From contig CALUPU010000005.1 of the NCBI GenBank assembly GCA_944322725.1, positions 62,001-126,000 on the forward strand: DNA of 64,000 bases, read 5' to 3'. This DNA is from Candidatus Gastranaerophilales bacterium. Lineage in GTDB: Bacteria > Cyanobacteriota > Vampirovibrionia > Gastranaerophilales > Gastranaerophilaceae. Of the stretch, positions 1 through 64,000 are shown in pieces. Made by a program: the position numbers and the translations under genes. The notes beneath the pieces were generated by a model that was not told where the DNA came from, made no database searches, and saw nothing but the letters and a program-made list of their open reading frames with translations. The first letter of the stretch is position 1, and the number at the start of each line of letters is the position of its first letter.

Positions 1-170
1 AAGTTTCGATTAAACTTACAAGAAGCTTAATCGGTTCTACAAAAGACCAGATTAAAGTTGTAAAAGCACTCGGTCTTAAAAAAACAAACGATGTTGTTGA
101 ACACTTTGCCAGCCCTACAATTATGGGTATGGTAAATAAAGTTCCTCACCTCGTAACAGTAATTAAGTAA
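1..170 (+). CDS. rpmD: 50S ribosomal protein L30 (partial, 5' end outside window)
   Basis: The open frame ending in TAA at 168-170 gives 55 residues that begin VSIKLTRSLIGS and end PHLVTVIK, which matches most of bacterial L30. L30 binds 23S rRNA in the large subunit. The start codon and only a few residues lie left of the window. The gene sits 20 bases before rplO, the normal neighbour in the spc-type ribosomal operon, so it is almost certainly co-transcribed with it. Confidence 0.9.
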   Translation, partial: VSIKLTRSLIGSTKDQIKVVKALGLKKTNDVVEHFASPTIMGMVNKVPHLVTVIK

Positions 171-190
171 TTTTAGAAAAGGATAATAAA

Positions 191-643
191 ATGGCAGACA
201 AAATAACATTAGAAGATTTGAGACCTGCTGAAGGTGCTACTCACAAAACAAAAAGAGTAGGCAGAGGCAGATCATCAGGACACGGCAAAACATCTTGCCG
301 CGGTCATAACGGTGAAGGACAGCGTTCCGGTTCAAGCGCAAAAAGAGGCTTCGAAGGCGGACAGATGCCCTCTTACAGACAAATGCCTAAATTAAAAGGT
401 TTTACAAACTTTGCTGCTCTTAACTGTGCAGAAATCAATGTAAAAGACATTGAAAAATTCGATGCTAAAGAAATTGATTTGACTTGGTTAATCGAAAACG
501 GTAAAGCTCATCCGAAATCAGAAGTATTAAGAGTTCTCGGAAACGGCGAAATCTCAAAAGCTGTTACTGTGAAAGCAAGATACTTCACACCTTCTGCTAA
601 AGAAAAAATCGAAAAAGCAGGCGGTAAAGCTGAGTTAGTATAA
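191..643 (+). CDS. rplO: 50S ribosomal protein L15
   Basis: The 150-residue product is L15, a large-subunit protein that binds 23S rRNA late in assembly. The N-terminal half has the family's Gly/Arg-rich extension (VGRGRSSGHGKTSCRGHNGE, then GFEGGQMP), and the C-terminal half holds the globular domain with LRVLGNGE. An AAAGGATA ribosome-binding site precedes the ATG. The gene follows rpmD and precedes secY, the conserved order. The spacer to secY (115 bases) is longer than usual and contains inverted repeats. Confidence 0.97.
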   Translation: MADKITLEDLRPAEGATHKTKRVGRGRSSGHGKTSCRGHNGEGQRSGSSAKRGFEGGQMPSYRQMPKLKGFTNFAALNCAEINVKDIEKFDAKEIDLTWLIENGKAHPKSEVLRVLGNGEISKAVTVKARYFTPSAKEKIEKAGGKAELV

Positions 644-653
644 ATATGTGAAA

Positions 654-733
654 ACTGCATGTGCTGACATTAATCAGTACATGCAGTTGTAACTATCCGA
701 TGCCGCCTTTGTTTACCAGAATTTAAGAGGCGG
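654..733 (+). promoter_or_regulatory. Hairpin-rich spacer between rplO and secY
   Basis: ACTGCATGTGCTGA (654-667) pairs with TCAGTACATGCAGT (674-687) around a 6-base loop, a 14-bp stem with one G-U pair. A second inverted repeat, CCGCCT (703-708) with AGGCGG (728-733), ends about 11 bases before the secY ribosome-binding site GGAGAGGA. The long stem is not followed by a T-run, so it is not a standard intrinsic terminator. A processing site, a transcript-stability hairpin or a translational regulator are all possible. Confidence 0.5.
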
Positions 734-758
734 GTCAATAAAATGGAGAGGACTTATA

Positions 759-2102
759 ATGCAAAATGCAAGAATGAAACCGCCATCAATGGATGATGTG
801 GTATCAATGTTTCAGGCTTCGGGCTTGAAAGCAAAACTATTATTCACCTTTGCAATGATAGTTATTTTTAGATTAGGTGTTGCACTTCCTTTGTACGGTA
901 TCAACAATGAAGTGTTCTCAAAGATTGCGCAGGGAAACAATATCATTGGTTTTATTGACCTGTTTTCCGGCGGTGCTCTGGCTAACGTATCTATACTGGC
1001 ACTGGGTATCGGACCTTACATTACAGCGTCTATTATTATGCAGCTTTTGACTGTTATAATTCCTCACCTTGAACAGCTTCAAAAAGAAGAAGGCGAAGCG
1101 GGAAGAAGAAAAATCTCACAGTATACAAGATATTTTACAGTGTTTATTTCCTTCTTTCAGGCAAGTATATTCCTTTTATACCTGCTTCATCAGGCTCCTG
1201 CCACAATTATGCCGGGTATTTCACATGCGGCATTCTTTATAGGTTCTTGTGTTATTTTGACAGCAGGTTCTGTATTTGTAATGTGGCTTGCTGAATTGAT
1301 GACAGAAAGAGGTATAGGTAATGGCGGTTCGTTATTGATTTTTGTCGGCATTATTTCGAGAATACCTTTCTATTGTGAAAAAACAGGTCAGCTTGTTGCA
1401 AACGATTCTTCTTTGCAGCTTGGTTTGCTTGCATTGCTTGCAATATTCTTTGCGACAATGGTTCTTATCGTTGTAATGCAGGAAGCTGTAAGAAAAGTTC
1501 TTATTGTAAACCCGAAACGTCAGGTAGGCAACAAAATATACGGCGGGGTGAATACATACATACCGTTTAAGATGAATCCGGGCGGTGTAATGCCTATCAT
1601 CTTTGCAATTGCAATTTTGCTTTTTCCGACAACGGTAATAAGCCTTATAGGCCAGACAAATCTGCCTGCCGGTGCTGTTAAAGATGCCATCACATGGCTT
1701 TCTACAACACTCAGTCCCTCGGGATGGGTTCACTATGTATTATATTTCTTGCTGATTGTTTTCTTAACTTTCTTCTACGCTTCTATAATGCCTAATATGC
1801 AGCCAAAGGAAATTGCAAACAATTTAAAGAAATACGGTTCATCTATCCCCGGTATCAAACCAGGTAAACCCACTGCAGAAGCATTGGATAAGATTATCTC
1901 CAGATTGACACTTCTCGGTGCATTGTGTCTGGGTATCATAGCATTGATTCCCTCAGGTGCTTCATATATTACAAATATCACAACACTGCAGGGTATCGGA
2001 GCAACCTCTTTAATCATCATGGTAGGTGTAGCCTTAGACTTTATCAACCAGATTAAGACACAGCTGCTTGCTAGAAATTACGAAAGTTTCTTAAAAGAGT
2101 AA
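759..2102 (+). CDS. secY: Protein translocase subunit SecY
   Basis: SecY forms the channel of the SecYEG translocon in the inner membrane. The 447-residue product has the expected length and ten hydrophobic segments. Recognisable family motifs are LGIGPYITASIIMQLL near residue 80, the cytoplasmic loop EGEAGRRKISQYTRYFT, GNGGSLLIFVGI near residue 190, and the C5 loop with NPKRQVGNK. A GGAGAGGA site lies 6 bases before ATG. It closes this transcription unit: a strong terminator follows, whereas in many bacteria adk or map would come next. Confidence 0.98.
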   Translation: MQNARMKPPSMDDVVSMFQASGLKAKLLFTFAMIVIFRLGVALPLYGINNEVFSKIAQGNNIIGFIDLFSGGALANVSILALGIGPYITASIIMQLLTVIIPHLEQLQKEEGEAGRRKISQYTRYFTVFISFFQASIFLLYLLHQAPATIMPGISHAAFFIGSCVILTAGSVFVMWLAELMTERGIGNGGSLLIFVGIISRIPFYCEKTGQLVANDSSLQLGLLALLAIFFATMVLIVVMQEAVRKVLIVNPKRQVGNKIYGGVNTYIPFKMNPGGVMPIIFAIAILLFPTTVISLIGQTNLPAGAVKDAITWLSTTLSPSGWVHYVLYFLLIVFLTFFYASIMPNMQPKEIANNLKKYGSSIPGIKPGKPTAEALDKIISRLTLLGALCLGIIALIPSGASYITNITTLQGIGATSLIIMVGVALDFINQIKTQLLARNYESFLKE

Positions 2103-2123
2103 ACAATCTTATACAAAATATTA

Positions 2124-2161
2124 AAAGCTAATATTAATATAAGTTAATATTAGCTTTTTTA
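2124..2161 (+). terminator. Intrinsic terminator after secY
   Basis: A 15-bp stem, AAAAGCTAATATTAA (2124-2138) with its complement (2145-2159), closes a TATAAG loop and runs into a T tract. It separates rpmD-rplO-secY from the infA-rpsI block, so the downstream ribosomal genes need their own promoter. Confidence 0.85.
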
Positions 2162-2227
2162 TGCACAAATTTGGCTAACATACTGTTTTTATATAAATAG
2201 TGCGGTACAATTTCATAAAGGTCTTTA

Positions 2228-3124
2228 ATGGATTTATTGTTATTAAAAAGGATAGGTTTTTTGAAAAGCAAACCGCTTTCCGTGAAACCGGTAGGTGTTA
2301 ATAAACTTTGCGACAGGTCTGTTGTGCAAGCTGATAAGACTGTTTTAAACCGTCTGACAACAGATGTTTTTGAACGCATGCCGAGTACAAAAACTTATTG
2401 CATACAGCATAAGCCTTACGGTGCTATTTCTGAGAGAAAAATAAACATTAAAATTAACCCTTCGCATAAGGGTGTTGTTTATAGAAAAGAAGTAAATCCC
2501 TTAACGGGCAAAACAGAAAAAATTCCGACGGAAGTGTATGTGGCAAGACCGGAAACACCGGAAAGCCCTGCATTTCCTTCATTTTATTTTATTGATAAAA
2601 ATACTAAGCAGGAAGTAGGTTTTGTAACGCTTATGGACTTTCGTCATCTGAAAAATGATAAGTCTTTTTATGCAGCATATAAAGATTCACCCTATTATGA
2701 AATTTTTCCGGAACTCGGTATAGGTAAAGACAGAATTGCAATTAATGCATTACAAAATAATCAACCCGATAAATATTCCGGCATTGGAGAACTTGCGGAT
2801 AAGGTTGCTCTTGAATACTGTCTTAAAGAAAATATTACTCCCAATATTGTTTCAATTGCCGATAAAAATTCTCACGCGGCACATTACAAAAGGGGCAGAC
2901 GATTTTTCAATATTGATAAGAATGATGTGAATATTGACGGTTATGAGTTTTTAAAACAGTTTAAAACTTTGAATCCTAATGAAATAATTGAAGCAAGAAT
3001 CAAGGGAACTGCTGCAGGTGACAAGGTCTATACAGAAGACCTTGGGCAGTTATTTATGTATATGCCGCAAACTGTAGTTGAAAAGTACTTAAAACTGATT
3101 AGTGAAAACCCTATTTTTAAATAA
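2228..3124 (+). CDS. Hypothetical protein with a possible GNAT acetyltransferase-like C-terminal fold
   Basis: This 298-residue protein is not one I recognise as a named family. No signal peptide or membrane segment is seen. The segment VGFVTLMDFRHL, then RIAINALQNN, YSGIGELADKVALEYCLKE and NSHAAHYKRGRRFF, has the layout of a GNAT fold: a strand, an acetyl-CoA-binding loop of GxGx type, a helix, then a final A-x-N-S...HYK-x-G-like segment. That is an inference from pattern only. It sits alone between the secY terminator and a long gap, where adk/map are often found. Base composition resembles its neighbours. An AAAGG site precedes the ATG. Confidence 0.6.
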   Translation: MDLLLLKRIGFLKSKPLSVKPVGVNKLCDRSVVQADKTVLNRLTTDVFERMPSTKTYCIQHKPYGAISERKINIKINPSHKGVVYRKEVNPLTGKTEKIPTEVYVARPETPESPAFPSFYFIDKNTKQEVGFVTLMDFRHLKNDKSFYAAYKDSPYYEIFPELGIGKDRIAINALQNNQPDKYSGIGELADKVALEYCLKENITPNIVSIADKNSHAAHYKRGRRFFNIDKNDVNIDGYEFLKQFKTLNPNEIIEARIKGTAAGDKVYTEDLGQLFMYMPQTVVEKYLKLISENPIFK

Positions 3125-3172
3125 GCAGAGTTAATTCTTTTTTATTATTTATTTTTTTATTTATAAATCAGC

Positions 3173-3207
3173 AAAAAAAAAATGCTTACAAAATCGTTGC
3201 AAGCATT
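3173..3207 (-). terminator. Terminator-like hairpin reading leftward
   Basis: AATGCTT (3181-3187) and AAGCATT (3201-3207) form a stem. Read on the minus strand it is followed by a run of at least eight T (the A-run at 3173-3180). It could serve as a terminator for a minus-strand transcript, but no minus-strand gene lies to its right. The opposite-strand gene on the left ends 50 bases away, so this may mark an unannotated small RNA or simply insulate the region. Confidence 0.5.
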
Positions 3208-3640
3208 AAATAAACACGAGGATATTAAGAGAGAGAGTATATGGATAAAACTTATTAGTCTTTTGTTAAACTGTAAGTTAATCTAACTTATATTTATATT
3301 GTTCTTCCTTTAAGTTTTGATTTCCCTTACTCTTATATAAAGTATTTTTGTTTTGAAAAATTGCTTTTTATTTTTGAAATTATTAAGAAATATTAATACA
3401 GCTTTTTGTTTTTATATTTGTTTTTTGAAAAATAGAATAATTAGGGTATTAATATAACTTTACAAAAATTCTGAAAACCCTTATAAAAAGGCTTTTGGAA
3501 ACAATAGCGATTTTATTAAATATGTCACTATATTAAATAAACAAACAATGTCTTTTGTTGATAAATTCGGCTGAAATTTAATAAAATCAATAAAAAGGGC
3601 TTGCTTATGCATTTTGAGCATGTAAGATTAAAAAGGTGGG

Positions 3641-3652
3641 GCACAATTGTGC
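3641..3652. promoter_or_regulatory. Perfect palindrome upstream of infA
   Basis: GCACAATTGTGC is a perfect 12-base palindrome 60 bases before the infA start. Its place in the presumed promoter region makes it a candidate operator for a dimeric regulator. No regulator is identified and chance cannot be excluded in AT-rich DNA. Confidence 0.3.
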
Positions 3653-3711
3653 AAAAATATTGTACGATAAGTTCCGCCAAAACTCAATAATAAATAGTCA
3701 AAGAAGGTAAA

Positions 3712-3927
3712 ATGGCAAAAGACGTAATCGAATTTGAAGGCAAGATTTTAGAATCACTACCGAATGCAATGTTTAGAGTTGAACTCGAAAACGGACACGA
3801 AATACTTGCTCATATTTCAGGAAAAATAAGAAAGAATTTCATCAAAATTCTTCCGGGAGACAAAGTAAAAGTTGAAATGACTCCGTATGATTTAACAAGA
3901 GGAAGAATCACCTACAGATTGAAATAG
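3712..3927 (+). CDS. infA: Translation initiation factor IF-1
   Basis: IF-1 binds the A site of the 30S subunit during initiation. The 71-residue product has the standard length and a complete OB fold. It starts [20 protein letters not shown], has the [11 protein letters not shown] segment in the middle and [19 protein letters not shown] near the end. An AGAAGG site precedes the ATG. It opens the infA-rpmJ-rpsM-rpsK-rpsD-rpoA block. The usual bacterial partner gene adk is missing upstream. Confidence 0.97.
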
Positions 3928-3967
3928 AAGCGAATGCTTCATTTGATATAGTCCCGCCTCTCGGGAC
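3927..3967 (+). promoter_or_regulatory. Two hairpins in the infA-rpmJ spacer
   Basis: GAAGC-GAAT-GCTTC (3927-3940) begins on the last base of the infA stop codon. GTCCCG-CCTCT-CGGGAC (3951-3967) follows. Neither has a T-run after it, so read-through into rpmJ is expected. They may be stability or processing hairpins, and the second is unusually GC-rich for the region. Confidence 0.45.
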
Positions 3968-4010
3968 ACACGCGGCAAAAACAATAAAAACACTAGATAA
4001 GGAAAACAAA

Positions 4011-4124
4011 ATGAAAGTAAGAGCATCAGTTAAAAAAATGTGCAAAGACTGCAAATTCATAAGAAGAAGAGGCAGAATCACAGTTATTTGTAAAAACCCT
4101 AAACACAAACAAAGACAGGGGTAG
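4011..4124 (+). CDS. rpmJ: 50S ribosomal protein L36
   Basis: This short gene encodes 37 residues starting [20 protein letters not shown] and ending [10 protein letters not shown]. This is the zinc-binding form of L36: Cys residues at 11 and 14 (C-x2-C), a third Cys at 27 in VICKNP and a His at 32 in PKHKQ. It binds 23S rRNA in the large subunit. Its place between infA and rpsM is the conserved one, and a GGAAAA site precedes the ATG. Its TAG stop codon is also the first three bases of the 97-base repeated element that follows. Confidence 0.96.
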
Positions 4125-4218
4125 CGGATTTTGACAGGCACGCCGTGTGAACGTAAGTGAATCCAGTGCCTAAGCGGAGGCGGACGTTACTCCGCCGGAG
4201 CGTCAATAATCCAAGACG
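4122..4218 (+). repeat. 97-base structured intergenic element, copy 1 (after rpmJ)
   Basis: This sequence recurs at 4652-4748 with only two differences. It begins with the rpmJ stop codon TAG. It can fold as a three-way junction. The closing stem pairs GGATTTTGAC (4126-4135) with GTCAATAATCC (4202-4212) with one bulged T. Arm 1 pairs AGGCAC (4136-4141) with GTGCCT (4166-4171). Arm 2 pairs GGCGGA (4179-4184) with TCCGCC (4191-4196). It is clearly richer in G+C than the flanking genes. It has no coding content on the plus strand. Confidence 0.85.
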
Positions 4219-4288
4219 TGGCTTTTGAGCGCCAATATTTAGTAAAGACAAATTTAAAACAATCACTAAGTTAACATAAGGAGAAACA

Positions 4289-4654
4289 ATGGCAAGATTG
4301 GCTGGGGTTGATTTACCCCGTAACAAAAGAATGATAATCGCATTAACCTATATCTACGGTATAGGTCCAACTCGTTCTGCTAAAATCTTAGAAGCTTGCG
4401 GTATTTCACAAGACTTAAGAACAGACGATTTGACAGATGACGATATCAAAAAATTAAGAAACGAACTCACAAATTACCACATCGAAGGTGATTTGAGAAG
4501 AGAAGAATCTCTTAACATCAAGAGATTATCTGAAATCAACTCTTACAGAGGTATGCGTCACAGAAGAAAACTCCCTGCAAGAGGACAAAGAACAAAAACT
4601 AACGCAAGAACAAGACGCGGCAAGAAAACAGGCCCGGTAAGCAAGAAAAAATAG
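4289..4654 (+). CDS. rpsM: 30S ribosomal protein S13
   Basis: S13 sits in the head of the small subunit and contacts the P-site tRNA. The 121-residue product has the family signature [20 protein letters not shown], the helix-two-turn-helix region, and the basic C-terminal tail [16 protein letters not shown]. An AAGGAGAAA site precedes the ATG. The gene is bracketed by the two copies of the 97-base direct repeat, and its own stop codon is the first codon of copy 2. Otherwise the order rpmJ-rpsM-rpsK is normal. Confidence 0.98.
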
Positions 4655-4748
4655 CGGATTTTGACAGGCACGCCGTGTGAACATAAGTGAACCCAGTGCC
4701 TAAGCGGAGGCGGACGTTACTCCGCCGGAGCGTCAATAATCCAAGACG
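4652..4748 (+). repeat. 97-base structured intergenic element, copy 2 (after rpsM)
   Basis: This copy starts with the rpsM stop codon TAG and matches copy 1 at 95 of 97 positions. The two changes (equivalent to 4153 G to A and 4162 T to C) both fall in the loop of arm 1, leaving every stem intact. The ribosome-binding site of rpsK lies about 30 bases downstream, outside the element. Confidence 0.85.
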
Positions 4749-4792
4749 GGTTAAAGTAAGTAAAAAAAGAGTAATAATTAAAGGAAATAAAA

Positions 4793-5179
4793 ATGGCAAG
4801 ACCAATTAAAACTAAAAAGAAAGAAAAAAAGAATGTATTGCAGGGTGTTGTTCACATTCAATCAACATTTAACAATACAATCGTAACTTCTTGCGATACT
4901 CAAGGTAATGCTATTGCATGGGCATCAGCAGGCGGCTGCGGATTTAAAGGCGCCAGAAAAGGCACTCCGTTCGCAGCGCAGTCAGCAGCAGCTCAAGTAG
5001 CTAAAAAATCAGTTGACCAAGGAATGAAAAAAGTAGAAGTCTACATAAAAGGACCGGGTTCAGGTCGTGAAACAGCAATCAGAGCTATTCAGGCTGCAGG
5101 ACTCGAAATTACATTAATCAAGGACGTAACACCTATTCCGCACAACGGATGCCGTCCTCCTAAGAAGAGAAGAGTTTAA
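4793..5179 (+). CDS. rpsK: 30S ribosomal protein S11
   Basis: S11 lies on the platform of the small subunit near the E site and binds 16S rRNA. The 128-residue product has the expected length and motifs: [15 protein letters not shown] near the N terminus, then [12 protein letters not shown], and the C-terminal [18 protein letters not shown]. An AAAGGAAAT site precedes the ATG. It lies between rpsM and rpsD as in most bacteria. The 124-base spacer to rpsD holds a separate palindromic element. Confidence 0.98.
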
Positions 5180-5192
5180 TCTCTGACCTTCC

Positions 5193-5264
5193 CGTCATTC
5201 CGGAATGTATTTCGGAATCCCCGTGAAATACGGACAAGAGAGCCTGATATAAATCAGGATGACG
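5193..5264. repeat. Cloverleaf-like palindromic element between rpsK and rpsD
   Basis: CGTCAT (5193-5198) pairs with ATGACG (5259-5264) and encloses three hairpins. These are TTCCG/CGGAA (5198-5202 with 5213-5217), CCGT/ACGG (5221-5224 with 5230-5233) and CCTGAT/ATCAGG (5243-5248 with 5253-5258). The outer motif, a GTCATTCC start and a GGATGAC end, resembles palindromic repeats dispersed in many bacterial genomes, so it may be a mobile repeat. Its place directly upstream of rpsD also allows a ribosomal-protein leader. No second copy is seen in the window. Confidence 0.65.
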
Positions 5265-5303
5265 TAAAAATAGTTAAGAAAAAGAAAGAAAAAGGAGTCA
5301 AAA

Positions 5304-5903
5304 TTGGCTAAATATACTGGACCTTCAAATAAATTATTCCGTAACTTCGGTGTAACGGATTTATCTAACAGAAAGTTGGTTTCTTCTTTGAGACAGACTG
5401 CTTCAGGTCAGCATGGTGCTGCAAGAAAAAAACTTTCTGACTACGCTATTCACTTAAACGAAAAGCAAAAAATCAGACTTACTTATTTAGTAAGTGAAAA
5501 ACAGTTTGCAAAATACTACAACAAAGCAGCAAGAACAAAAGGCGTTACAGGTACAGTTCTTTTACAATTATTAGAATCAAGACTTGATAACGTTGTGTTC
5601 AGAGCAGGTTTTGCAACAACAAGAAAACAATCAAGACAAATAGTTAACCACGGTCACGTACTTGTTAACGGTAAAAAAGTTGATATTCCATCATACCTAG
5701 TTAAAGCAGGAGACGAAATTACAATCAGAAGCAGAAGTGCTGAATTCGTTAAAACTGTTATGGAACCGTTAGATGTAGCTGCTCCAGCATGGATGACAGT
5801 TGACGCTAACGCTCAAAAAATCGTGTTCGACAGAATTCCTGAAAGAGAAGAACTTGATCCTGAATTCAAAGAACAGCTCGTTATTGAGTACTACTCAAAA
5901 TAA
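5304..5903 (+). CDS. rpsD: 30S ribosomal protein S4
   Basis: S4 is a primary 16S rRNA-binding protein that nucleates 30S assembly. The 199-residue product has the N-terminal S4 domain, the S4 RNA-binding domain near residues 90-150 (RLDNVVFRAGFATTRKQSRQ, then VNGKKVDIPSY), and the C-terminal EREELD...EYYSK. The start is TTG at 5304 with GGAG eight bases upstream; MAKYTGPSNKLFR is the natural N terminus and no ATG fits. There is no cysteine, so this is the zinc-free form. It sits between rpsK and rpoA. Many cyanobacteria keep rpsD elsewhere, so this arrangement is closer to other phyla. Confidence 0.97.
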   Translation: MAKYTGPSNKLFRNFGVTDLSNRKLVSSLRQTASGQHGAARKKLSDYAIHLNEKQKIRLTYLVSEKQFAKYYNKAARTKGVTGTVLLQLLESRLDNVVFRAGFATTRKQSRQIVNHGHVLVNGKKVDIPSYLVKAGDEITIRSRSAEFVKTVMEPLDVAAPAWMTVDANAQKIVFDRIPEREELDPEFKEQLVIEYYSK

Positions 5904-5944
5904 TCCACATAAAGTCCAATTAACACAAATTAGGAGAAAAACAG

Positions 5945-6931
5945 ATGGAATTAAAAATTAAAAACGTAACAACAACTACCGGCTCTGACGGATCACAATA
6001 CGGAAAATTCTCTATTGAACCGTTAGAAAGAGGTTTCGGTAATACAATCGGTAACGCATTAAGACGTGTACTTCTTTCTTCATTGGAAGGCGCTGCTGTT
6101 ACAGCTGTAAGAATCGAAGGTATTACTCACGAATACACAGCTATCCCGGGTATTGTTGAAGACGTTATTGATATAATGTTGAATCTTAAAGGTATGGTTG
6201 TTAAAACTGATTCTAAAGAACCCCAGCAGTTAAGATTAGACATTGATAAACCGGGTCCTGTGCTCGCTTCTGACTTACAACTTCCTGCAGGCGTTAAAAT
6301 TGTTAACCCTGACTGGCTGATTTGTACAGTTGCAGAAGGCGGCTCTATCCACGCTGATGTTGTGGTAGAAACAGGCAAAGGATACATTGCTCACGATGTA
6401 TTGAAAAATAACAATGGTGCAATGCCTATCGATATGTTACCGATTGATGCAACATTTATGCCTATCAAACGTGTCAGCTACAACGTAGAAAACACTCGTG
6501 TAGGCGATGTTACAGACTTTGACAAACTTAACCTCGAAATCTGGTCAAACGGTTCTATCGATGTAAACGTTGCATTGTCTCAAGCAGCTAACATCTTAAT
6601 CGAACACTTTATGCAGATTGCGGCAATCACAGGTACTCCTGTTGTTTCTATGCCTCAGGTTGCAGCAGTGATTGAAGAAGAAGTTGTTGCTGATACAAGT
6701 GCTCCTACAATTTCAATCGAAGATTTGGAATTGTCTGTAAGAGCATACAACTGCTTGAAAAGAGCAAGCATCAACAACATGGCTGAATTGCTCAAAAAAT
6801 CAGAACATGATTTGTTGAACATCAAAAACTTCGGTAAAAAATCATCTGACGAAGTTATCGAAAAATTACACCAGTTTGGTTTAGACCTTATGCCTAACCC
6901 TGAAGGTGTAGATATGGACGAACTTGTGTAG
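5945..6931 (+). CDS. rpoA: RNA polymerase alpha subunit
   Basis: The alpha subunit dimerises to scaffold RNA polymerase assembly, and its C-terminal domain binds UP elements and activators. The 328-residue product has the N-terminal domain (EPLERGFGNTIGNALRRVLL near residue 30) and a complete C-terminal domain from about residue 245 (EDLELSVRAYNCLKRASINN, then LLNIKNFGKKSSDEV). An AGGAGAAA site precedes the ATG. The rpsD-rpoA-rplQ order is conserved. Confidence 0.98.
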   Translation: MELKIKNVTTTTGSDGSQYGKFSIEPLERGFGNTIGNALRRVLLSSLEGAAVTAVRIEGITHEYTAIPGIVEDVIDIMLNLKGMVVKTDSKEPQQLRLDIDKPGPVLASDLQLPAGVKIVNPDWLICTVAEGGSIHADVVVETGKGYIAHDVLKNNNGAMPIDMLPIDATFMPIKRVSYNVENTRVGDVTDFDKLNLEIWSNGSIDVNVALSQAANILIEHFMQIAAITGTPVVSMPQVAAVIEEEVVADTSAPTISIEDLELSVRAYNCLKRASINNMAELLKKSEHDLLNIKNFGKKSSDEVIEKLHQFGLDLMPNPEGVDMDELV

Positions 6932-6976
6932 TCTGTATTTAAGAACAGAAATAATTAAGAAAAAGGATAAACAAAA

Positions 6977-7414
6977 ATGAGACACCAGTCTAAAAAACAC
7001 CACTTAGGAAAAGCACAAGACCAGAGAAATGCCTTGCTGCGTTCTTTAGCGACTGAACTTATTTTGCACGGTGAAATTAAAACTACTATGGCAAGAGCAA
7101 AAGCTCTTAAACCTTATGCAGAAAACATTATCACTCTTGCAAAACAAGGTACTCTTCACTCAAGAAGATTGGCTGCAAAATTCATCTTTGACAAAGAAAC
7201 CGGCAAATTCATGAATTTTGAAACAGGCGAAGTTCTTGAAGGTGTAGAAAAAGCTGATAAAGAAAAGAAAGCTGTTGCTCAAACAATTTTGAGAAAATTG
7301 TTTGCTGAAACAGGTAAAAAATACGCTAACAGAAACGGCGGTTACACAAGAATCTACAGAATGCCTCCAAGACGCGGCGATGCTGCTGAAATGGCATTGA
7401 TTCAACTCGTTTAA
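6977..7414 (+). CDS. rplQ: 50S ribosomal protein L17, with an internal insertion
   Basis: L17 binds 23S rRNA near the tunnel exit. The N terminus (MRHQSKKHHLGKAQDQRNAL) and the segment KKYANRNGGYTRIYRMPPRRGD are typical. At 145 residues the protein is longer than the usual 115-130. The extra length lies at about residues 71-98, an acidic stretch containing FDKETGKFMNFETGEV, between the helix ending in RRLAAKFI and the next helix. It follows rpoA as expected and precedes truA by 11 bases. Confidence 0.96.
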   Translation: MRHQSKKHHLGKAQDQRNALLRSLATELILHGEIKTTMARAKALKPYAENIITLAKQGTLHSRRLAAKFIFDKETGKFMNFETGEVLEGVEKADKEKKAVAQTILRKLFAETGKKYANRNGGYTRIYRMPPRRGDAAEMALIQLV

Positions 7415-7425
7415 TCGAGGGTGTG

Positions 7426-8208
7426 ATGCCGAAGTATTCAATTATAGTTGAATATATCGGAACAAATTATTCGGGCTCACAGGTTCAGCCTGATAAGGTA
7501 ACGATTCAGTCTGAACTTAACAAAGCCCTTCGTACATTGAAAGTGGCTGCTGGATTTGACAAAGACGGTAAGCCTAAGACAATAAAAACAATCTTCTCAG
7601 GCAGAACTGATGCCGGCGTGCATTCAAAAGGTCAGGTTGTACATTTTGAGAGTGAAAAACCCATTGTTGCTTCAAGGTTTTTAAACTCGATAAACGGAAT
7701 CCTTCCTTATGACATAAGCGTTAAGTCAATTCAAGAAGTTGATGAAAAGTTTCATGCACAGTTGAGTGCAAAATATAGAGTGTATCAATACAGAATTGTC
7801 AACAGACAACACAGAAGCGCCTGGGATAAGCATTCTCTTTTTGTTAGAGAACCCTTAGACATTGAGAGAATGAATAAGAGCCTCTCTTATTTAATCGGAG
7901 AACATGATTTTACTTCGTTTAAATCAATGAGAGGAAATAATCCCGCAAAAGATTGTATTGTATACAAAGCTGAATGCAAAAAAGAAGGTGATATTATTAC
8001 TTTTGAAATTGCAGGAAACAGGTTTTTATATAATATGGTCAGAACAATTGTCGGTACTTTGCTTATGATTGAGCACAATAAATTTGAACCCGAATTTATG
8101 AAACAGGTGCTCGAAGCTAAAGACAGGACAAAAGCGGGTCCAACAATCAGCCCTGACGGGTTGACACTGATTGAAGTAGGATATGAACAATATAACTTAG
8201 TTAAGTAA
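7426..8208 (+). CDS. truA: tRNA pseudouridine synthase A
   Basis: TruA converts uridines 38-40 in the tRNA anticodon arm to pseudouridine. The 260-residue product has the catalytic motif FSGRTDAGVHSKGQ, whose Asp is the nucleophile, and the conserved KYRVYQYRI and NRFLYNMVRTIVGTL segments. GAGG at 7417 sits six bases before ATG 7426, and a GTG at 7423 would add one residue. The order rplQ-truA-rplM-rpsI is characteristic of Cyanobacteria and some Firmicutes. Confidence 0.96.
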   Translation: MPKYSIIVEYIGTNYSGSQVQPDKVTIQSELNKALRTLKVAAGFDKDGKPKTIKTIFSGRTDAGVHSKGQVVHFESEKPIVASRFLNSINGILPYDISVKSIQEVDEKFHAQLSAKYRVYQYRIVNRQHRSAWDKHSLFVREPLDIERMNKSLSYLIGEHDFTSFKSMRGNNPAKDCIVYKAECKKEGDIITFEIAGNRFLYNMVRTIVGTLLMIEHNKFEPEFMKQVLEAKDRTKAGPTISPDGLTLIEVGYEQYNLVK

Positions 8209-8238
8209 ACAAAAGAAAAATAAAAGGAAAACTGAAAG

Positions 8239-8676
8239 ATGAAAACATATTCAGCAAAACCTCTTGAAGTTGAAAGAAAATGGTATGTAATCGATGCTGA
8301 AGGTAAAACTTTAGGCAGATTGGCTACTGTTTGCGCTAACTTACTCAGAGGCAAATTAAAACCTGAATACACACCTAACGTTGATACAGGTGACTTTGTT
8401 ATCGTTATTAATGCTGACAAAATTCAGGTTACAGGCAACAAAGAAACAGACAAAATTTACTACCACCACACAATGTATCCGGGCGGATTGAAATCAATTT
8501 CTTTCAAGGCATTGATGGAAAAAGATCCTACAAAAGCAATTGAAAAAGCTGTTAAAGGTATGCTTCCGCACAATACTTTAGGTGCACAGCAATTCACTAA
8601 ACTCAAAGTTTATGCAGGTTCTGAGCATCCGCATGAAGCTCAAAAACCCGTAGTTTATGAAATGGAGGTTAAATAA
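8239..8676 (+). CDS. rplM: 50S ribosomal protein L13
   Basis: L13 is an early-assembly 23S rRNA-binding protein. The 145-residue product carries the family hallmarks: [16 protein letters not shown] near the N terminus, [18 protein letters not shown], and [20 protein letters not shown] precedes the ATG. Its TAA stop overlaps the rpsI ATG by one base, the usual translationally coupled pair. Confidence 0.97.
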
Positions 8677-9074
8677 TGGCTGATAATAAAGTAATTATGG
8701 CAACAGGCAGAAGAAAGACCTCTATTGCAGTTGTTAAACTGGTTAAAGGTAAAGGCAGAGTTTTTGTTAACGGAAAAACATTAGATGCATACCTGGGTAA
8801 CAGACCTGCTATGAAAATTCTTGTTTACAAACCTTTAGCATTGACTGAAAACATGGAAAACTTCGATGTAAGAGTTAAAGCTGTAGGCGGCGGTATCTGC
8901 TCTCAAGCAGGTGCTATCAGACACGGTATTTCAAGAGCATTGTTACAATACAACCCTGAATTAAGAGCAGTTCTTAAAGCAGAAGGCTTGTTAACAAGAG
9001 ACGCTCGCGTTAAAGAACGTAAAAAATACGGTAGAAAAAGAGCAAGAAAAAGATTCCAATTCTCAAAACGTTAG
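8676..9074 (+). CDS. rpsI: 30S ribosomal protein S9
   Basis: S9 is in the small-subunit head, and its C-terminal tail touches P-site tRNA. The 132-residue product has [19 protein letters not shown] at the N terminus, [19 protein letters not shown] in the middle and the basic tail [13 protein letters not shown]. The ATG overlaps the rplM stop. This is the last gene of the ribosomal block, and an intrinsic terminator follows. Confidence 0.98.
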
Positions 9075-9109
9075 AGAGAAAATACAATCTTTATTATTCA
9101 AATATTTCA

Positions 9110-9144
9110 AAACGGACTGCAATTTATATTGGAGTCCGTTTTTA
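9110..9144 (+). terminator. Intrinsic terminator of the ribosomal protein operon
   Basis: AAACGGACT (9110-9118) pairs with AGTCCGTTT (9133-9141) around a 14-base loop and runs into T residues, 36 bases after rpsI. It ends the infA-rpsI transcription unit. Confidence 0.8.
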
Positions 9145-9204
9145 CTAGCAAAAAATTTTATTTACATATTTTTAATAAATACAATTATTACAAAGGATAA
9201 TATA

Positions 9205-9747
9205 ATGCAGGTAAATTTTAAAGGTTTTAAGAATATAGGATATTTTGGTACATCACGTAGTGCAATGCAGCGAGATGAACTACCAAAATCCAATTGTGAC
9301 ATAATAAACATACAGCTGACAGATGATTATAACGGTAAAGACCTTACTCAATACAAAGAATTAATAAAAAAGAAATATCCCTGGCTCAAAAATGAGACTA
9401 ATCCTGACTTTTTGAATTTTATCCTGTGGGATAAAGATATTCTTGTTAACTTTCAGCCTGTTAAAGTCAATGACTCTAATCTTGATTTAATGACTTTGCT
9501 GGCTAATTCTTTGCGCAAAATTGCCTGTAAGCAGCAAAAAGATTTTGAATTAAACAAAGATTATCTTGATTCTGATGATTTGAGTGAAGGATTTTTGCCA
9601 ATGCAAAATATTAAAGATTTGATAAATAACGATAAAACTTTTGAGCAATTAGCAATGACTCTGCATAATCCTTCCAGCGTAAAAAAAGGCGCCAAATCTA
9701 TGTTGGATGAATTTACACAGATAATGATGGATTATTTTAATAGCTAA
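9205..9747 (+). CDS. Hypothetical protein with N-terminal NFKG motif
   Basis: I do not recognise this 180-residue protein. It has no signal peptide or membrane span and looks soluble, acidic and largely helical toward the C terminus. It begins MQVNFKGFKNIGYFG. A similar FKG motif is found in the N-terminal part of the gene at 15406-16881, and I recall such starts in other Gastranaerophilales hypothetical proteins. AAAGGATA precedes the ATG. It stands alone after the ribosomal terminator. Confidence 0.65.
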   Translation: MQVNFKGFKNIGYFGTSRSAMQRDELPKSNCDIINIQLTDDYNGKDLTQYKELIKKKYPWLKNETNPDFLNFILWDKDILVNFQPVKVNDSNLDLMTLLANSLRKIACKQQKDFELNKDYLDSDDLSEGFLPMQNIKDLINNDKTFEQLAMTLHNPSSVKKGAKSMLDEFTQIMMDYFNS

Positions 9748-9820
9748 TTATTTTTTTACTTTTAAACATTAACCATCTGGTCAATATAATTCTCCTTAAG
9801 CTTCAACCTTGTGATTGATG

Positions 9821-9838
9821 TTTTCGGCATGCCGAAAA
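9821..9838. promoter_or_regulatory. Perfect 18-base palindrome upstream of the AMIN-domain gene
   Basis: TTTTCGGCATGCCGAAAA is a perfect inverted repeat, 51 bases before the next start codon, in a 142-base spacer. No T-run follows, so a terminator is unlikely. A binding site for a dimeric transcription factor is the simplest reading, but it is inferred from symmetry alone. Confidence 0.4.
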
Positions 9839-9889
9839 TGTATGATTTATCTATAAAGTTGAGTAACTCTTGGGGAGTATAGAGTAGTA

Positions 9890-11092
9890 ATGAGAAGTAT
9901 CGTAAATTTAGGCACAAAATTATCGCTGGCAGCATTGACTGTTCTTGTCACAATGTCCTGTGCTATGGCAAATACCTTGTCAGAAGTGCAAATTAGCGCT
10001 GAAGATTCAGGTTATGCAATTGTTCTGAAAACTGATGAAACAGCACAGATGAAGAAAATTATTTCATCTGATAACAAAATGACTTTAGAACTTAAAGATG
10101 TAGAAGTATCTTCTGACTTAAATACGGTTTATAACAATGCTGCTGATATTGAAAATGTTACTATTTCTCCTGCAGCAAAAAGCGGTGTAAAAATTGTTTT
10201 TAAAGGTGAAGGTATTGCAAATAGCAAGGTGTCGTTTGAAAATGCTAAAACAGTTGCTGCTTCTTTAAATACAAATACCCAAAATCAATCTATACAGCTG
10301 AGCGGTCCTGTTTCCAGTTATACACCTGTGTATAATCCGGATGCTTTTGCTTCCGAAGAAGAAGACCAAACCTCAAATCCTCAGCTTAATGAAGTTTTGA
10401 CAAAAATGCATGTTACAAAACAAATGCTCATAACAGCAAAAAGATATACCAAAAACCTTGTTAATAAAGCAAAATCAGGCGATATTAATATGATGACGGT
10501 AATGGGCGTTATCTTTATCATTGCTGCTTTGATGATGAGACCAAAGAAAAAAGAAACTTCTACAAAACAGCAGCAAAGCCTTACCGGTCTGCTTTCCAGA
10601 AATCAACAGTCTCAAAGAAGCCCTCAAATTGAAAGAGAAATAGGTTTGAATCGTCAAATGACAGGGAATATGAGTCTTAACAGAAATACAGGACTTGTAA
10701 ATTCCGGTTATGGAATGAAAGCTTACCAGCAAAGCCAGAAAAACCCCTATACAACAAATACAACAGGCGGTGTTTCAGGTATTGCAAGAAGAAAACCTTT
10801 GTCTTCTTCATCTGCAGGAACGCCAATTAAAAAACAAACTCTGTCAAATAAACCTGTAATGCCGTCAAAAGCTTCAATGAGTATGCCTGTTAAATCTAAG
10901 ATGCCGTCAATGATTAATCCGACTGTATCTAAAAAAACAGCAGCCAAAGAAATGGAGCCTTCTAACCTTGACAGCATGAAGTTTTTAGAATCAATAACAA
11001 AAATCTATGAAAAAAACGGCAGAGCAGATCTTGCTAAAGGATTGAAAGACAATCTTAAAAAAGCACAACTGTCTAATCATGCAGTTTTATAA
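9890..11092 (+). CDS. AMIN-domain-like membrane protein
   Basis: The 400-residue protein has a signal peptide (residues 1-27, ending SCAMA). A beta-rich domain at about 30-120 resembles AMIN domains that anchor proteins to peptidoglycan or the pilus secretin. A membrane segment follows near residues 203-220 (MTVMGVIFIIAALMM), then a basic Ser/Gln/Pro-rich region (about 220-350), and a final helix with NLDSMKFLESITKIYEKNG. The topology suggests an extracytoplasmic N terminus with a cytoplasmic tail. The AMIN match is by pattern only. It is followed directly by a terminator, so it is monocistronic. A 18-base palindrome precedes it. Confidence 0.65.
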   Translation: MRSIVNLGTKLSLAALTVLVTMSCAMANTLSEVQISAEDSGYAIVLKTDETAQMKKIISSDNKMTLELKDVEVSSDLNTVYNNAADIENVTISPAAKSGVKIVFKGEGIANSKVSFENAKTVAASLNTNTQNQSIQLSGPVSSYTPVYNPDAFASEEEDQTSNPQLNEVLTKMHVTKQMLITAKRYTKNLVNKAKSGDINMMTVMGVIFIIAALMMRPKKKETSTKQQQSLTGLLSRNQQSQRSPQIEREIGLNRQMTGNMSLNRNTGLVNSGYGMKAYQQSQKNPYTTNTTGGVSGIARRKPLSSSSAGTPIKKQTLSNKPVMPSKASMSMPVKSKMPSMINPTVSKKTAAKEMEPSNLDSMKFLESITKIYEKNGRADLAKGLKDNLKKAQLSNHAVL

Positions 11093-11119
11093 AAAATATT
11101 ACGAGAGAGAAAATAGACG

Positions 11120-11223
11120 ATACTCAACAATATACGAGGCAGCTAAACTGCCTCTTTTCATTTTTTGAGGAAAAAACGCTTATAAGTCTCCTCCAACAGA
11201 CCTATATTATGGGTGTTGAGTAT
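11120..11223 (+). terminator. Terminator nested inside a longer inverted repeat
   Basis: The terminator proper is GAGGCAG (11136-11142), loop CTAAA, CTGCCTC (11148-11154), then TTTTCATTTTTT. Around it ATACTCAACA (11120-11129) is exactly complementary to TGTTGAGTAT (11214-11223), which itself runs into TTTTT. The outer pair could form a second, alternative hairpin that ends just before the phospholipase gene. Confidence 0.7.
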
Positions 11224-11282
11224 TTTTACGGGAGAATTTATGATTTAATTGAGTATACACGTACTGTCAAAAGGAGTTTTAT

Positions 11283-12491
11283 TTGAGCGAAATAGGTTCA
11301 AAAGAATATTTCTGTATCTTCGGCGGCGGCGCAATACGCGGTCTTGCTTATCTCGGTGCCATGCAGGCTATGCAGGAACTCGGGGTTACAATAAAAGCCT
11401 ACGCAGGCTCTTCTGTTGGTGCTGTATTTGCTGTGTATGCATCTTTAGATTATACATGTGAGGAGTTCAGGGAACTTTTTAATGAAGTTAATTTTGATCT
11501 TTTTAGAGATGTAAGACTGGATATCACAAAAAAGTTTGCTATAAGCAAAGGCGAGCACTTTCTTAATTGGATAAGGACGGGTGTAGAAAAAAAATACTAC
11601 GGCGACAAATATGAAAAGGGTAAAAATACACCAGTTACATTTAAAGATATAGAAAAAGATGTTTATGTAATTACGACAAATATAAACGGATGTGAACCTT
11701 TTATTTTTTCAAAATACACAACACCGAATTTTGAAGTTGCTCAGGCTGTAAGGATTTCTACATCAATGCCGGGGTTGCTTGAGCCGTTTGAATATGATAA
11801 GAATGTCCTCATAGACGGAGATATGATGAAAAGCTGGCCTATGTGGAGAGTGAATGAACTGCTCTGCCCGAAAGATTCCCGCATTATTGAATTTCGCCTT
11901 GAAGGCGGAAAGTTTTGGCCCGATGTTAAAAATTCTGTTGAGTATCTCAATGCGGTATTTGCAACAATGTCTAATTTTGCTACAGAATACATCATGCAAA
12001 CCTATCTGCCAAAAGATAAATTTGATTATGTAAAAATTGATACAGACCATATACTGCCTGTGCAGTTTACACTGCCTCAGGCTGAAAGAGAAAAGCTTAT
12101 TGTGCTCGGTTATGAAACAACAATGGAGTATTTTAAAAAGACACTTCTTCAAAAAAAGAAAACTTTGCTTCCTCAGTATACCGTGCTTTTAGACCATTTA
12201 ATTAAAATAAAGAATGCTGTTATGAGTAACAAAATTCTTGAAGCAAAGTCTTATATCTGCGATATGTTTCTGTACCTTTGCGAAGCAAAACGCTATATAG
12301 ATATAGTAATTTATGACAATGCAGTGAGGTTTAAAGACTATTTCTTTAATAACATACAGCAGAGTTTCTTTATGAAACATACTGAATTAAAAGATAAACG
12401 TCAGGTTCAGTTTTATCTGAATAATCTTTATGACGAAGTCCTTGAACGCTGTATGGAATTAGAGGCGTACATAAAAGAATTCAGCGCATAA
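11283..12491 (+). CDS. Patatin-like phospholipase
   Basis: Patatin-family enzymes are lipid acyl hydrolases with a Ser-Asp dyad. The N terminus has the oxyanion motif FGGGAIRGLAYLG, then the nucleophile elbow AGSSVGAV (G-x-S-x-G), and the Asp motif in LIDGDMMKSWP. The protein is 402 residues. Its C-terminal part (after about 250) is helical and matches nothing I know. The start is TTG at 11283 with AAAGGAG seven bases upstream. No signal peptide is seen, so it may act on inner-membrane lipids or be delivered by another route. It is convergent with the stomatin gene. Confidence 0.9.
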   Translation: MSEIGSKEYFCIFGGGAIRGLAYLGAMQAMQELGVTIKAYAGSSVGAVFAVYASLDYTCEEFRELFNEVNFDLFRDVRLDITKKFAISKGEHFLNWIRTGVEKKYYGDKYEKGKNTPVTFKDIEKDVYVITTNINGCEPFIFSKYTTPNFEVAQAVRISTSMPGLLEPFEYDKNVLIDGDMMKSWPMWRVNELLCPKDSRIIEFRLEGGKFWPDVKNSVEYLNAVFATMSNFATEYIMQTYLPKDKFDYVKIDTDHILPVQFTLPQAEREKLIVLGYETTMEYFKKTLLQKKKTLLPQYTVLLDHLIKIKNAVMSNKILEAKSYICDMFLYLCEAKRYIDIVIYDNAVRFKDYFFNNIQQSFFMKHTELKDKRQVQFYLNNLYDEVLERCMELEAYIKEFSA

Positions 12492-12517
12492 AAAAGCCCC
12501 CGGTTAAGGAGGCTTTT
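12491..12517. terminator. Bidirectional terminator between convergent genes
   Basis: AAAAGCCCCC, loop GGTTAA, GGAGGCTTTTT forms a stem with one C-A mismatch and has T-runs on both strands. It lies between the phospholipase gene (plus) and the stomatin-like gene (minus). Confidence 0.75.
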
Positions 12518-12522
12518 TCTAT

Positions 12523-13536
12523 TTATTGAACTTTGGTTCCGTCAAGCATTTGTTTAATTCCGTCAACCGAACTCAAAATACCTGTTGCTTCATAAGGCAT
12601 GTAAACAACTTTGTTGTTCTCTCCTTCCACCATTTGTTTAAGCGTGTCAAGGTATCTTACAGCAATAAGATATTTGTCAGGCTGTCCGTGGTCTTGAATA
12701 GCTTCAATGGTCTTATTAATTGCTGTTGCCTCTGCTTCTGCCTGTTTTACACGGGCTGCTGCCTGCCCTTCCGCTACAAGTCTTGCTGCTTCTTTTTCAC
12801 CTTCAGCTTCAAGAATTGCCGATTGTTTTTGACCTTCGGCTTTGTTGATTGCAGCTGTTTTTTCACCCTCAGCTTTAAGAATTGCAGCCTGCTTCAATCC
12901 TTCTGCTTCATAAATGGCTGCACGTTTTTCTCTTTCAGCTTTGACCTGTTTTTCCATTGAAGCCTGTACATCGGCAGGCGGTGTGATTTCTTGTAATTCA
13001 ATACGGTTAACTTTTACGCCCCATTTGTTAGAGGCTTCATCCAGAGTTTCACGCAGTTTCGCATTGATTGTGTCACGGGAAGAAAGGGTTTCATCAAGAA
13101 CCATATCACCTATTACGTTTCTCATTGTAGTCAATGTTAATTTTTCAATGGCTTCCGGCAGGTTCTGGATGCGGTAAACAGCGCTTTTTGCATCCATAAT
13201 TTGAAAATAAATCAAAGCGTTAATTGAAATAGAAACATTGTCTTTTGTAATAACATTCTGTCGCGGGATGTCCATTACTGACTCACGAAGGTCAATAGCG
13301 GTTCTTTCGCTATAGTAAGAGTACATTCTGCCGTCAGGACCTTTTTGAGAATATTTCCACTGGATTTTTCTCGGATATTCAAAAAACGGAATAATAATGT
13401 GAAATCCTGCATACAGAACTTTTTCAAAAGCACCGAGTTTTTCAATAATCATTGCTTCTTCCTGCTGGATAATTTTTATACCTGCAGCAAAATATGCAAT
13501 TACAAGCGCGAGTATTACAAAAAATAAAATTCCCAT
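12523..13536 (-). CDS. SPFH/band-7 (stomatin-like, QmcA-type) membrane protein
   Basis: The 337-residue protein has one N-terminal membrane anchor (residues 4-20), the SPFH domain (about 22-200; LGAFEKVLYAGFHIIIPF, then DIPRQNVITKDNVSISI) and an Ala/Glu/Lys-rich coiled coil (about 205-270) of near-repeats such as AEGEKTAAINK. SPFH proteins form membrane microdomain cages and modulate membrane proteases. It is encoded 18 bases downstream of an nfeD-like gene, a conserved pairing, so the two are very likely one operon read leftward. Confidence 0.92.
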   Translation of the reverse strand: MGILFFVILALVIAYFAAGIKIIQQEEAMIIEKLGAFEKVLYAGFHIIIPFFEYPRKIQWKYSQKGPDGRMYSYYSERTAIDLRESVMDIPRQNVITKDNVSISINALIYFQIMDAKSAVYRIQNLPEAIEKLTLTTMRNVIGDMVLDETLSSRDTINAKLRETLDEASNKWGVKVNRIELQEITPPADVQASMEKQVKAEREKRAAIYEAEGLKQAAILKAEGEKTAAINKAEGQKQSAILEAEGEKEAARLVAEGQAAARVKQAEAEATAINKTIEAIQDHGQPDKYLIAVRYLDTLKQMVEGENNKVVYMPYEATGILSSVDGIKQMLDGTKVQ

Positions 13537-13554
13537 CTTTTCTCCTTTACTATT

Positions 13555-13983
13555 CTATTCGATAGGTACAATATACATTACAATGCTGTCGTTTTTAACA
13601 ATTTTGGCATAGCTGCCTTTTTCTATAACTTCACCGTTAAGAGATTTTGCCTGCCATTCTTCTCCAAAAATAGCAATCCTGCCTTTTTCTTCATCTGTTG
13701 TTTCAATCACTGAGGCAGTTTTTCCGACATACATTTCTATAGTTTCAGGCTTGTCTCCGTTTTTCTTTTTAAAAAGAAACGGTCTCAGCCATATCAAAAA
13801 TACTGCGCTGAACAGGGCAAAAATCAAAACCTGATAAATAAGAGCAAGCCCGAGATAAGCCCCTATTGCCGTTACAAAACATGCCAGCCCGAGATTAAAG
13901 AAAAATAATACCGGTGTTAACATTTCAATGATAAAAAATATTACTCCGGAAATACACCATAAATGCCATAATTGTAATTCCAT
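13555..13983 (-). CDS. NfeD-like membrane protein
   Basis: The 142-residue protein has several hydrophobic segments (residues 8-70) and then a small OB-fold NfeD domain (about 82-140, with YVGKTASVIETTDEEKGRIAI and GSYAKIV). This is the short NfeD type without the ClpP-like protease domain. NfeD proteins act with stomatins in membrane quality control. The gene is first in the pair with the SPFH gene and has a GGAGGCA-type site before its ATG. Confidence 0.9.
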   Translation of the reverse strand: MELQLWHLWCISGVIFFIIEMLTPVLFFFNLGLACFVTAIGAYLGLALIYQVLIFALFSAVFLIWLRPFLFKKKNGDKPETIEMYVGKTASVIETTDEEKGRIAIFGEEWQAKSLNGEVIEKGSYAKIVKNDSIVMYIVPIE

Positions 13984-14052
13984 CGGATGCCTCCATAATT
14001 TTCTTTATTATATAGGTTTTTGAGGGGGCTTGCAATAAAAAAACAGAATATA

Positions 14053-14079
14053 GAAAAAAGGGCGAATTTTCGCCCTTTT
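14053..14079 (-). terminator. Intrinsic terminator after the cysteine-rich gene
   Basis: AAAAGGGCGAA pairs with TTCGCCCTTTT with a 2-base centre, and the minus-strand transcript continues into a T-run. It ends the ferritin-like/cysteine-rich pair that is read leftward. Confidence 0.85.
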
Positions 14080-14357
14080 TAGTATCCGCCTTCTGTTATG
14101 CAGTAATGACCGTCTTTAAGGTCATATTTGTCATGAACTCTGCATACATTACATAGGCAGCCTTTGTCTTCATCAATACAGCGGCTTTTGGTATAAGCAC
14201 AGAAAAGATTTTCCAGTCCTTCTATATTTTCAATACCTTTTAGCATATCCATCATGTTGTGGGGCATTTCTTTTATCTTACAGGATGTGGTGTATGACGG
14301 GCATTTTAAACAATTACACATCTCTAAATTTTCTTTTGTTTTTTCAACTTGTGTCAT
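14079..14357 (-). CDS. Cysteine-rich DUF2769-like protein
   Basis: The 92-residue protein has nine cysteines, in CNCLKCPSY, TSCKI, LFCAY, SRCIDEDKGCLCNVC and HYCITEG. This pattern matches my recollection of DUF2769, a presumed metal- or cluster-binding domain of anaerobes with no known function. The gene starts 13 bases after the ferritin-like gene, with a GGAGAAA site, so the two are co-transcribed. A shared role in iron or oxidative-stress handling is inferred from that pairing. Confidence 0.8.
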   Translation of the reverse strand: MTQVEKTKENLEMCNCLKCPSYTTSCKIKEMPHNMMDMLKGIENIEGLENLFCAYTKSRCIDEDKGCLCNVCRVHDKYDLKDGHYCITEGGY

Positions 14358-14370
14358 ATATTTCTCCTTT

Positions 14371-14682
14371 TTAGCGCGGTTTCTTTTTACCTTCCATCAT
14401 GTCTTCGACTTCATGCGCCCCTTCCGAGTAGTATTTTGCTTCTTCCGGGTCAAGAGTGATTAACAGCTTAAATAATTCACCTGCGTGTTCTCTTTCTTCA
14501 TTGACAATATCTGTCAAGACTTTGTGAACAAGTTCGTTGTCGGTTGATTCTTTAATCTGTTCATAAAGCTGGATTGCCTCGTATTCTGCAGCAATATTAA
14601 ACCTGATACCTCTTATTAGTTCTTCCTGTGTAAGTTTTCTGTCACAATGTTTTACATTGCAAGAATTTTCAAAATGCGGCAT
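14371..14682 (-). CDS. Ferritin-like diiron protein (encapsulated-ferritin/rubrerythrin type)
   Basis: The 103-residue protein carries a two-helix ferritin-like unit: LTQEELIRGIRFNIAAEYEA with E and ExxA residues, then VNEEREHAGELFKLL with an EExEH metal-binding motif. Short single-domain proteins of this kind (EncFtn family) make the four-helix bundle by dimerising and are often cargo of encapsulin shells. No encapsulin gene is nearby. The start is taken at ATG 14682 because GGAG sits eight bases upstream. A longer frame would add 11 residues beginning MWLHTNYG without a good site. Confidence 0.85.
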   Translation of the reverse strand: MPHFENSCNVKHCDRKLTQEELIRGIRFNIAAEYEAIQLYEQIKESTDNELVHKVLTDIVNEEREHAGELFKLLITLDPEEAKYYSEGAHEVEDMMEGKKKPR

Positions 14683-14732
14683 ATTTTGTTCTCCATAATT
14701 CGTATGCAGCCACATTTTAACTGCAATATATG

Positions 14733-14769
14733 TAAAAAAAATTACACAGGAACACTAGCCCTGTGTAAC
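14733..14769 (-). terminator. Intrinsic terminator after the TPR-like secreted protein gene
   Basis: On the minus strand TTACACAGG and CCTGTGTAA (14760-14768 and 14742-14750) form a 9-bp stem followed by a long T-run (A-run at 14733-14741). It separates the gene at 14802-15314 from the ferritin-like gene. Confidence 0.88.
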
Positions 14770-14801
14770 TTCTATTTAAATCTATAATAATGAAAAATTT
14801 A

Positions 14802-15314
14802 TTAATTATTCGTTGTTTCTTCAGCAGGTGATGAGGAGGTTTGTTCATCAACGGAAGCTGCCTGACCGGTTGTTGTTCCTTCATCGGACGCCGGTGCAAC
14901 TATATCAACACCCATTGCTTTTAGTGCCTGTGTTGCTTTAGGTGCAAGTGCAGTATCCGGGAAATTTTCCAGAATTGTCTGATAACAATCAATTGCCTCC
15001 TGCCTGTATTCTCTTGCTTTGTATAGATTTGCAGCTTTATAATAAAGCGGTGCAAGTGACATGTCAGGTGCAATAAGCATTTGATTGTCCAGTTTTATTT
15101 TTATCTCAATCATTGCAGAATTATCTTCCGGAGAAAAAAGCGAGTTTGCATATACTTTGCGTGTAAGTTTGTCGATAGTGTCTGACATTGTCGTCATTTC
15201 TTCCTGCGAGATTGCCCCGCCTGATTTCTTAGACTTTTTTGCTGCCATAGAATCTTTTGATGCCATCGCAAATACAATCATACCTATCAACAATAATACT
15301 AATGTCTTTTTCAT
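14802..15314 (-). CDS. Secreted TPR-like repeat protein
   Basis: The 170-residue protein has a signal peptide (MKKTLVLLLIGMIVFAMASKDSMAA). At about residues 80-130 it has a tetratricopeptide-like helical pair (APLYYKAANLYKAREYRQEA, then CYQTILENFPDTALAPKATQAL), resembling the BamD/YbgF-type repeats. The C terminus is a Ser/Thr/Glu/Gln-rich tail. It should be periplasmic. I do not recognise a specific function. It stands alone and ends at a strong terminator. Confidence 0.75.
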   Translation of the reverse strand: MKKTLVLLLIGMIVFAMASKDSMAAKKSKKSGGAISQEEMTTMSDTIDKLTRKVYANSLFSPEDNSAMIEIKIKLDNQMLIAPDMSLAPLYYKAANLYKAREYRQEAIDCYQTILENFPDTALAPKATQALKAMGVDIVAPASDEGTTTGQAASVDEQTSSSPAEETTNN

Positions 15315-15405
15315 AATTTTCTTCTAAAATATACTCCTGCCCTGATGATATTTTATTATAAAGGAATATTTTTTGCACTCAATCAAATGGAGGAATATGC
15401 AAAAA

Positions 15406-16881
15406 TTAACCGTATGTTCTTATTGCATTTTCAAAAATATGATAAACATTTTCAGTGTATTTGTGAGCTTCGGGGGCAGTATCAAAAATCCCGTCCCAAT
15501 GCCGTTCACATTCTGTCCAAGCATTGTGTGCATCCATTTCTTTGGCGTGCAACATTTGCTCATGGGTGTTAGTGTAAGGTGAAAGCGGGAAAATATCAGT
15601 AAGCTGCATAAAGCACGGCAGTTTGTCCTCTTTATAATCAAAACCGAAAAGACAAGAATTCAGCCTGTTTAGTCTTTTTTCTGCTTCATATCTTGCGGAA
15701 CCTTCATCGTTGTCATTTGATACTTCAGGTCCTGCCGCATAATCACGTGACCATTTTTGATTCTGTGCCTCCCATCTGACACTTTCAAAATCATCTGCTC
15801 GCCCCCAGTCTGTACCTGCAGTATATCCCGCATATTTAAAATCTTGTCTGCTGTCGCATTTTTCGCCTATAAAGGAAATATCGTTTCTTCCTGTTTGCTG
15901 CCTGATACGGTAAGTTATATAAGCCATCTGTTCTTTGTCCGGAACTTCTCCGTGTCCGCAGTAATGATTCATATCAAAAATGTGTTTGCCGCTGTCAAAA
16001 TATATGGAATCAAAGCCGAGTTCAATACCCCATACACATGCATCTATAAATGCCTTTTCATGTTCATCCCAGCTGAAATTTCGCCCCTGTACTCTTAATT
16101 GTCCTGCTGATAAAGGCATTCTGAAGCCCGTCTTAAAACCTAAAAGATGCGCCATATCATTAAAAGCTTTGACCTGTTCATCAGCGCCCATTTTTCCAAA
16201 TAATCCGTCGCTTGTAAGGGTTTGGCTTATTCCGGAATGAAGATTTGCACAATATAATGACCCTGCATCTTTGTATCCGTCTCCGTGTAAGGAAGGATAC
16301 AATTGTGAAAGAACTATACAGTTTGCGAATGAATTTGACGATACAGGCAGTCCCAGCATCATTTTCATTGTACCAAACAGACCTTCTGTTACTCTGTTTC
16401 CGTCATATTTTGCTACGGTTCTCGGATTAATTTCTATATAATTGGCATGCCTTCCCCATTTATCACCGAAGTTCGGTGAAGGTATGTACGGAGGTATTCC
16501 CGGATACTGCTTATCCGGCTTTATAAGAGTACACAATGATTGGATGGTTCTTTCAGGAGTGAGTTTCAGTAATTCATTAGGATAAGCGTTTATCCATTTT
16601 TTACCGTTCACCTGATACAGATGGTTTTTTGTCCAATTATCTTCATAGACATCGTTTCTGCCTGTTGAAATCCAGAACAATTTTTTTAACGGCTGAGGGT
16701 CACCATAATAACCTTTAAAAGAAATAAGTGATTTGTTTAGGGCTGATTTTTGCATGTCAAAAAGTGCAAAATTATTTTGCGTGCTTAATTTTGCATACGG
16801 TTTTGTTTGTGTTTTCAGGCTGTAAGTATTATTTACATTACCCTTGGAAACTGTTTTATCCATAAAAATTGCCCGTATCAT
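15406..16881 (-). CDS. Putative alpha-amylase-superfamily (GH13-like) glycosidase
   Basis: The 491-residue protein is not a family I can name. Three segments stand in the order and spacing of GH13 regions II-IV. GFDSIYFDSGKH (Asp 296) resembles the nucleophile region. ISFIGEKCD (Glu 340) resembles the acid/base region. VSNDNDEGSAR (Asp 390 or 392) resembles the third carboxylate. Upstream, LGFKTGFRMPLSAGQLRV fits a barrel strand. The first 60 residues are polar and include an SFKG motif. There is no signal peptide. The assignment is inference from motif layout. Confidence 0.55.
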   Translation of the reverse strand: MIRAIFMDKTVSKGNVNNTYSLKTQTKPYAKLSTQNNFALFDMQKSALNKSLISFKGYYGDPQPLKKLFWISTGRNDVYEDNWTKNHLYQVNGKKWINAYPNELLKLTPERTIQSLCTLIKPDKQYPGIPPYIPSPNFGDKWGRHANYIEINPRTVAKYDGNRVTEGLFGTMKMMLGLPVSSNSFANCIVLSQLYPSLHGDGYKDAGSLYCANLHSGISQTLTSDGLFGKMGADEQVKAFNDMAHLLGFKTGFRMPLSAGQLRVQGRNFSWDEHEKAFIDACVWGIELGFDSIYFDSGKHIFDMNHYCGHGEVPDKEQMAYITYRIRQQTGRNDISFIGEKCDSRQDFKYAGYTAGTDWGRADDFESVRWEAQNQKWSRDYAAGPEVSNDNDEGSARYEAEKRLNRLNSCLFGFDYKEDKLPCFMQLTDIFPLSPYTNTHEQMLHAKEMDAHNAWTECERHWDGIFDTAPEAHKYTENVYHIFENAIRTYG

Positions 16882-16980
16882 AACAGCAGTAAAACACGAA
16901 CAGGATATATTTTGCTAGTAAACGTAAATATTTTCTAACATGTATGGATTTTAATTTTAAAAGGTAGTAGTATAGTCTTG

Positions 16981-16986
16981 TATAAT
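16981..16986 (+). promoter_or_regulatory. Probable -10 element for the gene at 17019
   Basis: TATAAT, preceded by TTG, lies 33 bases before the start codon. The matching -35 hexamer 17 bases upstream is poor, so support comes mainly from the consensus -10 and its position. A very similar TTG-TATAAT lies at 42737-42745 before another small secreted protein gene. Confidence 0.4.
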
Positions 16987-17018
16987 TTATTATTGTTGGA
17001 TTAAGTGAGGATGTTATT

Positions 17019-17306
17019 ATGAAAAAGATTTGTACACTTGCACTTTTGGTATCTATGGTTTTAATGAGTACACCTGCTGCTTTTGCGGGAACACACGGTA
17101 CCGATGGTCAGGTAACAGGTAAATCAATTGCCGGTGGATTGGCATCATTAATTATATGGCCCGGTATCGGACAAATCGTTAATGACCAAAAAACAGATAA
17201 AGTCGTAACACACGCACTGCTCGGTTTGACTGGTATATTCAGATTCTGGTCTTGCTATGACGGTATTGCAAACCGTAACGGCGGTGTATGGCACAACAGA
17301 ATCTAG
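17019..17306 (+). CDS. Small exported membrane protein (TM2-like)
   Basis: The 95-residue protein has a signal peptide cleaved probably after AAFA (residue 23). Two hydrophobic stretches follow, the first with ASLIIWPGIGQIVNDQK and the second with HALLGLTGIFRFWS. The pattern WPGIGQIxND resembles TM2-type small membrane proteins; that is inference. A GAGGATG site precedes the ATG. The next gene in the same direction, 73 bases on, is another exported protein. Confidence 0.65.
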   Translation: MKKICTLALLVSMVLMSTPAAFAGTHGTDGQVTGKSIAGGLASLIIWPGIGQIVNDQKTDKVVTHALLGLTGIFRFWSCYDGIANRNGGVWHNRI

Positions 17307-17379
17307 TTTTTCGAAAAAATATTTATATCTCGTATTAATTACGGATTCAAATTATAAAAAACCGATTTAAAATTAAGGT

Positions 17380-18324
17380 ATGAAGAAGATTATTTCAAGC
17401 TTAATTTTGGTCGGTTTTTTATTTATGCAGCTTCCTGCTGTATTTGCTAAGGAAACATTGCCCGAATTGCCGGCATTACCTGATTTTGATACGGTACTGC
17501 CTCCTGATGGCGCGGATGTTTTTGCCCCTTCTTCACAGCCTGCTCAGGTGGCGCCAAAACAGCCGGCAAAAACTGTGACATCATCTTCTCCCGCTGTATC
17601 TAAACCGGCACAACAGACTCCTGTACAGACAAAACAGCAGTCAGCCGTACCCAAAACTGTTGTAACTCAACCGCCTGCAGCAACACAAAAACCTGTAAAT
17701 ACAACAAATAACAGTTATTATAAAAATAATATAAAAAACTCGTATGTCGTGCCAAGAGGCAAAAAGTTTAAAGTCCGCCTCCAGCAGACCGTGTCAGACA
17801 AAACACCTGAAGGTACAAGGATAAGCTTTGTAAGCACTTATCCAGAGACAGCAACGTATGTTACAGTGCCTGCGGGAACGGTTTTTAAAGGCAGAGTTTC
17901 AAATTCTCACCCTCCTTACTGGACAGGAAACGGCGGTCTTATTGTAATAAATGTTGATCAGATGGTGTATCGCGGCAGAACTTATGAAATCAATGCCAAA
18001 GTCAGCGTTGCTAACGGAAAACGTATTTTTCTAAATAATATAAAAGGCAAGAGAATGTATTTTCAAAGCTTTCCAAAAGCAATGAAACCGGGTTCCACAT
18101 TCTTTAAGAAAATGTGGAAAGTAACCTGCAAACTTGCACAAAACGACAGCGGAGTCGAAATAATTCTGACCCCGTTTTCGTTATTGACAGGCACACTGGT
18201 TTATGCGGTGAATTTTGTGGCATCGCCTGTTCTTGCAATCTTTTATAAAGGAAAATCTATAACTATTCCCAAGGATTCACCTTTTACAATCCAGCTTAGA
18301 GAAGACGCTGTTTTGTTAAAATAA
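17380..18324 (+). CDS. Exported protein with Pro-rich linker and C-terminal beta domain
   Basis: The 314-residue protein has a signal peptide (residues 1-23, ending PAVFA). A Pro/Thr/Gln/Ser-rich disordered linker (about 25-115) and a C-terminal globular region follow. The beta-rich segment VPRGKKFKVRLQQTVSDKTP and then TVPAGTVFKGRVSN resembles proteins in which an envelope barrel domain follows a proline-rich spacer (for example TrbI/VirB10-like), but similarity is loose. A second hydrophobic segment (LLTGTLVYAVNFVASPVLAI) could insert in a membrane. The start has AAGG eight bases upstream. Confidence 0.6.
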   Translation: MKKIISSLILVGFLFMQLPAVFAKETLPELPALPDFDTVLPPDGADVFAPSSQPAQVAPKQPAKTVTSSSPAVSKPAQQTPVQTKQQSAVPKTVVTQPPAATQKPVNTTNNSYYKNNIKNSYVVPRGKKFKVRLQQTVSDKTPEGTRISFVSTYPETATYVTVPAGTVFKGRVSNSHPPYWTGNGGLIVINVDQMVYRGRTYEINAKVSVANGKRIFLNNIKGKRMYFQSFPKAMKPGSTFFKKMWKVTCKLAQNDSGVEIILTPFSLLTGTLVYAVNFVASPVLAIFYKGKSITIPKDSPFTIQLREDAVLLK

Positions 18325-18633
18325 CTAATTAATAACACAATTATTCAGGTATTCTATTGTATTAATCTTATTTTCATAAAGGTATTTTAAAAAATCCAGA
18401 TGTTCGCGGCTGATTGAAGATAAAACAATATTTATCTCAAATCCGTCCGAGCAAAACGGCTCGTAGTCATAGATTACGTAGCTGTTATATTTGCTTTTCC
18501 ATTCTTTTCTTTCAATTTTACAGTTATTTTCGGCTGCAACATCTTCAAGCCAGGGCAATATATCCTTACTTACATTATTAAATTCAATTTGATGTCGTTG
18601 ATTTATGCCGTCTGTGTATCTTTCAGTAAGCAT
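18325..18633 (-). CDS. Small hypothetical protein
   Basis: The 102-residue protein begins MLTERYTDGIN. The start is chosen at 18633 because GAGAGGAG lies seven bases upstream. A longer frame to 18819 would run through the intergenic promoter region and has a hydrophobic, atypical N terminus. The protein is acidic with no membrane segment or known motif. It is divergently placed from metX, and the 173 bases between them should hold both promoters. Confidence 0.6.
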   Translation of the reverse strand: MLTERYTDGINQRHQIEFNNVSKDILPWLEDVAAENNCKIERKEWKSKYNSYVIYDYEPFCSDGFEINIVLSSISREHLDFLKYLYENKINTIEYLNNCVIN

Positions 18634-18806
18634 TACAAGACTCCTCTCTAAGATATCCATTGTTAGTTTAAGTTTCTTTTGCAAAATAAAAAATAGACCA
18701 ATGTATAATAATCTGTTGTAAAAAAGTGCAATCTTTTTTTCTGCAGAAACCAAATTAGCAAAAATTTGTGTTATCATAATCCACATAATGTAAAGGGGCT
18801 TTTTAA

Positions 18807-19943
18807 TTGGTTTATCCAAAAGCAGATTCCGTAGGAATTACACGGACAAAATATTTTACGATACAAGACAGGATTCTTTTAGAGTCGGGCAGGGAATTTG
18901 GTCCGCTACAGGTGGCTTACGAAACCTATGGAACACTGAACGATAAAAAAGATAATGCAATTTTGCTGCTGCACGCTTTGACGGGCGATGCCCATGCTGC
19001 AGGTTATCACAGCGAGGAGGATAAAAAGCCCGGCTGGTGGGATGATATGGTTGGTCCCGGGAAAGCTTTTGACACTAACAAGTATTTTGTAATTTCGTCT
19101 AACATGCTGGGCGGATGTTCCGGAACTACCGGTCCCTGCTCAATTAATCCCGAAACAGGCAGACCTTACGGTCTGGACTTCCCTGTAATAACCATTGAGG
19201 ACGCTGTAAAAGTACAGAAAAAGCTTATTGATTTTTTAGGCGTTAAAAGACTCATTGTTGCAGGCGGGTCAATGGGCGGTATGCAGGCTCTGGAATGGTC
19301 TATAGCACATGCTGATATGGTAGAAGCGGTTATAATTATTGCCTCCACAAGCCGTTTAACAGCACAGGGTATTGCATTTAATGCAGTCGGCAGGAACGCT
19401 ATTCTTTCTGACCCTGATTTTAACAACGGGGATTATTACGATAAAGAAAAACAGCCTGAAAGAGGGCTGGCTATTGCAAGGATGGTGGGGCATATTACTT
19501 ATCTTTGTGAAGAATCCATGCACAATAAATTCGGCAGGCGTTTTCAGGACAAAGACAAACCAAACTTTGATTTTAATATAGACTTTCAGGTAGAAAGCTA
19601 TCTTGAACATCAGGGTCAGGTATTTGTAGACAGGTTTGATGCAAACAGCTATCTGTATATTACAAAAGCCGTGGACTACTTTGACCTTGCGCAAAAGCAC
19701 GGCTCTTTAAAGCAGGCTTTTGAAAAGACAAAGGCTCGTTTTCTTGTGATGTCTTTTACAACTGACTGGCTGTTCCCGACATCTCAGTCCAAAGAAATTG
19801 TGCAGGCATTAATCAAAGCCGGAAAGGATGTCTCTTTCTGCGAGATAGAATCCCCCTGCGGGCATGATGCGTTTCTTCTGGAATTTGAAACACAGACTAA
19901 AATTGTAAAAAGTTTTCTGGCAAAGGGGGCACAAGGTGAATAA
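18807..19943 (+). CDS. metX: Homoserine O-acetyltransferase
   Basis: MetX acetylates homoserine from acetyl-CoA in the first committed step of methionine synthesis. The 378-residue alpha/beta-hydrolase has HALTGDAHAAG and the nucleophile elbow AGGSMGGMQALEW with the catalytic Ser. TTDWLFP carries the Asp and CGHDAFLLE carries the His. The start is TTG at 18807 with AAAGGGG eight bases upstream. Its 3' end overlaps metW by eight bases, so the pair is translationally coupled. No metY or SAM riboswitch is seen nearby. Confidence 0.95.
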   Translation: MVYPKADSVGITRTKYFTIQDRILLESGREFGPLQVAYETYGTLNDKKDNAILLLHALTGDAHAAGYHSEEDKKPGWWDDMVGPGKAFDTNKYFVISSNMLGGCSGTTGPCSINPETGRPYGLDFPVITIEDAVKVQKKLIDFLGVKRLIVAGGSMGGMQALEWSIAHADMVEAVIIIASTSRLTAQGIAFNAVGRNAILSDPDFNNGDYYDKEKQPERGLAIARMVGHITYLCEESMHNKFGRRFQDKDKPNFDFNIDFQVESYLEHQGQVFVDRFDANSYLYITKAVDYFDLAQKHGSLKQAFEKTKARFLVMSFTTDWLFPTSQSKEIVQALIKAGKDVSFCEIESPCGHDAFLLEFETQTKIVKSFLAKGAQGE

Positions 19944-20550
19944 TCCTCAAGAATCCCTGCATTTAAACTATTCCGTAATTACGGAATATATTGAACCTTA
20001 TTCCAGAGTCCTTGATTTGGGCTGCGGAGAAGGTGATTTGCTCAAGATGCTTATTGAAAAAAAACACTGCACGGGTTCGGGTATTGAAATTGACCAGAAC
20101 AATGTTATTGCTTCAATTCAAAAAGGTCTGTCTGTTGTACAGGGCGATATTGATGAAGGCTTGAAGGAATTTCTTGAGGATGAATATGATTATGTTATTT
20201 TGAATCAGACTTTGCAATCAACGGAAAAGCCGGACTATGTAATAGAAGAGATGCTTCGTGTAGGTAAAAAAGTTGTTGTAAGCTTCCCGAATTTTGGCTA
20301 CTGGCGTGTTCGCTTTTATCTTTTTTTTAAAGGCAGGATGCCGAAATCAAAGATGCTGCCTTTTTGCTGGTATGACACGCCGAACATCCATCTTTTGACG
20401 ATAGAAGATTTTTTTGATTTTTGTAAGGAACGCAGCATTAAGGTAGAAAAACAGGTTTATATTAAACGCGGAAAAATCAGCAGGAATCCTTTTACAAGGC
20501 TATTTACGAATTTTTTATGCGAAGAAGCAATATTTCTTATACAAAAATAA
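19936..20550 (+). CDS. metW: Methionine biosynthesis protein MetW
   Basis: MetW is a methyltransferase-fold protein that forms a pair with MetX in many bacteria and supports its activity. The 204-residue product has the SAM-binding motif VLDLGCGEGDLLKML. Conserved MetW segments follow: VVSFPNFGYWRVR, WYDTPNIHLLTIEDFFDFC and NPFTRLFTNFLCEEAIFL. The start is GTG at 19936, inside metX, with AAAGGGGG upstream. Confidence 0.93.
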   Translation: MNNPQESLHLNYSVITEYIEPYSRVLDLGCGEGDLLKMLIEKKHCTGSGIEIDQNNVIASIQKGLSVVQGDIDEGLKEFLEDEYDYVILNQTLQSTEKPDYVIEEMLRVGKKVVVSFPNFGYWRVRFYLFFKGRMPKSKMLPFCWYDTPNIHLLTIEDFFDFCKERSIKVEKQVYIKRGKISRNPFTRLFTNFLCEEAIFLIQK

Positions 20551-20651
20551 TTTTATCGTTCATACAAATGGTTATAGTGCAATTTACAAAAAAATGGTAT
20601 TATTGAATTTAGGTTAAAATTGAGACCCGTACACAGTTAGAAGGAAAGAAA

Positions 20652-22640
20652 ATGACAACTATTGATGAAAAATCCGTCAATGCATTGCGCATACTGGCGG
20701 CAGATGCTATCCAAAAAGCCAATTCCGGACATCCCGGACTCCCTCTGGGTGCTGCTCCTATGGCTTATGAACTGTTTAGCAAATATCTCAATTTTAGCTG
20801 CAAAAATCCTCACTGGTTTAATAGAGACAGATTTATCCTGTCAGCAGGTCACGGTTCTGCTCTTTTATATGCAATGAACCATTTGTTCGGCTGCGGTTTG
20901 ACAATAGAAGATATAAAAGATTTCAGACAACTGGGCTCCAAAACACCCGGACACCCTGAATATGCACATACTCCGTTTGTTGAAGCAACAACTGGACCTC
21001 TGGGTGCAGGCATGGGTATGGCTGTGGGTATGGCAATGGCTCAGGCGCATATTGCATCTGTTTTTAACAAGCCTGATTATCAGATTATTGACAATTATAC
21101 ATACGTGCTCGGCGGTGACGGATGTATGATGGAGGGCATTTCGTCAGAAGCTTTTTCAATTGCGGGCTGCTTAAAACTTGACAAATTGATAGTCATTTAT
21201 GACAGCAACAAGATTACAATCGAAGGTTCAACAGATTTGACATTTACAGAAAATGTTGAAAAACGTATGCAGTCCTTCGGTTTCCAGACAATTACCGTTG
21301 AAGACGGCAATGACCTTGCTGCAATCGGTAAAGCCATTGAACAGGCAAAAGCAGAAAAGACTATGCCTTCATTTATTACGGTAAAAACAACTATAGGCTA
21401 CGGCTGTCCGGCAAAACAGGGGAAAGCAAATTCCCATGGCGAGCCTCTCGGGGTCGATAATGTGGCAGAACTTCGAAAAACACTCTGCTGGGATTATGAA
21501 GAACCCTTCTATGTTCCTGAGGAAGTATACGAACATTGCAAAAAAATTGCACTTGAAAAATCAAAAAAAGAAGAAGAATGGAACAAACTCTTTGAAGAAT
21601 ATTCTGCAAAGTATCCTGATATGAAAGAATTATGGGACAAATACCACACTGAGATTGATGAAAAAACTTTATTAAACGATGTTGATTTCTGGGCTTGTTC
21701 TGATAAAGACGAGGCAACAAGAACCTCTTCCGGAAATATTTTAAACAGAGTAAAATCATTGATGCCGAATCTTCTCGGCGGAAGTGCTGATTTAGGGCCG
21801 TCAAATAAAACATATTTAAAAGAAGAAGGTGAGTTTTCTTCTGAAAATTATGCCGCAAGAAACATTCACTACGGTGTCAGAGAGCAGGCAATGGCTGCAA
21901 TAGCTAACGGCATTGTGCTCTACGGCGGATTAAAGACTTATGTTGCGACTTTCTTTGTATTCAGTGATTATATGAAACCTATGGCAAGGCTTTCATCGCT
22001 TATGGAATTGCCCGTAACTTATGTGTTTACGCATGACAGCATAGGTGTAGGCGAAGACGGTCCAACTCACCAGCCTGTGGAACAGCTTGCAATGCTTCGT
22101 TCTACGCCAAACTTCATTACTTATCGTCCTGCCGACGCGACAGAAACCGCTGCAGGATGGTATATTGCGCTTACAAGCAAAAAAACGCCGGTTGGTCTTG
22201 TTTTGACCAGACAAAATATTTCAAAATGCCGCGAAACAAACAAAGACGGAGCATTGAAGGGTGCTTATGTTATTGCGAAAGAAACAAAAAACAAGCCTGA
22301 CGGTATTATTATTGCCAGCGGGTCAGAGGTGGAACTTGCATTGAAAGCGCGTGAAGAACTGTTAAAAGACGGTTTTGATGTGCGTGTTGTCAGTATGCCT
22401 TCTATGGAACTTTTTGACGGACAGCCGGAAGAATACAGACAGAGCGTGCTTCCGGATGATGTTAGAAAGCGTCTTGTTGTGGAAGCTTTAACTTCATTTG
22501 GCTGGGGCAAGTATATCGGACTGGATGGAAAGGCTCTTACAATGGATACTTTTGGTGCGTCTGCGCCTGCAAAGGTTTTGTTTGAAAAGTACGGTTTCAC
22601 TGTGGAAAATGTTGTTAAGCAAATGAAGTCTGTTTTGTAA
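20652..22640 (+). CDS. tkt: Transketolase
   Basis: Transketolase moves two-carbon ketol units between sugar phosphates in the pentose phosphate pathway using thiamine diphosphate. The 662-residue product has the usual length and motifs: ANSGHPGLPLGAAPMAYEL near the N terminus and the ThDP-binding GDGCMMEGISSEAFSIAG. FFVFSDYMKPMARLSSLM and THDSIGVGEDGPTHQPVEQL follow in the pyrimidine domain, then the C-terminal ASGSEVELAL. An AGAAGGAAAG site precedes the ATG. It is convergent with leuC with a 49-base gap and no clear terminator. Confidence 0.97.
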   Translation: MTTIDEKSVNALRILAADAIQKANSGHPGLPLGAAPMAYELFSKYLNFSCKNPHWFNRDRFILSAGHGSALLYAMNHLFGCGLTIEDIKDFRQLGSKTPGHPEYAHTPFVEATTGPLGAGMGMAVGMAMAQAHIASVFNKPDYQIIDNYTYVLGGDGCMMEGISSEAFSIAGCLKLDKLIVIYDSNKITIEGSTDLTFTENVEKRMQSFGFQTITVEDGNDLAAIGKAIEQAKAEKTMPSFITVKTTIGYGCPAKQGKANSHGEPLGVDNVAELRKTLCWDYEEPFYVPEEVYEHCKKIALEKSKKEEEWNKLFEEYSAKYPDMKELWDKYHTEIDEKTLLNDVDFWACSDKDEATRTSSGNILNRVKSLMPNLLGGSADLGPSNKTYLKEEGEFSSENYAARNIHYGVREQAMAAIANGIVLYGGLKTYVATFFVFSDYMKPMARLSSLMELPVTYVFTHDSIGVGEDGPTHQPVEQLAMLRSTPNFITYRPADATETAAGWYIALTSKKTPVGLVLTRQNISKCRETNKDGALKGAYVIAKETKNKPDGIIIASGSEVELALKAREELLKDGFDVRVVSMPSMELFDGQPEEYRQSVLPDDVRKRLVVEALTSFGWGKYIGLDGKALTMDTFGASAPAKVLFEKYGFTVENVVKQMKSVL

Positions 22641-22689
22641 AGACGATTATCTAATTTATAGGTTTGCATAAAGAAGGCAGTTTTTTGTT

Positions 22690-23964
22690 TTAAATCTTTT
22701 GCAACTCCTCAGGTGACGCAATTCTGCCTAATACTGCACTTGCAGCAGCAACAGCCGGAGAAGCAAGGTAAACCTCACTTTTTACATGTCCCATACGACC
22801 GACAAAATTCCTGTTTGTTGTCGAAATACATCTTTCACCTTCTGCAAGAATCCCTGCCCATCCGCCAAGACAAGGGCCGCATGTGGGGGTAGAAACAGCA
22901 CCCTGCGCTTTAATTATCGTTTCTATATATCCGAGTTTTAATGCTTTGAGATAAATATCCTGTGTTCCGGGGAAAACCAGCAGGCGTACATCAGGATGTA
23001 CCTTTCTGCCTTCAAGAATTTCTGCTGTAACCTTTAAATCCGACAACCTGCCGTTTGTGCAACTTCCTATAACTGCCTGATGTATTTTTATATCACCAAC
23101 CTGCGATATAGGCTTAGTATTTTCAGGCAGATGCGGGAAAGCAACCGTAGGCTCGATATCAGATACATCATAAACAAGAACTTTTTCGTATTGTGCATCT
23201 TCATCGCTTGTGAAAAAGACAGGTTCTCTAAGACTTCTGCCTTCAAGATAATCTTTTGTAATTTTATCCGGAATAATAATCCCTGCTTTTGCTCCTGCTT
23301 CTATCGCCATATTGCAGATTGTAAGCCGTCCGTCCATATCCATTTGTTCAATGGCACTTCCGCCTATTTCAAGAACCTTGTACAAAGCCCCGTCTACCCC
23401 GATGTCTCCTATGAGATGAAGTATCAGGTCTTTGGCACTTACCCATTTATTGAGTTGTCCGTTAAATTCTACTTTTATGGTAGGAGGCACTTTAAACCAT
23501 GTTTCACCTGATGCCATTGCACAGGCAAGGTCTGTAGAACCTACACCCGTTGAAAAAGCACCCAGTGCACCGTAAGTGCAGGTGTGAGAATCTGCTCCTA
23601 TTATTAAATCTCCTGCGGTGACAATCCCTTTTTCCGGCAAAAGGGCGTGCTCAATCCCCATTCTTCCTACTTCAAAATAGTTTTTGAGATTCTGTTCTTT
23701 GGAGAATTCTCTTACCATTTTTGCCTGCTGTGCGGATTTAATATCTTTGTTCGGGACAAAATGGTCGGGAACAAAGACCACTCTTTCTTTATCAAAAACT
23801 TTTTCTACACCGATTTTTTGAAATTCTTTTATTGCAACAGGACCCGTAATATCGTTAGCCAGAGTTATATCAAGCTTTGCACTGATAAGCTGTCCGGGCT
23901 TTACTTCCTCAAGCCCTGCGTGTGCTGCAAGAATTTTTTCTGCAATGGTCATTGGTCCTGTCAT
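22690..23964 (-). CDS. leuC: 3-isopropylmalate dehydratase large subunit
   Basis: LeuC isomerises isopropylmalate in leucine synthesis with an Fe-S cluster and needs the small subunit LeuD. The 424-residue product is of the shorter type found in archaea and many anaerobes. Motifs include [32 protein letters not shown], and [13 protein letters not shown], the latter two with the cluster cysteines. AAGGAG sits ten bases before the first ATG. leuD is not in the window, so it must lie elsewhere. Homoaconitase function is a less likely alternative. Confidence 0.92.
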
Positions 23965-24163
23965 AATAATTAAACTCCTTTTTTATATTTTATTACAAAA
24001 AATAAAATGTTAAAATAAATTTACAAATGCTCGAAACGCAATAATAATCTGTAATTAAATGTTATTGTCAGGGCTTTTTTTGCATTAACATCTAAAGTCT
24101 TATTCAAATTGGACCGATACAAAACGTGTATTAATTTTATTCAGGAATGAAAGGTGTGTGCGT

Positions 24164-26326
24164 ATGACATTTGACGGAAAAATGAAAATTGGCGAAGGAC
24201 AAAAGTATGATGTCAATCAAGTTTCTAAAGAAGGTCTATCTGAAGAAGACCTAGCTCAAATTGAGAAAAAGAACAAGAAGATGATTGATATTTATAATGT
24301 AGATGGGCAAAAAGGTCTTTCTTCTTTGGAATTATCACGTGCTATGGATGGTTTTCAATTGGCAGATACTAATAATGACGGTGAATTGTCCAGAAAAGAA
24401 CTAAAAGCTTGGGCTGATAAAATTAATAAAGAAAACCTTTTAGAAGGTGATAATGCTGTTTCTTTCAGGGATTTAAAAAGGTTTCTTAAAGATATTACAA
24501 AAGCCACAAAAGGACACGAAAAAGGAGCTACAGCTGATATTCGTTTTGATGGAAATGTTGAATTAATAGCCGAAGAGAAAGGTTGGACGCCGGTAGAAGG
24601 ACAAGCAAGAACATTTGCGGATAAAGACGGCAGAGCGTATATTGCAGATCAAGATCAAAACATGATATTACGTGCTAAATACGATGAAAAAAGTAAAAAA
24701 TATGTGGAAATGACGGATCAGGATATTTATCAGCAAGATTCTCAAATTTATGCTGATAAAAATGGGTTCTCTCATGTAGATGATTCAGCATTGTATACAA
24801 AAAATGGTGAAAGTCCTGATAAAAAATACTTTTTCTATGTAGATACCCAAGAAATGGTAAGGGTAAAAGAAAGTGGTGACGGGAATTATTCTGTAATGAC
24901 TGCTGATGAAATAAAAGCAGAGGATGAAAAAATCGCAGCTGCTGAAAAAGCTAAACAGGAAGAGGCAGCCAGAAAGGCTGCTGAAGAAGCCAGAATAAAG
25001 GATTTACAAACACCAAAAGATTATACTGTTCAAAACGGCGAAACATTAACAGGTCTTTTGAAAAAATCTTTGAAGGCTCAGGGTATTGAAAATCCGACAA
25101 AAGAACAGATTGCCGAAGCAAAAGCAGAGTTTATAAAAAATAACCCCAAAGGTGTTCACGGGCCGAAAGGTCAAGAAATCTTGTGGGCAGGTGATGTTGT
25201 AAAAATCGCTGGTAACCTTGAAAATAAAAACAATGCTGATGAAGTAAAAGCTGCTTACAGAGCATTTGATGCCAAGAAACGGGCAGAAGCTGAAGCTAAA
25301 GCAGAAAAGGAACGCCAGGCTCAGGCAAGAGAAGCAGAAAAACAGGCAAAGGGGCTTCCTCCGTATGCTCCGGTTGAGCAAGAACCTGAATTGCCTAAAG
25401 CTGACCTAAATCCAAAGGTTCCCGGATTTAATATTCATAATCCGTTAGATGATTTAAAAGGAAAAGATGATGTTAAAATTCCGTATGCTCCTCCAGCGTC
25501 ATCTGTACCTGATAAAACGCCTGTGAATAAGGCAGATAAACCGGAAACTGTACAAGGCAAAGAAGACAAACCTGACCCTAAAAAGATTGCAAACATGAAT
25601 AAATACCCGTTGATGGAAGAATTGCCCAATGGTTACACTCGCCGTGATGCTCCAGGATATAATGACGCATATTTTGATAAGAACGGAAACAGAATTACTA
25701 AAGCTGAATATCAAAAAGTCAGAGGTCAAAAATCCAGGGAAATCGATAATATGGTAAGTTCTCCTATTATCGAGCAGTTGCCCAACGGTTATACAAAACG
25801 CGATGTTCCTGGATTCAATGATGCTTATTATACAAAAGAAGGCAAGCGAATTACAAAGGCAGAGTATGAAGCAGCGAAAAAAGCCGGAGACACGAATCAG
25901 CCTGCATCTGCATCTTCTGCCCAAAAGCCTGTTAGTTCACAAGCAGCAGCAAATGCCGGAATGAAGTTTGATGCAAATGGTAATTCTACTAGTCATGAAG
26001 GATATAAGCTATTGACTGATGGTTCTGTTGTCAAATCGTTAGATGTCACAAAATCTAATGAGAATATTCCAGAACGATATCGAGACAATCCCAATGTCCC
26101 AAAAGTAAAAGCAGAAGTTAGATATGAATTTTATCAGAATGGACTAGTTAAGGCAATACGATTAAAAGAGATCAATCGTGGTGGACACGTTATGGAAACG
26201 GTAATTAAATATGACGATAAACCAGCTGATGCGAATGGAAGCCGTCGTTATCGCAGTGCAATAGGTTCTTATATGCATCTAGAAAATTATGATATTAATG
26301 TGTATAATCCAGATGCTCTTCCATAA
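24164..26326 (+). CDS. Large EF-hand / LysM / tandem-repeat protein
   Basis: The 720-residue protein has a canonical EF-hand loop (DTNNDGELSRKE, about 67-78) preceded by a degenerate one (NVDGQKGLSSLE). A Lys/Glu/Ala-rich helix (about 245-285) precedes a LysM-like domain (about 285-350, YTVQNGETLTGLLKK to ILWAGDVVKIAG). A second charged helix and a Pro-rich linker follow. Two tandem repeats (about 478-577) each contain ELPNGYT(R/K)RD-type and NDAY(F/Y)-type motifs and the shared RITKAEY. The last 130 residues form a further domain. There is no signal peptide. ATG 24164 has AAAGG nine bases upstream, and GTG 24158 is closer than usual. Calcium and peptidoglycan binding are inferred. Confidence 0.7.
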   Translation: MTFDGKMKIGEGQKYDVNQVSKEGLSEEDLAQIEKKNKKMIDIYNVDGQKGLSSLELSRAMDGFQLADTNNDGELSRKELKAWADKINKENLLEGDNAVSFRDLKRFLKDITKATKGHEKGATADIRFDGNVELIAEEKGWTPVEGQARTFADKDGRAYIADQDQNMILRAKYDEKSKKYVEMTDQDIYQQDSQIYADKNGFSHVDDSALYTKNGESPDKKYFFYVDTQEMVRVKESGDGNYSVMTADEIKAEDEKIAAAEKAKQEEAARKAAEEARIKDLQTPKDYTVQNGETLTGLLKKSLKAQGIENPTKEQIAEAKAEFIKNNPKGVHGPKGQEILWAGDVVKIAGNLENKNNADEVKAAYRAFDAKKRAEAEAKAEKERQAQAREAEKQAKGLPPYAPVEQEPELPKADLNPKVPGFNIHNPLDDLKGKDDVKIPYAPPASSVPDKTPVNKADKPETVQGKEDKPDPKKIANMNKYPLMEELPNGYTRRDAPGYNDAYFDKNGNRITKAEYQKVRGQKSREIDNMVSSPIIEQLPNGYTKRDVPGFNDAYYTKEGKRITKAEYEAAKKAGDTNQPASASSAQKPVSSQAAANAGMKFDANGNSTSHEGYKLLTDGSVVKSLDVTKSNENIPERYRDNPNVPKVKAEVRYEFYQNGLVKAIRLKEINRGGHVMETVIKYDDKPADANGSRRYRSAIGSYMHLENYDINVYNPDALP

Positions 26327-26333
26327 AAGCAAA

Positions 26334-26368
26334 TAAAAAAAGACCTGATTAACGTCAGGTCTTTTTTA
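26334..26368. terminator. Bidirectional intrinsic terminator before glgC
   Basis: AGACCTGA (26341-26348) and TCAGGTCT (26355-26362) form a stem flanked by A and T runs on both sides, a strong terminator right after the EF-hand/LysM gene. Confidence 0.88.
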
Positions 26369-26413
26369 TGATATTATTAACCTATATTTATTAAAAACAT
26401 TTAGGAGTTTTTT

Positions 26414-27649
26414 ATGGTGATTGATGACACTTTGGTAATGATTCTTGCCGGAGGCGAAGGCAAAAGGTTGTATCCTCTGACCAGAGACAGGGCAAAACCT
26501 GCAGTGCCATTCGGCGGACGCTATCGTATCATTGACTTTGTTATCAACAATTTCATCAATTCCGGTTTTTATAAACTCAAAGTCCTGACACAGTATAAAT
26601 CAGACTCCTTGAATAAACATATTGCCCGTACTTGGCCGCTATCTCCCATTATAAACCAGTACGTTGACCTTGTCCCGGCGCAGATGAGAATAGACGGACA
26701 CTGGTATAAGGGTACGGCAGATGCAGTTTTTCAGAATATTCACCATATTCTTGCAGAAGAATCCCAATACATTGCTGTATTTGGCGGTGACCATATTTAT
26801 AAAATGAATGTTGCTCAAATGCTGGAGTTTCATAAGAAAAATAATGCGGATTTGACCATATCCGCGATTCCTATTCCGATTGAAGAAGCCGGCGAATACG
26901 GTATTATGGAGGTTGATGAAAACTGGCATTTGACAAACTTTATTGAAAAACCCAAAACACCTCCTAAGCACATTCCGGGTGACCCGACAAAATGTCTTGC
27001 ATCTATGGGTAATTATTTCTTTAACAGAAATAAATTAATTGATGAGTTGAGAATAGATGCTGATATACAGACTTCGAGCCATGATTTTGGTAAAAATATA
27101 ATACCTAAAATGCTTGCTCAGGGTGACAGAATTTTTGTGTATGACTTTGCACAAAATACATTCCCCGGTATGGAAGAATCGGAAAGAGGCTACTGGAGAG
27201 ATGTGGGGACAATGGATGCATACTGGCAGGCTAATATGGATTTGCTTGCATATGACCCTGAATTTAATCTTTATACAAAACAGTGGCCTGTGAGAACATT
27301 CAATTATGATTATCCTCCGGCAAAATTTATCTGGGAAGAACTGGAAAGGCGCGGTATGGCGACTAACTCTCTTGTGTCCGAGGGCTGTGTAATCTCTGGC
27401 GGTACGCTTTCTCGCTGTATTCTTTCACCAAAGGTCAGAATAAACAGTTTTTCCAGCGTTGTAGATTCAATAATTATGGAAAATGTTAATGTCGGAAGAC
27501 ACTCTCACATAAAAAAAGCTATTATAGACAAAAATGTAGATATTCCGCCTTATACAAAAATCGGCTTTGACCGTGCGGAAGATGAAGCCAGAGGCTTTTA
27601 TGTATCAGAAGGCGGGGTAACAGTAGTACCAAAAGGAGCTATGCTTTGA
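26414..27649 (+). CDS. glgC: Glucose-1-phosphate adenylyltransferase
   Basis: GlgC makes ADP-glucose from ATP and glucose-1-phosphate, the committed step of glycogen synthesis. The 411-residue product starts with the nucleotide-binding ILAGGEGKRLYPLTRDRAKP. It has GGDHIYKMN, the sugar-phosphate FIEKPK region, and a C-terminal left-handed beta-helix (EGCVISGGTLSRCILSPKV). A TTAGGAG site precedes the start. It shares four bases (TTGA) with the thioredoxin gene, so glycogen synthesis and the next genes may be one transcript. Confidence 0.95.
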   Translation: MVIDDTLVMILAGGEGKRLYPLTRDRAKPAVPFGGRYRIIDFVINNFINSGFYKLKVLTQYKSDSLNKHIARTWPLSPIINQYVDLVPAQMRIDGHWYKGTADAVFQNIHHILAEESQYIAVFGGDHIYKMNVAQMLEFHKKNNADLTISAIPIPIEEAGEYGIMEVDENWHLTNFIEKPKTPPKHIPGDPTKCLASMGNYFFNRNKLIDELRIDADIQTSSHDFGKNIIPKMLAQGDRIFVYDFAQNTFPGMEESERGYWRDVGTMDAYWQANMDLLAYDPEFNLYTKQWPVRTFNYDYPPAKFIWEELERRGMATNSLVSEGCVISGGTLSRCILSPKVRINSFSSVVDSIIMENVNVGRHSHIKKAIIDKNVDIPPYTKIGFDRAEDEARGFYVSEGGVTVVPKGAML

Positions 27650-28116
27650 ACACAAAAATAAAAACTTTTGTTATATCTCTGGTTGTGCTTGTGCTGGTTG
27701 GAGTTTCCGCAGCATGCTATGCACTTATGCCAAAGGCTGATATGAAACCTTCCGAGTATGACCTTGGAATGACATATGAAAAAGCAGCACAAGAGGACAA
27801 ACCGATTGTTGCGGTATTCTATGTTGATTGGTGTACATACTGCCGGAGATTTATGCCCAGGCTTGATAAAGTAAGAAATATAAATAAAAATATGTATAAT
27901 GTGGTACTTATTAATGTAGAAGACCCTGCAAACGAAAAAATTGCAAAAGAATACAGAATAACTGGATACCCTACCGTATATATTATGGATCCGAAGTATG
28001 ACAACAGAGTACATATTGACGGTTCATATCTGGATTCTGTATCTTCTTTGAACAAAGAAATGCAAAGATATCTTAACTTTAGAAATTTAGTAAAAAAAGG
28101 TGAAGCATGCAAATAA
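27646..28116 (+). CDS. Membrane-anchored thioredoxin-fold protein
   Basis: The 156-residue protein has an N-terminal membrane segment (about residues 7-24) and a thioredoxin fold with active site WCTYCRR (C-x2-C) near residue 64, and cis-Pro in TGYPTVY. It should face the periplasm as a disulfide reductase or isomerase. The TTG start at 27646 overlaps the glgC stop and has AAAGGAG eight bases upstream. The next gene overlaps it by ten bases, which points to coupled translation with the two prepilins. Confidence 0.88.
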   Translation: MNTKIKTFVISLVVLVLVGVSAACYALMPKADMKPSEYDLGMTYEKAAQEDKPIVAVFYVDWCTYCRRFMPRLDKVRNINKNMYNVVLINVEDPANEKIAKEYRITGYPTVYIMDPKYDNRVHIDGSYLDSVSSLNKEMQRYLNFRNLVKKGEACK

Positions 28117-28721
28117 ATATAAAAAATTTTCCGGCAGTTACTCTTGTTGAATTATTGGTAGTTTTGACTATTATGGGGATAGTTGCGGCTCTTACTGTAC
28201 CTGCTTTAAAAAACCACTCTCAAAAAACAGAGTATGCTAAGCTTGCACAAAAAGGATACATCCAGCTGGAACAGGCTATTGATGCTGCGGTTGTAAAGAC
28301 AGGACAGGAGCCTGACGATTGGACAAGACCTGATGTTGCAAGCTTTTTAATGAGAGATTATCTGGGTGAGCATTTTGTTGGTGCTAGAAACTGTATTGGA
28401 AACTATTCCCAAAATAACGCATGTTTTAAAGGTTATAGAAAATTTAAATCATCGTCAAAGTCTTCACCTACTGTTCGTGCGATGATGCTTGCTGATGGTA
28501 TTGTCATTGCCGGAGATGGTCAAGGAGGAGGAGCTCGTTTTATTATTGATGTTAATGGACCTTCGGAACCAAATATGGAAGGTGTTGATGTTTTTATCTT
28601 TTCTTTTGGCAAGTATGATGTGGATTGTAATACAAAAAGTTCGTCCGGTCAGTGGAAGTTGTGTCCAAGAGATCACGCACAGAATCTCGTAGAAGATAAC
28701 TGGACAATCACTTACTGGTAG
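28107..28721 (+). CDS. Type IV prepilin-like protein with four cysteines
   Basis: The 204-residue protein starts with a class III leader: NFPA then VTLVELLVVLTIMGIVAAL, giving cleavage after Ala 10 and the conserved Glu at mature position 5. The mature part has a long alpha-1 helix and a globular domain with four cysteines (NCIGN, ACFKG, DCNTK, LCPRD). The segment DVNGPSEPNMEGVDVF is shared in form with the next gene. The ATG overlaps the end of the thioredoxin gene. It is probably a type IV pilus or type II secretion pseudopilin subunit. Confidence 0.85.
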   Translation: MQINIKNFPAVTLVELLVVLTIMGIVAALTVPALKNHSQKTEYAKLAQKGYIQLEQAIDAAVVKTGQEPDDWTRPDVASFLMRDYLGEHFVGARNCIGNYSQNNACFKGYRKFKSSSKSSPTVRAMMLADGIVIAGDGQGGGARFIIDVNGPSEPNMEGVDVFIFSFGKYDVDCNTKSSSGQWKLCPRDHAQNLVEDNWTITYW

Positions 28722-28742
28722 GATTTCGTAGAAAGGTCTTAT

Positions 28743-29261
28743 ATGTTTTTAAAAAAATTAAAAGCTGTTTCATATGTTGAGGTAGTTCTTGTGCTTGTTA
28801 TTGTCGGAGTAATATCTGCAATTGCTATTCCTTCGTTAAAGAGATATTCACAGAGGGAAGAACTGGGAAGACAAACACAAAAGGCATATTTGACTCTTAC
28901 AGAGGCATTTGATCAGGCTGTTACACTTTATGGACCTTCAAGAAAATGGGCTACAGGTCAGGCGGCTTTTACCAGTTATATTGTTCCCCAGCTGCAGGTA
29001 TATAAAACGGTTTCGGGAACTCAGGTTATAACAAAAGACGGAATGAACTTTAAAGCCGGTTCTTATGCTAGCGGTGAATGGGCTTATCTTGGCATAATAG
29101 TTGATGTGAACGGTTCTGAAAAAGGTCCCAATAAATATGGCAAGGACATACATATTTTTGACATAAAATACAATACGGGTAAAGTAGAACCGTCATACGC
29201 CGATACTGTTTCTTTATACGAAAATAACTGGAAATTTACGGATGAAATCTGGAATAAATAA
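28743..29261 (+). CDS. Type IV prepilin-like protein without cysteines
   Basis: The 172-residue protein has a leader MFLKKLKA then VSYVEVVLVLVIVGVISAI, again with Ala before the cleavage site and Glu at mature position 5. The globular domain contains VDVNGSEKGPNKYGKDIHIF, like the upstream prepilin, but it has no cysteine. It starts 21 bases after the first prepilin with an AGAAAGG site. It is the last gene of the run; a 113-base spacer with its own promoter precedes the efflux operon. Confidence 0.85.
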   Translation: MFLKKLKAVSYVEVVLVLVIVGVISAIAIPSLKRYSQREELGRQTQKAYLTLTEAFDQAVTLYGPSRKWATGQAAFTSYIVPQLQVYKTVSGTQVITKDGMNFKAGSYASGEWAYLGIIVDVNGSEKGPNKYGKDIHIFDIKYNTGKVEPSYADTVSLYENNWKFTDEIWNK

Positions 29262-29307
29262 TATATAGTCCGCTTATTTATCCTCTTGTTGTACTATTGC
29301 AAAATTG

Positions 29308-29341
29308 TTGCCCGAATATGAAAATGTTGTTATGATAACAA
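29308..29341 (+). promoter_or_regulatory. Promoter with embedded palindromic operator for the RND efflux operon
   Basis: A -35-like TTGCCC (29308-29313) is 17 bases from a -10-like TATGAT (29331-29336). Overlapping the -10 is TTGTTAT-G-ATAACAA (29327-29341), a perfect 7-1-7 palindrome. A repressor bound there would block the promoter. Palindromes of this size over the promoter are usual for TetR- or MarR-type control of efflux pumps, but no such regulator gene is present in the window. Confidence 0.55.
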
Positions 29342-29374
29342 TTGGCTAATTGTACGGGAAGAGGATTAATTATA

Positions 29375-30547
29375 ATGAATAAGAAAAAAATAATAGGGAT
29401 AATAATCGCGGCTATTATTATAGTTCCTATAGTTTTTAATAAAGTTATGGGACTGGTTTCTGCAAGAATAGCGGCAGAAATGCAAAAACGCCCTACACCT
29501 GTTGAGATAGCATACTCTTCACAGGATAGTATTTATCCGCAGACAGAATCTGTAGGACGTATTGAGGCAAAGTATTCTGTTGATGTTGTTGCAAGGATAA
29601 ACGGCTGGCTCCAAAAAAGATATTTTCAAGAAGGTGCATACGTAAAAAAAGGTCAGACGCTGTTTTTGATACAGCCAAATGAATACTCTATTGCTGTACA
29701 GCAGGCACAGGCAGCTGTGAGACAGTCTCAGGCTGCGCTTGTCAATTCGGAAAAAGAACTTGTGAGGGCAAGAGAACTTGTCAAAAACGATTATGTAAGC
29801 AAATCTTACTATGACAATGCGCTTGCTACACGTGATCAAAACAGAGCTACTCTTGATGTTAACAGAGCAAACCTTGCTGCTGCGAAGTTGAATTTAAGCT
29901 ACACACAGGTAAAATCTCCTGTTGACGGTAAGGTCGGCAAAATTTTAATTACAGAGGGCAACCTTGTCAACGCACAATCAGGACCTTTAACCAAAATTGT
30001 CAGCACATCTCCAATATATGCATATTTCAACATAAAGAGCGAAGAGTATTTGAACTATATGAAAAATGCAGCACCCGGTCGTGATGAGTTGTCAGGCATG
30101 GATGTAAAAATTAAATTGTCTGACGGTTCAGAATATAAAGAAAAGGGTGTTCTTGAGTTCGTTAACAATGAAGTTGACCAAACAGCAGGTACGATAGCTT
30201 TGCGTGCGACATTCCAGAACAAAGATAACCTGCTTGTCCCGGGTGACTTTGTAAATGTTACCGCAATTGCTAAAAGACCTGTTGATGTTGTGCTTGTTCC
30301 TCAGGTTGCTGTTTCTGACAGTACAAACGGTACTTATGTGTGGGTAATAGATGAGAACAATAAGGCTCAGCAGAGATTTATAAAAATTGACAAGCAGCAG
30401 GGTGAAAACTGGATAGTTCTCGAAGGTTTAAAACCTGGAGAAAAAGTTATCAAATCAGGTTTCCAGAGATTAAAACCCGGTACGCTTGTCTCTTATGATG
30501 ATAAATCAATTGAATCTAAGCCGCAGCAGGATAATGAGAGTGAATAA
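29375..30547 (+). CDS. RND efflux periplasmic adaptor (membrane fusion protein)
   Basis: The adaptor links the inner-membrane RND pump to the outer-membrane channel. The 390-residue protein starts MNKKKIIGI with a signal anchor and has the biotinyl-lipoyl half motifs (GRIEAKYSVDVVARINGWL and NYTQVKSPVDGKVGKI-like LSYTQVKSPVDGKVG). The coiled-coil hairpin lies between (about 90-160) and beta-barrel segments follow. ATG 29375 has AGAGG upstream; an upstream frame would add 11 residues but includes the promoter. It overlaps the pump gene by one base. Confidence 0.92.
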   Translation: MNKKKIIGIIIAAIIIVPIVFNKVMGLVSARIAAEMQKRPTPVEIAYSSQDSIYPQTESVGRIEAKYSVDVVARINGWLQKRYFQEGAYVKKGQTLFLIQPNEYSIAVQQAQAAVRQSQAALVNSEKELVRARELVKNDYVSKSYYDNALATRDQNRATLDVNRANLAAAKLNLSYTQVKSPVDGKVGKILITEGNLVNAQSGPLTKIVSTSPIYAYFNIKSEEYLNYMKNAAPGRDELSGMDVKIKLSDGSEYKEKGVLEFVNNEVDQTAGTIALRATFQNKDNLLVPGDFVNVTAIAKRPVDVVLVPQVAVSDSTNGTYVWVIDENNKAQQRFIKIDKQQGENWIVLEGLKPGEKVIKSGFQRLKPGTLVSYDDKSIESKPQQDNESE

Positions 30548-33500
30548 TGGATAAAGATAATAAAAAACAGCAGGAAGATATAAATACAGATAATAAAGAC
30601 TTATACTTTTTTATCAGAAAACCCAGATTTGCAATGGTAATATCGATTTTTATTACACTTGTCGGTATTATTGCAATGATGGGGCTTAAGCTTGAAAAAT
30701 ATCCGAATATCACTCCTCCGCAGATTATGGTCAGCGCATCATACCCCGGTGCCAGTGCCGATGTTGTGGAATCTTCCGTTGCATCGCTTTTGGAGTCTCA
30801 AATCAACGGTGTTGAAGATATGCTCTATATGATTTCAACCAGTTCGGATGAATCATATCAGCTTCAAATATATTTTAAGGTCGGTTCGGACAGAAACATT
30901 GACCTTGTAAACGTACAAAACAGAATACAGCAGATACAGCCGAAACTTCCGGAAGACGTTAAAAGGCTCGGTGTTACTGCTAAACAACAGGTATCAGGTG
31001 CAGGTGTTGCGATTTTGAACCTTGCCTCAACTGACGGCAGATATTCACAACTTGATGTTACAAACTATGCTTCTATCTTTATCAAAGATGAAATTGCCCG
31101 TCTTCCCGGTGTTGGTGAAGTAAACGTATACGGTGCAGGCAACTATTCTATGAGAATATGGCTTGATACTGAAAAAATGGCAAATTTAAATGTCTCTGTG
31201 CTTGAAGTCCAGAATGCTATTAATACACAGAACGTACAGGTTTCTGCAGGTGCACTGGGTCAGGAGCCCGGTCCTGATAAACAGCGTTTTCAGATTACTT
31301 TGAGAACCAAAGGCCGTCTTCTTGAACCCGAAGAATTTGAAAATATTATTATCCGATCAAATCAGGACGGTTCGAATATCAGGATAAAAGATGTTGCACG
31401 AGTTGAGCTGGGTTCAGAAACATATTCCAGAAACGGTAAAGTTGACGGCAAACCTGCTGCCTTGATGCAGATAGTTCAGATTCCGGGGGCAAACGCTATT
31501 GATATTGTTAATGCAGTTGAAAAAAAGATGGCAGAGGTTTCCAAAACTATACCTGACGGTATGGAACTTAAGATGGTTCACGATGATACTCTATTTATCC
31601 GTGAATCAATGAAAGAGGTTGTGAAAACAATTATAGAAACCTCTATTATCGTTGTTGCAATCATATTTATATTTTTGGGAGACCCGCGGGCAACCTTGAT
31701 TCCTCTTATTGCTATTCCTGTATCATTAATAGGTACGTTTGCCGCACTTCCAATGTTTGATATGTCTATAAACCTTCTGACGTTGTTTGCGATGGTACTG
31801 GCAGTTGCAACCGTTGTCGATGACGCTATTGTTGTTATTGAGAACGTAAAAAGGCACCTTGAGGACGGGAAATCACCTGTTGAGGCCACACAGATAACAA
31901 TGCAGGAAATCGGCGGTGCTCTTGTTTCTATGGCACTGGTATTGATGGCTGTATTTGTTCCGGTAAGCTTTATGCCAGGATTGTCGGGATTGATGTATAA
32001 GCAGTTTGCTGTTTGTATTGCCATATCTATTGCATTGTCTGCTGTTTGTGCGCTGACATTGTCTCCTGCATTATGTTCAATTATCCTGAGACATGAAGAT
32101 CCGAACAGAAAGCCTTCAAACAAAGCTTCTGCTGCTATTAAATGGGCATTTACAGAGTTTAACGTATATTTCCAAAAACTTACAGATTTATATCTTCATT
32201 ATGTTAAAAAATTTGTTTATAACAAAAAACTGACGCTGGCTGTATACGGCGGTATTATCGCGTTGATGCTTGTTCTTTTTAAAGTTATACCGACCGGCTT
32301 TATTCCTGATGAGGATCAGGCTGTATTGATGGCACAAATAAATCTTCCTGCGGGTGCATCTCTTGCCAGAACAACTGATGTAACGGAACGTATGGATGAA
32401 ATGCTCCAAAAAACAGAAGGTGTAGAAGGCAGAATTGTGTTCGTTGGTATGGGTCCTTCTAACCAGGCATTTATGGTTATCAGGCTTGATGAATGGAGCA
32501 AACGTGAATTTAATATATTCCAAAAAGCCATAAGAATGATTCAGGGCAAAGAAACAGATTTGTCATTAAACGCAATTCTCGGCAGAATAAGAAAAGACTT
32601 TAGTACTATAAGAGATGCACAAATAGGTGTTTTCTCTCCTCCTGCGATTTCCGGTATGAGTATGGTGGGCGGTTTTGAGTTTCAGATGCTCTCCAAGGGC
32701 GAATATACACCGCAGGAAATGGAACAGTTTGCAAACAAACTTATTCTTGCCGCAAATCAGAATAAAGATCTTACTAACGTTTATACCCAGTATCAGGCTA
32801 ACATGCTCCAGTATATTGTAGATATTGACTATGAACAGGCAATGGCACAGGGTATTGATTTGTCTGAGTTGTATTCTACACTTTCATCTACTCTGGGTAC
32901 TTATTATGTTAACGACTTTAACAAACTCGGACGTGTATTCAGGGTACAGCTTCAGGCAGAACAGAAGTTCAGAAGAAGTGCAAATGACCTCACCGGTATT
33001 TATGTAAAAAATAAAGCCGGTAAAATGGTTCCGATTACCACAGTTGTATCTTTGAGACAGACTGTTGGTGCCGGTTCTATCACAAGATACAACCAGTACA
33101 GAAACGTACAGTTCTCGGGTCAGCCTGCAGCAGGCAGAAGTTCAGGTGAAGCAATGAAAGCAATGGAGTCGGTTGCTAATGCGGAACTACCTAAAGATAT
33201 GGGTTTTGAATGGTCAGGTACATCGAAACAAGAAATAGAGTCAGGCGGTCAAACAGGTACTATTATTGCACTCGCATTGATATTTGTATATCTGTTTCTG
33301 GTTGCTTTGTATGAAAGCTGGTCAATCCCGTTTGCGGTATTACTTATCTGTCCTCTTGCGGCAGCAGGTGCTTTGATATTCCAGTTGATAATGGGACAGG
33401 CATTTGACCTTTATTCTCAGGTCGGTATGATTATGCTTATCGGGCTTGCAGCTAAACAGGCAATCTTGATTGTAGAATTTGCTAAAGTTCTGCACGAGGA

Positions 33501-33801
33501 GGACGGAATGTCTATCGAAGAGGCTGCTGTTGAAGCATCACGAATAAGATTCCGTGCGATTATGATGACGGTTGTTGCCTTTGTTGTAGGTATGCTTCCG
33601 TTGATTCTTGCTCATGGTGCGGGGGCTTCGTCAAGAATATCAGTAGGTTCTACTGTATTCGGCGGTATGATGGCAGCAGGTACACTGGGTACAATTATGA
33701 CTCCTGCTTTTTATGTCATAATCCAGCATCTTGTGGATATTGTAATGGCAAAAAAGCATGAAAAGGAAAAATCAGAAAAAGTGGAAAATAAGGAAAACTA
33801 G
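30547..33801 (+). CDS. RND multidrug efflux transporter (HAE-1/AcrB type)
   Basis: The 1084-residue protein is a full-length proton-driven drug exporter of the inner membrane. It has the first transmembrane helix near residue 35, KYPNITPPQIMVSASYPGAS at the start of the porter domain, and the TM4 proton-relay pair in ATVVDDAIVVIENV. Central porter segments and the second membrane repeat follow (LIGLAAKQAILIVEFAKV). The N terminus carries a 25-residue polar extension and the C terminus a Lys/Glu tail. The ATG overlaps the adaptor stop (TAATG). Confidence 0.95.
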   Translation: MDKDNKKQQEDINTDNKDLYFFIRKPRFAMVISIFITLVGIIAMMGLKLEKYPNITPPQIMVSASYPGASADVVESSVASLLESQINGVEDMLYMISTSSDESYQLQIYFKVGSDRNIDLVNVQNRIQQIQPKLPEDVKRLGVTAKQQVSGAGVAILNLASTDGRYSQLDVTNYASIFIKDEIARLPGVGEVNVYGAGNYSMRIWLDTEKMANLNVSVLEVQNAINTQNVQVSAGALGQEPGPDKQRFQITLRTKGRLLEPEEFENIIIRSNQDGSNIRIKDVARVELGSETYSRNGKVDGKPAALMQIVQIPGANAIDIVNAVEKKMAEVSKTIPDGMELKMVHDDTLFIRESMKEVVKTIIETSIIVVAIIFIFLGDPRATLIPLIAIPVSLIGTFAALPMFDMSINLLTLFAMVLAVATVVDDAIVVIENVKRHLEDGKSPVEATQITMQEIGGALVSMALVLMAVFVPVSFMPGLSGLMYKQFAVCIAISIALSAVCALTLSPALCSIILRHEDPNRKPSNKASAAIKWAFTEFNVYFQKLTDLYLHYVKKFVYNKKLTLAVYGGIIALMLVLFKVIPTGFIPDEDQAVLMAQINLPAGASLARTTDVTERMDEMLQKTEGVEGRIVFVGMGPSNQAFMVIRLDEWSKREFNIFQKAIRMIQGKETDLSLNAILGRIRKDFSTIRDAQIGVFSPPAISGMSMVGGFEFQMLSKGEYTPQEMEQFANKLILAANQNKDLTNVYTQYQANMLQYIVDIDYEQAMAQGIDLSELYSTLSSTLGTYYVNDFNKLGRVFRVQLQAEQKFRRSANDLTGIYVKNKAGKMVPITTVVSLRQTVGAGSITRYNQYRNVQFSGQPAAGRSSGEAMKAMESVANAELPKDMGFEWSGTSKQEIESGGQTGTIIALALIFVYLFLVALYESWSIPFAVLLICPLAAAGALIFQLIMGQAFDLYSQVGMIMLIGLAAKQAILIVEFAKVLHEEDGMSIEEAAVEASRIRFRAIMMTVVAFVVGMLPLILAHGAGASSRISVGSTVFGGMMAAGTLGTIMTPAFYVIIQHLVDIVMAKKHEKEKSEKVENKEN

Positions 33802-33810
33802 AATCATAAT

Positions 33811-35529
33811 ATGAATCAGGACGTTATGAATAAGAATATAAAAATATTAATAATAATCTTAATAGCTGCAGGGCTGTTGAACTTTGGTTCTGTCAATGCC
33901 TTTGCATTGAATTTTGATTTTATAAAGAAAAACGATTCTTCTAATGTAAAGACTGCTAAGACAGAAAAAGTTAAAAAAGCTAAGCCTGCGAAAAAGAAAA
34001 AAAAAGAAGAATATGATGATACGGAAGTTAAGGCAAAGACTGATAAAAATCAACCTTCTGTAAAAATTATTATTAAAGATGATAAAAAGAAGGCGCAAAA
34101 AGAGCCTAAAATTAAACACAAACATTTTAAAAAGCCAAACCTTGAAAAAGCCAAACAGCAGCAGCCTGTAAATATCGATGAACAGGAACTGCAGACTAAA
34201 CAGGTTAATCAAGTAAAACCTCCTGCTTCTTCTCAGGAAGCAGATGCTTTCAGTGCTCCGTCAGGAGACGCTTCGGCAAGAATGGAAGCTGCTGTTTCAA
34301 CAAACCATATTATCTCTGTGGATGACTGTGTAAAAATTGCACTGGAAAACAATCCGACAATTCTTTCACAGCTTATCAGCAAAGACATATATAAAAACAA
34401 AATAGCACAGGCGTGGTCAAATTATTTCCCGACTATTAATGCAAGCTTGTCATATTCAAAAAACGATATGTTAATGACAAACTTTAGATTCCCGATGCAG
34501 GAATATCACCTGTGGAACTTACCTAATGTCGGCTTTAACCAGCTGATTTATGACTTTGGTAAAACCGGTGCACAAGCAGGCGTTGCAAAGAAAACTTATG
34601 AAGCTGCACGAGAAACATTGCAGGCAAATATAAATGAGGTTGTTTATCAAGTGAAAAGCGCCTATTATAACCAGCTTTATCTGCAGCAGCAGGTAGAGGT
34701 GTATGAAGATTCAGTGCTCCAATACCAGATTCACCTTGAACAGGCGCAGGCATATTATGCAATCGGAAGCAAAGCCAAAATCGATGTTTCAACTGCGGCA
34801 TACAATCTTGATAATACAAAATTGACTTTGATTCAGGCAAAAAATGCTGTTGAAAACGGATTTGCCCAGCTGACAAATGCTATGGGGGTTCCCGAGTTTG
34901 CACCTTTTGATATCAAAGACAGACTTGATAAAAAAAGATACGACATAACTTTTGATGAAGCTTTTAATATTGCAATGGAGCAGAGCCCGACACTTGCTGC
35001 TGCCAAAAAGAAAATGGAAGGTTCAAAACTGCTTATTAAATCTTCTAAAGTTGCATTCCTTCCTAACTTGGACGGATTTGGCAGCTACACAAAAGGCGGG
35101 AAAACTCCGGGTACTGACTACGGGTATCAAATTGGAGCCAAGCTTTCTTATACAAATCTCAACCTCTTCCTGCTTAAAAAACAACTGGATGAAGCCACAT
35201 TGACATACAAAAAAGATCAGGCTGACTATGAGACACAGCGCCAGAAAATGTATCTCGATGTAAAACAGGCATATATACAGCTTAAAAATGCACAACAATC
35301 AATCCCTGTTGCACGCACCTCAATGGAAGTTGCAAAAGAACGCTATGACCTTGCGTCAGGCAGATATAAGGTCGGACTGGGTGATGCCATTGAACTCAAA
35401 GACGCACAGATTGAATACGTTAATGCAAAATTGCAGTATTATAACACATTGATGCAGTATCATATCTCTGCTGCAAATCTGGAAAGAGTAATAGGTGCGC
35501 CGCTTACTGCAAGCGATGTTAGTTTGTAA
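33811..35529 (+). CDS. TolC-type outer membrane efflux protein with Lys-rich N-terminal extension
   Basis: The 572-residue protein has a signal peptide (to about residue 33, ending VNAFA). A 110-residue region very rich in Lys and Glu (about 40-150) follows, and then the TolC fold. The fold starts at ISVDDCVKIALENNPTI and has two repeats of helical hairpins; the second begins FDEAFNIAMEQSPTLAAAKK. Typical TolC proteins are about 420-490 residues and lack the basic extension. It follows the pump gene by nine bases, completing the tripartite system. Confidence 0.9.
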   Translation: MNQDVMNKNIKILIIILIAAGLLNFGSVNAFALNFDFIKKNDSSNVKTAKTEKVKKAKPAKKKKKEEYDDTEVKAKTDKNQPSVKIIIKDDKKKAQKEPKIKHKHFKKPNLEKAKQQQPVNIDEQELQTKQVNQVKPPASSQEADAFSAPSGDASARMEAAVSTNHIISVDDCVKIALENNPTILSQLISKDIYKNKIAQAWSNYFPTINASLSYSKNDMLMTNFRFPMQEYHLWNLPNVGFNQLIYDFGKTGAQAGVAKKTYEAARETLQANINEVVYQVKSAYYNQLYLQQQVEVYEDSVLQYQIHLEQAQAYYAIGSKAKIDVSTAAYNLDNTKLTLIQAKNAVENGFAQLTNAMGVPEFAPFDIKDRLDKKRYDITFDEAFNIAMEQSPTLAAAKKKMEGSKLLIKSSKVAFLPNLDGFGSYTKGGKTPGTDYGYQIGAKLSYTNLNLFLLKKQLDEATLTYKKDQADYETQRQKMYLDVKQAYIQLKNAQQSIPVARTSMEVAKERYDLASGRYKVGLGDAIELKDAQIEYVNAKLQYYNTLMQYHISAANLERVIGAPLTASDVSL

Positions 35530-35579
35530 AAATTTACCACAAATTTGCCTTAAAAAAAGCTTTTTGCCAAAATTAGGAT

Positions 35580-36188
35580 ATGAATTACATCTGGTTTTTG
35601 ATAATTTTAATTTCCGTGATTTCTGCTGCTTATACAGGCAGAATAGATGCTGTAGTAAATTCTGTAATGACAGGCGCTCAAAAATCTATAGAGATTGGAC
35701 TTTACCTTGCCGGTATAATGGCATTCTGGCTCGGAATTATGAAAATTGCGGAAAAATCAGGGCTGGTTTCTTCTATTGCAAGGCTGATTACTCCTGTTGC
35801 AAAAAAATTGTTCCCGGATGTGCCTGACAATGACCCTGTAATAGGTGATATTGCTATGAACTTTACCGCAAATGCGTTCGGTCTGTCTAATGCAGCAACA
35901 CCTATGGGTATTGAGGCAATGAAAAAGCTTCAAAAACTCAATAAAGATAAGGAATCTGCGTCTAATGACATGTGCACCCTCCTTGCAATGAATACGGCAG
36001 GATGGCAGATTATTCCTGCGACAGTTATTGCTGTCTTGGTTTCGTGCGGTTCCAAAAATCCTGCGGAAATAGTGTTTCCGACATTGATTGTGACAACAAT
36101 AGCTTTTATTTCAGCGATTATAGGGGTAAAGGTTCTTGAACGTGTATGGACTCCTCAGACATTAAAAAAGGAGCCGCATAATGATTAA
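35580..36188 (+). CDS. spmA: SpmA-like nucleoside recognition (Gate) domain membrane protein
   Basis: The 202-residue membrane protein matches SpmA: GAQKSIEIGLYLAGIMAFWLG, PDNDPVIGDIAMNFTANAFG and LSNAATPMGIEAMKKLQKLN. SpmA and SpmB affect spore maturation in Firmicutes, but they are widespread in non-sporulating bacteria, where function is unknown. No sporulation genes are seen here. An AGGA site precedes the ATG. It follows the efflux operon by 50 bases and overlaps spmB by eight bases. Confidence 0.9.
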   Translation: MNYIWFLIILISVISAAYTGRIDAVVNSVMTGAQKSIEIGLYLAGIMAFWLGIMKIAEKSGLVSSIARLITPVAKKLFPDVPDNDPVIGDIAMNFTANAFGLSNAATPMGIEAMKKLQKLNKDKESASNDMCTLLAMNTAGWQIIPATVIAVLVSCGSKNPAEIVFPTLIVTTIAFISAIIGVKVLERVWTPQTLKKEPHND

Positions 36189-36717
36189 GTCAATAATATA
36201 TGCAATTTCTGCATGGCTCATACCCATCATTGTTCTCGGTTCGTTAGCGTGGGGGCTTGTAAAAAAAGTTCCTGTGTACGAAACATTTGTTGACGGTGCA
36301 AAAGACGGGCTTAAAGTCACAGTGAGCGTAGTACCGTATCTGATTGCAATTATTGTTGCAGTGTCCATGCTTCGTGCCTCGGGTGCAATAGAAATTGCAC
36401 AACACCTGCTTTCCGGCTTGCTTGATTGGCTTAAAATTCCTGTTGATGTTCTGCCGGTTATGATAATACGCTCTCTTTCCGGCAGTGCTGCGCTCGGGCT
36501 GTTTTCGGAAATTGCACATAATTTCGGGCCGGATGCATATGTGACAAAACTTACTGCAATTATGGTAGGCAGTTCTGAGACAACATTTTATGTTCTTGCT
36601 GTTTATTTTGGCTCTGTAGGTGTGAAAAAATTTCGCCACGCTTTATGTGCGGGTCTATTTGCTGATATAATAGGAATAGCTGCTGCTGTTATTGTGGCAA
36701 GATGGCTGTTTTTGTAA
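36181..36717 (+). CDS. spmB: SpmB-like nucleoside recognition (Gate) domain membrane protein
   Basis: The 178-residue membrane protein matches SpmB: PVYETFVDGAKDGLKVTVSV, ALGLFSEIAHNFGPDAYVTK and MVGSSETTFYVLAVYFGSVG. It forms an overlapping pair with spmA. A shared role in transport across the inner membrane is suggested by the family fold, not shown by the sequence. Confidence 0.9.
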   Translation: MIKSIIYAISAWLIPIIVLGSLAWGLVKKVPVYETFVDGAKDGLKVTVSVVPYLIAIIVAVSMLRASGAIEIAQHLLSGLLDWLKIPVDVLPVMIIRSLSGSAALGLFSEIAHNFGPDAYVTKLTAIMVGSSETTFYVLAVYFGSVGVKKFRHALCAGLFADIIGIAAAVIVARWLFL

Positions 36718-36733
36718 ATTAAGGGTAATAAGA

Positions 36734-37534
36734 ATGCTGAAAAAAACAATAATATGTTTGTTAATGATGTCGGTCTTTGTTCTTGCGGGGTGTAAGAAGC
36801 AGGAGGAAAAGAAAGATACTCTCTCTGAAATTAAAAAGCGGGGAGAACTTGTTGTCGGTGTTAAATATGATTCTAAACCCTTTGGCTTTGTTGAAGATGG
36901 TAAGCTTCAGGGCTATGACATTGATATTGCCCACCTTATTGCAAAGCGTATTCTGGGTAATGAGCGGTTAGTTAGATTTGTAGAAGTAAATTCGTCTGAC
37001 AGAATATCAAAACTCAACTCCGGCGAAGTTGACATGGTTATTGCAACAATGACTATTAATCCCAAAAGAGCTGAGGTTGTGGATTTCTCGCTGCCTTATT
37101 ACTATACAGGACAGGCTGTCATGGTAAGAAAAGGTACTGCAATAAAGACCGTTGGAGACCTTAACAACAGACGGGTAATAATCGTACTCGGTACAACAAG
37201 TGAAAACAATATTCGTTATCTTGCTCCCGAGGTTATATTGCAGGGCTATCGCACTTATCAGGACGGTTTTCAGGCGTTTCTTGACAGGCGCGCAGAGGCT
37301 ATGACCTCTGATGACAGTATCCTTGCAGGGTTTGTGATGGATCATCCCGAGTTTATGATTCTGCCTCAAAGATATTCTCAAGACGGCTACGGCATTGCTT
37401 TTAGAAAAGAACCTCAGAGTGCATCTTTAAAAATAGAGGTTAACAACGCAATCGGTGAATTAAGAAGAAAAGGACACTTGAATTATCTAAAAGGACAGTG
37501 GATTCCTGCTTCCAGCGGTAATTTTAAAAAGTAA
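36734..37534 (+). CDS. Amino-acid ABC transporter substrate-binding lipoprotein
   Basis: The 266-residue protein is a type-3 periplasmic binding protein. It has a lipoprotein signal ending in VLAGCKK with the lipobox Cys. The motif KKRGELVVGVKYDSKPFGFV opens lobe 1, GYDIDIAHLIAKRIL follows, and the hinge region is near residues 110-200. The start is ATG 36734 after GGGTAA. A longer frame back to 36692 overlaps spmB and lacks a lipoprotein signal. No permease or ATPase gene follows, so its transporter is encoded elsewhere. Confidence 0.9.
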   Translation: MLKKTIICLLMMSVFVLAGCKKQEEKKDTLSEIKKRGELVVGVKYDSKPFGFVEDGKLQGYDIDIAHLIAKRILGNERLVRFVEVNSSDRISKLNSGEVDMVIATMTINPKRAEVVDFSLPYYYTGQAVMVRKGTAIKTVGDLNNRRVIIVLGTTSENNIRYLAPEVILQGYRTYQDGFQAFLDRRAEAMTSDDSILAGFVMDHPEFMILPQRYSQDGYGIAFRKEPQSASLKIEVNNAIGELRRKGHLNYLKGQWIPASSGNFKK

Positions 37535-37538
37535 CTCT

Positions 37539-38921
37539 TTACTTGCAAATCTGATTAATAACGCTTTCTACCGTGTGTGAAAGTGCCTTGTTGATGCGCA
37601 GTTCATCTTTTATCTTATCGTATGAATACAAAATCGTTGTGTGTTTTTTTTCAAAATATTCGCCGATTGCAGGAAAACTCTGCTTGGTCAGTTCTCTGCA
37701 CAGGTATATCGAAACCTGCCTTGCTTCTGACACCTTGGCACTGCGTCCCGAGCCTTTGATTTCTTTTGTAGAAATATTGTAATAGGATGCAACTTCATCC
37801 ACTATTCCGTCAAAAGTGTAGCTTTTCTCTTTTTCGTTGTAATTTATGATTTTTTTGACATTATCCAGTGTTAACGGCATTTCATTGATACTTGCGTATG
37901 CGGTTACGCGGTTAAATGCACCTTCCAGTTCTCTGATGTTATTTGCATAGATAGTTGCAAGAAACTCTATTATGTTCTTTGGCACTTCAATTGCAGAATC
38001 CTGTGCAAGATTGGACAAAATTGCCATCCTTGTTTCGATGTCCGGTATTTGTATATCAGCCATCAAACCCCATTCAAAACGGCTTATCAGCCTGTCAGAA
38101 AGCGAAGGAATTTCTTTTGGCGTTCTGTCAGAGGTTATAACAATCTGTTTGCCTGCGCCGTGCAGGGTGTTGAATGTGTTGAAAACTTCTTCTTCCGTTC
38201 TTGTTTTGCCTGCTATAAGCTGGATATCGTCAATCAATAGCACATCGACTTCGCGGTATTTCTTGCGAAAGCTGTTCATTTTTTTTGTCTTTTCATCCCC
38301 TCTGGCAAGTGCATTTACAACATCGTTTACAAATTCTTCCGCTGAAATAAAAAGAACCTTCAAGTCAGAGCGATTTTTTATAATATAGTGCCCTATAGCT
38401 TGCATTATGTGTGTTTTGCCAAGCCCCGGACCGCCGTATATATATAGCGGGTTATATTTCGTACCCGGTTTTTGCGCAACTGTCTGTGCCGCAACATAGG
38501 CGAGTTTGTTGTTTGAGCCTACAACAAAGTTTTCAAACTTGTATTTCAAATTCAAATTAGACGACTGCATTTGTGTAAGGCTGTCATACTTGGGCTTTTG
38601 CGGTTCACTAGAATCCTGTGAAACGGTTTTTGATTTTGATTTTTTTGAGATTTTCTTTGACAACTCTTCGTCAAAAAGTATTTTAACTTCCAAATCCCTG
38701 CCGGTAGCTTTTTTTACCGCTTGAGACATTTCCGTATAATGGTTTTTTCTTAAAAGATTTGAGGCAAAAGCCTGACCTGTATGCAGCACAAAACAGTTTT
38801 CATCAAAATACTGCGGTTCCAATGGCAGAATCCACGTTGAATAGGTAGATTCCGAGACATGCTTTTGCAAGTCTTCAAGAACCGCATTCCAAACTTCAAT
38901 GATATTGTTTTCCTGACTCAT
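37539..38921 (-). CDS. dnaA: Chromosomal replication initiator protein DnaA
   Basis: DnaA opens the chromosome origin. The 460-residue product has domain I (VWNAVLEDLQKHVSESTYSTW), a short Ser/Lys-rich domain II, AAA+ domain III with YGGPGLGKTHIMQ (Walker A) and LLIDDIQL (Walker B), and domain IV with the DnaA-box-binding SIYLCRELTKQSFP and KKHTTILYSYDKI. No dnaN, rpmH or recF is adjacent, and no TTATCCACA-type boxes are visible next to the gene. It is convergent with the binding-protein gene with a four-base gap. Confidence 0.97.
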   Translation of the reverse strand: MSQENNIIEVWNAVLEDLQKHVSESTYSTWILPLEPQYFDENCFVLHTGQAFASNLLRKNHYTEMSQAVKKATGRDLEVKILFDEELSKKISKKSKSKTVSQDSSEPQKPKYDSLTQMQSSNLNLKYKFENFVVGSNNKLAYVAAQTVAQKPGTKYNPLYIYGGPGLGKTHIMQAIGHYIIKNRSDLKVLFISAEEFVNDVVNALARGDEKTKKMNSFRKKYREVDVLLIDDIQLIAGKTRTEEEVFNTFNTLHGAGKQIVITSDRTPKEIPSLSDRLISRFEWGLMADIQIPDIETRMAILSNLAQDSAIEVPKNIIEFLATIYANNIRELEGAFNRVTAYASINEMPLTLDNVKKIINYNEKEKSYTFDGIVDEVASYYNISTKEIKGSGRSAKVSEARQVSIYLCRELTKQSFPAIGEYFEKKHTTILYSYDKIKDELRINKALSHTVESVINQICK

Positions 38922-38977
38922 AGATTTTATATTACAACAAAAACAAATACCATGTTACAGGCTTATGAAAAAGCAAT

Positions 38978-39343
38978 TTAGCGGCAAATTCTCAATTTTC
39001 TTGCAAAACCTTCGCCAAAGTCAGTGTAATTGCGTTTTGCTCGTTTAATTTCAATCTCAACATTATCGAGTTTTAGAAGTTCTATTTGTTCTTTTATTCG
39101 AGAATCTTTGACATACCATTTAATCTTTCCTTTGCAGTATTTTGCATAATGGAAAGTTGATGCCAGAACACAAACCTTTAGAGCATCTATCAAGTTTAAA
39201 CCGGAAACATCTATATTTAGAAACGGGCAATGATTTCTGGAGATATAGTCTTTTGCCTCATTTATTGCCTCAAAAATGTTTGAATGATAATTACCGACTT
39301 TTAAAAAGGCTTCTTGTCCGTATAATGAGTCTGTTGTTGTCAT
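38978..39343 (-). CDS. Small STAS-like hypothetical protein
   Basis: The 121-residue protein starts MTTTDSLYGQEAF at 39343, where AGGA lies upstream. A longer frame to 39460 would add a hydrophobic stretch without a good site. The segment PFLNIDVSGLNLIDALKVCVL followed by a second strand and LLKLDNVEIE resembles a STAS domain, including the IDxSGLxxID pattern, but this is a pattern-based guess. It lies between the lipid A/GT9 genes and dnaA, all read leftward. Confidence 0.55.
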   Translation of the reverse strand: MTTTDSLYGQEAFLKVGNYHSNIFEAINEAKDYISRNHCPFLNIDVSGLNLIDALKVCVLASTFHYAKYCKGKIKWYVKDSRIKEQIELLKLDNVEIEIKRAKRNYTDFGEGFARKLRICR

Positions 39344-39507
39344 AAATTCCTGATTCTCTGTTATTATATGTGTCTTCTTCTGTTTTGTGTTGGGAAACCA
39401 AGCTGTTTTTTGGAGAATAATCAGCAAGCTTACATATAATATAACGAGACTTTTTTTCAAAAATTAAGCCGATAAACAAAAACTACATCTTTCGTATGAC
39501 AATCAAT

Positions 39508-40578
39508 CTATGCTTGAATTTGAAGCGGTATTTTGTGCTCAATCTCTGTCATAACTTCGTTTATCGTAATATCTTTTATACATTGATAATCACGTTTACA
39601 TTTTTTCTTTAATCCGCAGGGCTGGCAAGGCAAATCTGTTTTTATAACAACATTATCTTTTCCGTAGGCTTTCCATTTTTCAGTATTCATAGGACCGTAA
39701 ATACCAATAACCGGTACATTGACAGACGCTGCTATGTGAAGGTTTCCGCTGTCACAGCCCGCAATAAGGTCACATTGCTTTGTAAATGCAAGCGTTTTTC
39801 TAAGATTAAAACAACCGCAGAAGTTAACCGGAGGAATTTTTAATTCTTCTTTAATAGATGACATTATTTCTTCATAAGTTTGAGAATCGTTTTTTGTACC
39901 GTTAAAAACAACCTGTACGCCGTAGTCGTTGCTTAAGCGGGTGATTACCTCTGCCCATTTGTCTTTTGCCCATTCTTTTTTGCGGTTTCCGCTTGTTGCA
40001 TGGATAATGACTTTTTTTGTACTGCTGTCAGGGTTAACATTGTTAATTCGCATGATCTTTTTAACTTCTTCCTCTTCTTCGGGTGTAACCCAGTTTTCGA
40101 GGTAGTTGTCTTTAACTTCAATGCCGTCTGCTTTTAAAACATCGAGAAAACAATTGATTTCGTGTTTGTTTTCTTCATAATGAACGGATTTTGTAAGCAG
40201 TAATCTTCTGCATTCCGTGTCAAAACCTATTCGTTCTTTTATACCTGCAGCAAAAGCCAGAAACGCACTCGATAAAGAACGTTTCAGCACATATACTTTG
40301 TCGTACTTTTGTTCCCGCAGAATTTTTACATAACTCCAGAAAGTCTTTTTCTGCTGACCGTCTTTGTTTTCGTAGCGGTGTTTTTTTGTTGTGTCAAAGT
40401 AAATGAAATTGTCCACATAAGGACATTTATCAATGATTTCGCCTGATACCGGCGCAACCATGAGGTCTATTTGTGCGTCGGGATATGCGTATCTGAGATT
40501 TCTTAAAAACGGTACCGTAAGTACAGTATCGCCTATGAATCTGTATCTCATAACAAGGATTTTTGTTTTTTTATTCAT
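39508..40578 (-). CDS. Glycosyltransferase family 9 (heptosyltransferase-like)
   Basis: The 356-residue protein is of the GT9 family, which adds heptose or related sugars to the LPS core. It opens with ILVMRYRFIGDTVLTVPFLRNL, the two-domain GT-B start, and in the C-terminal half has HATSGNRKKEWAKDKWAEV and GCDSGNLHIAASVNVPVIGIYGP, the sugar-nucleotide site. A C-terminal cysteine cluster (PCQPCGLKKKCKRDYQC) is often found in heptosyltransferases. Its start overlaps lpxK by eight bases, which links it to LPS synthesis. Confidence 0.88.
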   Translation of the reverse strand: MNKKTKILVMRYRFIGDTVLTVPFLRNLRYAYPDAQIDLMVAPVSGEIIDKCPYVDNFIYFDTTKKHRYENKDGQQKKTFWSYVKILREQKYDKVYVLKRSLSSAFLAFAAGIKERIGFDTECRRLLLTKSVHYEENKHEINCFLDVLKADGIEVKDNYLENWVTPEEEEEVKKIMRINNVNPDSSTKKVIIHATSGNRKKEWAKDKWAEVITRLSNDYGVQVVFNGTKNDSQTYEEIMSSIKEELKIPPVNFCGCFNLRKTLAFTKQCDLIAGCDSGNLHIAASVNVPVIGIYGPMNTEKWKAYGKDNVVIKTDLPCQPCGLKKKCKRDYQCIKDITINEVMTEIEHKIPLQIQA

Positions 40579-41638
40579 CCAATAGACCTTTCAAATCCAG
40601 TACGGGCTTTAATTTTAAAGCAAAAATTTCGCCGTCTTTATCAATTATTTCTCTTAATTTCACAGCGTCTTTTTCCGTTGTTATCATGTATTTTGCATCA
40701 TATTGTTTCATGAGTGCACGCAATTCTTCAATGTCCTGTTTTGTATAAATGTGGTGGTCGGGAAAATCCTTTGTCGCCAGCACATCATAGCGCCTCAGGT
40801 ATTTGTAAAACTGCTCAGGCTGAGCAATTGCGCTAAAAGCAATTACCGGCTGTGTGTCGTCGATTGAGAGGTCTGTATTTTTAATGTCGTACACTTCATC
40901 AGGCAGCATGGTGCACACAAAAGAAGGTATACTGTATTTTTTCTTGAGAAATCTGGCAAAAGTTTTTGCTTTTTTGTCGTTAAAGTTTTTGTTAACAACG
41001 ATTATCCTGTCAGCACGTTTGATTTCCGATACAGGTTCTCTAAGTGCCCCTAGCGGCAGTACACATCCGTTTGAGAATTGTTTTTCACTGTCTACAACTA
41101 CAATGTTGAGGTCTCTGCCTAGTTTCTGGTGCTGGAATCCGTCATCCAGAATCAGCTTTGTGCAGTGAAGAGTATTCTTTGCAAACTTTGCTGCTTTTAC
41201 TCTGCTTGCACAGGTAAGGACTGCTGTTTTGGGGCAGTGTTTCGCTAGCCAGACAGGCTCGTCTCCTGCCTCCTGTGCGCCAAAGTTTATACTCATTCCA
41301 TCTGATACGATGTTAACTTCTTTATTCGGAAGCTTTCCTCCGTAACCCCGTGAGAGTATTGCGGGATAGTCGCCTTTTTTACTGAAGTAGTTTGCTATTT
41401 CGGCTGTTATCGGGGTTTTACCTGTACCTCCCGTTGTCAGGTTCCCGACAGAGATTGTATATGTATGCGGTCTGTAGGTTTTCAGGATATTTTTTTTGTA
41501 TAAAAAATTTCTTGTTTTAACAGCACACAGATAAAGCAAGGAAGGTAATGCAAGGATAATGTATGCCAATCCGGCGGCAAAACCTTCCAAAAAGGTAAAA
41601 TCTTTTTTATAATGCAATTCCGTTAAAAATACCTTCAT
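40571..41638 (-). CDS. lpxK: Tetraacyldisaccharide 4'-kinase
   Basis: LpxK phosphorylates the lipid A disaccharide precursor at the inner membrane. The 355-residue product has one N-terminal hydrophobic anchor (about 20-45) and the Walker A-like GNLTTGGTGKTPITAE. It also has LSRGYGGKLP and LDDGFQHQKLGRDLNIVVVD. Its presence shows the organism makes lipid A and so has an LPS outer membrane. It is translationally coupled to the GT9 gene. Confidence 0.95.
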   Translation of the reverse strand: MKVFLTELHYKKDFTFLEGFAAGLAYIILALPSLLYLCAVKTRNFLYKKNILKTYRPHTYTISVGNLTTGGTGKTPITAEIANYFSKKGDYPAILSRGYGGKLPNKEVNIVSDGMSINFGAQEAGDEPVWLAKHCPKTAVLTCASRVKAAKFAKNTLHCTKLILDDGFQHQKLGRDLNIVVVDSEKQFSNGCVLPLGALREPVSEIKRADRIIVVNKNFNDKKAKTFARFLKKKYSIPSFVCTMLPDEVYDIKNTDLSIDDTQPVIAFSAIAQPEQFYKYLRRYDVLATKDFPDHHIYTKQDIEELRALMKQYDAKYMITTEKDAVKLREIIDKDGEIFALKLKPVLDLKGLLDE

Positions 41639-41752
41639 AACAAGATTTTATAATAAACGATGTTTCTTGTCATTTTGTACACATTTTGTAGATAAATATA
41701 TCGACTTTTTGTTAATTGAATTATAATAATTGTAAGAGAGAAAGGAGTATTT

Positions 41753-42610
41753 ATGAAAAAGATTTTAGGTCTCTTATTATTTGGTGCATTGCTTGCATTT
41801 GCTTCCGCTAATGTGTTTGCAGCATCGTACAATACATCTACAAACTGGTTTGATTCCAAAAATGTCAGCCACTTAAACACTATAGGACAGAACATTATCA
41901 AGGCTAATAAAATGCCTACTACAGTTACTTTCAAAGTAACTGATAATGAAAATATGAATACTGATATTGCTGCGACAACTCAGTATGTTTATATTTATTC
42001 AGGCGACTTAAAATATGTGGAAAATGACAATGAACTTGCTGCTGTTGTTGCGCATGAAATAGGACATCTTGTAAACGGTCACAATGCAAAATCTTCAATT
42101 TTGAACAACGCAATATCTTCTATCAATCCTTCTACAACTACAGAAAAAGGTGCTGCTACTGTCAGCCTTTTGAAAACTATTTCTTCAAATAAGGTAAGCA
42201 AAGAAAACGATAAAGAGGCTGATATTACTGCAGTAGATCTGCTTTCTACAGCAAAATATAATCCGCTTGCATTGATTTCGGTTGTTTACAAGGCAGATGC
42301 GGCAGTATCCGGCGGTCTTCTTGATTCAAATCTTTCATGCGAAGAAAGAATCATGAATATCTATGATTATGCTAACTATAACTATCCTGCGACAGTTAAG
42401 GCTAATTACAAAACAGATTCTTATCAGAAAGCGTTAAATTTAATTTATGCAAATCTTAAGATAAGAAATGCTGATTCCAAAAAACTCGCAAAAGCTAAAA
42501 AGGAACAGGAAAAACTTAAAAAAGATAAGTTGAAAAGAGTAAGAAACATGGCAAAATCCACTAATCCATGGAGTTCTGCTTACAGCTTGATTCAGGTATC
42601 AGGCAACTAA
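41753..42610 (+). CDS. Secreted M48-like metalloprotease
   Basis: The 285-residue protein has a signal peptide (to about 24, ending NVFAA). The zinc-protease motif AAVVAHEIGHLVNGH contains HExxH, and KENDKEADITAVDLL supplies the third-ligand Glu. The closest known type is the periplasmic BepA/YfgC M48C group, but TPRs are missing. The C terminus is Lys-rich. An AAAGGAG site precedes the ATG. The gene is alone and ends at a terminator. Confidence 0.88.
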   Translation: MKKILGLLLFGALLAFASANVFAASYNTSTNWFDSKNVSHLNTIGQNIIKANKMPTTVTFKVTDNENMNTDIAATTQYVYIYSGDLKYVENDNELAAVVAHEIGHLVNGHNAKSSILNNAISSINPSTTTEKGAATVSLLKTISSNKVSKENDKEADITAVDLLSTAKYNPLALISVVYKADAAVSGGLLDSNLSCEERIMNIYDYANYNYPATVKANYKTDSYQKALNLIYANLKIRNADSKKLAKAKKEQEKLKKDKLKRVRNMAKSTNPWSSAYSLIQVSGN

Positions 42611-42637
42611 AACGTGAATCATAACATAAAATTAAGG

Positions 42638-42690
42638 TCAGAGTTTAAATTAACGGATAATTTTATCTTTAATCTGAACTCTGATTTTAT
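42638..42690 (+). terminator. Intrinsic terminator after the M48 protease gene
   Basis: TCAGAGTT (42638-42645) pairs with AACTCTGA (42677-42684), and the stem extends to 16 bp with two G-U pairs into the AATTAA side. It is followed by TTTTATTTT. Confidence 0.75.
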
Positions 42691-42739
42691 TTTGTAAAAT
42701 ATTCGTTGTTCTGTGAACTTTTTGGTTATTTTTTCGTTG

Positions 42740-42745
42740 TATAAT
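42740..42745 (+). promoter_or_regulatory. Probable -10 element for the gene at 42784
   Basis: TATAAT, preceded by CGTTG, lies 39 bases before the start codon. The -35 region is AT-rich and not clear. The same TTG-TATAAT string stands before the small secreted protein gene at 17019. Confidence 0.4.
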
Positions 42746-42783
42746 ATGTGTATTAATAAATTGTTAATTAAGGAGAGAGTTTA

Positions 42784-43257
42784 ATGAAAAAAATAATATC
42801 TTTACTCGGTGTATTTGTTCTTGCAGGAGGTCTGCTTGCCGCTCAAGCAGCCACTCCGGAGGAAGCACTTGCTTTTTTGAACAAATATATTAATGCAGCA
42901 AACACATACAGTGATACAATAACACAGTATTATGCTCCGGATGCAAAGATTATCAGAGAAGGCTATAATACTTCAGGAAAAAAAGTAAGCGTTGTTGTTG
43001 GTACGAAACAGTATTTTAACCAATTAAGAATCGGACAGAATCTGGCAAAAATTAATAAATACAAAAACACCTATACACAAAGAAAAATTACCAAAGTCGG
43101 CAATGATTACAAAATCACCTGCATAAGAACAGCGTCTACGGGTAAAGATACATTTCCTTCATACTTTATAATCGGTCCTGACGCAAACGGAAAACTGAAA
43201 ATAAAAGAAGAAATGACAACAACAAAACAACAGTCAATTCTAAAACACGGTAAGTAA
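42784..43257 (+). CDS. Small secreted NTF2-like protein
   Basis: The 157-residue protein has a signal peptide (to about residue 22, ending LLAAQA). The segment EEALAFLNKYINAANTYSD, then YYAPDAKIIREGY and VVVGTKQYFNQL, fits the helix-strand pattern of an NTF2/SnoaL-like domain. That is a pattern-based inference. It ends one base before the stop of the opposite-strand ABC gene, with an AAGGAGAGA site at its start. Confidence 0.65.
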   Translation: MKKIISLLGVFVLAGGLLAAQAATPEEALAFLNKYINAANTYSDTITQYYAPDAKIIREGYNTSGKKVSVVVGTKQYFNQLRIGQNLAKINKYKNTYTQRKITKVGNDYKITCIRTASTGKDTFPSYFIIGPDANGKLKIKEEMTTTKQQSILKHGK

Positions 43258-44229
43258 TTATTTACACAAATAACATTTTGCATAATGAGAGTCTGAAATT
43301 TTTATAATTTCAGGCTCAATTTGAGTGCAGATTTCCATTGCATACGGGCAGCGTGTGTGGAATTTGCAGGCATGAGGCGGATTCTTTGGTGAAGGAAGGT
43401 CTCCCGTAAGTTTAATCTCTCCTGTGGTTTTTTCGTGTATCGAAGGTACTGCAGAAATAAGCGCCTGTGTATAAGGATGCCTCGGGTTGTCAAAGAGTTC
43501 TTCTGCTTTTGCAGTTTCTACAATATCACCGAGATACATTACCGCAATCCTGTCGGAAAGATACTTTACAACCCCCAGGTCATGAGAAATAAAAAGAATC
43601 GTAAGATTTAATTTTTCTTTTAAATCTTTTAAAAGAGTTATTATCTGTGCTTGAATGCTTACATCAAGAGCCGAAACCGGCTCATCTGCAACAAGAAATT
43701 CCGGTTTTAAAATCAAAGCTCTTGCTATTGCAATTCTCTGTCTTTGTCCGCCAGAGAATTCGTGCGGATATCTTTTTAAATCCTCTTCATTTAACCCTAC
43801 AAGATTAATGATTTCATGTATACGTGTATTGATTTCATTTTTATCTCTAATTCCGTGAACAACAAGAGGCTCTCGCAAAAGTGCGTATATTGTCATTCTC
43901 GGGTCAAGACTTGAGTATGGGTTTTGAAAAATCATTTGAGCTTTTTTTCTGAATTTTTTCAATTCACGTTTGTTTAGTTCAGGTATGTTTTCATTTTCGT
44001 AAAAAACATAACCTTCAGGATTAATCAGCCTTAAAACAGCCTTGCCTAAAGTAGATTTACCGCAGCCTGATTCACCGACAAGCCCGAGAATTTCTCCTTT
44101 GTATATATCAAGGTTAATCCCGTTTAAAGCGCGCAAATATTCATTTGACTTGCCCAGCATACCTGAGTTGATAGGGTAATACATATTCAAATCTTTTATT
44201 TCTATAAGTTTTTCCGGAGTTTTTTGCAT
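43258..44229 (-). CDS. Oligopeptide/dipeptide ABC transporter ATP-binding protein (OppF/DppF type)
   Basis: The 323-residue ATPase has Walker A LVGESGCGKSTLGKAV, the signature FSGGQRQRIAIARAL, Walker B PEFLVADEPVSALDVSIQAQ, and the C-terminal oligopeptide-family domain with CKFHTRCPYAMEICTQIEP. It energises peptide import at the inner membrane. No permease, binding protein or OppD partner is adjacent, so the transporter is split across the genome. Confidence 0.92.
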   Translation of the reverse strand: MQKTPEKLIEIKDLNMYYPINSGMLGKSNEYLRALNGINLDIYKGEILGLVGESGCGKSTLGKAVLRLINPEGYVFYENENIPELNKRELKKFRKKAQMIFQNPYSSLDPRMTIYALLREPLVVHGIRDKNEINTRIHEIINLVGLNEEDLKRYPHEFSGGQRQRIAIARALILKPEFLVADEPVSALDVSIQAQIITLLKDLKEKLNLTILFISHDLGVVKYLSDRIAVMYLGDIVETAKAEELFDNPRHPYTQALISAVPSIHEKTTGEIKLTGDLPSPKNPPHACKFHTRCPYAMEICTQIEPEIIKISDSHYAKCYLCK

Positions 44230-44281
44230 AAAAATATTATAACTTTTAATTGAAAATTTTTATATATTCTAAAAGGTTAGC

Positions 44282-46309
44282 TTAGTATATATTCAGATAA
44301 ACCCAGTAACTGCGATAGACTTTTTTTACATAGTCACGGGTCTCGGGATAGGGTATATTTTCAACAAATTCGTCAAAATTTTTGTAACTTAAATTTTCTT
44401 TCCATGCCCTTACCGCATTCGGTCCGCCGTTGTAAGATGCCACTGCCAGAAGGTCATTGCCGTGTAGTCTTTCTTTTGCATAATCCAGATAAGCACAGCC
44501 GAGTTGTATGTTTTTTTCTGGTGAATATAAAGATTCTGCACCGGTATATCTGATTCCGTTACGATTTGCTATGTATGATGCTGTAGAGGGCATAAGCTGC
44601 ATAAGTCCTCTCGCACCGGCGGAACTTCCTGCTGAAGCATTAAAATAACTCTCTTCCCTGATTAATGCAGTTACAAGATATGCATCCAGATTATTCAGTT
44701 TGGCATTATCGTTAATTGTTTCCTGATAATGCAGGGGGTATGCCAGTTTGTAAAGGCTGTCCGTGAAATCCGGTTTTGTTGTGTATTGTGCAAGTGTATC
44801 TCTTGCCAGCAGTGCGGATGTGGAATATTTTCCTTCTTTGTAATTAATCCAGCTTTGCACTGCTTTGTTTTCTTTATCTATTTCACCGAGGAGTTTGTAA
44901 TCATTTAATTTTAATATTACGGTTATAAGTTTTATATTATCGTCACTTGTATTTGTATGTTTTATTGGAAAATCAATTATCTGATTTTTTTCCGGTAATC
45001 TGCGCGATACTTTTGTTTTCCAGTTTCTGTTCTGTGAATATCCGAGGTGTTTTGAGGCTCTGTAAGCGTAGTATGTATCTGGATATTTATCTATTGTTTT
45101 TTGATACAAGCCTTTTGCTTCTGCTCTGTTACCGAGTTTTTCCGAGAGTTTACCCATCCAGAACATTACTTTGGGTGCGGCTATTGTGTCGGGATAATCC
45201 CTCATGTGTATTATACCGAGTCTGGTGGCTTCTTTGTAGTTTCTGTTTTGATATGCATTCCAGAAAAGGTTAGCAGCTGCATCAGAAGCATACTTGCCCT
45301 GTGGAAACTCTTGATAGATTCGTTCATATAATTTGGTTTTGTCTTCTGTGTATTTGCTGAGTCTGTAAAGAATATAATCCTCTCCCTGTGCTGTATTGAT
45401 ATGAGCGATATCAAGCGCTTTGTACAGACCGTTTTTAATACCGTCAGAATTTATACTGGCATATGTATCAATAATTTCTTCAATCAGTTCTTTGTCTATA
45501 TTTTGTGAGTATTTAGGATAATTGTTTTCAAAAATTTCCCTTGCCTTTTTATTGTCGCCCAGTTTCTTATAGGTAAGTGTTAAATATCCCCAGCTTGCTG
45601 CCATATAGGACTTATTAAAATTATCCAATGCCTGTTTGTAGGCACTGTTTGTATAGTATGATCTGCCGATTAAGAAGTAATCTTTCTGATTCAATGGTAT
45701 TTGAAGCTGTTCAATACCTTTTATACAGTTCAGAGAAAATCTTCCGTCAGGAGCATTTTTCAGGTAATCATTAAAATATGCTTTTGCTTTTATCTTTTTT
45801 TCAAGTGAATTTTTTTCATCTTTGTCTTCTTTTGCTTTTTCTGAGAATATCATCCCGAGGTAATAACCCGAGGCGGTTTTGTATTCACTTTCTTTAAAGA
45901 TTTTTCTTATATCATTAAAGGTTTTTTCTGATTTATTGTAGTCTTTTTCTCGAAAATAATTTTGTGCCAGTGCATAATATGCTTTTTGAATAAACATAGA
46001 TTCAGGATATTTTTCAATAAACATTCTGTATTTTTTTGATGCTGTTTGAGAGTCATTTAATTCATCAGCACACAGAGCCTGTCTTAACAGTGCAATTTCG
46101 TATATTGCAGAAGTTTTTGACACATTGGAAAAGTTAAAATATGCATTTTCTAAATCATTTTTTGCAAGGTAAGACACCCCCTGGCTGTAGGTTTTAAAAT
46201 CTTTTTCAGAGACTTGGGTCATTTTAAATACATTGGTCAGAACAATAAGTATTAAAACCGCAAAAGCTGCTGTAATAGCTATGAATTTTAATTTTTTTTT
46301 CCAATCCAA
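44282..46309 (-). CDS. Slt-type soluble lytic transglycosylase with TPR-like repeats
   Basis: The 675-residue protein starts with a membrane anchor (about residues 8-27) followed by a long helical repeat region (about 35-500) of tetratricopeptide-like type, as in Slt70. The C-terminal SLT domain (about 545-670) has VTALIREESYFNASAGSSAG with the catalytic Glu, GLMQLMPSTASYIA, and SYNGGPNAVRAW. It cleaves peptidoglycan glycan strands in the periplasm. It stands alone on the minus strand. Confidence 0.93.
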   Translation of the reverse strand: MDWKKKLKFIAITAAFAVLILIVLTNVFKMTQVSEKDFKTYSQGVSYLAKNDLENAYFNFSNVSKTSAIYEIALLRQALCADELNDSQTASKKYRMFIEKYPESMFIQKAYYALAQNYFREKDYNKSEKTFNDIRKIFKESEYKTASGYYLGMIFSEKAKEDKDEKNSLEKKIKAKAYFNDYLKNAPDGRFSLNCIKGIEQLQIPLNQKDYFLIGRSYYTNSAYKQALDNFNKSYMAASWGYLTLTYKKLGDNKKAREIFENNYPKYSQNIDKELIEEIIDTYASINSDGIKNGLYKALDIAHINTAQGEDYILYRLSKYTEDKTKLYERIYQEFPQGKYASDAAANLFWNAYQNRNYKEATRLGIIHMRDYPDTIAAPKVMFWMGKLSEKLGNRAEAKGLYQKTIDKYPDTYYAYRASKHLGYSQNRNWKTKVSRRLPEKNQIIDFPIKHTNTSDDNIKLITVILKLNDYKLLGEIDKENKAVQSWINYKEGKYSTSALLARDTLAQYTTKPDFTDSLYKLAYPLHYQETINDNAKLNNLDAYLVTALIREESYFNASAGSSAGARGLMQLMPSTASYIANRNGIRYTGAESLYSPEKNIQLGCAYLDYAKERLHGNDLLAVASYNGGPNAVRAWKENLSYKNFDEFVENIPYPETRDYVKKVYRSYWVYLNIY

Positions 46310-46467
46310 CGTTGACTTTCCCCTAATCTTTTAAATTTAAAACCCTGTAATAAGTATCCTCAAAACGCGATAAAAGAGCAAGGTTTTTTACCAACAAATA
46401 TAGCATATTTTTTAATGTTAATGCCACTTACCGCGCCGAAAAGTAAAATTTACGAGAGAGGGATAAT

Positions 46468-46626
46468 ATGAGGGATATGCACATTTATTCAGAGCAGGAG
46501 TATGAACTTGAACGACAGCAGAAAATTATTAAAAATATTACAAAACCGCTGAAAATGTATGACAGAAATAAAAGTTCGGTTATAAAAAATTATATTTACT
46601 ATGCACAGTCTGTTAGAGTCGATTAA
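46468..46626 (+). CDS. 52-residue hypothetical protein
   Basis: A short frame encodes MRDMHIYSEQEYELERQ... ending SVRVD. GAGAGAGGG sits six bases upstream, a better site than most genes here. The product is charged, with no membrane segment. Its stop overlaps the 3' end of the kinase gene by four bases. It lies in the promoter-sized gap between two leftward genes, in the opposite direction. I cannot assign a function, and such a short frame could be chance; the site is the main support. Confidence 0.5.
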   Translation: MRDMHIYSEQEYELERQQKIIKNITKPLKMYDRNKSSVIKNYIYYAQSVRVD

Positions 46627-48068
46627 TTATGCACGGTGTTGGTTGGAGAGAACTGTTTTATAGGAAAAACAAGAGTAAATTTTGAGCCTTTACCTCTGCA
46701 AGATTCAACATTTACAGTGCCGTTGTGCGCTTCCATTATTTTTTTTGTAATAAACAAGCCTAAACCTGAACTGACTTTTTTAAATCGTTTGTTAATATGA
46801 GCATGCTCATCAAAGATTGTATTCAGTTTATCTTCCGGTATACCGGAACCTTCGTCTTCAACAGACAGTTCTATATTGTTTTCTGTTTTTTGAATAGTTA
46901 TTGTAACTGAAGACTCCGGCGGAGAATATTCTGCAGCATTGGCAATAATATTTGTCAGCGCAATTTTTATTTCTCTTTCATCAAACTCTAAAATATCATT
47001 TTCTATGCATGTATTTAGTTTTACTGTTTTATTTTCCGCTTCAAAAAGATATTTTAATGTTTCAAGACAACTCTCAATAGTGAGTTTGAGAGAACATGGC
47101 TGTTTTATAGTGTTATGGCTTCCGTTTTCAAACTTGTATCTAAGAAGGATATTGTCTGTCATCCTTGTCAAATAGTGTGAAGAATTGAGCATTTCTTTGA
47201 TAATGTCTGTTTGTTCTGTATTGAGTTTGCCAAAACTCCCTTCATAAAGCAATTCCAGCGCTCTGGTTTCTGCTATTACAGGTGTTTTTAAGTCGTGGGT
47301 GAGAGTTTCTATAAAGTTATCCCGCTGGTGTTCTATTTTTATTTCTTCTGTTCTGTCATCCATTACTATCAAAAATCCTGAAGCATTAGATTCTGTCAGA
47401 ATTTTTGAAATATTAGTTTTTATGTATTTTTTTTTGTCGATAATCACACGAAAAGATGTCTGCTTTTGTTCCGAACAAATAAACTTATTCAAATTATCTA
47501 ATGCTTCTGTCTGATTATTTATATTTAATATTTCAAGAAAATTGCGGGCAGAATATTTTTTCTTATCAAGAATTTTATTGTTCTGAGAGATTATATTGAA
47601 ATCTGTATCCGTAAGAATAATTTCGTTGCTTGAAAATTTAAAAATACAATCCAGTTTTTCTTTTTCACCAAGGAGTTCATCTTGAGTTTTTTTCAGTTTC
47701 AAAACACTTTGTATTTGCGCACGTATTGTATTTACATCAAAGGGTTTTTCAATATAAGCAAAAGACCCCATGTTGTAGCCTCTGATTTTATTTTCTTTTG
47801 CGGTATGTGCGCTGACAAAAATAACAGGTGTATTTTGATGAGTTTTAAGAAATTTTTCTACGAACATGAAGCCGTCAATTCCCGGCATAATTATATCAAT
47901 GAGGACGGCATCTATTTTTGTATTTTTTAATTCTTTTAAAGCTTTTTGCGGACTTGCATATGTCAAAATATCATAATTAAGCGGTGCTAGCGTTGCCGCA
48001 AGCAGTTCAACATTCAGTGAATTGTCGTCCACTATTAATATTTTCCCTTTAGTCTTTTCCATTCTCAT
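46623..48068 (-). CDS. Response regulator-sensor histidine kinase hybrid (REC-PAS-HisKA-HATPase)
   Basis: The 481-residue protein begins with a receiver domain (KILIVDDNSLNVELL; phospho-acceptor Asp 58 in VLIDIIMPG; Lys in YIEKPFD). A PAS-like domain follows (about 140-245). HisKA is next with FIETLTHDLKTPV (His in HDLKTP), then HATPase_c with NIIANAAEYSPPE, SVEDEGSGIPEDK and GLGLFITKKIM. No membrane span is present, so it is cytoplasmic. The order, receiver first, is common in cyanobacteria. ATG 48068 follows AAGGA by five bases. Confidence 0.93.
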   Translation of the reverse strand: MRMEKTKGKILIVDDNSLNVELLAATLAPLNYDILTYASPQKALKELKNTKIDAVLIDIIMPGIDGFMFVEKFLKTHQNTPVIFVSAHTAKENKIRGYNMGSFAYIEKPFDVNTIRAQIQSVLKLKKTQDELLGEKEKLDCIFKFSSNEIILTDTDFNIISQNNKILDKKKYSARNFLEILNINNQTEALDNLNKFICSEQKQTSFRVIIDKKKYIKTNISKILTESNASGFLIVMDDRTEEIKIEHQRDNFIETLTHDLKTPVIAETRALELLYEGSFGKLNTEQTDIIKEMLNSSHYLTRMTDNILLRYKFENGSHNTIKQPCSLKLTIESCLETLKYLFEAENKTVKLNTCIENDILEFDEREIKIALTNIIANAAEYSPPESSVTITIQKTENNIELSVEDEGSGIPEDKLNTIFDEHAHINKRFKKVSSGLGLFITKKIMEAHNGTVNVESCRGKGSKFTLVFPIKQFSPTNTVHN

Positions 48069-48154
48069 CAAGTTCCTTAGCCTGGAAATATATAGTAAAT
48101 CTTTTCAATGCAAATAAGTATTACCCACATGGCGGATTATTTTTTATATACGTG

Positions 48155-48979
48155 CTATTCTTTCAGACCACCCGATAGTATATCACTTATGAAATATTTT
48201 TTTCCTAACAAGAATATTAATATAACAGGTGCTGACAGTACAATAGAACCGGCGCATAAATCTCCCCACAGGACTATCTCTCTAAAACTGCTTTTGAACT
48301 GGGACAGTGCTACGGGCAGCGTTGTTATATCTGGTGAATTTGTGACAATTAACGGCCACATAAAGCTGTTCCAGGTCGTAATAAAAGTGAATAATCCTAA
48401 TGTTACAACTGCACTGACCGACATTGGCAGTGCTATTTTGAAAAACAATGTCCATATACTGCATCCGTCTATTCTTGCAGCTTCTTCAATTTCTACAGAC
48501 ATACCCGAGAACCATTGTCTCATAAGAAAAACACCGAATCCTCCAAATATACCGGGTATAATAAGCGCCTGATAAGTATCTATCCAGTGGAGTTCTCTCA
48601 TTACAAAAAATAACGGGATAATATTTACCTGAGGAGGAATCATCATTGTGACAAGAAAGATGAAGAATATTATGTTTTTGTGCTTAAACCGGCTTCTTGC
48701 AAAAGCATAACCTGCCATTGAAGAAAAAAGTACCTGAAAAATTGTTGTGATAAATGCAACAAGTAAACTGTTAAGAAAAAAACGCGTTACAGGAATTTTT
48801 GAAAATACATGGACATAATTATCCGGGATAAAAGGCTGTGGAAAAAATTTGGGAGGGTAAGAGAAAATCTGTGTATCTGTCATGAATGATACTGCTAACA
48901 TCCACAAAAACGGTGCAATCATTGAAACAGCACCAAGAATAACAATAGTGTATCCGGATATTATCAAAACTCTTTTCAC
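48155..48979 (-). CDS. Carbohydrate ABC transporter permease (MalG/UgpE type)
   Basis: The 274-residue permease has about six membrane segments and the inner-loop EAA motif near EEAARIDGCSIWTLFFKIALPMS. It belongs to sugar importers such as maltose or glycerol-3-phosphate systems. There is no partner MalF-type permease, binding protein or ATPase gene beside it. A possible read-out from the same strand is only the kinase gene downstream, with an 86-base gap. Confidence 0.9.
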   Translation of the reverse strand: MKRVLIISGYTIVILGAVSMIAPFLWMLAVSFMTDTQIFSYPPKFFPQPFIPDNYVHVFSKIPVTRFFLNSLLVAFITTIFQVLFSSMAGYAFARSRFKHKNIIFFIFLVTMMIPPQVNIIPLFFVMRELHWIDTYQALIIPGIFGGFGVFLMRQWFSGMSVEIEEAARIDGCSIWTLFFKIALPMSVSAVVTLGLFTFITTWNSFMWPLIVTNSPDITTLPVALSQFKSSFREIVLWGDLCAGSIVLSAPVILIFLLGKKYFISDILSGGLKE

Positions 48980-49150
48980 AATCTTATTTTATGAGTAATC
49001 TGTTTAAAACACAAATAAAAACTATAAATGATGATTTTAATATTTGTTTACAAATTCTGATTATACACTTATTTTTTTTATAAAAATATGTTATACTACA
49101 AATGTAATAACATATAAAGCCGATATCTCAAAGCCGTTAAGGAGCCGGAA

Positions 49151-49666
49151 ATGAACAGAGTGCTTTTATTGAATAACGAAAATGAGCCGCTTCGGATATG
49201 CAGCTGGAAGCGTGCTTTGAAGTTATTAATAAACGGCAAGGCTCAATGTGCAAAGAGTATACAGAATATAGAGGATTATTTGAGTATTGATAATACACAA
49301 ATTCCTAAAGTTATAAGATTAAACTATAATGTGGCAGTTCCATACAAGGAACTGCCTTTTTGTCGCGAAAATGTTTTTGTAAGAGATGAATACACCTGTC
49401 AGTATTGCGGAAAAAAATTTCCTGCCTCCGAGTTAACGCTTGACCATGTTTATCCGAAATCTCGCTTTGGTCCTGATATATGGGAAAATATAGTTGCGTG
49501 CTGTAAAGAATGTAATCAGTATAAGGCTGACAAAACGCCTAAAGAAGCAGGAATGAAACTTTTGAGAAGACCGTTCAGACCTAAGGATTATTTTGAATAC
49601 GAAATGAAAAAGTATTCCTATTCCGATCAGCTGTACTGGCAGAGCAGAGGATATAAAACCGCATAA
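49151..49666 (+). CDS. HNH endonuclease
   Basis: The 171-residue protein has a C-terminal HNH nuclease core: CQYCGKKFPASELTLDHVYP (zinc Cys pair and catalytic His), RFGPDIWENIVACCKECNQYK (Asn and second Cys pair). The N-terminal half, LLLNNENEPLRICSWKRALKLL, is typical of a widespread stand-alone group in cyanobacteria and other bacteria with unknown substrate. An AAGGAG site precedes the ATG. It is monocistronic and ends in a strong terminator. Confidence 0.92.
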   Translation: MNRVLLLNNENEPLRICSWKRALKLLINGKAQCAKSIQNIEDYLSIDNTQIPKVIRLNYNVAVPYKELPFCRENVFVRDEYTCQYCGKKFPASELTLDHVYPKSRFGPDIWENIVACCKECNQYKADKTPKEAGMKLLRRPFRPKDYFEYEMKKYSYSDQLYWQSRGYKTA

Positions 49667-49696
49667 GAAAAGCCTCTCTAATGAGAGGCTTTTCTT
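49665..49696. terminator. Bidirectional terminator between HNH gene and autotransporter gene
   Basis: AAGAAAAGCCTCTC (49665-49678), loop TAAT, and its complement form a perfect 14-bp stem ending in TTTTCTT on the plus strand and the equivalent on the minus strand. It begins at the HNH stop codon. Confidence 0.88.
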
Positions 49697-49710
49697 GAAA
49701 CATGTATAGT

Positions 49711-52700
49711 TTATTCTTTACCTATTTTCCACTGGAGACCGCCCTGGAACCCGATACCTGTTCTGCCTCCGTTTCTCAGTGTAATCTGGAAGTATCCGTT
49801 AAATGTATCTTTGAATTTCTTCATTACACCGAGACCGTATTCAAAGTATGAGTGTCTCATTCTGACATATCCAAGGTCAATATTTCCTGCTTTGCCGTCA
49901 ACACCGCCCATTACATTGTATACCATCTGGGCTGTAGCATAAATACTGAAGGTTTTTTTCTGCCAGATGAGGTTAAAGCCCGGTGCTACGTTGATACCGT
50001 TAAGCATACCTGAACTCATGCTCATTGCACCGAAGTTAGAACTCCAGTTTTGCTGGCCGAATGCGTTATATGCCGCCATGATTGTAGGCTGGAATATGAA
50101 ATCATGAGGGAGATGGAAGTTGTATGCGGTTTTTGATGCAACACCTGCAAACCAGTTGCCTGTGGTATCACTGCCGCTGCCGTAACCGCCTCTGACGCTC
50201 ATGTCATTACCGTATCCGCCGCCGTAAGCAAGTAATGATGTGATGAAATCACCTTTGTATGCAGTACCCATTAAACCGATTTGAGCACCGTTCTGGTACA
50301 TACTTACACCGTTAAATGTCTGGTGAGCACCGTTGTATGCAATATAAGCTGTTGGAATAATGTTCCATCCGTTTTTAAGTGAAATTTGCGGGAAATCTGC
50401 ACCGACTAAAGAGCCGTATGCATTGTTGCCTACGCTGAGTCCTTTGGTCATCGAAAGACGTTCAAAGTTTCCGTAAGCTTTATACCAGAGGCTTCCGTCT
50501 TTCACACTGTACTGATACGGTGCAAACTGCGGATAAGCTGCTGCTCTGAGGTTTGCTGTTTTTGCATCATCCATAAGCTGTCTTGTTAAGACATTCATAT
50601 GGTCAAACAACATGTTGTTAACAACAAGCTGGTTCTGCCACGATGCAAGAGTAGCCACCTGTCCTCTGTACAGTTGAGGGTTAAGTGAAAGCAGACTTGC
50701 GTTAAGAATCGGATTGCCAGCACCTGAAGATGTAATCATGTATTGCCCCATGGCACTGTTTGCAACAACACCGCCGTCAGGAAGCTTGACTCTGTCAGGA
50801 TTGCCTCCGTTAGGGTCTGTTAACAGATTAGAAATATCAAATGTTACATTTCTGTCAATCGGTGAAGTTGTGAAGTTAATTCCTCCGATTAAAAGATTTT
50901 CACTGCCGCCGATTGTATTGTTTGAAATAATCCTGTCAGTAGTTTGTGATCTCGGATCAACATCAAACAGTATGTTGGCTGCGCTGTTGATTATAATATT
51001 ATCAGCAGTAATTGTATTTATTGCTCCGGATTGCATATTTATTGAGGGGCTGCTTGCAGAGCCTGCAGCGCCTATTGTCATATCACCTGTCACATTGATA
51101 TTTCCCAAAGCATTTAATGAAGATTTATCAGTCATTGTTAAACCTGTCATTAAAGCGTCTTTTCCTAATGTAACATTAGAGTTATCGCCTTTTATTGTTA
51201 CCTTCTCTAAATCAGATTCTCCGCCTACAGTCAATTTGGTATTATCAATTGTTACATCACCTATTGTTGCAAAATCATTGACTATATTTGCAATGGAGTT
51301 GGTCAATGTAGCATCAGCGCCTACTGCTAAATAATCACCGACAGATAAGTTTGCATCAGTAATTGTTAAAGAATCATTTGTCTCAATCGCTTTATCAACT
51401 GATAACGAACCGTTTGTTACTGTAATTTTACCGTCTGAAGCTGCCTGATTTTCAACAGCCAGATTACCTGCTATATGCAGTGCTCCGTTAGAAACAGAAA
51501 CTCCGCTCAGGAATTTATCTTCTGCTGATGCAAGGTCAAGAGAGCCGCCATTAACATTAACTGACCCGTTATAATTTTCAAGGGTTGATGTTATTACTGT
51601 TGAACCGCTGCCAATCTGGTTTATAGATGCGGTATCACTTGTTGAAGAAATAACAGGGTTGTATGTGACATTTCCTGTATTTGCAAAGTTTAATGAGGCA
51701 TTTTTTCCTATGCTGACTGTTGTATCATCTTTTATATAGGCGTTGTCTGCATAAGTAAGTTTTGTTGCTTCATTAAGTATAATACTGTCAGCTTCCGAGC
51801 CTGAACCATTGCCGAATGTAAGATCTCTTACACCTGCATCTTTGTTCAGTGTCAAGGTATCTCCTTCAACTCTTGTTCCGTTAAATAAGCCTAAGCCTCC
51901 GCCTGTGATATTAATATCAACAGTATTTCCATCAGAATTAATGTATTTTATTTCACCGTTTTCTAATACATCCTGAGTTATTCTGCTAATGCCGTCATCG
52001 CCTATTGTACTTTCGATTGCATTATAAATATGTACCGAACCGTATTCATCATATCCTTCAGCAGGATTTGCATTTGCAGTGGCATTTACTTCTGTTGTTA
52101 AATCCGCACCGTCTTTAAGAACAAGCGTTCCGCCTTCTACCGAATTGCTGCCGCGAAAGAATTTTGAACCGGCTTCTGCAATTACCGTGCCCATTTTCTG
52201 CAGGAAGTTGCCTGTAAATGTGCTGTTGTCAGATGTTATATTTATATTACCAACTCCTGCACCTATTTTTTCCGGATTGTCGGGTGATACAGGTTGATTT
52301 GAATCAAAATTAGGGTTATCTATCATTTTTTGATCAACAAGAACTTGACCATTACCGGAGACTTTTTCATCCAGTGTCATAGAATTTCCTTTGTCAGGTG
52401 ACAGTTTTAATGTTGCGGGGCTTGTTACATAAAATCCTTTTCCTCCTGCCGCATTTGTACTTCCGTTAGATAAGGTAAGTGTGTTATTTGATGCACCGTC
52501 TCCGATTTTAACCACATCTTCCGGTGTTGTTATTTGAGAAGTCCCTGATAGTATCAAATCCTGTGTAAAGGCTCCCGTAAAAGTAACTTCCGTATTAGCC
52601 AGATTGAAATAACCAGTTATATGTCCGTTTGTCGGGTCACCGCCTACTTGTAAACCTGTTGAGTCAAATATAGCTGATCCTACATTTACCACAACTGAAT

Positions 52701-54942
52701 CTGTGACATTAATCGCATCTATAATTTTGCCGCCCTGTTCAACTGTTAAGTAACCGCTTTTTAATGTACTGTCAGTTTTTAAGCTGCCTCCATCCTTAAC
52801 GGTAATAGATGCATCCGTTGATTCTTGAATTACATCAGCAATGCACGAGCCTTCAACTACAAGGTCTCCGTTATTTGTAAGGTTTCCTGAGGCTTCACCT
52901 GTATCTTGTATTGTAATCTGACCGTTGTTGATAATAGCAGAGGCATCTGTTGTTGTGGAAATAGAGCCGCCTATTTGAGCTGAAGCACCTTTTTCAATAA
53001 CAAATTTAGCACTGTCCTGTATAGAAATTGTTGAATCTTCTTCACTAATAAGACCGCTGCCTATGGATACATTATTTGCTCCATTTATATTAGTATCGGA
53101 ATTTGCCGCTGCGTATATATCATTGGCAATATTATTGGCATTGTTTTCACTGAAGCTGATATTCCCGTCTGTTGTATCAAGAGTCATGCCACCGGCGTTG
53201 TATATTGCACCACCGTCAGTTCCTGCTATATTACCGGTAAAAGAGGTATTCCCTTTTATTGTTAAATCAGCATCGCTTCCTCCATAAATTGTATTATATA
53301 TCGCGCCTCCGCTGCCTTTTGCTTCGTTGCCGATGAATGCGGAATCTTTACCGATTTCTGTTTGCGCACCCCAGTTTGAAATGGCTCCGCCTGTTTTTGC
53401 TGCTGTATTGTTTTCAAAAGTTGCACCATCTTTAATTGTAACAGTCGCTCCATTGCTGGCGTTAAAATTCATTATTGCTCCGCCATGAGATGAATTTGTA
53501 CTGTTTCCTATAAATTCAGCATTTTCACCTATGGTTACAGAAGATAAAGCTCCGTCGGTATCCTGATAAATTGCTCCTCCGCCATATCCTATTGCTGTAT
53601 TGTTATAAAACTTAGCATTATCGCCTATTTCTGTATTGGCACGCTGGTTATGCACAGCACCGCCTTGACCGCCAATGGATTGGTTGCCTATAAATAGCGC
53701 ATCATTACCTATTATTGTTTTTCCGCTGCCTGTATCAACCGTAGATATTGCACCGCCTACTGAGTTAGCTGTGTTATAGGCAAAAACGGCATTGTCCCCA
53801 AAGTTAATAATGGAACCTTCTCCGTAATTAGATACAGCACCGCCCTGGTTTGCAGTGTTTCCTGCAAAAATATTATTATCACCGCTAAAAGTAATATTAC
53901 CTCCGGCGTTATTAAAAATGGCACCGCCATTTTGTGCGGCAGTGTTGCCGTTTTGAGCACCAATGATATTATTATTTGTGTCTCTTATAATTTCACCGAA
54001 CGCAACATTTTCCAGTGTCATATCGGCAGGGTTATATATCGCGCCTCCGGAACCTGTTTGTGCCGAGTTATTTGTAAAAACAGCACTTTTAATTGCAGAA
54101 GATGCATTGTAAGACGGATCAGCATCAGTTGTAATATGAATTGCTCCGCCGTCTATGCCGGCTTTATTATTATCGAAAGAAACTATATTGTTTCCATCTC
54201 CTATATTAAGTGTAGTGTACTGACTGGCTATAGCACCACCGTATTTGCCGGCTTCATTATTTTTAAAAACAGAAGTTCCGTCAATAACAACCTTATTATT
54301 ATTTATTGCATAATATTGCCCCGCAAATATGGCACCGCCCCAAGAACCTGATTTGTTGCCGTCAAATGTTGTTGAAGTAATTTGAGTATTAGAATCTCCT
54401 GCATATATTGCACCTCCGAGTGAGCCTGCAACGTTTCCTTTGAAAACAGTGCCTTCACCTATAGTAAGTTGTGAAAGATTTGTTCCGTTTGTATCTACAT
54501 AAATTGCCCCACCCGATGAAAATGCAGGATTGCCTGTGATTGAATTATAACCGTTGTTTTCAAAAAGCACATTATCATGGATTGTGACAGAACCTCCATT
54601 CCAGGAAGCAATAGCACCGCCTGCAGAACGATAATTACCGTCATCTGAACTGGTAACAGGTTGATTCAGATAGTTTTCGACAAAGGAAGTACCGCTGCCT
54701 ATATCAACAATACCGCCGTTATTATAAATTGCGCCGCCGCCGTAATTTTGTGCCGTTGATGTATTATGTGTAAAGGTAGAGTTTTCTTCGACATTAAAGG
54801 TTTCACCAGTATTAACATACTTTGCTCCGCCGTTTGGTGCAGAACCGTTTTCATATACTTTAGCCAGTATTGCGGAGGTATTCATCAGACTTGATGTCAA
54901 TACAACAGCAACAACTAAACTCTTTGCACAATTTCTCCGCAT
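49711..54942 (-). CDS. Large autotransporter with Pmp-like GGA(I/V)/FxxN repeats
   Basis: The 1743-residue protein has a signal peptide (to about residue 28). The passenger (about 69-580) contains 17 GGAI or GGAV motifs, most followed or preceded by FxxN motifs (FVEN, FENN, FKGN, FDGN and others), forming a right-handed beta-helix. A longer region (about 600-1430) is low in such motifs and rich in Asn, Ser and Thr. The last 300 residues (from about 1435) are an autotransporter beta-barrel with alternating aromatic residues, ending FQGGLQWKIGKE. GGAI/FxxN repeats are the hallmark of chlamydial Pmp adhesins. It is read leftward; the minus-strand start has AGGAGAG upstream. Confidence 0.93.
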   Translation of the reverse strand: MRRNCAKSLVVAVVLTSSLMNTSAILAKVYENGSAPNGGAKYVNTGETFNVEENSTFTHNTSTAQNYGGGAIYNNGGIVDIGSGTSFVENYLNQPVTSSDDGNYRSAGGAIASWNGGSVTIHDNVLFENNGYNSITGNPAFSSGGAIYVDTNGTNLSQLTIGEGTVFKGNVAGSLGGAIYAGDSNTQITSTTFDGNKSGSWGGAIFAGQYYAINNNKVVIDGTSVFKNNEAGKYGGAIASQYTTLNIGDGNNIVSFDNNKAGIDGGAIHITTDADPSYNASSAIKSAVFTNNSAQTGSGGAIYNPADMTLENVAFGEIIRDTNNNIIGAQNGNTAAQNGGAIFNNAGGNITFSGDNNIFAGNTANQGGAVSNYGEGSIINFGDNAVFAYNTANSVGGAISTVDTGSGKTIIGNDALFIGNQSIGGQGGAVHNQRANTEIGDNAKFYNNTAIGYGGGAIYQDTDGALSSVTIGENAEFIGNSTNSSHGGAIMNFNASNGATVTIKDGATFENNTAAKTGGAISNWGAQTEIGKDSAFIGNEAKGSGGAIYNTIYGGSDADLTIKGNTSFTGNIAGTDGGAIYNAGGMTLDTTDGNISFSENNANNIANDIYAAANSDTNINGANNVSIGSGLISEEDSTISIQDSAKFVIEKGASAQIGGSISTTTDASAIINNGQITIQDTGEASGNLTNNGDLVVEGSCIADVIQESTDASITVKDGGSLKTDSTLKSGYLTVEQGGKIIDAINVTDSVVVNVGSAIFDSTGLQVGGDPTNGHITGYFNLANTEVTFTGAFTQDLILSGTSQITTPEDVVKIGDGASNNTLTLSNGSTNAAGGKGFYVTSPATLKLSPDKGNSMTLDEKVSGNGQVLVDQKMIDNPNFDSNQPVSPDNPEKIGAGVGNINITSDNSTFTGNFLQKMGTVIAEAGSKFFRGSNSVEGGTLVLKDGADLTTEVNATANANPAEGYDEYGSVHIYNAIESTIGDDGISRITQDVLENGEIKYINSDGNTVDINITGGGLGLFNGTRVEGDTLTLNKDAGVRDLTFGNGSGSEADSIILNEATKLTYADNAYIKDDTTVSIGKNASLNFANTGNVTYNPVISSTSDTASINQIGSGSTVITSTLENYNGSVNVNGGSLDLASAEDKFLSGVSVSNGALHIAGNLAVENQAASDGKITVTNGSLSVDKAIETNDSLTITDANLSVGDYLAVGADATLTNSIANIVNDFATIGDVTIDNTKLTVGGESDLEKVTIKGDNSNVTLGKDALMTGLTMTDKSSLNALGNINVTGDMTIGAAGSASSPSINMQSGAINTITADNIIINSAANILFDVDPRSQTTDRIISNNTIGGSENLLIGGINFTTSPIDRNVTFDISNLLTDPNGGNPDRVKLPDGGVVANSAMGQYMITSSGAGNPILNASLLSLNPQLYRGQVATLASWQNQLVVNNMLFDHMNVLTRQLMDDAKTANLRAAAYPQFAPYQYSVKDGSLWYKAYGNFERLSMTKGLSVGNNAYGSLVGADFPQISLKNGWNIIPTAYIAYNGAHQTFNGVSMYQNGAQIGLMGTAYKGDFITSLLAYGGGYGNDMSVRGGYGSGSDTTGNWFAGVASKTAYNFHLPHDFIFQPTIMAAYNAFGQQNWSSNFGAMSMSSGMLNGINVAPGFNLIWQKKTFSIYATAQMVYNVMGGVDGKAGNIDLGYVRMRHSYFEYGLGVMKKFKDTFNGYFQITLRNGGRTGIGFQGGLQWKIGKE

Positions 54943-54988
54943 TTATGCTCTCCTAAAAAATTCCATACATTACAAATAAAACTAAATT

Positions 54989-55017
54989 TTCATACTACAT
55001 TAATAATATCATTTCAA
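54989..55017 (-). promoter_or_regulatory. Candidate promoter of the autotransporter gene
   Basis: On the minus strand TTGAAA (55012-55017) and TATGAA (54989-54994) are 17 bases apart, 47 bases before the autotransporter start codon. Both differ from consensus by one or two bases, but position and spacing are right. Confidence 0.4.
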
Positions 55018-55076
55018 TATAAATAATAGAATACATTAGAAGAATGACGCTAAAATCGTTACTAATCTTTATATTT

Positions 55077-55796
55077 CTATATTTCAGCTCCACCGTCTTT
55101 TTTCATTTTTTCGAGTGCTTTTTTAGCACCTGATGATTCTTTTGCAAGTTGTATTACAAACTCTGCAGCCTGAGCGTCACGTGCAATTGCTTCTTTTAAA
55201 GAGAGTATTTCTTCAACTGTCATTTCATTTGTATCTGACATATTTTCCAGATTTTCTTTAAATAAATCCTGAGAAAGTTCGTCATATCCGGGCAGATTTT
55301 TCTTAAATCCGTACCATTTGTGAAACTGATGAAGCATATAATATATATTTATATCCATGTCACGAAGAACAAACATTTCCGGAGATTTAAAAGCCAGGTG
55401 TAATTTTTTTTCTGCCGTGAAACCTGTTATTAAATTTAAATAAAAAGCCTTCCACCCGCTCAATGGTGTTATAAAACCTTCTTCTTCATTTATTTTTGCC
55501 AGTATTTTATCGGCGTGTGCTATTTTATAAACAGGTGTTCCGTGTTCTTTAATAAAATTCAGCAGGTTGTCAGGATTTGTAAAACAGGCTTTTACAATAT
55601 TTTTCACTTCACTGTCCATTGCCTCGAGAATTTTTTCTGTTTGCGTTGACAGAGTCATTGTCTCAGACGCGTTGATATGTGTTTTTGTTGTGGAGTTTGT
55701 ATAGGTGCGGGGCTTGAGTTTTTCCATTGTTTTCTCAAGCTTTTCACGTCTTCTCTCCAGAATATAATTTACAATTTTGGATATAAATCTGTTCAT
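55077..55796 (-). CDS. Hypothetical helical protein
   Basis: The 239-residue protein is not one I recognise. It is charged and mostly helical, has no signal peptide or membrane span, and begins MNRFISKIVNYILERRREKL. A Trp/Tyr/Phe-rich middle (about 110-170, with GWKAFYLNLITGF and INIYYMLHQFHKWYGF) may be a globular core. It lies 134 bases upstream of the autotransporter, in the same direction, and its relation to that gene is unknown. Confidence 0.6.
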   Translation of the reverse strand: MNRFISKIVNYILERRREKLEKTMEKLKPRTYTNSTTKTHINASETMTLSTQTEKILEAMDSEVKNIVKACFTNPDNLLNFIKEHGTPVYKIAHADKILAKINEEEGFITPLSGWKAFYLNLITGFTAEKKLHLAFKSPEMFVLRDMDINIYYMLHQFHKWYGFKKNLPGYDELSQDLFKENLENMSDTNEMTVEEILSLKEAIARDAQAAEFVIQLAKESSGAKKALEKMKKDGGAEI

Positions 55797-55904
55797 AGTT
55801 CTATTAAATCATATTTTTTTTTAATGACCAAGATACAAAAGATATTCTAAAAAAATATTATAATATTTATATATTTTTGATTTAATGATATAATCTTTTT
55901 CGAA

Positions 55905-57710
55905 ATGGATAAGAAGTCGTTAAGTATAAGTACACAGAATAAGTTAATACTGCTGGGGTTAGTTGTTAGCACGGTCTTGATAGTGGGGCTTGCTGTTTTT
56001 GCCATTACAAATATCCAGCAGAAAATTTCTGAAGTATATTCGGGTTTTGGCGAAATTCTTACAAAAACTCTTGCGATTGAAAGCGTTGAAATAACGAAAG
56101 ATGTCCAGGAATTTGACAAGTTTTCCACATTGCAGGCTCATACACAGTCTATTATGAACAGCAATAATGAAATTGCTTTTATTGAATTTCAGGATGCTGA
56201 AAATAATATAATTTATTCAAGCAAAAAAGATTATCCATCACGTGCAGGTCAGGCAAAAATCACAAGTTCCTCACAGATGATTGTGGATAATGACGGTGTT
56301 AAAACAACTATAGGAAAAGTCACTGTCGGTCTGTCAGGAGGCGCAACAAAGGATATTTCCCATGCAACAAGAAACTCCATGCTTGTTGTCTTTACTGTTG
56401 CGTGGCTTGTGTTTACGCTCGTCATACTGATTAATACTATTCTTATTACGCGCGAACTGAGTATGCTCCATCACGGGGTTAAAAAAATCTCAACCGGACA
56501 GTTCGGTTATACTCTTGATGACAAAAACACATCAGGCGAAATCAAAGATCTTATTCACGCTTTCAATGACATGTCATTGAGACTGCACCAGTATGAAGAA
56601 CAGAATATTGACCAGCTTACACTTGAACGCAATAAGTTTGAAGCTGTTCTTATGAGTATTGTCAACGGCGTTGTTGTCTGCGACAACTATGACAATGTTG
56701 TGCTTGTTAACAATGCTGCTAAAAAAATGCTTGAAGTTGAAGATGAACAGATTCTTAACACAAAAATTCAGATGTATTGCGATACTGACGGAGAGTTATG
56801 TTTTAAAGACAAAATAGAACAGTTTAAAGACACTCCATTAGATGTCATGGAAAACAAACCTCTGGAGTTTAACATAGAGATTGACGGTCGTGTTATAAAA
56901 GCTGTTATTTCTCCAATGTTTTCTAAAAATCAGGACTATGTCGGATATGTAATTGTCTTAATTGATGTGACAAAAGAAGTTGAAATCGACAGAATGAAAA
57001 GCAATTTTATTTCAAATGTAAGCCACGAATTAAGAACTCCCGTTACTGTTTTGAGAACTTACATTGATACTATTTACAATCATTCTGATGACTTTGATGA
57101 GCAGACTAACAAAGAATTCTTCGAAGTAATAAATAAAGAAGCGGCAAGACTGCAAAAAATGGTTAATGACATACTTGACTTTTCAAGGCTTGAAGCAGGT
57201 AATGTAAATGTAGAAAAAGAAAAAACAAATATAGTTCCGCTGATTGAATCGGAAATACAATCCATGCAGATTCTTGCAGAAGAAAAACATTTGACTTTTT
57301 CTCTTATCAAAGAACCTGACCTGCCCGAAATACCGATAAATGTTGATAGTATTGAAAGAGCATTGAATAATTTACTATCAAATGCCATCAAATACTCCCC
57401 TGAAAACGGCAGAATCAAAGTACGTGCAGAAATAGCAAGAGACCCGAATTTTGTAGAAGTTTCCGTAGAAGATCAGGGCTGCGGCATACCTGAAGAACAT
57501 CAGAAAAAAATCTTTGAACGATTCTATCGTGTTGAAAATGATACGCATACAGTAAAAGGTACAGGACTAGGTCTCCACCTTGTAAAAATAACTATTGAAA
57601 AACACCATGGCGGAGAAGTTTTTGTTAAAAGCCGTCCGGGCGAAGGTTCGACTTTCGGTTTCCGACTTCCTATAAACCCCGTAGAACAGTCAGAAGCACA
57701 GGATGACTAG
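55905..57710 (+). CDS. Membrane sensor histidine kinase
   Basis: The 601-residue protein has two membrane segments (about 12-35 and 158-180) around a periplasmic sensor region, a HAMP domain (about 180-230), a PAS domain (about 240-350), HisKA with NFISNVSHELRTPVTVL (phospho-acceptor His), and HATPase_c with NLLSNAIKYSPE, VEDQGCGIPEEHQ and GTGLGLHLVK. It resembles PhoR/WalK-type kinases. No response regulator gene is adjacent. There is no clear ribosome-binding site before the ATG. Its 3' end overlaps the convergent rubrerythrin gene by four bases. Confidence 0.93.
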   Translation: MDKKSLSISTQNKLILLGLVVSTVLIVGLAVFAITNIQQKISEVYSGFGEILTKTLAIESVEITKDVQEFDKFSTLQAHTQSIMNSNNEIAFIEFQDAENNIIYSSKKDYPSRAGQAKITSSSQMIVDNDGVKTTIGKVTVGLSGGATKDISHATRNSMLVVFTVAWLVFTLVILINTILITRELSMLHHGVKKISTGQFGYTLDDKNTSGEIKDLIHAFNDMSLRLHQYEEQNIDQLTLERNKFEAVLMSIVNGVVVCDNYDNVVLVNNAAKKMLEVEDEQILNTKIQMYCDTDGELCFKDKIEQFKDTPLDVMENKPLEFNIEIDGRVIKAVISPMFSKNQDYVGYVIVLIDVTKEVEIDRMKSNFISNVSHELRTPVTVLRTYIDTIYNHSDDFDEQTNKEFFEVINKEAARLQKMVNDILDFSRLEAGNVNVEKEKTNIVPLIESEIQSMQILAEEKHLTFSLIKEPDLPEIPINVDSIERALNNLLSNAIKYSPENGRIKVRAEIARDPNFVEVSVEDQGCGIPEEHQKKIFERFYRVENDTHTVKGTGLGLHLVKITIEKHHGGEVFVKSRPGEGSTFGFRLPINPVEQSEAQDD

Positions 57711-58294
57711 TAGTTTTTGCATTTTTCAAAAAAGTATGCCTTAGGATGCTGACAGAACGGGCATTTTTGCGGAGGTTCTTCGCCTTCATAGGTGTAGCCG
57801 CATTTTGCACATTCCCAGATAACCGGTTCTGTTTTTTTGAATACGGTTTTGGTTTCGATATTTTGTACAAGTTTGTTGTATCTTGTCATATGCATTTTTT
57901 CAATGCTTCTTATTGTTTCAAAAAGGCAGGCAATCCTGTCAAAACCTTCTTCTCTTGCATCTTTTGCAAAACGTGCATACATATCTTCCCATTCATAATT
58001 CTCAGTGCTTGCAGCTGTTTTAAGATTCTCGAGGGTGTCGTGTAATTTTCCTCCGCTGAGTATTCTAAGCCAGATTTTACCGTGTTCCTCTTCGTTGTTA
58101 GCGGTTTCTTCAAAAATTCTTGCTATCTGCTCATAACCTTCTTTTCTTGCTTTCTGTGCAAAAAATGTATAACGGTTTCTTGCCTCTGATTCTCCGCAAA
58201 AAGCCTGCTCCAGATTTTTTTCTGTCTGAGTACCTTTTAAATCCCCTGTGATATATTTTGAAAAATCATCATCGTCTTCACTGAATAACCCCAT
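57707..58294 (-). CDS. rbr: Rubrerythrin
   Basis: Rubrerythrin is a cytoplasmic peroxidase of anaerobes that reduces hydrogen peroxide. The 195-residue product has the diiron ferritin-like domain: FCGESEARNRYTFFAQKA, NNEEEHGKIW, TENYEWEDMYARFA and SIEKMHMTRY supply the ligands. The C-terminal rubredoxin-like domain has CAKCGYTYEG and CPFCQHPKAYF with four Cys. An AAAGGAG site precedes the ATG. It supports an anaerobic or microaerobic lifestyle. Confidence 0.95.
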   Translation of the reverse strand: MGLFSEDDDDFSKYITGDLKGTQTEKNLEQAFCGESEARNRYTFFAQKARKEGYEQIARIFEETANNEEEHGKIWLRILSGGKLHDTLENLKTAASTENYEWEDMYARFAKDAREEGFDRIACLFETIRSIEKMHMTRYNKLVQNIETKTVFKKTEPVIWECAKCGYTYEGEEPPQKCPFCQHPKAYFFEKCKNY

Positions 58295-58524
58295 AGTAAC
58301 TCCTTTCGTTTGACTGTTTTATTAGAACACAAATTTTAAAAAGTAATGTAATCCTCTCAGGCAAAGCAAGGTGTATAATTTTTTAAAAAGCGATTAAGTG
58401 TAAACCTTACCATAAATAAATATAGACTACGTTTACAGGTGTTTTAATAAGGCAAAATATTAAGAAAAATTAAGCTGAAAAAAGGCATCTTGATTGCTTT
58501 TTTAAAAATACCTTTGATTTAAGA

Positions 58525-58553
58525 TTGAGAAGCTTTTGAATGTGTGTTACAAT
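58525..58553 (+). promoter_or_regulatory. Promoter of the phosphodiester glycosidase gene
   Basis: TTGAGA (58525-58530), a 17-base spacer and TACAAT (58548-58553), with TGT just before the -10, form a good vegetative promoter. It sits 35 bases before the start codon at 58588 and overlaps an in-frame ATG at 58540, which argues against that upstream start. Confidence 0.6.
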
Positions 58554-58587
58554 AGTAGTAGAAAGGATAAAAAAAGAGTTAATCACG

Positions 58588-59856
58588 ATGAACACTACAT
58601 TAGTCTACAATCACAAAAGCATGAGAAAGTTAATTAATAATTCTTTATGCTTTACTGTATTGTTAGCTGCAGTTTGTTCTCAATCTTTGTTGATTAACAA
58701 CAGCCTTTTTGCAAGCGAAGCGATTAATAACGGAGCGAATATTAAACAGTATAATGTGGAGGAGCAGACACACAGTCTTACGGAGGAGAAACAAAGATGG
58801 GAGTCAATGCTCAGGCAGCGATACCGCAACGGGGCAATTCTTACGGTAGCGGACGGGGTGAAGCATATCCGTATGGTGAAGTATATCAATTCAAGACCCG
58901 TTAAGATAAACATAGTCGAAGTTAATACAAAAATAAATCCAAACATTGAAATCGCTCCACAGCTTGCATCTACAAATTTAAAACACAGGGCAACCATAAG
59001 AACTATTGCAAACCGCAACAATTCTATCGCCGCAGTCAACGGCACATATTTTAAGCCCCAGAACGGTATACCTTTAGGTACTCTTATGATAGACAGGAAA
59101 GTCTATACGGGACCTATCCATAACAGAGTTGCAATGGGCATAGGCAAAAATGAATACAAAATGGCGCAGGTTCAATTCAACTCAACATTAAAAGCCGGCA
59201 GGCAGAATTTAAAAATAGACAATATAAACCAGCCGAGAATGCTTTCTACATATACTCTTCTTTATACGAGAGACTGGGGGCAGACCTCCCCGACACCACC
59301 GAAATACGGCGTTAACATAGCTATACAGGATAACAAAATCACTGCAATATCTTACGGCTCCACACCTATACCTGAAAACGGATATGTAATATCCGGACCC
59401 AAAGTAAAGTTGGAGCCGTTTTTTTCTGCAAGAAAGATTGAACTTGATATAAAAATGGTTCCCGAATGGGAAAATATTGACCACATAATAAGCGGAGGCC
59501 CATATCTTGTAAAAGACGGCAATGTATATGTTGATGTTACCGCACAGAAACTCGGTTCTATAACAGGCAAAAACCCGAGAACTGCAATAGGTTACACTGC
59601 AAATAACGAATTTATAATGGTAGCGGTAGACGGCAGAGAGCACGCCTCTGTCGGTATGACACTTGGTGAACTTGCCAGAATGATGAAGGGTTTTGGCTGT
59701 GTAAATGCTATGAACCTCGACGGCGGCGGCTCTACAGTTATGTATGTACAGGGCAGGGTTGTCAACAATCCCGCACAAAGAGGCGGTATTCCGATATCTA
59801 ACGCATTGACTATTTCAGAAAGGACAAGGATTGCTTATGATAAAAACAATTCGTAG
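58588..59856 (+). CDS. Phosphodiester glycosidase family protein (NAGPA-like)
   Basis: The 422-residue protein has an N-terminal membrane segment or signal peptide (about 15-45) and then a NAGPA (DUF2233) domain. Marks are IAAVNGTYFKPQNGIPLGTL, RTAIGYTANNEFIMVAVDGR and MNLDGGGSTVMYVQGRVVNNP. Such proteins cleave phosphodiester-linked sugars in envelope polymers and often act with exopolysaccharide or wall teichoic-type polymers. The start at 58588 is chosen over 58540 because a promoter covers the upstream frame. No related gene lies beside it. Confidence 0.88.
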   Translation: MNTTLVYNHKSMRKLINNSLCFTVLLAAVCSQSLLINNSLFASEAINNGANIKQYNVEEQTHSLTEEKQRWESMLRQRYRNGAILTVADGVKHIRMVKYINSRPVKINIVEVNTKINPNIEIAPQLASTNLKHRATIRTIANRNNSIAAVNGTYFKPQNGIPLGTLMIDRKVYTGPIHNRVAMGIGKNEYKMAQVQFNSTLKAGRQNLKIDNINQPRMLSTYTLLYTRDWGQTSPTPPKYGVNIAIQDNKITAISYGSTPIPENGYVISGPKVKLEPFFSARKIELDIKMVPEWENIDHIISGGPYLVKDGNVYVDVTAQKLGSITGKNPRTAIGYTANNEFIMVAVDGREHASVGMTLGELARMMKGFGCVNAMNLDGGGSTVMYVQGRVVNNPAQRGGIPISNALTISERTRIAYDKNNS

Positions 59857-60012
59857 AAAAATGAACCGTTTATACAAAAGAATCCTTATACAGGTTAAGA
59901 AAAGTCTGGTTTATTTTGTCAGCAATAACTTGATATTGATTTATTAAATTTATTCTTACTAAAACAGGGTTATTTGTAATTTTCTATTTTTTTATTTTCA
60001 CAACAGCAAAGG

Positions 60013-60534
60013 CTATTTAGTATTGTTGAGTTTATCAAAAGATTCCTGCGCAAAGGATTGCTTATCCGTAAATTCTTTATACTTATTTATTGCAATCTGT
60101 CTTTTTGTTTCAAGTTCTTTCAATTCTTTCTGATATTTTGCTATAATAAGTGTTTCTTGCGGGTGTTTTGCTTTCAGGTTGTTTAAAAGTCCGGTTTTAA
60201 AATCTATTTTACGCTGTAATCTTGATATTTCTTTACTCAAAATTTCTTGTTGTGTCGGATTTAAAGAAGCATTAACATATGCCATAAAGTCATCAACCTT
60301 TGGCTGCAATTTTTGTTTTACTTTAGCATACAACTCTTGTACTGCTTTTTTTGCCTTTGGATAGTTTTCTTTTACATAATCAGAGGCTGTTTCTGCACCG
60401 CTTTTCAGCTTTGGTTCCAGATACTCTGCAGTATCTTTGATTATTTCTTTAGCTTCCTGTTTTGATATTTCAAGCTTTTGTTTAAATTGTTTTTTCAATG
60501 CTTGATAAAAAGCCTTATCTGTATTTATTTTCAT
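60013..60534 (-). CDS. Hypothetical coiled-coil protein
   Basis: The 173-residue protein is almost wholly charged helix (Lys/Glu/Ala/Gln-rich) with no membrane segment, and starts MKINTDKAFYQALKKQ. The C-terminal half (QQEILSKEISRLQRK to AINKYKEF) is a likely coiled coil. ATG 60534 has AAGGAG eight bases upstream, inside a terminator-like hairpin. It is the last gene in line with the flagellar operon, which suggests but does not show a link. Confidence 0.65.
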   Translation of the reverse strand: MKINTDKAFYQALKKQFKQKLEISKQEAKEIIKDTAEYLEPKLKSGAETASDYVKENYPKAKKAVQELYAKVKQKLQPKVDDFMAYVNASLNPTQQEILSKEISRLQRKIDFKTGLLNNLKAKHPQETLIIAKYQKELKELETKRQIAINKYKEFTDKQSFAQESFDKLNNTK

Positions 60535-60579
60535 AAAAAAATCTCCTTGTATTATTATAAAACACAAGAAGATTTTTTT
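60535..60579 (-). terminator. Terminator-like hairpin that includes the ribosome-binding site of the next gene
   Basis: On the minus strand two 16-base arms (60564-60579 and 60535-60550) pair with one G-U, around a 13-base loop, and end in seven T. The AAGGAG site of the gene at 60534 lies in the second arm, so the same hairpin can end the fliE transcript and hide that site. Confidence 0.7.
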
Positions 60580-60590
60580 GCTATCTAATT

Positions 60591-60938
60591 TTATAATTGA
60601 ATCTGCATAATTTTGTCGTATGCCTGAATAATTTTTGTTGTAATATTTGTTGCAACCGTAACTCCGAGTTCAGCTTTTGCCATAGCGGTCATAACATCGT
60701 GGATATCTGCATTTCCGTTTTCTTCCATAACATCTTTCATAAGCTGGTCTGGTGCGTTAAGTTCTTTGTTGAAATTTTCAACAAGACCCGAGAATACAGA
60801 TTTAAAGTCGTTTGTCTCAAGCTTTTCCACACGATTCATTCTGAAAGGCTTGTTTGTGATGCTTATTCCTGTATCCAGCTTTGTGGGCTGCATTCTTTCA
60901 AATAGATTTATGTTAGGTGCGAATTTCTTTTCTATCAT
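60591..60938 (-). CDS. fliE: Flagellar hook-basal body complex protein FliE
   Basis: FliE joins the MS ring to the proximal rod. The 115-residue product has the family segment DFKSVFSGLVENFNKE and the C-terminal NADIHDVMTAMAKAELGVTVATNITTKI-type helix (shown here in part as DIHDVMTAMAKAEL). It is the last flagellar gene before a terminator in the leftward operon. A 16-base gap separates it from the lytic transglycosylase gene upstream. Confidence 0.92.
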   Translation of the reverse strand: MIEKKFAPNINLFERMQPTKLDTGISITNKPFRMNRVEKLETNDFKSVFSGLVENFNKELNAPDQLMKDVMEENGNADIHDVMTAMAKAELGVTVATNITTKIIQAYDKIMQIQL

Positions 60939-60954
60939 ATTTTTTCCTTTTAAT

Positions 60955-61635
60955 CTAGCTTAAATAATTGGCAAGGATACTTTTTACATAGTTCTGGGTT
61001 TCCTTAAATGGAGGTACACCGCCGTATTTATCAACATTTCCGCCGCCTGCGTTATAAGCTGCAAGCGCAAGAACAAGGTTGCCGTTGTATCTTGCAAGCA
61101 GTCCTTTCAGGTGTTTTACCCCGCCTTCTACGTTTTGGACAGGGTTGTAGGCATCTTTGACCCCGAGACCTTTTGCAGTAGCAGGCATTAGCTGCATAAG
61201 CCCCATAGCTCCGCAGTGTGAACGTGCTTTGGGGTTAAATCCTGATTCCTGTCTTATTACAGCTTGAACAAGTTTTTCATCCACACCGTATTTCTTAGAA
61301 ACTTTTGAGATAATATCCATTATTTGCGCCCGTGTCGGGTTTGTTACATTGGTAATGGTTGTTTGTATAGAATTTGCAGCTTTTACTGTATTTTTTTGAA
61401 GTGTATTTGCAGCAGAAGTAAGTGAAAGAAAATTTTTACCGTCTGTTCTGAACTGACCTTCACCTTTTTGGCTTGCTTTTAGAATTTCTGCAAAGGTCTG
61501 TTTCTCCGTTTTTACAGCATCCGGATTAAGCTGCTTTTCAATACTTGCAACATGGGCTCTGATTGATTGAACCCTTTGCATTGCAGCTTCCTTACCGCCT
61601 TGATCAATATATCCTTGTATTGTTGGAGAGAACAT
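60955..61635 (-). CDS. Lytic transglycosylase in the flagellar rod operon
   Basis: The 226-residue protein has a C-terminal SLT domain (about 110-226): [20 protein letters not shown] with the catalytic Glu, [17 protein letters not shown], and [18 protein letters not shown]. The N-terminal 100 residues have no signal peptide. It lies between flgC and fliE, so it probably cuts peptidoglycan for rod passage, the job of FlgJ or SltF elsewhere. It may be exported by the flagellar secretion system; that part is inferred from context. Confidence 0.88.
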
Positions 61636-61659
61636 TAACTTAACTACCTGTCTTTATTT

Positions 61660-62103
61660 TTATTTTCCTATTTCTACTGCTCTTTGAGCCATTGTTTTTG
61701 TGATATTTATTACTGCAAGGTTTGCTTCATATGCACGCTGTGCAATGTTTGCATCAGCTATATCAACAATCGGATTTACGTTTGATGTGCGTATATAGCC
61801 GTTTGCGTCGGCATCAGGGTGTCCGGGTTTGTATATTCTTTCACCGAGCGTGGGGTCCTCTACCACGCCTGTGAGTCTTACACCGCCCTGCTGAAACGGA
61901 ATTGTACCTACGCCGAAAACATCTTCTTTCATTGAGTTTAAAAGCCCGTGGAACGATATATCATCAGTTGCCTGCAAAACAGGGATCTTTCTGACATAGT
62001 TTGGTGTATCAAGGTTCGCAATGTTTTTGGCGTGAATTTTAATTCTTGCGCCGTGAGCCTGCAAACTCTTTTGACCTATGTTCATTGTTTCCATTAAACT
62101 CAT
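61660..62103 (-). CDS. flgC: Flagellar basal-body rod protein FlgC
   Basis: FlgC is a proximal rod subunit. The 147-residue product has the N-terminal rod motif KIHAKNIANLDTPNYVRK, YKPGHPDADANGYIRTSNVN and the C-terminal IAQRAYEANLAVINITKTMAQ. It follows flgB by 43 bases in the leftward operon and precedes the lytic transglycosylase gene. Confidence 0.95.
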   Translation of the reverse strand: MSLMETMNIGQKSLQAHGARIKIHAKNIANLDTPNYVRKIPVLQATDDISFHGLLNSMKEDVFGVGTIPFQQGGVRLTGVVEDPTLGERIYKPGHPDADANGYIRTSNVNPIVDIADANIAQRAYEANLAVINITKTMAQRAVEIGK

Positions 62104-62146
62104 AACTTCACCTTCTTTTGTGATTATTTGTTTTATTCTTTATAAA

Positions 62147-62491
62147 CTACTTGCCTACGTTAGCTACTGTTTTCATTTCATTTATCAGTGCTGACATCTT
62201 TCTTGAAGCAACTGCATATAGAATAGACATCTTTTGCATTTCCGCGAGTTCGTATGTTGGGTCTACGCCTGCTTCCTGCTCTTCTATCAATCCTGACGGA
62301 CCGAGTTTGATAGACAGTTCTGTTTCCAGAGGGTTGTTCATAGTGCCTAGATACTGGTCAAAACTGATATCTTTTCTGACATAATTAGGCGTATCCATAT
62401 TGGCAAGATTTGTGGACAATGCCCTTTGTCTCTGGGATATCAAATCCAGCATTAAATTTGTTTTTACTATCGGATCCTTTGGTGTGTACAT
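62147..62491 (-). CDS. flgB: Flagellar basal-body rod protein FlgB
   Basis: FlgB is the proximal rod subunit nearest FliE. The 114-residue product has the N-terminal rod motif ALSTNLANMDTPNYVRKD, an acidic middle, and a C-terminal helix with ELAEMQKMSILYAVASRKM. It is of the short flgB length. It lies between the FlgG-like gene and flgC, all read leftward. Confidence 0.92.
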   Translation of the reverse strand: MYTPKDPIVKTNLMLDLISQRQRALSTNLANMDTPNYVRKDISFDQYLGTMNNPLETELSIKLGPSGLIEEQEAGVDPTYELAEMQKMSILYAVASRKMSALINEMKTVANVGK

Positions 62492-62521
62492 TTTACTTTC
62501 CTATTTAATAAAAGTTAGTTT

Positions 62522-63235
62522 TTACTGTGTGAGGTTAATAGAACGCTGATACATGTCGTCTATTACCTTCATAAGTCTTGTGCCTGCAATCATTGAAGAA
62601 TTTAGCCTCAGGACTTCATTTACATTTGCAATGTAATTTGCATTTGAGCGTTCCAAACCACCCTGTGCAATGTAATTATGCTCTTTAACAAGTCTCGGCT
62701 CTCCTGAATCATTTGTCGGTACGACTTTGTTATATTCTGCTGATTTAAGACCTTCGGGGTTTTGGAATTGAACTACAGGAATTTTACCCAGAACAGTGTG
62801 CTGTGTATGACCTTTTTCAATAATCATAACCGTACCGTCCTGTTTGATTCTGAGTCCTTCATGATTAACAGGAACTTTTATTCCGTCTCCGACAAGAAAT
62901 CCGTCATTCGTTACGATGTAACCGTCTTTATCTAATTTGAAGGAACCGTCTCTTGTATACTGAACATCTCCGTTTGGGGAAGTAACAGGAATAAACCCCG
63001 GTCCTGTCAGTGCAACATCAAGAGGTCTGTTTGTTTTCATAAAAGAACCCTGTGAATAGTCATATCTGACTTCGCCGTCAAGATAGCCGTTTTCATCAAG
63101 AATTTGTTCGAAACGAACCTGTTTATAGGCATTTGTATTGAGGTTGCCTATATTATTTGAGATATAACCAAGTCTTTCAAACTGTACGTTTGTATTGATG
63201 ATACCTCTTCTTATTAAACCTTGTAATGTTGTCAT
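62522..63235 (-). CDS. flgG: Flagellar rod protein, FlgG-like
   Basis: The 237-residue protein is a FlgF/FlgG-type rod subunit. The N terminus has LGYISNNIGNLNTNAYKQV (compare the rod motif NxANxxTxGYK). The middle has YTRDGSFKLDKDGYIVTNDG, and the C terminus has QGGLERSNANYIANVNEVLRL with the FlgG-like LExSN segment. FlgG is preferred over FlgF because of that segment, but the length is closer to FlgF. It follows the other FlgF/G-like gene. Confidence 0.85.
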   Translation of the reverse strand: MTTLQGLIRRGIINTNVQFERLGYISNNIGNLNTNAYKQVRFEQILDENGYLDGEVRYDYSQGSFMKTNRPLDVALTGPGFIPVTSPNGDVQYTRDGSFKLDKDGYIVTNDGFLVGDGIKVPVNHEGLRIKQDGTVMIIEKGHTQHTVLGKIPVVQFQNPEGLKSAEYNKVVPTNDSGEPRLVKEHNYIAQGGLERSNANYIANVNEVLRLNSSMIAGTRLMKVIDDMYQRSINLTQ

Positions 63236-63274
63236 ATACTGCCTTTCGTGTTAAAAATATCCTGTTTAACTTAA

Positions 63275-63967
63275 TTAGCTGCTAAGCGATTGGATTGCTT
63301 TGGATAAGTTGTTGTTCTGCATAACAAACAGCTGTCTGTTTGCTTCAAAATTCCTTTTAACAGGTATTATTTGAAGAATCTCTGAATTCAAAGATACGTT
63401 AGAATATTCGTTGTATCCCTGTTTTATGTTGGGGTCTAAAACCGCTACACCCTGATTTGTAACAACAGACAGTGTGCCTGCATATTCAAGCTTGTTTGTG
63501 GCTTTATTAAACACTTTTACGTCACCGTTTGTGTATACCTTAACATCTTCGATTTTTTCCGGAACAACGGGCAGTTTTATTGGAGTACCGTCATTTGCAA
63601 GTACATGTGCGTTTTCCAGTGTAAGCAGATTGCCGTCTTTATCCAGCTTAAACCTGCCGTCTCTTGTCATTTTTATACCATCAGGACTCTGATATTGAAA
63701 GTATCCTTTGTTTCCTATGGCAATATCGAGCGGGTTGTTGGAATGACCGATTCTGCCTATAGAATCATCTACTGCAGTGGACAATGCATGGGTGCCTATA
63801 TACTCTGCAAAAGAAGAAACAACAGGGTCTTTTCGTTGATAACCGACTTTATCAAACGAGTTGTAGTTCTCATTAATGATACCCAGCATTTCTGTCTGCA
63901 GGTGCATTGCACGAATACTGGTTGTCAAACCGTTTTCAAAAAAGTTTATTTCGCCGCGTAACTTCAT
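63275..63967 (-). CDS. flgF: Flagellar rod protein, FlgF-like
   Basis: The 230-residue protein is a second FlgF/FlgG-type rod subunit. The N-terminal rod motif is degenerate: IINENYNSFDKVGYQRKD stands where NxANxxTxGYK is expected. The middle has NNPLDIAIGNKGYFQYQ and MTRDGRFKLDKDGN, and the C terminus is QIIPVKRNFEANRQLFVMQN. It is the first flagellar gene seen here, with an AAGGG site before the start. More flagellar genes probably lie to the right of the window. Confidence 0.82.
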   Translation of the reverse strand: MKLRGEINFFENGLTTSIRAMHLQTEMLGIINENYNSFDKVGYQRKDPVVSSFAEYIGTHALSTAVDDSIGRIGHSNNPLDIAIGNKGYFQYQSPDGIKMTRDGRFKLDKDGNLLTLENAHVLANDGTPIKLPVVPEKIEDVKVYTNGDVKVFNKATNKLEYAGTLSVVTNQGVAVLDPNIKQGYNEYSNVSLNSEILQIIPVKRNFEANRQLFVMQNNNLSKAIQSLSS

Positions 63968-64000
63968 AATTTACACCCTTACTTTTTGCATAGTTATTCA

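What the first reader, a model, noticed from the sequence alone, without database searches (positions are those of the whole stretch)
49711..54942. Chlamydial-Pmp-like autotransporter in a cyanobacterium-related lineage
Seventeen GGA(I/V) motifs alternating with FxxN motifs and a C-terminal barrel reproduce the Pmp layout, which was thought typical of Chlamydiae. Pmp proteins are adhesins, so this may be a host- or cell-attachment factor acquired by transfer or shared ancestry. The C terminus ends in Lys-Glu, not the usual aromatic residue of barrels.
Basis: partly seen in the sequence, partly recalled or inferred. Interest (0 to 1): 0.65.

Follow-up and report, generated by a model that had tools for sequence, protein, structure and literature searches.

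The report
Pmp-repeat autotransporter in gut melainabacteria
A gut bacterium of the non-photosynthetic cyanobacterial lineage makes a long surface spike built like Chlamydia's Pmp proteins and exported through an ordinary autotransporter barrel; this kind of spike is already known from many bacteria, but this lineage carries several fast-changing copies of it.

Summary
The gene encodes a 1743-aa type Va autotransporter with 17 GGA(I/V) motifs paired with FxxN (0.6 expected in shuffles) and a 12-stranded C-terminal barrel. Relatives are gut "Candidatus Gastranaerophilales" MAGs. [quoted passage not shown] coli K-12 YfaL. The Chlamydia-specific middle domain (PF07548) does not match. The barrel is a divergent ordinary autotransporter barrel: its fold matches NalP, EspP and AIDA-I, and close relatives match PF03797. 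This barrel subfamily was found only in the window's own family (70 of 85 sampled genomes). The Lys-Glu ending is ordinary for the subfamily. What appears unreported is the lineage-wide family: up to 14 places per genome, 68 of 72 complete genes with Pmp motif pairs, motif residues as conserved as the barrel (80% and 81%) while the rest of the repeat region is 33%, and passenger dN/dS about 5 to 17 times the barrel's. An adhesin or self-association role is inferred, not shown. Verdict: new member of a known kind, moderate interest.

The parts
49711..54942 (-). whole gene, 1743-aa Pmp-repeat type Va autotransporter, stop codon included
54859..54942 (-). signal peptide (residues 1-28)
   Evidence: read from the sequence: charged start, hydrophobic core, small residues before the mature part; relatives start alike; no predictor was run
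53203..54774 (-). Pmp repeat region (residues 57-580): 17 GGA(I/V) and their FxxN partners, one pair per predicted rung
52663..54858 (-). modelled beta-solenoid (residues 29-760), pLDDT 91, pTM 0.91
   Evidence: generic beta-helix matches
53110..53154 (-). last rung of the repeat region (residues 597-611, FSEN...NDIY), where an Asn-Asp-Ile invariant in 13 relatives replaces GGA(I/V)
   Evidence: likeness to the conserved Asp of chlamydial rung 0 (PMC10715098) is a lead, not tested
50983..52662 (-). membrane-near half of the passenger (residues 761-1320), no canonical motif pairs, partly hypervariable (1141-1320)
   Evidence: not modelled
50623..50982 (-). conserved stretch before the barrel (residues 1321-1440), a possible autochaperone region
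   Evidence: 54-60% mean identity to relatives against 25-28% just upstream; function inferred from position
49714..50622 (-). 12-stranded autotransporter barrel with N-terminal helix (residues 1441-1743)

Best explanation
A classical (type Va) autotransporter. The signal peptide sends it through Sec; BamA-type Omp85 machinery inserts the 12-stranded C-terminal barrel into the outer membrane; the passenger is passed out and folds outside into a long beta-solenoid rod. In the outer (N-terminal) part each turn is stapled by an FxxN/GGA(I,V) pair that serves as scaffold, while the variable faces and loops are the working surface. Most likely it stays on the cell as a variable spike for attachment (mucosa, glycans or other cells). 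Shown here: domain layout, barrel fold, beta-solenoid prediction, conservation pattern, family expansion. Inferred: export route, surface location, attachment.
For: Signal-peptide-like start and 17 motif pairs; PF02415 and TIGR01376. Barrel model with helix plus 12 strands; best solved matches are autotransporter barrels: NalP Z 28.9 rmsd 2.0 over 258 residues, EspP 28.3, Hbp 27.8, AIDA-I 26.4. Subfamily members G171:C18 and G150:C30 match both the window profile (6e-143, 1e-140) and PF03797 (3.7e-12, 6.4e-12). Passenger model pLDDT 91, all beta. Two Omp85 proteins in the genome. Motif residues 80% conserved, rest of repeat region 33%, barrel 81%. Passenger dN/dS 0.24-0.37, barrel 0.02-0.06. 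11 or more dispersed copies in sister genomes.
Against: No binding, export or surface data. The window barrel itself does not match PF03797 by sequence, and hhalign against four E. coli barrels was not significant. Barrel model confidence is only moderate (67.5) and its helix is poor. Fast passenger change could be relaxed constraint rather than exposure to hosts or phages.
Confidence: 0.72

Rival explanations
1. Self-association rather than host attachment: the rod zips cells together (Ag43-like) and the gene serves aggregation or biofilm.
For: Foldseek's best, weak, passenger matches are the self-associating autotransporters Ag43 and TibA; the first rungs carry the longer loops.
Against: Matches are weak (E about 1e-3, TM about 0.2), and VIA-align prefers other beta-helices, so they say little beyond the fold class.
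Confidence: 0.2
2. A true chlamydial Pmp relative, gained by transfer between Chlamydiae and this lineage, with host-cell adhesin function kept.
For: Same motif pair, similar rung length and number, same order of repeat region and barrel.
Against: PF07548 does not match; the barrel does not match PF03797 directly, the family that covers the chlamydial barrels (PMC10715098), and its kin are confined to the window's own family; the repeat is widespread (PMC10715098; PMC11166332).
Confidence: 0.04
3. The passenger is a glycan-active enzyme (lyase or epimerase type beta-helix) exported on the cell surface.
For: The highest VIA-align scores of the passenger model are to alginate epimerase AlgG (Z 26.8, rmsd 2.3 over 286 residues) and related beta-helix enzymes.
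Against: These are among the commonest solved beta-helices, so a generic rod fits them. No enzyme family matched in Pfam. Outside the scaffold motifs the region is only 33% conserved, which does not suit an active site. Catalytic residues were not compared.
Confidence: 0.04

Closest known systems
Chlamydial polymorphic membrane proteins (Pmp family)
   Same: Signal peptide, long FxxN/GGA(I,V,L) repeat region, C-terminal autotransporter barrel, several paralogs per genome with variable passengers.
   Different: No PF07548 middle region; barrel of a subfamily confined to the window's own family; most turns between motifs are short (4-6 residues), with longer loops only in the first three pairs.
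E. coli K-12 YfaL
   Same: PF02415 repeats in the passenger with an autotransporter barrel.
   Different: YfaL matches PF03797, AC_1 and PATR directly; this protein matches none of them, and it has more Pmp motif stretches (9 against 2 passing the threshold).
Pmp-repeat autotransporter of Akkermansia glycaniphila (A0A1C7PBX1, from PMC11166332)
   Same: Non-chlamydial bacterium with a Pmp-repeat passenger and an autotransporter barrel.
   Different: Another phylum; 43 predicted coils; not compared here by sequence.
Type Va autotransporters NalP, EspP, AIDA-I (translocator domains)
   Same: 12-stranded barrel with an N-terminal helix; VIA-align Z 26-29.
   Different: Only 11-15% sequence identity; passengers unrelated beyond a beta-solenoid.

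Membership tests
Type Va autotransporter | C-terminal 12-stranded barrel with an N-terminal helix | tested here: met
   AF2 model; NalP Z 28.9, EspP 28.3, AIDA-I 26.4. The helix part has low confidence.
Type Va autotransporter | Sequence kinship with PF03797 | tested here: met
   Not direct (none; none in the own genome). Met through relatives: G171:C18, G150:C30, G136:C27 and others match both the window profile and PF03797 above its cut-off.
Type Va autotransporter | Passenger on the same chain, with signal peptide | tested here: met
   One ORF; beta-solenoid passenger; signal peptide read from the sequence, no predictor run
Type Va autotransporter | Surface export through BAM | not testable with these tools
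   Omp85 proteins present; export itself needs an experiment
PF02415 (Chlam_PMP repeat) proteins | Repeated match to the FxxN/GGA repeat model over the cut-off | tested here: met
   74.5 bits against a cut-off of 20.6, nine stretches
Chlamydial Pmp family proper | Pmp middle region PF07548 | tested here: not met
   No match in the Pfam scan at E <= 1. No match in 194 phylum genomes either, but no control rang there, so that part is inconclusive.
Chlamydial Pmp family proper | Barrel grouping with chlamydial Pmp barrels | not tested
   No chlamydial barrel sequences were fetched
Adhesin | Binding to a cell, matrix or glycan | not testable with these tools
   Needs a binding assay

The most novel reading that the evidence does not exclude
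Gut Gastranaerophilales keep a Pmp-like, multi-copy, rapidly diverging surface repertoire, built by repeated lineage-specific duplication on a barrel subfamily of their own, which works like the chlamydial Pmp repertoire (variable adhesin and antigen set) without being derived from it.
Probability: 0.35. Interest if true: 0.55.

Novelty: new member of a known kind. Interest (0 to 1): 0.36.

Why it matters
Little is known of how gut melainabacteria touch their surroundings; searches of the held literature for autotransporters or Pmp proteins in this group gave nothing relevant. A conserved syntenic locus plus expanded paralogs gives concrete candidates for attachment and for exposure to host immunity or phages. 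It also shows again that the FxxN/GGA rung is a general scaffold and should not be read as a chlamydial signature.

Tried and rejected
(1) No barrel kin: the direct Pfam scan and hhalign against four E. coli K-12 barrels found nothing significant, but the fold match and intermediate relatives supply the link. (2) A tree labelled PMP/nopmp seemed to show many barrels without Pmp repeats; this was my artefact, because loci L035-L064 carried only 1.5 kb of flank. With full genes 68 of 72 have the repeats, so only the topology is used. (3) Concerted evolution of barrels between sister species: only two loci pairs share flanking genes (L068/L082, L080/L091), so separate expansions are the simpler reading; flanks were short. 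(4) Phase variation by homopolymers: one 7-base run only (T at 49953). (5) PDB sequence searches found nothing significant. (6) PHROGs found nothing for the gene or its upstream neighbour. (7) Promoter-like sites were 30 against 20.5 in shuffles and terminators at chance; nothing is built on them. (9) No chlamydial or Ag43 passenger kinship can be read from the weak Foldseek matches.

Full report
WHAT IS THERE. The ORF at 49711-54942 (-) encodes 1743 aa. It has 17 GGA[IV] motifs at residues 69-577 and 18 FxxN motifs at residues 57-597; shuffles of the protein give on average 0.6 GGA motifs, maximum 5. Sixteen of the GGA motifs have an FxxN just upstream. The stretch between the two motifs is 4-6 residues in 13 of the 16 pairs and longer (8, 17, 13) in the first three; GGA spacing is 26-40 residues. 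Pfam finds PF02415 (E 1.5e-21), NCBIfam TIGR01376 (1.4e-21), and nothing else.

WHO CARRIES IT. The window lies on contig C5 of a 1.91 Mb genome, 95.6% complete. Close relatives of the barrel (55-92% identical) are in MAGs named Candidatus Gastranaerophilales, plus one uncultured-bacterium MAG. The locus is partly syntenic: the 239-aa upstream neighbour lies upstream and co-oriented in seven of these 19 loci and in opposite orientation in one; one relative (L029) has the genes of the window's other side next to its copy. Many of the 19 loci hold too little flank to tell.

THE BARREL. The last 303 residues are predicted as a helix plus 12 strands (mean pLDDT 67.5, pTM 0.71). Solved type Va barrels come out on top: NalP Z 28.9 (rmsd 2.0, 258 residues), EspP 28.3, Hbp 27.8, AIDA-I 26.4, BrkA 25.5. 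By sequence the window barrel matches no Pfam family and the own genome has no PF03797 match. Sister genomes close the gap: G171:C18 and G150:C30 score 6e-143 and 1e-140 with the window-based profile and 3.7e-12 and 6.4e-12 with PF03797 over its whole length; several G132 copies reach about 1e-17. So this is a divergent ordinary autotransporter barrel. The subfamily was found in 70 of 194 phylum genomes, all within the window's own family (70 of 85 sampled) and none outside.

THE C TERMINUS. The Lys-Glu ending is a short tail after a normal last strand. Among 80 barrels of the subfamily the last residue is K in 31, L in 19, E in 13, I in 7 and F in 4, and the last strand keeps a G-hydrophobic-x-aromatic-x-hydrophobic type of pattern.

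THE PASSENGER. Residues 29-760 are predicted with high confidence (pLDDT 91.2, pTM 0.91) as turns of an all-beta solenoid. PDB matches are generic beta-helices (Ag43, TibA, pertactin by Foldseek, weak; AlgG and Vag8 by VIA-align), as reported for chlamydial Pmps (PMC10715098). Motif residues are 80% conserved among 15 relatives, the rest of the repeat region 33%, the barrel 81%. Passenger identity to full-length relatives is 33-58% where the barrel is 73-92%. Passenger dN/dS is 0.24-0.37 against 0.02-0.06 in the barrel, about 5 to 17 times higher within pairs, with 49-622 gap columns per pair (seven pairs have a usable barrel value and several have high dS, so the ratios are rough). This fits a scaffold with a free outer surface; it does not separate relaxed constraint from selection by hosts or phages.

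A FAMILY. The own genome has a second full copy (C5:2736-6101, 1122 aa, 12 GGA motifs) and two 24-residue barrel ends at contig edges (C30, C4), probably further copies broken in assembly. Sister genomes G180, G140 and G132 have 14, 13 and 12 places, some of them fragments at contig ends. Of 72 complete genes of the barrel family, 68 have at least three FxxN-GGA pairs, more than any of their shuffles (that pattern also allows GGG for GGA; a few of the 72 are the same gene fetched under two names, e.g. L017 and L081). In G180 several copies share about 140-340 bases at the 5' end (84-97%) and the last 1-1.5 kb (about 77-89%), while the region between matches only in patches. In the barrel tree the expanded copies of G180 and of G140 form separate groups, and their flanks do not match apart from two conserved loci, so the expansions look lineage-specific.

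EXPORT MACHINERY. Two Omp85 proteins are present. LptD was not detected, but the controls rang only in E. coli and Caulobacter, so the model may miss cyanobacterial types.

COMPARISON WITH WHAT IS KNOWN. FxxN/GGA repeats outside Chlamydia are established: over 100 non-chlamydial species in PF02415, with Methanobrevibacter, Phycisphaerae and Trichomonas examples (PMC10715098), and an Akkermansia protein as best hit of a rung profile (PMC11166332). Here E. coli K-12 YfaL also carries PF02415 with a PF03797 barrel, and ten genomes of other families in the window's phylum carry PF02415. Both papers conclude that the motifs are buried scaffold. The chlamydial middle region PF07548 is not matched in this protein. 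The protein therefore works like a Pmp in layout but fails the one chlamydial-family feature that could be tested. Literature searches for autotransporters or Pmp proteins in Gastranaerophilales or Melainabacteria gave nothing relevant; subscription papers and preprints were not searched.

VERDICT. A new member of a known kind. The part worth keeping is the lineage-wide, expanded, fast-changing family in a poorly known group of gut bacteria.

Noticed in passing
window 55077-55796 (-): A 239-aa protein with no Pfam or PHROGs match lies 134 bases upstream of the autotransporter gene, co-oriented, and keeps this place in seven relatives (66-82% identical). Function unknown; a possible partner or operon mate.
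   Followed up: partly
G092:C7 about 329500-346200 (L006): An 8459-aa open frame with many PF02415 repeats, far longer than the window protein.
   Followed up: no
L106 (G000:C30) and L107 (G000:C4): Two contigs of the own genome begin or end inside the same 24-residue barrel end, so further copies of the family are probably lost at assembly breaks; sister MAGs show the same.
   Followed up: partly
L067-L080 (G180): Dispersed paralogs share a near-identical 5' start and a similar barrel, with divergent sequence between, which would suit exchange of passenger parts by recombination; not tested further.
   Followed up: partly
own genome G000: No match to the LptD family (PF04453) although Omp85 proteins and a large outer-membrane autotransporter are present.
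   Followed up: no
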